Origin: a virus
Length of the DNA stretch: 22,797 bases
Virus record (IMG/VR): IMGVR_UViG_3300025669_000722
Span: 1 to 22,797 of that record
Direction: 5' to 3' (one strand)
Shown here: positions 1 through 22,797 of the stretch, piece by piece
Position numbering within the stretch: the stretch's first letter is position 1
Layout of the letters: each line of letters starts with the position of its first letter
The notes under the pieces: generated by a model
Seen by the model: the letters and a program-made list of their open reading frames with translations, nothing else
What the model was told of the DNA's origin: nothing
The model's database searches: none
Position numbers and translations under genes: made by a program

Positions 1-1
1 T

Positions 2-976
2 GTCAGTGGGTGTGTCATCTCAGGTGAAGCAAACAATGTGAACTTTGGAACGGCAGGAAGATACAAAGCAGTTCTATTTGATGAGCTTGCCAAGTGGGAA
101 CACACAGATTCATCTGCCTGGGAATCAGCATCTGACACCACATCATGCAAGATTGCAGTCAGTTCTGCATGGGGTGAGCGTGGGATCTTCTTTGAACTGA
201 TTCACCAGAAGGCAGGTGCAATCAAGACCATAAGACTTCTTTGGAAACTGCACCCACTGAAAGATCAGGCATGGTATGATGAACAGAAACGGACAAGATC
301 AAAGGCAGATGTTGCTTCCAACATAGACATAGATTATGCCACATCAGTTGAAGGAAGGGCATTCCCTGACTTTGACATCAATGTCCAGGGACTTGAAGAA
401 GACCCTTATGACCAGGGCAGACCCATACAAATGGATTGTGACTTCAACATCAGACCAATGAGTTGGAGCTTGTCACATGAAATCAAGGATGATGACTTCT
501 ATTTTGCAGAAGTGGTTGACGATGAAAGAACCACAACAGCAGCACACATGAATGAATTCCTTGAACGCTATTCAAGTCACAAGAACAAAGTGATCTATCT
601 TTATGGTGACTTCTCAGGTTCCTTTGGTTCAACCAAGGGCTATGAATCAGATTATGACATCATCAAAAGAATGGGTCGTGATCTTAATTGGGAAGTGATT
701 GACATGACAAACCAATCCAACCCAAGTCACAGGCTGTCATTAGAAATATCAGCAATGCGCCTTTCAGATTGGTCAATGGGTGGGCAGACACATTGCTTCT
801 TCTGGAAGGAAGGCACACCAAGACTGTGCATGTCAATGAACCAGACCAGAAGGAAGGGTGATGGGATCTTGAAGGATGGTGCAGAACATTCAAGTGATGG
901 GTTCAGGTATGGTCAAGTGACAAGGCATGGTGATGAAATACTTGAACAATCATATGGCAGTGTAAGCAGATATTAG
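2..976 (+). CDS. terL: Terminase large subunit, C-terminal part (5' end outside window)
   Basis: ATP-driven DNA packaging motor and nuclease that docks on the portal. The reading frame is open to the left edge, so this is a partial gene; a GTG at 38 is internal, not a start. The first visible residues (ISGEANN, then AVLFDE about codons 23-28) are the end of the ATPase domain with Walker B Asp-Glu; Walker A lies upstream of the window. The rest fits the RNase H-like nuclease domain: acidic residues in CDFNIRP (about codon 147), in LYGDFSGS (about codon 203) and in SSDGFRYG near the end, the usual three metal-binding positions. It is followed by a 137-base gap and then portal, the classic packaging order. 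Identification is from motifs and context; the subfamily and hence the end type (cos or pac) cannot be told. Confidence 0.93.
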   Translation, partial: VSGCVISGEANNVNFGTAGRYKAVLFDELAKWEHTDSSAWESASDTTSCKIAVSSAWGERGIFFELIHQKAGAIKTIRLLWKLHPLKDQAWYDEQKRTRSKADVASNIDIDYATSVEGRAFPDFDINVQGLEEDPYDQGRPIQMDCDFNIRPMSWSLSHEIKDDDFYFAEVVDDERTTTAAHMNEFLERYSSHKNKVIYLYGDFSGSFGSTKGYESDYDIIKRMGRDLNWEVIDMTNQSNPSHRLSLEISAMRLSDWSMGGQTHCFFWKEGTPRLCMSMNQTRRKGDGILKDGAEHSSDGFRYGQVTRHGDEILEQSYGSVSRY

Positions 977-988
977 AATTAATTCTTA
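973..988. promoter_or_regulatory. AT-rich palindrome at the end of terL (candidate operator)
   Basis: TTAGAATTAATTCTTA overlaps the terL stop codon. Its core AGAATTAATTCT (975-986) is a perfect 12-bp palindrome. It matches 13 of 16 positions of the perfect palindrome at 20127-20142 and resembles the half-site at 21868-21879. All three sit at or just after a stop codon followed by a longer intergenic gap. Binding by a regulator is inference; chance AT-rich symmetry is the alternative. Confidence 0.4.
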
Positions 989-1064
989 AAGTAGAACACC
1001 CCTTTAACCTTCATTTATTACTTGTCAAGTCTTTTCTACATAACTACTTTAGCTGATGACGAAT

Positions 1065-1084
1065 GAAAGACATCTCTGTCCTTC
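1065..1084 (+). terminator. Weak stem-loop followed by T-rich stretch
   Basis: GAAAGACA pairs with TGTCCTTC around a TCTC loop, with one A-C mismatch, and TTATTTATT follows. This is a weak terminator-like signal in the terL-portal gap. It is short and lies close upstream of the portal Shine-Dalgarno, so it may have no function. Confidence 0.22.
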
Positions 1085-1113
1085 TTATTTATTCAATTTA
1101 TTTGGGGTGACCA

Positions 1114-2499
1114 ATGGCACTGTCTGAACAAGCACTTGAAATGCTGAACTTTGCACAGGCAGAAGCACAGGAAGCAGAAGCAGTTGCAAGGTGGGAACGC
1201 ATAGTCAGGGCAGAAGAATATTATGAAGGCAGGACTGAAGCTGAAACCCTGGGATATTTTGATCCTGAAATGATGACCAAGATTTCTTATGCCAATAACA
1301 ACATCACCCAAAGAATTATCAAAAGGACTGCACAGGTTCACAAGATTCCACCCATTGCAATCTTTCCAGAAGGAACCAATGAAGACCTGATCAAATCATA
1401 TGCAGCAGCAACCAAGATGGATCAGGTCAAGCTTGCCAGGGCTGAAAGGAAGCTGAATCTGCTGAAGATGCTTTTCTTGAAATCAACCTTTAGAAATAAT
1501 CAGCTTGAAATTGATGTGATAAAAGACTTCGTGCCACTGATGTCACCTTCAGACCCTATGCAACCCATCGGTGTTGCTTACCCTATACACACAGACCCTA
1601 ATGGAAGTGGTGCTGAAATGTGGGCAATCTGGACTGCCACTGAACAATTCAAATATGTCAAGGGTGGTGAAGTTGTTCTTGATGAACTGGAAGGGGTCAA
1701 CCCTTATGGTATCTTTCCAGGTGTGTTCTGCTTTGCTGCAGGGGCACCACCTGAAACTGAATTCACAGATGTTGAACCTGCAATGGACATCATTGAAACC
1801 AACCTTTCGCTGAATCTTGCACTCACTGAAATGAATGCAAATCTTAGGTTTCAGAACTTTGATTACTTGTTTTTGTCAGGTGTGAAGAACACAGGGGAAA
1901 TCACAATCAACCAGGATTCATTCACTGAACTTCCACAGGGTGTGGAAATGGGTTCAGTTGGCTTTGCATCCCATGTGCCCGACACCATCACAGGAGTCAA
2001 GTTCCTTTATCAATCACTTGCTTTGAACTATGGTCTTGATTCCAACTTTGTTGAAGGCACCCAGGAAGCATCTGGAAAAGCTTTGATTGTGAGACAACAG
2101 GAACTGCTTGACAACAGAAGTGGTGACCTTGAGAATTGGCGCATGATCTATGCAGCCCTTTATGAAATCAGGAAAGCACAGTTTAATTATCACTTCAATA
2201 AGAAGTTGCCTGATTCAGTTCAATATGATTTCAGGGAATCAATGAAGATCCAGACTGAAGAAGAAAAGCGTGATGACTCTGATTGGCTAGTCCAGACAGG
2301 TCAGAAGACATATGCACAGATCATGGTTGAAGACAATCCTGATGGGTTCCCAGGTGATGAAACACACACACCTGTTGAACAGGCAGAACAAGTCATTGCT
2401 GACAACATTGCAAAGAACAGGGAACTTGAAGGGTCAGGAACACCACCTTCAGCACTGGACATTGCACTTGGAACTAAGCCAACAGGGGAACCTTCATAA
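1114..2499 (+). CDS. Portal protein
   Basis: Forms the dodecameric ring at the capsid vertex through which DNA enters and leaves, and binds TerL and the neck. The 461-aa length and the position directly after terL fit. The N-terminus has the helical stretch with YYEGR seen in many siphovirus portals, followed by ISYANNNITQRIIKR and KIPPI, a common start of the portal clip/stem region. The C-terminal tail is acidic and rich in Glu, Pro and Thr. The start ATG has a GGGGTGA Shine-Dalgarno. The stop TAA overlaps the next ATG by one base (TAATG). Family assignment rests on the pattern and synteny and was not checked against a database. Confidence 0.85.
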   Translation: MALSEQALEMLNFAQAEAQEAEAVARWERIVRAEEYYEGRTEAETLGYFDPEMMTKISYANNNITQRIIKRTAQVHKIPPIAIFPEGTNEDLIKSYAAATKMDQVKLARAERKLNLLKMLFLKSTFRNNQLEIDVIKDFVPLMSPSDPMQPIGVAYPIHTDPNGSGAEMWAIWTATEQFKYVKGGEVVLDELEGVNPYGIFPGVFCFAAGAPPETEFTDVEPAMDIIETNLSLNLALTEMNANLRFQNFDYLFLSGVKNTGEITINQDSFTELPQGVEMGSVGFASHVPDTITGVKFLYQSLALNYGLDSNFVEGTQEASGKALIVRQQELLDNRSGDLENWRMIYAALYEIRKAQFNYHFNKKLPDSVQYDFRESMKIQTEEEKRDDSDWLVQTGQKTYAQIMVEDNPDGFPGDETHTPVEQAEQVIADNIAKNRELEGSGTPPSALDIALGTKPTGEPS

Positions 2500-2909
2500 T
2501 GGCAGACAGATATGACATTGATGATGGTCTTGTTTCAATTCGTGCAGCTAATGATGCATTCAAGAACAACAAGCGCAAGGCAATGGAAGCTGCCAAGAAG
2601 ATTGGTGACAAGAAACTTTCACAGATGCATTCCCATACCTACCAGAAACAGGATTCTGCAATCAAAGAATTTGCTTCAATCCCAGGACACAGGGCACCAG
2701 GCACATGGATTCCTGTGAAGAAGATGGGACAGAACAAGGTCAGGATCTTCTGCATCAACTGTGGACATCCTGAAGACTATTCACCTTCAGCAGTTTCAGG
2801 TTCAGGTGTGGTCAGGGGCAGGAACAGATGTAGATGTGGGGAAACAAGCACAATCAAATTAAGAGGGTTCAACAGTTCATTCAAAGTGAAGGCACTGAAA
2901 CTTGGCTGA
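2499..2909 (+). CDS. Small head-operon protein with Cys zinc-ribbon-like motif
   Basis: Unrecognised 136-aa protein. The N-terminal half is helical and Lys-rich. The C-terminal half has C85-x2-C88 and C111-x-C113, a spacing that could bind one zinc ion like a zinc ribbon, with SGSGVVRGRNR just before the second pair. It starts on the TAATG overlap with portal and ends inside the next gene, so it is translationally coupled in the head operon. It could be a small head-assembly or DNA-binding factor; the function is unknown. Confidence 0.75.
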   Translation: MADRYDIDDGLVSIRAANDAFKNNKRKAMEAAKKIGDKKLSQMHSHTYQKQDSAIKEFASIPGHRAPGTWIPVKKMGQNKVRIFCINCGHPEDYSPSAVSGSGVVRGRNRCRCGETSTIKLRGFNSSFKVKALKLG

Positions 2910-3705
2910 AATCGCAATCACTGCAGCAAAGACAATGGCAGAAGCAATTGCCAAGGTCACACAGACTGTTGGGACTTTTGTTGCCAAGCAAGCAGAAGGG
3001 ATGACTGCCAATCAGATCATAGTCTATTTGAACCAACTGGACATGAAGGGTCTGATCCTGGAACTTGGTTTCGCAGGTGACATTGAAGCAGTCTCAATTG
3101 CACAGCTTCAACTATTGCAGAACTTTGAAGTGACAGCACCCATATCAGGTGAAGTGATTCAGGCAATGGTTGACATCAACACAGCAACCTTCACTGAGTA
3201 TGCAGGAACCTATTCACAGGGATTGAAGCAGGAACTGGTCAAGTCAGTCCTTGCAGGCACATCACCGGCACAGTCAATCAAGAACATTGCTGCTGCCACA
3301 GGCAAGACAGGTGATGCATTGATTGCTGCACAGAAGCAAATCAGAACCTTGGTGACCACCCAATTGAAAACCTTTTCCAGACAGGTTAATTCGGTAATGT
3401 CTGAAAGCCTGCCAAAGGATCAGAAGTATATCTATATGGGAAATGCTTCAGACAACACAAGGGACATATGCCTTGACATGCTTTCATCACCACCACTGAC
3501 CAGGGATGAAATTGATTCACAGTATCCAGGGGCATGGCAAGATGGGGGTGGATTCAACTGTGTTCACAGGTGGGCAGCAGTGACAGAACTGTCTGCCAAG
3601 TTCAATGACAAGAAGGGTGCTGAGAAAAGAATTGAAACATTGAAAGGCCAGGGCAAGTGGTCAACACCACAGACCCTGCAGCAACAAAGGGAATCAGCAG
3701 CTTGA
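2902..3705 (+). CDS. Minor head / head morphogenesis protein (SPP1 gp7 - Mu gpF type)
   Basis: Minor capsid protein, 267 aa, that in related phages binds portal and enters the head. The diagnostic C-terminal signature is visible: YIYMG (176-180), D184-x-TR, C190, LTRDEI (199-204), then GGGFNC and VHRW (215-224), matching the Y-G...TR..C...TR.EI...GG.NC.HR pattern of this family. The start chosen is TTG at 2902, with GAAGG nine bases upstream and an 8-base overlap with the previous gene. An in-frame ATG at 2935 has no clear Shine-Dalgarno but is possible and would shorten the protein by 11 residues. Its place after portal is the standard position. Confidence 0.85.
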   Translation: MAEIAITAAKTMAEAIAKVTQTVGTFVAKQAEGMTANQIIVYLNQLDMKGLILELGFAGDIEAVSIAQLQLLQNFEVTAPISGEVIQAMVDINTATFTEYAGTYSQGLKQELVKSVLAGTSPAQSIKNIAAATGKTGDALIAAQKQIRTLVTTQLKTFSRQVNSVMSESLPKDQKYIYMGNASDNTRDICLDMLSSPPLTRDEIDSQYPGAWQDGGGFNCVHRWAAVTELSAKFNDKKGAEKRIETLKGQGKWSTPQTLQQQRESAA

Positions 3706-4172
3706 AGTCCAAGATATTCAAACCTGAAACACTTGTCAAACTTGGCAAACCCTTCTTCAAGAAGTTGGGTGATCTGATTTGTGACATGATCAGGGATGAA
3801 ACTGTCAACAAGGGTCAAGATGTGTGGGGTCATAAGTTCCCTAACTACTCTGAAAAGTATGCAACAAGAAAAGCAAAGGGTGGTGGGAGAAGGCAATCAA
3901 GCAAGGACACAAGACCCAACTTGGTCTTCACCTTTGATATGATGCAGGACTTGCAGACCAGGAAGGTCAGCTCTAAATGGGTCAGGGTTGGATGGTCAGC
4001 AATTGAATCTGCAAAGGTTGCAGGAAATGCTTTAAGAAAACGAATAATTACTGACAAGCAGAAACCAGCATCAACAAATGTGGTTGCCATGTCAATGAAT
4101 AGAATAAACAGACAGATCAAGTTGAACATAAAACAAAACCAGTTCCACATCAAGTTGAACATGGGGAAATGA
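3702..4172 (+). CDS. Virion morphogenesis / neck-type protein (Mu gpG or HK97 gp10-like)
   Basis: 156-aa basic protein beginning MKSKIFKPETLVKLGK. The middle contains WGHKFPNYSEKYATRKAKGG followed by RPNLVFTFDMMQDLQ, which resembles the W...YS..Y...K....L..TG.M...L pattern of Mu gpG-like and gp10-like morphogenesis proteins. The TTG at 3702 is preferred because AAAGGGA lies ten bases upstream and the TTGA overlap couples it to the preceding stop; a GTG at 3657 in the same frame would add 15 residues but has no Shine-Dalgarno. The C-terminus is Asn-, Lys- and Gln-rich and probably disordered. The family call is moderate; the reading frame is solid. Confidence 0.65.
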   Translation: MKSKIFKPETLVKLGKPFFKKLGDLICDMIRDETVNKGQDVWGHKFPNYSEKYATRKAKGGGRRQSSKDTRPNLVFTFDMMQDLQTRKVSSKWVRVGWSAIESAKVAGNALRKRIITDKQKPASTNVVAMSMNRINRQIKLNIKQNQFHIKLNMGK

Positions 4173-4173
4173 G

Positions 4174-4329
4174 ATGAAGAAGGAAATCACAATCAAACAA
4201 GTTGGTGGTGGTTGGGTTGTCACTGTATGGACACCCCCTAAAACTGACAAGATTGGTGACAGGATGCAAGTTGAACAGGTCTTCACTGACCATGACAAGA
4301 TGATTGCATTTGTAACCAAAAGCATATGA
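4174..4329 (+). CDS. Small 51-aa protein
   Basis: Short frame MKKEITIKQVGGGWVVTVW... ending FVTKSI. It starts one base after the upstream stop, and its own stop sits in an ATGA overlap with the next gene. Codon use (GAA, ACA, ATC, GTT, no CpG) matches the neighbours. The alternating pattern (EITIKQVGGGWVVTVW) suggests a small beta-sheet protein. No family is recognised. The tight coupling on both sides is the main reason to call it real. Confidence 0.7.
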   Translation: MKKEITIKQVGGGWVVTVWTPPKTDKIGDRMQVEQVFTDHDKMIAFVTKSI

Positions 4330-5036
4330 TTGAACGGACATCAAAGAACTGTCTAGTAATAGGCAGAACAGACACTGACCTGGATCAGTGCATTGCATTG
4401 AACCACCCAGTTCATCCACCTGCACCTTCAACCTTTGTGTGGGATAGATATGAAGACTTTGATGGTGACATCATCACAGCACACACACTGAAGTTCGGTG
4501 CAATCTGTGCATGTGCAGCAGAAGCATCACCCAGGGTACAACAGGAAGCAATCAGAAACCCTGGCAAGATTGTATTTGGCACAACCTTCTATCACAGACA
4601 TTATCACTTCAGCAAAGAATTCCAAGATGCTGCAGTGCTTTTATATAATGGCGACTATGAAAAGAAGATGCCTGAAGATGCAGTGATTCATGATTATCTG
4701 AATTATGGTCAATCAGGGATCTTCACATTGTGGTTTGCCCTTCAGCTTGGATATGAAAACATTTACACAGTGGGTCTTGATATGAACAGCATCAAGTTCC
4801 CTGCAGATATGAAATACAACAAAGCCATTGCACAGGACTTCGTGACTTCACACGTTAAAAAAGAAAGTCCCAAGAATGGAGCATCAAGATTGTCCTTCGA
4901 ACCAGGGAAGCAACAGGGCATTGATGCATTCAATATAATCAAACCACGCTTTCCTGATCAGCATGTCTTCAAGGTGTCAGACCTTTCAAGGTTACCATGT
5001 GACATTGCTGAACCACCCACAAAAGGGGTCAAATGA
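4326..5036 (+). CDS. Putative Rossmann-like enzyme (DUF115/MptE- or sialyltransferase-like)
   Basis: 236-aa cytoplasmic-type protein, not a usual head gene. The N-terminus (NCLVIGRTDTDL) resembles the nucleotide-binding start of DUF115-type folds. FDGDIITAHTLKFGAICACAAE (45-66) looks like the second strand-helix unit. YGQSGIFTLWFALQLGYENIYTVGLDMN (127-154) matches the S-G-x-x-x-L-x-x-A-x-x-L-G-x-x-x-I-x-x-x-G-x-D signature of DUF115/MptE-like and related glycan-modifying proteins. It lies between a 51-aa protein and scaffold with ATGA overlaps on both sides, so it is co-expressed with capsid genes. Modification of glycan, virion or nucleotide is possible; the substrate is unknown and the family call is by motif only. 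Confidence 0.5.
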   Translation: MIERTSKNCLVIGRTDTDLDQCIALNHPVHPPAPSTFVWDRYEDFDGDIITAHTLKFGAICACAAEASPRVQQEAIRNPGKIVFGTTFYHRHYHFSKEFQDAAVLLYNGDYEKKMPEDAVIHDYLNYGQSGIFTLWFALQLGYENIYTVGLDMNSIKFPADMKYNKAIAQDFVTSHVKKESPKNGASRLSFEPGKQQGIDAFNIIKPRFPDQHVFKVSDLSRLPCDIAEPPTKGVK

Positions 5037-5638
5037 TGAACAGATTCAACCTGCATTACAGTCCAGATCCACCTGAACCTAATGGTGAAGAAACACCACC
5101 CAAGACTGATGATGTCCCTGAAGACACACCTGATTGGATGAAGAAAAGATTGTCAGAAATTTCAGGGAAGAAAACTGCTGCTGAAGACAGGGCAGACAAA
5201 GCTGAAAGGAAGCTGAAGGGAATCAAGGACAAGCAGGAAAAAGACAGACTTGCAAAGTTGGAAGAAGATGGTGACTTCAAGAAGGTGAATGAAACCCTTG
5301 TTAAAGAAAACCTGAAACTGAAAGAAAGATCAGAAAGGTTGGACAAGGTAGAACAGAAGATCAGGGAAGTGGCACTCGCAAAGATTGCTGACAAACTTGG
5401 TGATGAAGCTGCTGCCACCTATGCTGACTTTAAAACTGACCAACTTCAGACTGTCGCTGATACGTTTATTAAAACAGCAGATGCACCAAACCCTGATTCA
5501 GACAGGGGTGGGTCAAGAAATGTAGATGAGAATGAAGCTGCAGCATTGAAGAAGTATGGTTCAAAGCCAAACATTGCAAGGTTGAATTCTGAGCTTTACA
5601 GGAAACTCTGGCCTAATCCTAGAAGACACAGGGGGTGA
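5033..5638 (+). CDS. Probable scaffolding protein
   Basis: 201-aa highly charged protein directly before the major capsid gene, the standard scaffold position. It has a Pro/Glu-rich disordered N-terminus (to about 35), then a long helical Glu/Lys/Arg-rich coiled coil (about 37-125), and a basic C-terminus ending KLWPNPRRHRG, as scaffolds use a basic tail to bind capsid protein. The start is the first ATG of ATGATGA, with AAAAGGGG upstream, overlapping the previous stop. Low sequence conservation is normal for scaffolds, so the call rests on composition and position. No protease domain is seen here, so a separate protease, if any, is not in the window. Confidence 0.75.
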   Translation: MMNRFNLHYSPDPPEPNGEETPPKTDDVPEDTPDWMKKRLSEISGKKTAAEDRADKAERKLKGIKDKQEKDRLAKLEEDGDFKKVNETLVKENLKLKERSERLDKVEQKIREVALAKIADKLGDEAAATYADFKTDQLQTVADTFIKTADAPNPDSDRGGSRNVDENEAAALKKYGSKPNIARLNSELYRKLWPNPRRHRG

Positions 5639-5665
5639 TTTGCACAAATTTGAAAGGTCATTCTA

Positions 5666-6529
5666 ATGTCAAATGAAACCACCTCGACCAGTCTGGCTGG
5701 TCTAGTAGAAGATATTTCTGGCGAATCTATCATGATCCTGCAGGACAACGCAGGGTTGTTGGAATTGGTTCGTCATGTTGACACAATGGGAACCCCTGGA
5801 AAGACTTATGACTTTCCAATTTTTGGTGAAGTGGCAAGCACTGATGTGACTCAGGTTGCAGAAGGAACTGATCATTCCACAAACAAAGAAATCTCAAATG
5901 CAGACACTGCTGCAACAGTTGATGAGCATGTGATCATGGCAGTTGCAACCAAGCTTGCAGTTGAAAGTGCAAGGGAAGATGTTGTTGCTGAAATCAGCAC
6001 ACTGTTTGCTTCTGCAATGAATGCGAAACTTGAAGATGATATTGTTGGTCTTGCTTCAGGTTTCACACAGACAGTCTGTGGTGCTGCAGTATCAATGACC
6101 ATTGACCACTGGTATGATGCAATCAGACAGATCAAAGCTGCCAATGGCAACTTGCGTGATCTTGCTGCTGCATTGTCACCATTATCATACTATGGTTCCA
6201 AGGGTCTTCGTGCCCTTCTGGTCAGCACATCTGCAATCAATGCAGGGACAGTTGCACAGAAATGGTTGGAAATGGGAATGGTTGACACACAGTTTGGAAT
6301 GCCTGCTGTCATCTCAAATGAGATTGCTGAAGATGTTGGAACATCAGATGTGTCAGCAAACATGATCTGGACAAGGGGCGCAATTGGTGTCCATACCAAG
6401 GATCTGATGGATGTTGAAGAACAACCAAATGCTTCCTTGCGTGGAAAAGAAATTGTTGCCACAGGTCGCTGGAAACAGGTTGAATTAGTAGATGCATGGG
6501 GTGTCTACTTTGCATGTAACAATGCATAA
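5666..6529 (+). CDS. Major capsid protein (HK97-fold type)
   Basis: 287 aa. Forms the capsid shell by assembling around the scaffold upstream. The sequence is Ala-rich with alternating acidic helices. A helical stretch (ISTLFASAMNAKLEDDIVGLASG) resembles the HK97 spine helix, and the C-terminal half (GMPAVISNEIAEDV..., ANMIWTRGAIGVHTKDL...) looks like the P- and A-domain strands of HK97-fold capsid proteins. There is no long N-terminal delta domain, consistent with a separate scaffold. Arg codons here are mainly CGT/CGC, unlike the AGA/AGG of neighbours, as expected for the most highly expressed gene. It is followed by a stem-loop. The identity is from position and fold-like pattern. Confidence 0.82.
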   Translation: MSNETTSTSLAGLVEDISGESIMILQDNAGLLELVRHVDTMGTPGKTYDFPIFGEVASTDVTQVAEGTDHSTNKEISNADTAATVDEHVIMAVATKLAVESAREDVVAEISTLFASAMNAKLEDDIVGLASGFTQTVCGAAVSMTIDHWYDAIRQIKAANGNLRDLAAALSPLSYYGSKGLRALLVSTSAINAGTVAQKWLEMGMVDTQFGMPAVISNEIAEDVGTSDVSANMIWTRGAIGVHTKDLMDVEEQPNASLRGKEIVATGRWKQVELVDAWGVYFACNNA

Positions 6530-6547
6530 ATAAAATTGATCTGGGTG

Positions 6548-6573
6548 GGTGGTTGTGTTTCCCACATACCACC
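6548..6573 (+). terminator. Stem-loop after the capsid gene
   Basis: GGTGGTTGTG pairs with CACATACCACC around a TTTCC loop, giving ten base pairs with one bulged T. There is no run of T directly after it (GTCGTTTT begins 9-10 bases later), so it may be a leaky terminator or an mRNA-stabilising structure. It lies 18 bases after the capsid stop and before the next Shine-Dalgarno (AGAGGGAAAC). Confidence 0.5.
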
Positions 6574-6602
6574 TGCCTGGGTCGTTTTGAAAAGAGGGAA
6601 AC

Positions 6603-6998
6603 ATGGGACAAAGAAAAGCAGTTAGAGAATTGAATTCCAAGACAGCAGTTTCAGTAAGTGGGGACATTAGAATATTTCAACCAGGGACAAAGACAGTGAT
6701 TGCAAGTGGTCACCCTGATGATCTTGTTGACATGACCAGACCAGATGGAGAACCTGCACTGGTTCCAATGTGGCGTGTCAAGGACATGATGTATGATCGT
6801 GGCTTTGTGATTGGTCTTCCTGATAAGGTTGCCAAAACTAAAACAATGATCAGGGCAGAAGAAAAAGAAAAAGTTTATGCACAACTGAAAGCTGAAGATG
6901 AACAGAAAGAACGTGTGAAGATCAGGGAAGAAATCAAGGCTGAAGTCCTTGAAGAAATTAAAGGCAAAGCACCTGCCAATAAAGGTGTCAAGCAATAG
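6603..6998 (+). CDS. Small protein after capsid, helical charged C-terminus
   Basis: 131 aa, not recognised. The N-terminal ~75 residues look like a small beta-rich domain (AVSVSGDIRIFQPGTKTVIASG). The last ~50 are a Lys/Glu coiled coil (EEKEKVYAQLKAEDEQKERVKIREEIKAEVLEEIKG). The start ATG has GAGGGAAAC upstream. Its position just after the capsid would fit a head decoration or head-completion factor, but nothing in the sequence proves this. Confidence 0.7.
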   Translation: MGQRKAVRELNSKTAVSVSGDIRIFQPGTKTVIASGHPDDLVDMTRPDGEPALVPMWRVKDMMYDRGFVIGLPDKVAKTKTMIRAEEKEKVYAQLKAEDEQKERVKIREEIKAEVLEEIKGKAPANKGVKQ

Positions 6999-7042
6999 CA
7001 CACAATGAAACTGCCTGCTAAGAGTGGGCAAGGGGTTGCAAG

Positions 7043-7237
7043 ATGTCAAACATGATCTATGAGAACTTCGGATTATCACCTGATGGAATCTTTGGACTGA
7101 AGATTGAAGTCAGACCTGCAGGAACAGGGATCACACCTATTGATTCAACAACTGGCAAAAGATTGTCAAGACCACAGATGGAACATGCCAAGACTGAACC
7201 TACCCAGGATGCAGTCAGATCGGTGGTGACATCATGA
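7043..7237 (+). CDS. Small 64-aa protein coupled to the head-fiber gene
   Basis: Unrecognised 64-residue protein (MSNMIYENFGLSPDGIFG...). AAGGGG lies upstream of the ATG, and the stop TGA lies inside an ATGA overlap with the 998-aa gene. Codon use matches the CpG-poor background. It has no membrane segment or metal motif. Confidence 0.65.
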   Translation: MSNMIYENFGLSPDGIFGLKIEVRPAGTGITPIDSTTGKRLSRPQMEHAKTEPTQDAVRSVVTS

Positions 7238-10230
7238 CAATGTCAGGCTATTTAGATTCAAGAGAATTCCAGAAGTTTGTTGAAGATGCACTTGGACAGA
7301 CTGCAATCAGGGTTCTGCTTTCAGGCAGTTCTTCCCTTGACAACTTGACCATTGGGACAATGTTGTATCAGTCCACTGAAATAGGAATAACTGCATCAGT
7401 CACACAGACCCAGGGACAGGGTGCCCTGACTAAGATGATCAACCAAGTTTCAGTTGTTGCCAATATAGATGACACAGTGACCCTGATGTCTGCCGTTGCA
7501 GGTGCAATGCAGTTGGTGATTAATGATGGCGACAACACAATGCAAATATTCCCTGCATCAGGTGACAACCTTGGTGAAGGTTTGAATATCCCCATCAGTC
7601 TTCAGGCAGGTGGAAGGGTTCGCTTTGATGCCTATGATGCAACCCATTGGGTGAAGGCAGGTGACATCAATGTTGAAGTTGAAGTGGGTTCAGGCGGCTC
7701 CGTAGCAGTAATCGAAGATGTAACAAGTCCAACTCTCGCAATTAGCGCATTGGGGAAGCTGTTTGATAAGAATGTGCTTTTGAGGACAGGGGATGATATT
7801 ACAGGGACAGCTACATCCACAAACTATGGTGATAAAAATGCAGTTACTGGTGGTGATGTTGTATTGGGAGCAGTAAATCTAAAAACTAATGGTATTACAG
7901 CAGGTACAGGAGGTCTATTCCTCCCTGCCGTCCCAAATGCGATTGCTACTATTTCATTTGGTATTGGAATTGATAAAGACACTGCTCTTGGAATGCAATA
8001 TGATTTAGATACAACTGGAGTCGTAGGTACTGAAGGTGCTATAAGGACTTATGATTCTATCTCAATAGGTGCTGAAACCGTTCTTTATGATATTGCAATC
8101 TTCAACCTAACCTCCCTCGGAACCCTAACAGCCGACCACGTTCAGATGATGAATGACTTGAACACGCTGTATGATTGGACAGCCTTTGCAGGCTCGGGAG
8201 CAGGTGGTATTCTTGATACAACTGATACTTGGGCATTGATTGGTACATGGATGGCAACTGAAGCAGACCGTGAAGCGTTCTTCGCCATTGTAATCCCCTC
8301 ACACGTTAGCAGTATGGACTCAGCTAAACTTGAGAGCATTACTAATATGGGTGGGAATTTAGCGGTGCTTAAAAATTCCCGATTTAGCTCATTAGCTGGC
8401 ACAACTGCCAGTGGTGTTATGATTAATATTGAAGATGGTTTAAATGTCTCGAATACAGTCGCAGGTACTTCCGAAGGTGTCTATGTAGACTATGCTATAA
8501 ACCCAAATACCGAATACTACCTTGGCTTTATTATGGGGGTAGTTACAGGAGAATCTCGTATAATCATCAGGTCACTTGACATAAATGGTGATATTGTTGC
8601 GACATTGTCCTCTCCTACTGTATCAGGTAATTATACGTTCACCTCAGATAGTGAAATATATAGCTTACGCCTCCAGTTTTATTGCACAATAGGTGCATCG
8701 GCACTTGGCTCAGTAAATTATACCAACATCCAACTCAACCAAGGCTCCACCGCAAACACCTACGCCACCCCACTTGATAATGGGATTACATTTGGTAGCC
8801 GTAGTGCGAATCAGTTGCCTGATGGTGATGCTGAGTATGATGGCTCTAAATGGGCAGGCGTGGCAATCATATCAACCAATCTATCTATTGTTGCCTTTGC
8901 CTCACAAGATACGATAACATCCTTCACCCCTCAGAATAGTGGATGGCATACCTTTGCATGTCGCAACCTTACGAGTGATGCAGGGACAGTCTCAGGCATA
9001 CTCAATGGCGTGACAGCAGGAGCCATTGCAGGAAACGCATCTCCCGCTTGGTCAGTTGACAAGGTTGAACTTGTTGCAGGCACAGCCTATGACTTTGAAG
9101 TTCGTGGTTCAGCAGATGACATCCAGTTCGATGCTATGATTATTGAAGGTGAATATACTCAGGCAGAGATTGACACGAGAGATTATGTAGCATACAAACC
9201 CCTTGAGCTATTGACTTGCCCAAACAACGCAGGGACTTCCACAGTCTCAGACGAATTGATTTCAATCAACGGTGTGCCGAATATTCTGCATAACGTTACT
9301 GATAATCGGACTGATAGTGGTGACCCTGAATTAGATACTACACTTGTCGCTCCCCCTGGAGATTTAATGGCTTCAGATGGTACAGCCAACTTCACAGATG
9401 AGAATGGTGCATTAACATTCGATACCGACCATTACGTTTATACCGTAACAACTGGAGCAAGCAAAGCGGGGTTCCTCGATGAAGGAACATTTGTTGTAGA
9501 CCGTAAATACATCGTTAGCGTTCTCGCCAAAGATGGGACGGGCGCAGGTGCTTCATTCAGAGTTAATCAACTTACCAACGCAGGGGCGGTCATTACAAAT
9601 GGTGCAACTGTTGTAGCCACCGCCGCTTATGGTCAGGCATTTGTCGAGTTTATTGCCACAGAGACAAACAATAAAATAGAGGTGGAGATTATCGCCGCTT
9701 CTGTTGCAGATGGCGAGACAGTCCTTTTTGATGACTTACTTGCTTATGTTTATAACATCCAAGAGAACCTTGCTCCCAATCTGGAAGACATCTCCGCTTT
9801 CTGTAGTGGCAGTCTAATCCAAGAGACTACTGAGGGACAGAATCACATTGTCTCGGTCAACGGACTCATGTTGAGTGTAGTGCATTATCAGGGCGTGCAG
9901 GGTGCTATTGATGGCACCAGGGAAGGTCTGCTTTCCAAGTTGAACAGGTCAGAACAAAGATTGACCTATGAATTCAAGGTTCCTTCAACAGGTGGTGTTG
10001 CTGCCAATTCAAATACATGGGTGCCATTCAGTGACATTGCAACCATGCCTGATCTTGTCAGCAGCATCAAGACCCTTGAAGAAACAATGGACACAAACAT
10101 TGATTCAGTGGATTACTATGACAATGGAATAGTGATCAATGCTGATGCCACTGGAACAGGTGCCGACGATGTCCTTGTTCATGCCTTGGTCATCAGTGGT
10201 GTTCCACTAATCATCCACACAATTGCATAG
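7234..10230 (+). CDS. Probable head fiber / decoration protein with carbohydrate-binding-like repeats
   Basis: 998 aa, the largest gene in the window. Residues ~1-150 form a beta-rich anchor (ITASVTQTQGQGALTK..., MQIFPASGDNLGEG, DAYDATHWVKAG), a pattern seen in phage virion proteins. After a GSGGSV linker come at least three jelly-roll-like units: around 380-510, ending TNIQLNQGSTANTYATPL, like the '..QLE.GS.AT.Y..' end of phage carbohydrate-binding modules; around 520-660, ending DAMIIEGEYTQAEI; and around 710-880. A native-type C-terminal domain (~889-998) closes it. Its place straight after the capsid genes suggests attachment to the head rather than to the tail tip, but a tail fiber placed out of order is possible. 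The middle has different base and codon use. An in-frame ATG at 7240 is an alternative start. Confidence 0.7.
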   Translation: MTMSGYLDSREFQKFVEDALGQTAIRVLLSGSSSLDNLTIGTMLYQSTEIGITASVTQTQGQGALTKMINQVSVVANIDDTVTLMSAVAGAMQLVINDGDNTMQIFPASGDNLGEGLNIPISLQAGGRVRFDAYDATHWVKAGDINVEVEVGSGGSVAVIEDVTSPTLAISALGKLFDKNVLLRTGDDITGTATSTNYGDKNAVTGGDVVLGAVNLKTNGITAGTGGLFLPAVPNAIATISFGIGIDKDTALGMQYDLDTTGVVGTEGAIRTYDSISIGAETVLYDIAIFNLTSLGTLTADHVQMMNDLNTLYDWTAFAGSGAGGILDTTDTWALIGTWMATEADREAFFAIVIPSHVSSMDSAKLESITNMGGNLAVLKNSRFSSLAGTTASGVMINIEDGLNVSNTVAGTSEGVYVDYAINPNTEYYLGFIMGVVTGESRIIIRSLDINGDIVATLSSPTVSGNYTFTSDSEIYSLRLQFYCTIGASALGSVNYTNIQLNQGSTANTYATPLDNGITFGSRSANQLPDGDAEYDGSKWAGVAIISTNLSIVAFASQDTITSFTPQNSGWHTFACRNLTSDAGTVSGILNGVTAGAIAGNASPAWSVDKVELVAGTAYDFEVRGSADDIQFDAMIIEGEYTQAEIDTRDYVAYKPLELLTCPNNAGTSTVSDELISINGVPNILHNVTDNRTDSGDPELDTTLVAPPGDLMASDGTANFTDENGALTFDTDHYVYTVTTGASKAGFLDEGTFVVDRKYIVSVLAKDGTGAGASFRVNQLTNAGAVITNGATVVATAAYGQAFVEFIATETNNKIEVEIIAASVADGETVLFDDLLAYVYNIQENLAPNLEDISAFCSGSLIQETTEGQNHIVSVNGLMLSVVHYQGVQGAIDGTREGLLSKLNRSEQRLTYEFKVPSTGGVAANSNTWVPFSDIATMPDLVSSIKTLEETMDTNIDSVDYYDNGIVINADATGTGADDVLVHALVISGVPLIIHTIA
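7690..9897 (+). other. Compositionally foreign segment inside the head-fiber gene
   Basis: By hand count about 74 CpG dinucleotides occur in 7681-9900 (29 in 7681-8700 and 45 in 8701-9900), against 4 in the preceding 480 bases, 2 in the following 360, and 8 in bases 1-1000. Codon choice changes too (CTC, CGT, TTA, ATA, GAG and GTA become common). The left edge falls at the GSGGSV linker codons and the right edge near 9897, so the swap keeps the N-terminal anchor and C-terminal domain in frame. This is best explained by recombinational exchange of a receptor- or glycan-binding core. Confidence 0.7.
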
Positions 10231-10250
10231 GTGACATTGAAGGTGTGGTC

Positions 10251-10313
10251 ATGGACATGCACTATAAAAACAAGTCCAATGGTTCAAGACAAGAATACAC
10301 TGAGGAAAGGTAA
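10251..10313 (+). CDS. Possible 20-aa mini-ORF
   Basis: MDMHYKNKSNGSRQEYTEER lies in the 86-base gap after the head-fiber gene. GAAGGTG lies about seven bases before its ATG, and the codons (AAC, AAG, TCA, AGA, GAA, AGG) suit this genome. A competing 29-codon frame (GTG 10231 to TGA 10320) ends in an ATGA overlap with the next gene. At this size either could be chance. Confidence 0.25.
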   Translation: MDMHYKNKSNGSRQEYTEER

Positions 10314-10316
10314 ATC

Positions 10317-10514
10317 ATGAAAGTCACATTCAACAAGAAGACACATGAAGCAATCAAGCAGGAAGATGGAAGACTGACTTCCAAAGATGGGAAGTTGTTC
10401 TTTGGTTTTGGCATTGGAAACCTTGTGAAGGGTGTCAAAGAAGTCATTGAAGAAGTACCAGTGCAAGAAGATGCACCTGAACAGGGCACTGAAAATGATG
10501 CATCACCTTCTTGA
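10317..10514 (+). CDS. Small 65-aa acidic-tail protein
   Basis: Unrecognised. The N-terminus is basic (MKVTFNKKTHEAIKQEDG), followed by a Gly/Phe segment (LFFGFGIGNLVKG) and an acidic Glu/Pro tail. GAGGAAAGG lies upstream of the ATG. Its end overlaps the start of the next (membrane) gene by 20 bases, placing it in the same unit as the lysis-like cassette. Confidence 0.6.
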   Translation: MKVTFNKKTHEAIKQEDGRLTSKDGKLFFGFGIGNLVKGVKEVIEEVPVQEDAPEQGTENDASPS

Positions 10515-10821
10515 CATACTGATTCAGAGCAAGTTTGTGAAGTTCGCCCTGTGTGGTAACGTGTGGATATGGTTTCATATCCTAGCTGCTGCCTTTGGTA
10601 CCAGATTATTTTTACTTAAATTCTCACAGAAGGTGACCATGTTGATTGTATCAGCAATTGTTCTTCTGTGGGAAGTGTTTGAAGTTGTTGTTGGTGGTGA
10701 TCTTGCACAGACGTATGGATCACTAGAACGATATTTTTACGACACAGCAGGGGACATCATTGGTGCAATGGTGGTGTCTGTCATAATCATATCAGTCTTA
10801 TGGGGTGAAAAAAATGGATAA
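10495..10821 (+). CDS. Small integral membrane protein (holin candidate)
   Basis: 108 aa with three hydrophobic segments at about 16-40, 47-62 and 86-103 and a charged C-terminus (WGEKNG). The ERYFYDTAGDIIGA stretch between helices resembles VanZ/DUF2238-like membrane proteins. Start chosen at ATG 10495 (or 10498 in ATGATG) because CAGGG lies eight bases upstream; the longer frame from 10432 lacks a Shine-Dalgarno and runs deep into the previous gene. It is the first of several membrane proteins before an endolysin, so a holin role is plausible, though a VanZ-like envelope function is also possible. Confidence 0.65.
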   Translation: MMHHLLDILIQSKFVKFALCGNVWIWFHILAAAFGTRLFLLKFSQKVTMLIVSAIVLLWEVFEVVVGGDLAQTYGSLERYFYDTAGDIIGAMVVSVIIISVLWGEKNG

Positions 10822-11104
10822 CACTGAACGGATATTGAATGAGATTGGGAAAGTGAATTCAACCTTGACCTTGATCCAGGTTGATCATGGGAAGCTTGCT
10901 TCTGCAAATCTGGAACAACACAAGTCAATGAATGCAGTTATCACTGACTTATCTGAAAAGATAGGTGACCAGAATGGAAGGGTGAAAGCTTTGGAAACAT
11001 TCAAGACTGTGATCCTCACAAAGATCAAGGTTATCCCTACAACAATCTCAGCAATCTTTGGTGCAGCCACAGTTGCAGTGACAATGTATTTGAGAACAAA
11101 ATAA
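10814..11104 (+). CDS. XhlA-like membrane-anchored coiled-coil protein (lysis accessory)
   Basis: 96 aa. A polar helical region (about 1-75, heptad-like, VKALETFKTVI) is followed by one C-terminal membrane segment (VIPTTISAIFGAATVAVTMYL) and a short basic end. This is the layout of hemolysin XhlA-type proteins, which often sit beside holin and endolysin genes. ATG 10814 is preferred, with GGGGTG upstream and an 8-base overlap with the preceding gene; a GTG at 10805 would add three residues. Its function in lysis is inferred from layout and neighbours. Confidence 0.6.
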   Translation: MDNTERILNEIGKVNSTLTLIQVDHGKLASANLEQHKSMNAVITDLSEKIGDQNGRVKALETFKTVILTKIKVIPTTISAIFGAATVAVTMYLRTK

Positions 11105-11115
11105 AAGGAAACAAC

Positions 11116-11526
11116 ATGAAACACTTTAAAAGCTTATTGATCTTATTGATGGTGCTGATTGCAGTGCCTGTCCTTTCAGCAGACCTGGAAACAGTTGGGG
11201 GTTTCCTTTCCACTGTGGGTGACATTCTAAGCAACACCAAAGTTCTTTCTGTGGCAGGCATACTGTCTGCAGCTTCAGCATACTTCTTCAGAAATGTTGA
11301 TGTTGAACAACTGAGAAGAACAGGTTCAAGACATGGGTTCCTGGGTGGTAGGTGGTTGTCAATCAAAGCAACTGCAGTCCCTGGATTCGGAACAGCATGG
11401 ACAATGATTGTGGAAAAGTGGGTTGCTAAGTTGTGGACATTGCTGACTGCATACTTGATCAGCGTGTTCATTGGTTTCCCTGTTGGTCTTGCCAGTGACA
11501 ACAACCAGAAGGAACCAGAAAAATAA
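11116..11526 (+). CDS. Secreted/membrane protein of the lysis cassette
   Basis: 136 aa, not recognised. It begins with a clear signal-peptide-like region (MKHFKSLLILLMVLIAVPVLSA, possible cleavage after SA at 22). Two further hydrophobic stretches lie at about 46-60 and 105-125, with a basic patch between them (LRRTGSRHGFLGGR). AAAAGGAAAC is the Shine-Dalgarno. The stop overlaps the endolysin ATG (TAATG). A holin, antiholin or envelope-disrupting role is possible; no spanin lipobox is visible. Confidence 0.6.
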   Translation: MKHFKSLLILLMVLIAVPVLSADLETVGGFLSTVGDILSNTKVLSVAGILSAASAYFFRNVDVEQLRRTGSRHGFLGGRWLSIKATAVPGFGTAWTMIVEKWVAKLWTLLTAYLISVFIGFPVGLASDNNQKEPEK

Positions 11527-11933
11527 TGTCCAGAAGACAACAAGAACAGTGGGCATACCTTCAGGATGAAGCAAGGTTTGTCATGTTCATTGCTGCATCG
11601 ATATACACTGCCATTGGTGGTGAACGTCAAAGGTCTTATGCTGAACAGCAAAGGAAGTTTGATGCAGGGTTGTCAAAGGCAAAGGGTGGTCAGGGGCAGC
11701 ATGGGAAATGCAAAGCATCCGACTTTGAATTCTTTGATGAAACAGGTGCCTGGTTGAAGGTTCCTGAAAAGAGGGAATATTCAACCATTGAAGATTATGA
11801 CATTGCAGTTGAAGAACACAAAGCCAAGATCAAACCATTTGGTGATCATTGGGAAAGTCTTGATCCTAAGAACTTTTGGGGTGGGAACATAAAGGGTCTG
11901 TATGATCCTGGTCATATAGAAAGAAGGGACTGA
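11526..11933 (+). CDS. Endolysin, M15-type peptidase (T5 L-Ala-D-Glu peptidase-like)
   Basis: 135-aa zinc peptidase predicted to cut the peptide stem of peptidoglycan at host lysis. GGERQRSYAEQ (31-41) matches the R-S-x-x-x-Q start of the M15 core. H59 and D66 form the H-x6-D zinc motif (GQHGKCKASDF), and LYDPGHIE supplies D127 and H130. This is the same layout as the zinc ligands H66, D73, H133 and catalytic D130 of T5 endolysin. WGGNIKG precedes it as in that family. The single compact domain has no signal peptide, so export would need a holin, consistent with the upstream membrane genes. All catalytic residues appear present. Confidence 0.88.
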   Translation: MSRRQQEQWAYLQDEARFVMFIAASIYTAIGGERQRSYAEQQRKFDAGLSKAKGGQGQHGKCKASDFEFFDETGAWLKVPEKREYSTIEDYDIAVEEHKAKIKPFGDHWESLDPKNFWGGNIKGLYDPGHIERRD

Positions 11934-11935
11934 AC

Positions 11936-12925
11936 ATGTCAGTGACTTACTGCACAGCAACAAATCTTGTTGAACACTTTGCCAGGATTGATGACTATGA
12001 TCTGAAGATCAAGTTGGATGACTATAAGTTTGTCAATCATGCAGGGAACACCTGGAAGCTTCCCAACAGTGGAAGTGTTCTGAACCTGTATTTGAATGGG
12101 GCAGATCAGGGTGCTGCAGCTGCTTCACTGGTTGCACTGTCAAGTGATTATGATTGGTTCTATGATAGCACACTTGATGTCCTATACATTCTATTTGCCA
12201 CAGGTGATGTGCCAACTGACAATTCATGGAAGATTGAATCAGCACCCTTTGATTCAGCAGATGCCAAAACAGCAGCAATTGCACATGCATCAGAGATGCT
12301 TGAAAGCATACTTGACAGCAGGATTCCCAGACCTATTCCGAAGACTGCACAGGGCAAGACTTCAGGTGTTTACTATGACTATTGGGTTGTGATGTCATGT
12401 GCATTGCTGGCATGCTGGCACCTCGTCAGATCAAGCTCACCTGAATCAGCAGATGTCACATTCCTTCTGGATCAGATTGGTTCAGTGATAGGTGGTGATC
12501 CTGATGCAAGGGGCATTGTTGACAAAATCAATGATGGTTCAATTAAGCTTTCATTTGAGCAGACCAGATCAGATCAGGCATGGGTTGACCAGGGTGTTGT
12601 TGGAGCAGACACCACAGGGTTTCTTGCAGATCCTGTTGGTGAATCCACACCTGATTATGAAGTCTACATTGTGACCATTACAGGCACAGGGACTTTGGCA
12701 ATGGGAACATTGAATTCCACCTTGAAGTATTCAGTCAAGGATTCACAGAACAACACAATCCAGGATGCAACATTGATCACAGGATTACAGCAGGCTATTG
12801 GTGGGGGTATCACATGCAGGTTTGCTGAAGGGAAATATAACGCAGCAGATATATTCATGCTCACAGTTCAGAATGTTGGGGTTAATACTTCTGTGCTTGG
12901 TGTGGTGAAAATAAACAGGCGATAA
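11936..12925 (+). CDS. Head-tail adaptor / neck protein with C-terminal beta domain
   Basis: 329 aa. The central part (SADAKTAAIAHASEMLESILDSRIPRPIP, then YYDYWVVMSCALLACWHLVRSSSPE) resembles the helical bundle of DUF1320/gp36-type and HK97 gp6-like connector proteins that sit under the portal. The N-terminal ~85 and C-terminal ~90 residues are beta-rich extras, making it longer than usual adaptors (100-150 aa). AAGGGAC precedes the ATG. It is the first neck gene after the lysis cassette and is followed by a tail terminator-like gene. Family call moderate, neck role likely. Confidence 0.65.
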   Translation: MSVTYCTATNLVEHFARIDDYDLKIKLDDYKFVNHAGNTWKLPNSGSVLNLYLNGADQGAAAASLVALSSDYDWFYDSTLDVLYILFATGDVPTDNSWKIESAPFDSADAKTAAIAHASEMLESILDSRIPRPIPKTAQGKTSGVYYDYWVVMSCALLACWHLVRSSSPESADVTFLLDQIGSVIGGDPDARGIVDKINDGSIKLSFEQTRSDQAWVDQGVVGADTTGFLADPVGESTPDYEVYIVTITGTGTLAMGTLNSTLKYSVKDSQNNTIQDATLITGLQQAIGGGITCRFAEGKYNAADIFMLTVQNVGVNTSVLGVVKINRR

Positions 12926-12926
12926 C

Positions 12927-13346
12927 ATGACAGACTATGACCCAATAAGAAGCAGGGTTCTTGAAGGCATAAAGGAAACACTTCAGAGTGTGTCCAAGTA
13001 TGATGTCAAGATCAATGATGAAGACCAGGAAGGGTCAAGTGAATTCATCCTTATAAGCATTGAAGACAGTGTGACCATTGCCAAGAATGCAGGCTCACAC
13101 ACCAAAAGGGTTAAGGTCAATATAGAATATCACAACAGCAGGAAACCTGGCATGACTGATTCCATGATTCATATGATGGATGTCATCCAGGATCTGCTTG
13201 AAAAGAATTCAACCAAAAGATCATCAGCAGGGGTGCATCAATATTTTGATGGTGAAGTCAGCAACACTGACACAGACCCAGGTGATGAAGACAAGTGGGT
13301 CTTCATGTTCACCTATGATGCATCACATACAAAAGTCTATACTTAA
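12927..13346 (+). CDS. Tail terminator / tail completion-like protein
   Basis: 139 aa. The helical start (DPIRSRVLEGIKETLQ), a repeated beta pattern (EFILISIEDSVTIAKNAGSHTKRVKVNIEYHN) and a conserved-looking helix (MIHMMDVIQDLLEKN) fit the size and alpha/beta layout of siphovirus tail terminator or gp17-like completion proteins. It lies between the adaptor and the major tail protein, the expected place. It starts one base after the previous stop. Identity is by synteny. Confidence 0.55.
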   Translation: MTDYDPIRSRVLEGIKETLQSVSKYDVKINDEDQEGSSEFILISIEDSVTIAKNAGSHTKRVKVNIEYHNSRKPGMTDSMIHMMDVIQDLLEKNSTKRSSAGVHQYFDGEVSNTDTDPGDEDKWVFMFTYDASHTKVYT

Positions 13347-13360
13347 GAAAGGGACTTATC

Positions 13361-14371
13361 ATGGCAGCAGTTGATGTCAATACTTACAGCATGAAGGAAT
13401 TTCAGTTTGCAGCGAAACCTGAAGCTGAAATTGGAACCAAACTTGTCACAGCAATGCAACTGCTGAACCTGAATGGTGATGTAACAATTGCAAAGGAAGT
13501 TGTGCAAGACACCACACAAAGAAGTGGGAAAGGAAGGACACTGAAGGCAGCAGATGTCCACACCACAGACAAGGGTGGACAGAGAACTGTCATCACAGTC
13601 CCAATCATCCTTGACACCACAGTTGATGCAATGCTGCATGAAGGGGTGATGTGGGAAGCAGTTGGGGTTTCACCTGCATCACATGACATCATTTACAGCT
13701 ATGCGCCTGTGTCACAGAAACATGGTGACACACCTGACAGGGCAAATGACACATTCACTTGTTGCTTGATCAGTCCCATCACAGATGAATCAAGATATTG
13801 GGTTGGGGTTGTTCCTGAATCGATGACTGTTTCAATGGAAACAGGGGCAGATGGTGGAAGAAGAACAGCAAGCATTACCTTTGTGACAGCATACAGGGAA
13901 CTTGATGCTGCTGCTGCACCAACAGGAATGTCAGTCTATGGTGCTACTTTCCGTTATCTCTATGACTACACAACCAAGAAGTCTGTTGGTGGTGATGATA
14001 TTATTCCCAATAAAATTGAATACACAATCAACAATCCTGTGTCCTTCTCAGGTTTTCAGGGTGCCAGTGGTGATCCTGAAGTCATATCAAGGGCAGTCAA
14101 TGGTGGCAGAGTTGAAGTCAACATCATGGTTGGTGTGAAATATGATTCCAACACTGCTGAACATTGGGAGAATCAAAGGGATGGTGACATCTTTGCACTT
14201 GAATTCAGTGACAATGCAACATGGGCAAGTTCAACCTTTGGAATCAAGGCCGCATATTGCAAACTTGATTCAGCACCAACCCCAGGTGACACAGAAGCAG
14301 GTGCATTCCAGGATCTGTCCTTCATGTGTACTGGTTCAACAACAGGTGACTTGATTCAGATAGTGCCTTAA
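13361..14371 (+). CDS. Major tail (tube) protein
   Basis: 336 aa, beta-rich. Forms the stacked rings of the tail tube around the tape measure protein. Evidence: position between the terminator-like gene and the tail assembly chaperone; Thr/Ser/Val-rich strands (RYWVGVVPESMTVSMETGADGGRRTASITFVTAY is typical of tube proteins); GAAAGGGA upstream of the ATG. At 336 aa it is longer than the ~200-aa minimal tube, so an extra domain is likely, perhaps the C-terminal ~130 residues. A stem-loop follows the gene. Confidence 0.75.
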   Translation: MAAVDVNTYSMKEFQFAAKPEAEIGTKLVTAMQLLNLNGDVTIAKEVVQDTTQRSGKGRTLKAADVHTTDKGGQRTVITVPIILDTTVDAMLHEGVMWEAVGVSPASHDIIYSYAPVSQKHGDTPDRANDTFTCCLISPITDESRYWVGVVPESMTVSMETGADGGRRTASITFVTAYRELDAAAAPTGMSVYGATFRYLYDYTTKKSVGGDDIIPNKIEYTINNPVSFSGFQGASGDPEVISRAVNGGRVEVNIMVGVKYDSNTAEHWENQRDGDIFALEFSDNATWASSTFGIKAAYCKLDSAPTPGDTEAGAFQDLSFMCTGSTTGDLIQIVP

Positions 14372-14388
14372 ATTATAAACCTCCTCGA

Positions 14389-14419
14389 ATCCCCTGCTTT
14401 AACTTTTAAAGTAGGGGAT
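14389..14419 (+). terminator. Strong stem-loop after the major tail gene
   Basis: ATCCCCTGCTTTAA (14389-14402) pairs with TTAAAGTAGGGGAT (14406-14419) around a CTT loop: 14 pairs with one G-T wobble. No T run follows (CCAAATG). It is therefore more likely a leaky terminator, processing site or 3' stabiliser that lets tail tube mRNA exceed the downstream tail genes. It is the counterpart of the stem-loop after the capsid gene. Confidence 0.6.
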
Positions 14420-14451
14420 CCAAATGTTCATTAATTGTGAAAGGGAAACGC

Positions 14452-14766
14452 ATGGAAAAGAAGAAAACGTTAACAGCAGCACAGAAACAACAGGCTGCAC
14501 TTGACAAATGGAAGAAGGAAGTCTTGCCAGGGATAGAACTGAAGGTCATGGAATTTCCTGCACGAATCAAGATTCAGTCAATGATGTCCAGGGGTGTTGA
14601 TGCAACAACCATCTGTGGACAAGCTGCTTGCCAGGGATTGACAGGGAAGTTCATTGAAGACCTTGATGAAGAAGACCTGCCAATCTTCAAACAATACACT
14701 GACAAGCAGATCATGTTAATTGGTGGAAGGGTCATAGATGTATCAGGAAACCCTGGGTCAGACTAA
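14452..14766 (+). CDS. Tail assembly chaperone, G-type product
   Basis: 104-aa zero-frame product, equivalent to lambda gpG, which coats the tape measure during tail assembly. Charged helical N-terminus (MEKKKTLTAAQKQQAALDKWKKEVLPG), then a compact helical domain. It sits between major tail and tape measure genes. ATG 14452 is chosen because AAAGGGAAAC lies just upstream; a GTG at 14437 precedes that Shine-Dalgarno. Near its 3' end lies a slippery heptamer that would divert a fraction of ribosomes into a second frame, giving a 227-aa fusion. Confidence 0.8.
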   Translation: MEKKKTLTAAQKQQAALDKWKKEVLPGIELKVMEFPARIKIQSMMSRGVDATTICGQAACQGLTGKFIEDLDEEDLPIFKQYTDKQIMLIGGRVIDVSGNPGSD

Positions 14767-14796
14767 GCTTTTCTTGTTGGGTTGCAAAGCTTGGTC
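14748..14796 (+). promoter_or_regulatory. Programmed -1 ribosomal frameshift signal (slippery site plus stem-loop)
   Basis: The heptamer AAACCCT (14748-14754) has X-XXY-YYZ form in the G frame (A AAC CCT), so both tRNAs can re-pair after a -1 slip (AAC to AAA, CCT to CCC). Six bases later GACTAAGCTTT (14761-14771) can pair with AAAGCTTGGTC (14786-14796): eleven base pairs with one wobble and a 14-base loop. The zero-frame stop TAA is inside this stem. It is the only X-XXY-YYZ site in the overlap of the two frames (14703-14766). Confidence 0.87.
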
Positions 14797-15134
14797 TTCC
14801 AAAGAATGCAGATGGTTGGAGACAACCACCATTCAACTTTCAAGACCCCCACACTGGTCAGAACATAGTTGTCAATGATGTCATTGATCAGCACAGAATA
14901 TTCAATTCCTGGGTCAAGGATCAGTTTGAATTCAGTTTATTCCTTGCCCACCCAAGCACCTTCATTGATTCAGGGATTCAGGCAGTCATTAAAAGACTTC
15001 GGTATTGTGAAAGGTTCCATTGCAGTCCCTTCCCTGGGGATTATTCAACACACCCTGAATGGTGGAAGCAGGCACTTATAATCATGGACAATGCATTCAT
15101 TGATGCTGAAGCATTCAAACAGAAGAAGGTCTGA
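14754..15134 (+). CDS. Tail assembly chaperone, T-type extension reached by -1 frameshift
   Basis: A frame open from 14703 to the TGA at 15132-15134 with no good start of its own. Joined as 14452..14754 and 14754..15134 it gives a 227-aa G-T fusion: 101 zero-frame residues, then WVRLSFSCWVAKLGLPK... to ...DAEAFKQKKV. The extension (126 codons) uses the genome's normal codons throughout and is rich in aromatic residues (HPEWWKQALIIMDNAF). This is the lambda gpG/gpGT arrangement: a minor fusion that links tape measure and tube protein. The stop is two bases before the tape measure ATG. It fills what would otherwise be a 370-base gap. Confidence 0.85.
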   Translation, partial: WVRLSFSCWVAKLGLPKNADGWRQPPFNFQDPHTGQNIVVNDVIDQHRIFNSWVKDQFEFSLFLAHPSTFIDSGIQAVIKRLRYCERFHCSPFPGDYSTHPEWWKQALIIMDNAFIDAEAFKQKKV

Positions 15135-15136
15135 TC

Positions 15137-16756
15137 ATGGCAAACATTGTTGAAATACTATTCAAGCAAACAGGTGCAACAAAAGTTGCTTCTTCAACAG
15201 GGAAGGTCACCAAGTCCACAAAAGACCTGACTGCAGCTGCATTGAAATATACAGGTGCAGCAGTTGCAGTCCTTGCCATTGGGAAGAAGATCATTGATTC
15301 CTATGGTGTCCAGGAACTTGCTGAATCAAATCTTCAGTCTGCCCTTGGTCATACAAATGAAAAGCTACTTGACCAAGCTTCAGCACTTCAGAAGGTTTCA
15401 AAGTATGGTGATGAACAGATCATTGCAATGCAAGCACTCGCATCCAACATGGGAATCACTGAAGACAAGATTGGTGACACAACTGAAATGGCAATTGGTC
15501 TTGCTGAAGCTTTGAACCTTGACTTGAACATGGCAATGAAAGCAGCAGCAGGTGCCATTCAGGGTGACACTAATATGTTGACCCGATATATTCCATTATT
15601 AAAAACAACCACAGACCAATCTGAAAAGCTTGCCATTGTCCAGGAAGCTGCAGCCAAGGGTTTGAAACAATCTGCTGCTGCTGCTGAAACAGTTTCAGGG
15701 CAAATGAATCAGGCAACAATGGCAATAGGTGATGCAGGGGAAGCAATAGGAAAATCATTCGCAGAACCTGTCAGACTTGCAGCAGCAGGTGTTGCTTGGC
15801 TTGCTGAAGGGTTCTCATCATTCCTTGAAGTGATTGGCAGGGTGGACACAGGGACACTAACCCTTGAACAAAGGATTACAGGTCTGAGTGACATCATTGC
15901 AAACCAATACATTCTAAGTGCTGATGAAATGACAGCAGCATTCCAAAGACTTGGCATGGGTGCCTTTGATTCAACTGACATATTTGGGGAGATGCAAAGG
16001 GTTCAAACTGAACTGACTGAAGCACAGACACAAGCAGTTGTAGTGACAGAAGAACACACAGCAGTTGTGACCCTAAGTGCTGAAGCAACCTTCCTTGCAC
16101 TGGAAGCAACTGAATCACTCACTCTTGCATATGCACAGCAAGCACTCAAGATCCATGATGTCAACAAGGCACAGGAACAATTGGTCAAACTTGGGAAGGA
16201 AGGTGCAACCCAATTCAAAGCAACAGCAGCACCTGTCAATGATCTGACCACAGACTTCCAGAAGTTTGAATCAGGTTCCAAGCTTGCCTTTGAAAGTGCA
16301 GGCAATGCAGCAACAGCAGCTTCAGAAATAATTGCAGCAGCAGCAGGTGATGACAAGGAAAGACAAATCCTGGCAATGAGGATTGCACAGATTGCAGCCT
16401 TGATCAACACAGCGCAGGGTGTCACAAAGGCACTGGCAGCATCACCACCCCCTTTCAACTTTATTAACGCAGCAGCAGTGGGTGCAGCAGGGGCAATGCA
16501 GGTTTCAGCAATCCAGGGTGCAATCAATCAGGCAAGGTCAGCAGCAACAGGTCTTGATGAAGTATTTGACAGACCCACACTGATTGAAGTGGGTGACCAG
16601 AGACAAGGTGAACGTGTCCAGATCACCCCTGAAGGTGGGGAAGCAGCAGGGATGGGTTCAATCAATATTGTCATCAACAGTCCAATCACTTATCCGGGAT
16701 TCACAAGGGATGTCATCCTTCCTGAAATCAGAGAAGCACTAAGGCTTGGCATATGA
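15137..16756 (+). CDS. Tape measure protein (short)
   Basis: 539 aa. Sets tail length and runs through the tube. It is Ala/Gln/Thr-rich with long helices. A hydrophobic segment near the N-terminus (AAALKYTGAAVAVLAIGKKII, about 32-52) and another Ala-rich one near 430-470 are typical. The repeat-like middle (LASNMGITEDKIGDTTEMAIGLAEALNLDLNMAMKAAAGAIQGDTNML) is the conserved TMP helical block. The C-terminus (VINSPITYPGFTRDVILPEIREALRLG) is also TMP-like. At about 0.15 nm per residue the tail would be roughly 80 nm, on the short side for a siphovirus. AGAAGG precedes the ATG, and the end overlaps the next gene in ATGA. Confidence 0.88.
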   Translation: MANIVEILFKQTGATKVASSTGKVTKSTKDLTAAALKYTGAAVAVLAIGKKIIDSYGVQELAESNLQSALGHTNEKLLDQASALQKVSKYGDEQIIAMQALASNMGITEDKIGDTTEMAIGLAEALNLDLNMAMKAAAGAIQGDTNMLTRYIPLLKTTTDQSEKLAIVQEAAAKGLKQSAAAAETVSGQMNQATMAIGDAGEAIGKSFAEPVRLAAAGVAWLAEGFSSFLEVIGRVDTGTLTLEQRITGLSDIIANQYILSADEMTAAFQRLGMGAFDSTDIFGEMQRVQTELTEAQTQAVVVTEEHTAVVTLSAEATFLALEATESLTLAYAQQALKIHDVNKAQEQLVKLGKEGATQFKATAAPVNDLTTDFQKFESGSKLAFESAGNAATAASEIIAAAAGDDKERQILAMRIAQIAALINTAQGVTKALAASPPPFNFINAAAVGAAGAMQVSAIQGAINQARSAATGLDEVFDRPTLIEVGDQRQGERVQITPEGGEAAGMGSINIVINSPITYPGFTRDVILPEIREALRLGI

Positions 16757-18870
16757 TCACCCTTCCAACCAAGTATGAAGCTGCAGCATCACCACAGCAG
16801 ATAGTTGCTGATTGGTTGCTTGAACTTTCATATGATGACACAACCCCTGGCACATTCTACATGTCAGCAGCAGAAAGAACTGTGACAAACTTCTATGATG
16901 GTATTGTTCTTTCATGGGGGCAGATCGATGAGAATCTTGACCTTGCAAATTCCAAGGCAACTGTATCAGACATCAAGATCACAGTTGCAAACAAGTGGAA
17001 CAATGCTTCAGGTCTATTGTCTGATGAATTGTTTGGTGGTTCAAAGAAGTTTATCAATCAGAATGTGGTCATCAGATCCTGGTTGTTGGGTTGCACAGTC
17101 ACAGCAGATTGTCTGATCAGGTTCAATGGAAGATTGATGTCAATTGAACATGACTTTGAAACAGTCACCTTCACAGTTGAACACAGACAACCCTGGGACA
17201 GGGTCAAGGCAGTCAGTGACCAAGTGGAACAGACACTTGCAGGGAATGGGAATGCGCTGCCTGCAGGATTTGTTGGGAAGATGAAGCCAACTCTTTATGG
17301 TGACAACACACATGACCTTGGCAAACCCACAACAGCAATGACAGCAAGGAATGATTCTGACCTGATGCCAATGGTTTTCCTTGGGTTCACCACTGCAGGT
17401 GATCAGAAGTGGTTGATCAGTGACCATGAACTTGAAGATGATCCTGACACCTTTGACCTTTGGGGGTTTGATGAAAAGCTTGACAGGTTTGTTGAAGTTG
17501 AAATTGGTGGGGGTGGAATCACTATTGTTCAGAACAGCAGCACTGGTTGCATCATTTCATTTGACCCAGGTGATGTGTCTTTCAAGGACATCCTTTATGG
17601 TGTGGGCACGGTCAGCAATGAAAACAATGTTGCACCTGGGGATTGGCAGACAGACACAGAAGCAGGTGACACAGATGAAGACACATATGCAGCTTCATCA
17701 ATTGCAACAGGTGATGCAGTGGGAACCAAGGCAGAAATTGATGTTGACTTTGATCAGAATTATGCACCTAACAGAACCATTGCAGGTGTCCAGTATCTTG
17801 CCAAGTTCAGACTGACAAAAGGTTCAGGACTGACAGCAGGACAGACACATCTTTTCTTTGGATTGAATGACATGTCAGCATCAGGTTATTCAGATGGTGT
17901 TGACCATTGCATCCTGTATGCAATTGTTGGTGGGGGGACCATAGAGACAATGAAGCTTGCTGAGACTATGACACACAACAGGGATGTGACCGGGTCGAAT
18001 ACTGAATCAGAAGCAAGGGTCTATGAAATATTCAAGAAAGGTTCCTACAGAACAGATGAATTCATCCCTTTATATTTTGGGGGCAAGGGTCTTGAACATT
18101 GCACCTGGACAGGTGGAACTGCACTTGATGCAAACCTGATGCACAGGGTCTTCAGGGACTTGCTTTTCAAGTGGACAGGATGGGATGCAACTGGACTTGA
18201 CTATGTGGAAGTAAATGGAACAGATTGGTCAGGGTCTGCCATTGACACTGACAGGGATTGGTTGGTCAGATGGTGGGAAGATTCAAAGACAGAACTTGAA
18301 GACATTCTTGACCAGATACAATTTGAAGGGTGTTTCACATGGTTCTTTGATGAAACCAGTTCAGGGGTTGAAGCTCGAATCAGTTATGTCAAAGATTCAT
18401 ATTCAGCAGGTGACATCGATGCAACACTTGATGGTGATTATCTGAATTCAGTCAAGGTGAAACACACCCCAATTTCACAAGTAGTCAGCAAGCGCATTGC
18501 AAACTATTCCAGGCAAACACTGTCAGATGGATATGCAGATCAGAACACATTGACCAACACCAACAGGGGTGACTTCAATTTTGGTGCTGATGAAAATGTT
18601 GTTGAAAACAGTCTTGACTTCCTGTTCCAATCAGCAGATGTGGATTCATTCCTTGCATACTATGACAACATTGTTGGTGAACCAAAATTGATTGTGACTG
18701 CAATCCTGGAAGACCCATCAAACTGGAACCTGCAAAGGGGTGACATTGTGCAGTTCAGCAACATGGAGTTTGACCCCTATGGTGAATCATGGACAGGCAA
18801 ATATTTCATGATCACACAGTTGCAGATTGGTTCTGATAAATTTAAGATGACAGCAAGGGAAGTGGGTTGA
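16753..18870 (+). CDS. Tail hub / baseplate protein
   Basis: 705 aa, placed where distal tail and hub (gp27-like) proteins occur, directly after the tape measure in an ATGA overlap. The N-terminal ~160 residues form a beta domain (LELSYDDTTPGTFYMSAAERTVTNFYDG..., like tail-tip attachment domains). A middle beta-rich insertion is Asp/Gly/Thr-rich (about 285-390). The C-terminal part (DLLFKWTGWD..., then DILDQIQFEGCFTWFF, DYLNSVKVKHTP, NWNLQRGDIVQFSN) resembles hub proteins. It may merge distal tail and hub roles in one chain. No lysozyme or peptidase motif is evident. Family call by layout. Confidence 0.65.
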   Translation: MITLPTKYEAAASPQQIVADWLLELSYDDTTPGTFYMSAAERTVTNFYDGIVLSWGQIDENLDLANSKATVSDIKITVANKWNNASGLLSDELFGGSKKFINQNVVIRSWLLGCTVTADCLIRFNGRLMSIEHDFETVTFTVEHRQPWDRVKAVSDQVEQTLAGNGNALPAGFVGKMKPTLYGDNTHDLGKPTTAMTARNDSDLMPMVFLGFTTAGDQKWLISDHELEDDPDTFDLWGFDEKLDRFVEVEIGGGGITIVQNSSTGCIISFDPGDVSFKDILYGVGTVSNENNVAPGDWQTDTEAGDTDEDTYAASSIATGDAVGTKAEIDVDFDQNYAPNRTIAGVQYLAKFRLTKGSGLTAGQTHLFFGLNDMSASGYSDGVDHCILYAIVGGGTIETMKLAETMTHNRDVTGSNTESEARVYEIFKKGSYRTDEFIPLYFGGKGLEHCTWTGGTALDANLMHRVFRDLLFKWTGWDATGLDYVEVNGTDWSGSAIDTDRDWLVRWWEDSKTELEDILDQIQFEGCFTWFFDETSSGVEARISYVKDSYSAGDIDATLDGDYLNSVKVKHTPISQVVSKRIANYSRQTLSDGYADQNTLTNTNRGDFNFGADENVVENSLDFLFQSADVDSFLAYYDNIVGEPKLIVTAILEDPSNWNLQRGDIVQFSNMEFDPYGESWTGKYFMITQLQIGSDKFKMTAREVG

Positions 18871-18871
18871 T

Positions 18872-20119
18872 ATGAGTTATTCAAGGGTGCATGGCGATGG
18901 ATTGAGACTATATATTGACAGCATGAACTGGATGTTCAGTAGGGGTCTTCCAAGATCAACTGAATGGACTGACAGAAACACAGGTGCCTGGGCATGGAAT
19001 GCTGCAGCCAAAGATAATAAATATTCTTTGATTGATGCCAACCCCATGAAAGCTGCTTCATATAATTCAAGCCTGAACCCAACAGGTCACATGATGCATG
19101 AAATGGATTTCCAAGTTATTGCTGATAATCCCATCAGACACCTTGCAATCATGGGACATAATGCAGTATCAGCACAGGCATGTTTCAGGCTTGCACACAA
19201 TACTTCAATTATCAGTGCAGTTGGTGCCGGGTCAACTGTTGGGACTGTAGCAACACAACCTGTGTCTGTCCTGAATGGTACAGTCAGTCCTGCTTCAGGT
19301 GCAACCCTTGGTGAAGACATCAACACTGTTGAAACAGTCTGGACTGTATCTAATGGATTACTTTTCACAGTGGGTGAATTGCTATGGGTCAAGGAAGATG
19401 CAAACAATGAAGTGGTCAAAGTTGTTTCTATTGCAACCAATGATTTGACAGTGACAAGGGCACAGCAGGGAACCATTGCAGGTGAATTTCAGACAGGGGT
19501 CATTGTCAAAAGATACAATGTGGTCGAACCTGCAACTGATGGTGACACAATCATAAGCTTTTCTGAAGTCAGCAACAAGAGATTCTGGGCAATAGAAGTC
19601 ATCCCTTCTGATGGTGCATATCATGGTTCAAAAGACCTTGAAGTTGGATCATATCAAATTGGGAACTACCATGACTTTGCAATTGCCCCTGACCTGAATG
19701 TCAATCATGGGTTCATTCAGGAAGGCGTGAACACAAGACAAACCCCTGCAGGCAGACAGATCACCTTTGCACACCACCTGTCAAACAATGACAGCACAGA
19801 TGAATATTCACCCTTTAGATACAATGATGATTACTTCAGAAGGATGGTGGGCAAGGAACAGTGGGCAATGACCTGGAAGGGTGATGATGATGTCAATGTT
19901 TATCCTTCAGACATTAGTGCCATGACTTCAGGATCCCTTCTTGAAGACCTGATCTTGAAGACAGGAATCAATTTCCTTCCCTTCATTCTATGCACAAATA
20001 ATTCAAGCACAGATGAAGGTGACTATATGTGGGCTATACTTGACCAAGCATCATTTGAAACCCTTCAGAAGTCTTGGCAGTGGGTTGGATGGTCACTGAA
20101 GTTCATCCAGAAGTTCTGA
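18872..20119 (+). CDS. Tail-tip / baseplate protein with inserted beta domain
   Basis: 415 aa, last gene of the tail block. Two outer parts (1-~130 and ~220-415) look like one beta-sandwich protein (NPIRHLAIMGHNAVSAQACFRLAHN, ..FWAIEVIPSDGAYHGSKDLEVGSY). Between them lies a module of about 65 residues (150-215): SNGLLFTVGELLWVKEDANNEVVKVVSIATNDLTVTRAQQGT, a domain repeatedly found inserted in phage virion proteins. AAGGGAAG precedes the ATG, one base after the previous stop. There is no catalytic or fiber-repeat motif; a role in the tail tip is inferred from position. Confidence 0.6.
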   Translation: MSYSRVHGDGLRLYIDSMNWMFSRGLPRSTEWTDRNTGAWAWNAAAKDNKYSLIDANPMKAASYNSSLNPTGHMMHEMDFQVIADNPIRHLAIMGHNAVSAQACFRLAHNTSIISAVGAGSTVGTVATQPVSVLNGTVSPASGATLGEDINTVETVWTVSNGLLFTVGELLWVKEDANNEVVKVVSIATNDLTVTRAQQGTIAGEFQTGVIVKRYNVVEPATDGDTIISFSEVSNKRFWAIEVIPSDGAYHGSKDLEVGSYQIGNYHDFAIAPDLNVNHGFIQEGVNTRQTPAGRQITFAHHLSNNDSTDEYSPFRYNDDYFRRMVGKEQWAMTWKGDDDVNVYPSDISAMTSGSLLEDLILKTGINFLPFILCTNNSSTDEGDYMWAILDQASFETLQKSWQWVGWSLKFIQKF

Positions 20120-20126
20120 CAATCCT

Positions 20127-20142
20127 TTAGAATATATTCTAA
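20127..20142. promoter_or_regulatory. Perfect 16-bp palindrome after the tail module
   Basis: TTAGAATATATTCTAA, perfectly symmetric, begins eight bases after the stop of the last tail gene and about 130 bases before the ERF gene. AATATATTCTAA recurs exactly at 21868-21879, and a 13/16 match lies at 973-988. A candidate operator for a dimeric phage regulator. Confidence 0.5.
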
Positions 20143-20146
20143 CAAA

Positions 20147-20166
20147 GCACTTGCATATGCAGGTGC
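20147..20166. repeat. Inverted repeat next to the palindrome
   Basis: GCACTTGCATATGCAGGTGC is symmetric except for one T-G pair. It could fold as an 8-bp stem with an ATAT loop or act as a protein-binding site. It lies four bases after the 16-bp palindrome, so the two may form one control region. Confidence 0.4.
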
Positions 20167-20189
20167 ATTTGCTATCTTATGGATATAAA

Positions 20190-20220
20190 AAAGCCCCTGG
20201 ACAGTGAGAACAGAGGCTTT
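20190..20220 (-). terminator. Intrinsic terminator, best on the minus strand (possibly bidirectional)
   Basis: AAAGCCCCTG (20190-20199) pairs with CAGAGGCTTT (20211-20220) with one mismatch and an 11-base loop. Read on the minus strand the stem is followed by TTTTTTAT, a classic intrinsic terminator. On the + strand only CTTT then AAAGG follows, so it could also end the late transcript weakly. No minus-strand gene is visible to use it. Confidence 0.55.
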
Positions 20221-20235
20221 AAAGGAAGACCAGTT

Positions 20236-20274
20236 ATGATCAGGAATCAATCTAATCAAAAGGAAGACTCATGA
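20236..20274 (+). CDS. Possible 12-codon leader ORF coupled to the ERF gene
   Basis: ATG 20236 opens MIRNQSNQKEDS and stops at a TGA that shares bases with the ERF start (ATGA). It has its own Shine-Dalgarno (AAAGGAAGA at 20221-20229) as strong as that of ERF (AAAAGGAAGA), directly after the 3' arm of the stem-loop. Translational coupling or a regulatory leader is possible. Chance is the alternative at this length. Confidence 0.35.
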   Translation: MIRNQSNQKEDS

Positions 20275-21155
20275 CAACAAAAACAATTCAAGAAGCATTG
20301 GGTGATATTCAAGTCAATATGAAGGCACCCAAGACCCAGGTGAATGACTTTGGTGGTTATTCATTCAGGTCTGCTGAAGACATCTTAAATGCTGCAAAAC
20401 CTTTTATCAAGAAGCATAAATGCATTCTATTATTGAATGATGAATTGGTTCTAATGATGGACAGGTTCTATGTCAAGGCAACTGCCAAGCTGATGAAGGG
20501 TGAAGAATCAATCAGTGTTGATGCATTTGCAAGGGAAACAGAAAATAAGAAGGGCATGGATGAAGCACAGATCACTGGTTCTGCTTCTTCATATGCAAGA
20601 AAGTATGCACTGAATGGACTGTTCTGCATTGATGATGTCAAGGATGCTGACAACCATGACAACAGTGATCACACACCAGCACCCAAGAAGCAACAGAATA
20701 GCACACAGCCCCCTTCAGGGTCTTCAGGTTCCATTTCAAGAGATGACTTCCCTGGGTTTGGTAAGCACAAACAAGGTGGTGATGATCCAAAGATGTGGAA
20801 GGAAGTGCCCAAACATTATCTTGAATGGTTGTCAACTGCTGACAAGACCAGGGATGATGTCAAAGCATTTGTGATTGCTGAACTGAAATTCAGGGCAGAA
20901 GACCCACCTGCACCAAAGGTGTCAATGGCAGATAAGATTGCAGCATTTGAAACCATATTGAATGGTGCTGAAAAAGAATTTAGCAAGGCAGAATTGTTTT
21001 CAACCTTCTCAAGTTTCTTGATGAACGCATTCAAGACCACAGACATTCCAAACATTGCAGTTGAATTTGTTGAACATGCAGAAGCAATCCACCAGGATCT
21101 TCTGAACCTTCTGAAGCAAGAGAAGGCAGCACTTAAAGCAGGGCAAGATGACTGA
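20271..21155 (+). CDS. erf: ERF-family single-strand annealing recombinase with C-terminal ExoX-C-like motif
   Basis: 294 aa. Anneals complementary single strands in phage recombination. The ERF core is clear: YSFRSAEDILNAAKPF (30-45), DRFYVKATAKL (64-74), ISVDAFARE (81-89), KKGMDEAQITGSASSYARKYALNGLFCIDDVKDAD (93-127), all conserved positions of the family. After a polar linker (~128-157), FPGFGKHKQGGDDPKMWKEVPKHYLEWL (160-187) matches the FGKHKG...W.EVP..YL.WL motif of ExoX C-terminal-like/DUF3820 domains. A helical tail (215-294) may oligomerise or bind a partner. It is the first gene of the non-structural block. It has the lowest CpG seen (1 in 885 bases). Confidence 0.9.
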   Translation: MTTKTIQEALGDIQVNMKAPKTQVNDFGGYSFRSAEDILNAAKPFIKKHKCILLLNDELVLMMDRFYVKATAKLMKGEESISVDAFARETENKKGMDEAQITGSASSYARKYALNGLFCIDDVKDADNHDNSDHTPAPKKQQNSTQPPSGSSGSISRDDFPGFGKHKQGGDDPKMWKEVPKHYLEWLSTADKTRDDVKAFVIAELKFRAEDPPAPKVSMADKIAAFETILNGAEKEFSKAELFSTFSSFLMNAFKTTDIPNIAVEFVEHAEAIHQDLLNLLKQEKAALKAGQDD

Positions 21156-21351
21156 TTGCAAGCACCTGAACTTCACACCCATTGAACACTATGAAGATTC
21201 ACAGCAATGCAAGGAAGGGTTCAGGGTTGTCAGGATGCACCAGTGGAAGTGTGATGACTGTGGTGCTATCTTAAAAAGTTGTGTTGAACGTGATGCTGTC
21301 CACAGTGGCAGGGCAATAGATGACTATTGGGGTGTGACGTATGAAACCTAA
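21148..21351 (+). CDS. Small Cys-rich protein, zinc-binding candidate
   Basis: 67 aa. C4-x-H6, C21, C35-x2-C38 and C45 could make a zinc-binding knuckle (KCDDCGAIL is a typical zinc-ribbon half). It overlaps the ERF gene end by eight bases (ATGACTGA), so it is co-translated. Function unknown; a DNA-metabolism accessory role fits its place. Confidence 0.65.
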   Translation: MTDCKHLNFTPIEHYEDSQQCKEGFRVVRMHQWKCDDCGAILKSCVERDAVHSGRAIDDYWGVTYET

Positions 21352-21661
21352 ATATAATTTTATGGAAATTCTCGGAGTAAGACAGCCTGAAGAATTTGGT
21401 CAGGTTGTAGAAGATAAGTGGGTGCTCGATGAATGGTATGAATACTTTGTTAATGAGTGGTTGCCAGAGCAGGGCGAAACTGATATGATATTATTTATCG
21501 AAGCAGGGTTTGACACTTTTGTATATTTCGCATTTAAACTGAAGGCCATTGATAGGATTACCCACAAAAAGTTAATTGATTTATTATTGAAGGGGTCAAA
21601 GTTCAAACCAGAAGAAGTCGAAAATGTCAAAAAAATGAGGGCTGAATTATCTGATGAATGA
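21341..21661 (+). CDS. Hypothetical 106-aa protein with atypical composition
   Basis: Not recognised. Acidic, aromatic-rich and helical (KWVLDEWYEYFVNEWLPEQGE). It has six CpG in 321 bases against one in the 885-base ERF gene, and more TTA, ATA and GAT-type codons, so it probably entered recently. GGGGTGA lies just before the ATG, and it overlaps the previous gene by 11 bases and the next by 8. There is no membrane segment. Confidence 0.6.
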   Translation: MKPKYNFMEILGVRQPEEFGQVVEDKWVLDEWYEYFVNEWLPEQGETDMILFIEAGFDTFVYFAFKLKAIDRITHKKLIDLLLKGSKFKPEEVENVKKMRAELSDE

Positions 21662-21869
21662 GCAGCAGAAAGAACAAGCAAAGAAAGATGTCAAGCACTA
21701 TGCAGGTCTCGCACTTATGGGATTTATTTCAGCAGAAGCAAACAGACCCAGGGGTCTTGAACTTGATGCAGTCGCAGATGCTTCAGTTGAAATGGGAATT
21801 GCAATGGTGCTTAAACTTCACAGCAAACCAGTGCAGGTAATGCTTGCAAAACGGCTTGCAGATTTGTAA
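21654..21869 (+). CDS. Hypothetical 71-aa helical protein
   Basis: Not recognised. Polar start (MNEQQKEQAKKDVKHYAG), then Ala/Leu/Met-rich helices (LALMGFISAEANRPRG, VEMGIAMVLKLHSKPVQVMLAKRLADL). It begins inside the end of the preceding gene (ATGAATGA). The stop overlaps the third AT-rich palindrome-like site. It is probably soluble. Confidence 0.6.
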   Translation: MNEQQKEQAKKDVKHYAGLALMGFISAEANRPRGLELDAVADASVEMGIAMVLKLHSKPVQVMLAKRLADL

Positions 21870-21879
21870 TATATTCTAA
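21868..21879. promoter_or_regulatory. Third copy of the AT-rich motif
   Basis: AATATATTCTAA is identical to the right 12 bases of the 20127-20142 palindrome, and the surrounding 17 bases match at 15. It overlaps the stop codon of the 71-aa gene. A perfect -10-like TATAAT follows at 21883-21888 but without a convincing -35 at 16-18 bases. Confidence 0.4.
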
Positions 21880-21910
21880 TCATATAATTTCATTGGAAAG
21901 GAAGACCAAT

Positions 21911-22294
21911 TTGAAATTTCCGTTCATGCCAATCAAGGTTGGCGATTTAATCACAGACACACAGGAACTGACTGACACTGAATTTGGTGTCTACATCAGA
22001 CTACTTCTGAACCACTGGAAGAAGGACAGCATCCCTGCTGACCCTGCCAGGATGTCAATGATTGCACCTTCTGCTGAAGTTGTGTGGGAATCATTGGAAG
22101 AATTCTTTGAACCACATCCAACCAATCCAAAGCGATTGATCAACACCACTGCCTTGAAAGCAAAGGACAGGGCAAAGGATCTGACCAGAAGCAACAGAAG
22201 GGCAGCTTGGGTCAGGTGGCATTCAGGGGAACCTTATCCTGAAGACATTGCAAACTATGCAGGTGAAGTTGCAGGTGGTGATGCAGATGCATAA
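21911..22294 (+). CDS. DUF1376 (YdaU-like) protein, replication-associated
   Basis: 127 aa. MPIKVGDLITDTQELTDTEFGVYIRLLLNHWKKDSIPADPARMSMIA fits the DUF1376 pattern (F/M-P...GDxxxDTxxLs..E.G.Y.RLL...W....Lp.D...la.i). Members occur in phage replication regions, often next to or fused with helicase-loader-type domains; the biochemical role is unsettled. The start is TTG 21911, with GGAAAGGAAG upstream; the upstream TTG at 21893 precedes this Shine-Dalgarno. Basic C-terminus (RSNRRAAWVRW), then an acidic Gly/Asp tail. It is probably an N-terminal-type domain acting alone. Confidence 0.78.
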   Translation: MKFPFMPIKVGDLITDTQELTDTEFGVYIRLLLNHWKKDSIPADPARMSMIAPSAEVVWESLEEFFEPHPTNPKRLINTTALKAKDRAKDLTRSNRRAAWVRWHSGEPYPEDIANYAGEVAGGDADA

Positions 22295-22306
22295 CCGATT
22301 GAATAT

Positions 22307-22335
22307 TTGATTGTAATACCAATGATAATTATAAT
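22307..22335 (+). promoter_or_regulatory. Sigma-70-type promoter before the Imm5-like gene
   Basis: TTGATT (22307-22312), 17-base spacer, TATAAT (22330-22335): a perfect -10 and a 4/6 -35 at ideal spacing. The -10 lies within the palindrome AATTATAATT (22327-22336), which could be an operator. The transcript would carry a leader of about 100 bases with a stem-loop. Confidence 0.65.
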
Positions 22336-22391
22336 TAAAACCATAAGCATATTTATAATGAAAATCAAAATCATGCAATTAAGAAAAACAA

Positions 22392-22428
22392 GCCTGACCG
22401 AACTGCACCCTGAAGGGTTCAGTCAGGC
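22392..22428 (-). terminator. Stem-loop with T-rich tail on the minus strand
   Basis: GCCTGACCGAACT (22392-22404) pairs with GGTTCAGTCAGGC (22416-22428) with one mismatch and one wobble. The minus strand continues TTGTTTTTCTT, so it reads as an intrinsic terminator leftward. On the + strand it lies just before the Shine-Dalgarno AAAAGGAAGA, so it may instead act in the leader. Confidence 0.5.
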
Positions 22429-22445
22429 AGAAAAGGAAGAACAAT

Positions 22446-22797
22446 ATGAAACACATTGACAAATTAAACAAACTTGGTGCCTGTGGTCAAGCAGTCAAGT
22501 GGGCAAAGGAAATGAAGAACGGTCAATCAGCGTGGGATAATTGTGAACGTGGTGACTGGATGTTGTGGCTTGTGGGCAAGATGTCTGGGAAACCTGAATC
22601 TGCAAAGCGGAAGAAATTAGTTCTTTGTGCATGTGAATGTGCGAGGCTTGCTATGGTTCATGTACCCAAAGGTGAAATCCGACCACTAAAAGCAATTGAA
22701 ACAGCAGAAACATGGGCAAGGGGAGATGCCACAATCGAAGAGGTGAGAGTCGCTAGACGTGCCGCCTATGCCGCCGATGCCGCCGCTGCCGCCTATG
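22446..22797 (+). CDS. Imm5-like (putative immunity protein) gene, Ala-rich, 3' truncated by window
   Basis: Starts MKHIDKLNKLGACGQAV and runs off the right edge after 117 codons. GDWMLWLVGKM, KLVLCACECARLAM and GEIRPLKAIETAETWARGDATIEEV fit the pattern of proteins annotated as 'putative immunity protein' (Imm5-type), common as phage accessory genes and usually followed by Ala-rich repeats. Here the repeats begin (ARRAAYAADAAAAAY), written with GCC codons and dense CpG, unlike the GCA-rich, CpG-poor background. It has its own promoter and a leader stem-loop; AAAAGGAAGA is the Shine-Dalgarno. The real function in phages is unknown. Confidence 0.68.
   Translation, partial: MKHIDKLNKLGACGQAVKWAKEMKNGQSAWDNCERGDWMLWLVGKMSGKPESAKRKKLVLCACECARLAMVHVPKGEIRPLKAIETAETWARGDATIEEVRVARRAAYAADAAAAAY

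Follow-up and report, generated by a model that had tools for sequence, protein, structure and literature searches.

The exposed core of a surface fibre gene in this phage has probably been imported by recombination and joined to an N-terminal part specific to the phage's own lineage. The near-normal CpG and TpA content of the core, the blocks of almost the same DNA in a phage with a different backbone, and the absence of the core from a close relative all argue for import by recombination, as the preliminary description had proposed. The gene was analysed within a 22.8-kb virus record (the window, i.e. the whole stretch of 22,797 nucleotides). The comparison covered one close relative carrying the locus, contig G003 (IMG/VR 3300024259_000110), whose two ends are loci L004 and L008, and one donor-like phage, L002 (IMG/VR 3300031227_001269), the only relative of the core found at the DNA level. 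The features of the window are as follows; the major capsid gene was identified by PHROG 544 (E=7e-11).

7234..10230, + strand: surface fibre/decoration gene (predicted), whole ORF, 998 aa, situated after the major capsid gene
7234..7682, + strand: N-terminal part, CpG/TpA-poor (native); a stand-alone gene of L004 (142 aa) is the homologue of residues 1-139
7683..7797, + strand: block A, left edge of the putatively imported core, starting in a Gly-Ser linker; 110/115 nt identical to L002:10021-10135
7798..8101, + strand: divergent cassette between the blocks, ~40% nt identity to L002
8102..8168, + strand: block B, 66/67 nt identical to L002:10446-10512
8169..9303, + strand: remaining core, of foreign composition, with no clear relatives and no family match
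9304..9570, + strand: module (residues 691-779) common to a protein of a third phage, L003, 35% aa identity, E=4e-8
9897..10230, + strand: C-terminal part, native in composition (CpG 2 vs 17 expected) and without a match in the homology searches
20271..21155, + strand: ERF-family single-strand annealing recombinase (Pfam PF04404, E=9e-39; PHROG 155, E=1e-44)

Composition of the phage genome and the fibre gene

Outside the fibre gene (positions up to 21000), the observed/expected ratio of the phage is 0.11 for CpG and 0.33 for TpA, with CpA/TpG at 1.68, and both ends of the fibre gene show these backbone values. Positions 7690-9897 give 0.68, 0.90 and 1.27 for the three ratios. A 998-aa gene with CpG-poor ends and a CpG-rich middle had been described here before, and the 74 CpG counted by hand in 7690-9897 proved to be exact (Poisson p = 8e-30), while the depletion of TpA in the rest and its near-normal level in the core had been missed. 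Among the 16173 other placements of a 2208-bp segment in the window, CpG reaches at most 32 (mean 11) and TpA at most 87 (mean 59), compared to 153 TpA in the core. A two-breakpoint maximum-likelihood fit placed the edges of the foreign segment at 7695 and 9896, with ranges within 3 log units of 7392-8079 and 9698-10004. The fitted segment contains 74 CpG in 2202 bp, versus 129 in the 20595 bp outside, which by density is a 5.4-fold enrichment where about four times had been claimed. The break in composition is real and lies far beyond chance.

Codon usage is shifted as well, in agreement with the preliminary description. The mean -lnP per codon under the usage of the rest is 1.29 in the core, 0.86-1.05 in other genes and 1.01 at both ends, and the core has the most atypical codon usage of all segments compared. 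No shift of GC3 was found, the core having 0.36 and the other genes measured 0.35-0.46, so that the compositional shift concerns dinucleotides and codon choice and not G+C content. A GC or GC3 shift was rejected as a mark of the core.

The number of CpG expected per segment was calculated with the amino acids fixed, using the phage's codon usage and independent codon choice. Under this model native segments are strongly depleted, with 10 CpG vs 28 expected in the capsid gene, 8 vs 64 in a 705-aa gene, and 3 vs 13 and 2 vs 10 in the two ends of the fibre gene. In the core 74 were observed and 70 expected. Composition inside the core is uneven: cassette 7798-8101 is low in CpG (4 vs 11 expected) with normal TpA (29 vs 28 expected), and both are normal in 9301-9600, which suggests that the core may derive from more than one source.

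The window backbone holds 125 of 932 expected CpG and 544 of 1547 expected TpA, with CpA/TpG in excess, and over the 25.9 kb of the relative G003 (L004, L008) the counts are 22 of 1249 expected CpG and 363 of 1980 expected TpA. Candidate causes of this depletion are host composition, methylation, restriction and RNA decay; a literature search for earlier reports of CpG-depleted phages returned nothing relevant. Downstream of the ERF gene, in 21001-22797, CpG rises again to approximately 0.3-0.5 of expectation, although L008 is nearly free of CpG in the region homologous to it. A DUF1376 protein (Pfam PF07120, E=1e-9) is encoded at 21893-22294.

The ends of the fibre protein and the locus in a close relative

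G003 and the window share 82% amino acid identity in the capsid protein and 76% in a tail protein (window 13361-14371), and are collinear on both sides of the fibre gene with 67-71% nucleotide identity. Fibre residues 1-139 are 60% identical to L004:11412-11840, where the N-terminal part forms a complete separate ORF of 142 aa and the next gene encodes another, different type of surface protein (826+ aa). DNA homology to L004 ends at window position 7650 (residue 139) and returns only at ~10.5 kb, beyond the fibre gene. No trace of the window's core could be found at the G003 locus, where other surface modules take its place. These comparisons support residues 1-139 as native to the phage's lineage, and the distal parts differ after this conserved N-terminal part, as in mosaic receptor-binding proteins. 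Residues 51-139 also occur at the end of UOF80036 (49% identical), a hypothetical protein adjoining a tail-fibre gene of a Manatee Spring siphophage, which marks the N-terminal part as itself modular, judging by this match. A search of viral contigs with the N-terminal part alone, using exact 8-residue seeds, gave no confirmed matches; the viral-contig searches relied on exact short peptides, by which distant relatives are missed, and the 8-residue seeds missed even L004.

The surface proteins at L004 11837 and L008 281 start with a signal-peptide-like segment, e.g. MKRLLILSMLVTAGFGQ, which is unusual for a virion protein. Between the fibre and connector genes, the window (10432-11933) and L008 (2716-4207) encode small membrane proteins and a putative endolysin. 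On reading the sequences, the genes at the endolysin position (window 11526-11933 and L008 3809-4207) seem unrelated, and this position is perhaps a second exchanged site.

The C-terminal 111 residues have native composition, which sets in abruptly at 9896. A separate search for this part in viral contigs and the relatives gave no confirmed homologue, and the end of the L008 protein differs from it. A native origin is thus supported for the N-terminal part, 60% identical to L004, and the data fit both a replacement in which both ends are kept, as previously put forward, and a fusion. In such a fusion, an N-terminal gene that is separate in relatives would have acquired, in the same reading frame, a complete fibre gene of foreign origin, with the C-terminal part either joined separately or belonging to an older import already adapted in composition. 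The layout of L004, where an ORF of its own encodes the 142 N-terminal residues and another gene comes next, is in line with this course of events, as is the lack of a C-terminal homologue in the relatives searched, but the C-terminal part is fully native in composition and its edge is abrupt. We consider a fusion unlikely, though a serious competitor. If only the core was imported, as we prefer, the C-terminal part would have been retained rather than separately gained.

Relatedness of the core to a distant phage

L002 has a head-gene order similar to that of the window, with very different proteins: the aligned parts are 27% identical for the terminase, 28% for the portal and 23% for the capsid protein. 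Its composition is normal (CpG o/e 0.91, TpA 0.88). ORF 9848-10582 of L002 lies downstream of the capsid gene, as does the fibre gene in the window. The similarity between the two starts at the linker VGSGGS, at the composition edge, and the earlier placement of the left edge in a Gly-Ser linker was correct. Blocks A (110/115 nt) and B (66/67 nt), 96-99% identical, surround a cassette that is ~40% identical. At conserved amino acids, the synonymous codons of the window and L002 are identical in 52 of 56 cases within the blocks versus 8 of 26 between them (Fisher p=1.2e-8), so a single history of descent would need very strong constraint on the DNA of the blocks. The simplest reading of blocks and cassette points to recombination rather than plain descent; such constraint, without recent exchange, would be an unlikely alternative. 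Fragments of 96-99% nucleotide identity are thus shared by genomes whose backbone proteins are 23-28% identical, which is the pattern of mosaicism. The L002 contig ends just after block B, and the DNA-level donor match covers the left part of the core only. Of the three parts aligned separately, as had been recommended, the N-terminal part matched L004 and the middle L002, but the C-terminal part had no match.

Searches with the core in named phages, plasmids and bacterial and archaeal genomes gave nothing usable, with one weak match to Bacillus phage Stills (E=0.03), and no host was found by aligning the capsid protein to genome contigs. Among repeats at the junctions, only one 21-nt pair (81%) in the N-terminal part was detected. 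It was regarded as chance, and junction repeats were rejected as the cause of insertion. In L003, the protein after the one sharing the module (10577-11950) has a C-terminal stretch, YYWSGSSDAGVWGVGFGSTRGGSSSAVGFRAACY, which may resemble retroelement-diversified C-type-lectin targets.

Based on these results, the fibre gene would begin with an N-terminal part specific to the lineage and continue into exposed adhesion modules. The core, from 7683 to ~9896, would have come from phages with ordinary CpG and TpA content and been joined in frame at the Gly-Ser linker. The exchange most likely took place by homologous recombination at the short stretches of conserved DNA lying between divergent cassettes, and the phage's own ERF-type annealing recombinase probably helped. 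An ERF-family annealing protein is encoded in the window, and its presence makes it a candidate agent of the exchange. For Erf and its relatives, recombination in vivo works well even between diverged sequences (PMC3945230).

Gene versions in the relative and further alternatives

The two ends of G003 overlap at the surface locus yet disagree in sequence. The two versions are ~95% identical in the N-terminal domain. Beyond it, cassettes of ~45% are interspersed with blocks of 84-99% identity that measure 87, 152, 90 and 139 nt (138/139 identical in the last), a mosaic of the same kind as in the window's gene. This is most simply explained by a circularly permuted genome in whose assembly the two ends ran into different, coexisting versions of the gene, while one genome may instead carry tandem copies of the surface gene. 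These surface genes have 25 of 115 and 16 of 110 expected CpG, versus 22 of 1249 in the backbone, as expected for imported DNA that is partly adapted.

The blocks could also be standing recombination anchors of a cassette system common to distantly related phages. Short constant blocks would then be kept and divergent adhesion cassettes continually exchanged through them, one phage population holding many gene versions at once, as the two ends of G003 suggest. We advance this more extended scheme tentatively and consider it unlikely.

It is improbable that the assembler created the mosaic by joining reads of a CpG-poor phage and another phage. In favour of this, the sequence is a contig from a metagenome, relatives vary at this locus, and both the L002 and the G003 contig break off within the surface gene. 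But such a chimera needs two independent in-frame joins in an uninterrupted ORF of 998 codons, and genuine variation at this position is seen in the relative. The notion that nothing was transferred, and that amino acid content or local selection keeps the CpG and TpA of a native core high, has no specific support and is already largely refuted, since native segments fall far below the CpG number expected from independent codon choice, the core reaches it, and the near-identical DNA in L002 would be left unexplained.

Predicted function

The product of the gene is probably a virion-surface fibre or decoration protein, and the core is predicted to act in adhesion. Gene order, as the only basis, would place it on the head rather than the tail. 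The jelly-roll and carbohydrate-binding units proposed in the preliminary description could not be confirmed. No Pfam, PHROG or PDB sequence match was found for the core (in Pfam even at E 10 only noise), and two AlphaFold models (full length and residues 700-862) have a pLDDT of ~33. The sole lectin-like match concerns not the window's core but the relative's different surface protein in L008, with a Laminin_G_3 region (E=1e-5) just under the cut-off.

Comparison with known systems

As a rule, the foreign origin of a DNA segment in a phage genome becomes evident only once its donor has been found. Here the recipient's CpG and TpA depletion acts as a dye that reveals imported segments with a precision of ~300 bases, and from partial loss of this signal in relatives a chronology of imports could be drawn up. 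The locus offers a natural system for studying how, and how often, uncultured phages swap surface modules across distant lineages, and allows asking whether parts are joined time and again at short conserved blocks of DNA.

Diversity-generating retroelements also diversify phage surface proteins and keep the scaffold, but here whole cassettes differ instead of substitutions at adenines. No reverse transcriptase was found among the window genes scanned (part of the genes, the window being a fragment) and no long direct repeat was seen inside the fibre gene; retroelement diversification thus found no support in the genes scanned. With the Rad52-like phage recombinases, including Erf, this phage shares an encoded ERF protein and a mosaic with short high-identity blocks; the assays in that work were carried out in E. 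coli phages and prophages, whereas involvement is only proposed here (PMC3945230).

Recent shuffling of domains among the receptor-binding proteins of distant phages (tail fibres, spikes and neck proteins) is established (PMC10684548). The present case has in common with it the conserved N-terminal part with exchanged exposed modules and the apparently recent exchange between phages of different lineages. It differs in that the location on the virion (head or tail) and the ligand are putative here, and in that the recipient's extreme CpG and TpA depletion marks the imported DNA directly. Judged by its sequence, the fibre gene is a well-marked new example of this known module shuffling.

Follow-up and report, generated by a model that had tools for sequence, protein, structure and literature searches.

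A ribosome slipping back by one base at a fixed spot is a well-known trick of phages, and the slippery site of the G/GT gene pair of phage lambda is GGGAAAG. In the excerpted text of the review by Atkins and co-workers (PMC5009743), the lambda G-T frameshift is described as a low-level event (30:1 ratio) that is widely conserved across long-tailed phages even though their sequences are little alike, and certain tailed phages appear to shift without a stimulator. We describe what is very probably a site of -1 programmed ribosomal frameshifting of the kind known from lambda G/GT, located in the putative tail assembly chaperone gene of the virus represented by the IMG/VR record IMGVR_UViG_3300025669_000722. 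The record was analysed over its full length of 22,797 bases and is referred to below as the window; the tail genes and frameshift elements discussed here all lie on its plus strand.

Tail genes of the window and its relatives

The searches turned up three related IMG/VR records, and the frameshift region is included in two of them. A search with the capsid protein yielded L002 (83% identical) and L003, a search with the tail-tube-like protein yielded L005 (76% identical in that protein), which is the same record as L002, and a two-member alignment of the latter protein yielded L008 (60%). In L003, a 7.3-kb fragment, there was no match to the second reading frame described below. Neither tblastn with both halves of the gene and the tail-tube protein against 50,697 phage records nor blastn with positions 13361–15160 against phage records gave a match; scans of genome contigs revealed no relative, and several scans of viral contigs returned either nothing or the already known records. 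The comparison is between three sequences only, the window, L005 and L008. The nearest annotated relatives found for the window phage came from its major capsid protein (5666–6529), which shares 26–30% identity with its counterparts in four Pelagibacter phages and in one further phage.

The tail region begins with a probable tail terminator or completion gene (12927–13346, 139 aa; its Pfam match to Phage_tail_terminator_8 is weak, with an E of 0.001, under the curated cut-off), followed by a gene for the probable major tail (tube) protein (13361–14371, 336 aa), assigned from its position and from phrog_290 (tail, 'minor tail protein'), which it matches weakly at E 9e-5. The next open reading frame (14452–14766) encodes a putative short, gpG-like tail assembly chaperone of 104 aa, ends with TAA and is conserved in both relatives. 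It is overlapped by a -1 frame that is open from 14703 to the TGA ending at 15134 and whose conservation marks it as a putative gpT-like extension; the part that would be used (14754–15134) comprises 126 codons plus the stop. The 539-aa tape measure protein is encoded immediately downstream (15137–16756). The L005 and L008 orthologues of this protein hit phrog_167 and other tape measure families in PHROGs (E 6e-10 and 1e-8, respectively); the family search with the window's own protein produced only a weak unrelated match and no tape measure family. The gene pair thus lies between the genes for the major tail protein and the tape measure protein, the upstream tail-tube call being the weaker of the two. 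The tape measure matches in the relatives support the G/GT gene order that the preliminary description had proposed, as the 3' neighbour was identified by family search in both of them. Directly 3' of the tail genes, the window encodes an ERF-type single-strand annealing protein (20271–21155; Pfam E 9e-39).

At the protein level, searches of Pfam and PHROGs with an E cut-off as loose as 10 matched neither half to a tail chaperone family, and the structure models of the two halves had pLDDT values of 51 and 47, too low for use. Sequence similarity among such chaperone ORFs is low, so that a missed family match does not exclude membership (PMC5009743, in the excerpted text).

The base composition of these phages is unusual in its own right. 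The observed/expected ratio of CpG is 0.19 in the window (203 vs 1082), 0.035 in L005 (28 vs 797) and 0.073 in L008 (31 vs 425), an extreme shortage for double-stranded DNA phages with 44–49% GC. TpA is also low (0.40, 0.24 and 0.29, respectively), CA/TG is high and, in the window, TGCA is overrepresented (265 vs 84) and GGCC is scarce (4 vs 51). Literature searches, judged from titles only, returned no matching title on CpG shortage in phages; mutation bias of the host, methylation and restriction may be candidate causes. A gene for a 998-aa protein between the head and tail genes (7234–10230) partly escapes the shortage, with a CpG ratio of 0.99 at 9234–9733 and of 0.23–0.71 in its other 500-base steps, as though a module in it had been acquired recently. 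In the relative, most CpGs likewise fall in the corresponding area (L002 past 12.1 kb, L005 before 2.1 kb).

The slippery heptamer and the two reading frames

All main elements of the preliminary description, a 104-aa gene followed by a -1 open frame before the tape measure gene, are present. The two frames of the window overlap by 64 nt, and this overlap contains a single in-phase XXXYYYZ heptamer, AAACCCT (14748–14754), which is read as GGA AAC CCT; the heptamer had been pointed out earlier, and its A AAC CCT phase holds. In L005 and L008, the overlap of the two frames is only 28 nt, which confines the shift to that stretch in these phages.

According to the proposed mechanism, most ribosomes would stop at the TAA (14764–14766) and release the short form of 104 aa. 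In a minority, the tRNA-Asn and tRNA-Pro paired with AAC/CCT would slip back by one base onto AAA in the P site and CCC in the A site, plausibly helped by a downstream hairpin; these ribosomes would then read to position 15134, giving an extended form of 227 aa. The junction that the preliminary description predicted for this form, SGNP|WVRL, is correct. As in lambda, the short form would be expected to coat the tape measure protein, with the rare long form recruiting tail-tube subunits. The shift, its efficiency, the part played by the hairpin and the chaperone function are predictions.

Both frames are conserved as coding sequence. The N-terminal, 0-frame ORF of the window is 53% and 55% identical to those of L005 and L008, respectively, and the C-terminal -1 frame, which is in the same frame in all three phages, is 59% and 62% identical. 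In the latter, third codon positions are the most variable ones in all three pairs (e.g. 34/25/66). The preliminary description held that relatives in which both the heptamer and an open second frame are missing would speak against a frameshift site; the two relatives that cover the region keep both, along with the gene order and a stem 5–6 nt downstream. AAACCCT, its phase and its distance of 9 nt from the 0-frame stop are the same in all three phages, the stop being TGA in L005 and L008 and TAA in the window. This recurrence makes it vanishingly improbable that a one-base assembly or sequencing error has broken a continuous gene, as might be suspected of a window that is a single metagenomic contig, since the same frame break, with the stop equally far from the heptamer, is found in two other contigs.

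The conservation at the site extends to the nucleotide level. The site sequence GGAAACCCT, with the codons GGA-AAC-CCT, is identical across the three phages; among control triplets with conserved residues from three neighbouring genes, only 3 of 130 were fully identical, and in pairwise comparisons of these phages the share of codons for the same amino acid that match is only about one half to three quarters. In the window, 16 in-phase XXXYYYZ sites occur across 18 ORFs and three of them are AAACCCT, so that the heptamer taken alone is uninformative and it is the combination of features that carries information. At the chaperone site, the -1 frame continues for 128 further codons, and this site is the only one of the 16 with a stem score above 16, having the best stem. 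The other 15 heptamers were considered as rival sites and set aside, as none is followed by more than 46 further -1 codons; the two other AAACCCT sites have 30 and 2 such codons and no stem.

It is very unlikely that the two frames are separate genes, with ribosomes reinitiating close to the first stop, or being coupled to the upstream ORF there, to start the second ORF. The stop does adjoin the second frame, and in L008 there are two potential starts soon past it, GTG at 2406, which lies 42 nt into the open frame, and TTG at 2421, so that the lack of an own start in the overlapping -1 frame is clear in the window but less so in L008. In the window, however, the sole ATG, GTG or TTG of the frame is at 15084, which agrees with the earlier remark that it has no good start, and in L005 the first one is at 7155; the scan covered these three codons. 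The residues encoded from the slip site up to these positions are conserved in all three phages, and independent initiation at any ATG, GTG or TTG of the window frame cannot make them because they lie upstream. Separate genes would also leave the conserved heptamer without explanation.

A frameshift by other means is more plausible than two genes but still distinctly unlikely: RNA polymerase slippage, or the slip of a single tRNA on C CCT, might act here instead of a tandem slip of two tRNAs. Polymerase slippage needs runs of more than three identical bases, and the longest such run at the site is three, which makes it unlikely. tRNA-Asn pairs imperfectly with AAA, a point in favour of the single slip. 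The same can be said of the behaviour of C_CC.U, which, in the excerpted text of PMC4066793, belongs even by itself to the six tetramers that exceed background by a factor of four or more in E. coli when a strong pseudoknot is present. Against the single slip, the AAA half of the heptamer is kept in all three phages together with the GGA before AAC, although GGA makes up only 19% of the Gly codons of the window. We therefore favour the tandem slip on A AAC CCT.

Candidate stimulatory elements

A structure that stimulates -1 frameshifting is expected 5–9 nt downstream of the slippery site. The window has a candidate stem-loop at 14760–14797, in which 14760–14771 pairs with 14786–14797 (12 bp, one G-U) around a 14-nt loop. 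The preliminary description had correctly placed the 0-frame stop inside the stem, the TAA being in its 5' arm, but gave the stem 11 bp and a 6-base spacer where we find 12 bp and 5 nt. The stems of the window, L005 and L008 have 12, 7 and 12 bp and begin 5, 5 and 6 nt past the heptamer, with the arms AGACTAAGCTTT/AAAGCTTGGTCT, AGACTGA/TCAGTCT and GACTGACATTCA/TGGGTGTCAGTC, respectively. The 3' arm of the window lies a few bases farther downstream than those of its relatives, and it looks as if the start of the stem had been kept while the partner arm moved, three sequences being too few to prove this.

Equally good stems at the right place are rare: the fraction of positions that have one is 0.0009 for the window (0.09% of 7573 sampled window positions at the same spacing), 0.0228 for L005 and 0.0007 for L008. 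The plain folding-energy z-score of the window site is a modest -1.42; in the same order of phages, the folding energies rank at 1.5%, 6.4% and 0.2% for 45 nt and at 0.65%, 13% and 1.0% for 50 nt, so that the 50-nt fold of L005 is ordinary. Shuffling synonymous codons of the -1 frame gave marginal fractions of 0.049, 0.147 and 0.019, which became 0.20, 0.35 and 0.07 with the first five codons of that frame fixed. These shuffles weaken the stem as strong independent evidence. Its role as a stimulator is plausible, its statistics are no proof of it, and it argues for the site less strongly than do the heptamer and the frame.

A 14-nt element, GGTGGAAGGGTCAT (14722–14735), is the same in all three phages, ends 12 nt before the heptamer and is a possible internal Shine-Dalgarno-like upstream stimulator; the gene also holds another 14-nt and an 18-nt identical run, equal to or longer than this one.

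Comparison with known frameshift sites

AAACCCT is an unusual slip sequence for a G/GT-type frameshift. As the preliminary description noted, it is distinct from the GGGAAAG of lambda: the window phage has AAACCCT followed by a candidate hairpin, and its two halves show no detectable sequence similarity to known families. AAACCC was not found in the literature on tail assembly chaperones among the matches listed, a search that much literature lies outside, so that the motif cannot be called unreported. This locus extends the G/GT rule to a phage group that is uncultivated and divergent in sequence. The second half has no start codon and would escape gene finders, and homology searches found neither half outside the group of the window, L005 and L008; frame conservation is therefore the way to see it.

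The chaperone frameshifts of actinobacteriophages (PRFect, PMC10885494) likewise have an XXXYYYZ heptamer in the overlap near the 0-frame stop. In the excerpted text of that work, all four bases are found at each of the X, Y and Z positions; no case of AAACCCT is seen there, and the set is biased to high GC.

An E. coli survey that covered every one of the 64 heptamers of the form X_XXZ_ZZN (PMC4066793) includes A_AA.C_CC.U among its motifs. In the excerpts of this survey, CCN codons in the A site shift less well than UUN and AAN, and motifs that mix purines and pyrimidines are weak on average; with the IS3 pseudoknot, only A_AA.C_CC.A, G_GG.C_CC.A and C_CC.G_GG.C fall below threshold. Since AAACCCU is not one of these three, we infer that it is weak but active. 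An A-site codon from a class with poor shifting in E. coli would be in keeping with a product made only rarely. We suggest only tentatively, as a rather unlikely explanation, that this lineage settled on A AAC CCT and may keep it because the proline and asparagine tRNAs of its host slip there more readily, or because the 14-nt element and a hairpin whose 3' partner changes while its start is kept set a low, fixed ratio. The conserved AAACCCT offers a concrete, testable case of natural use of a motif that ranks as weak in the E. coli survey.
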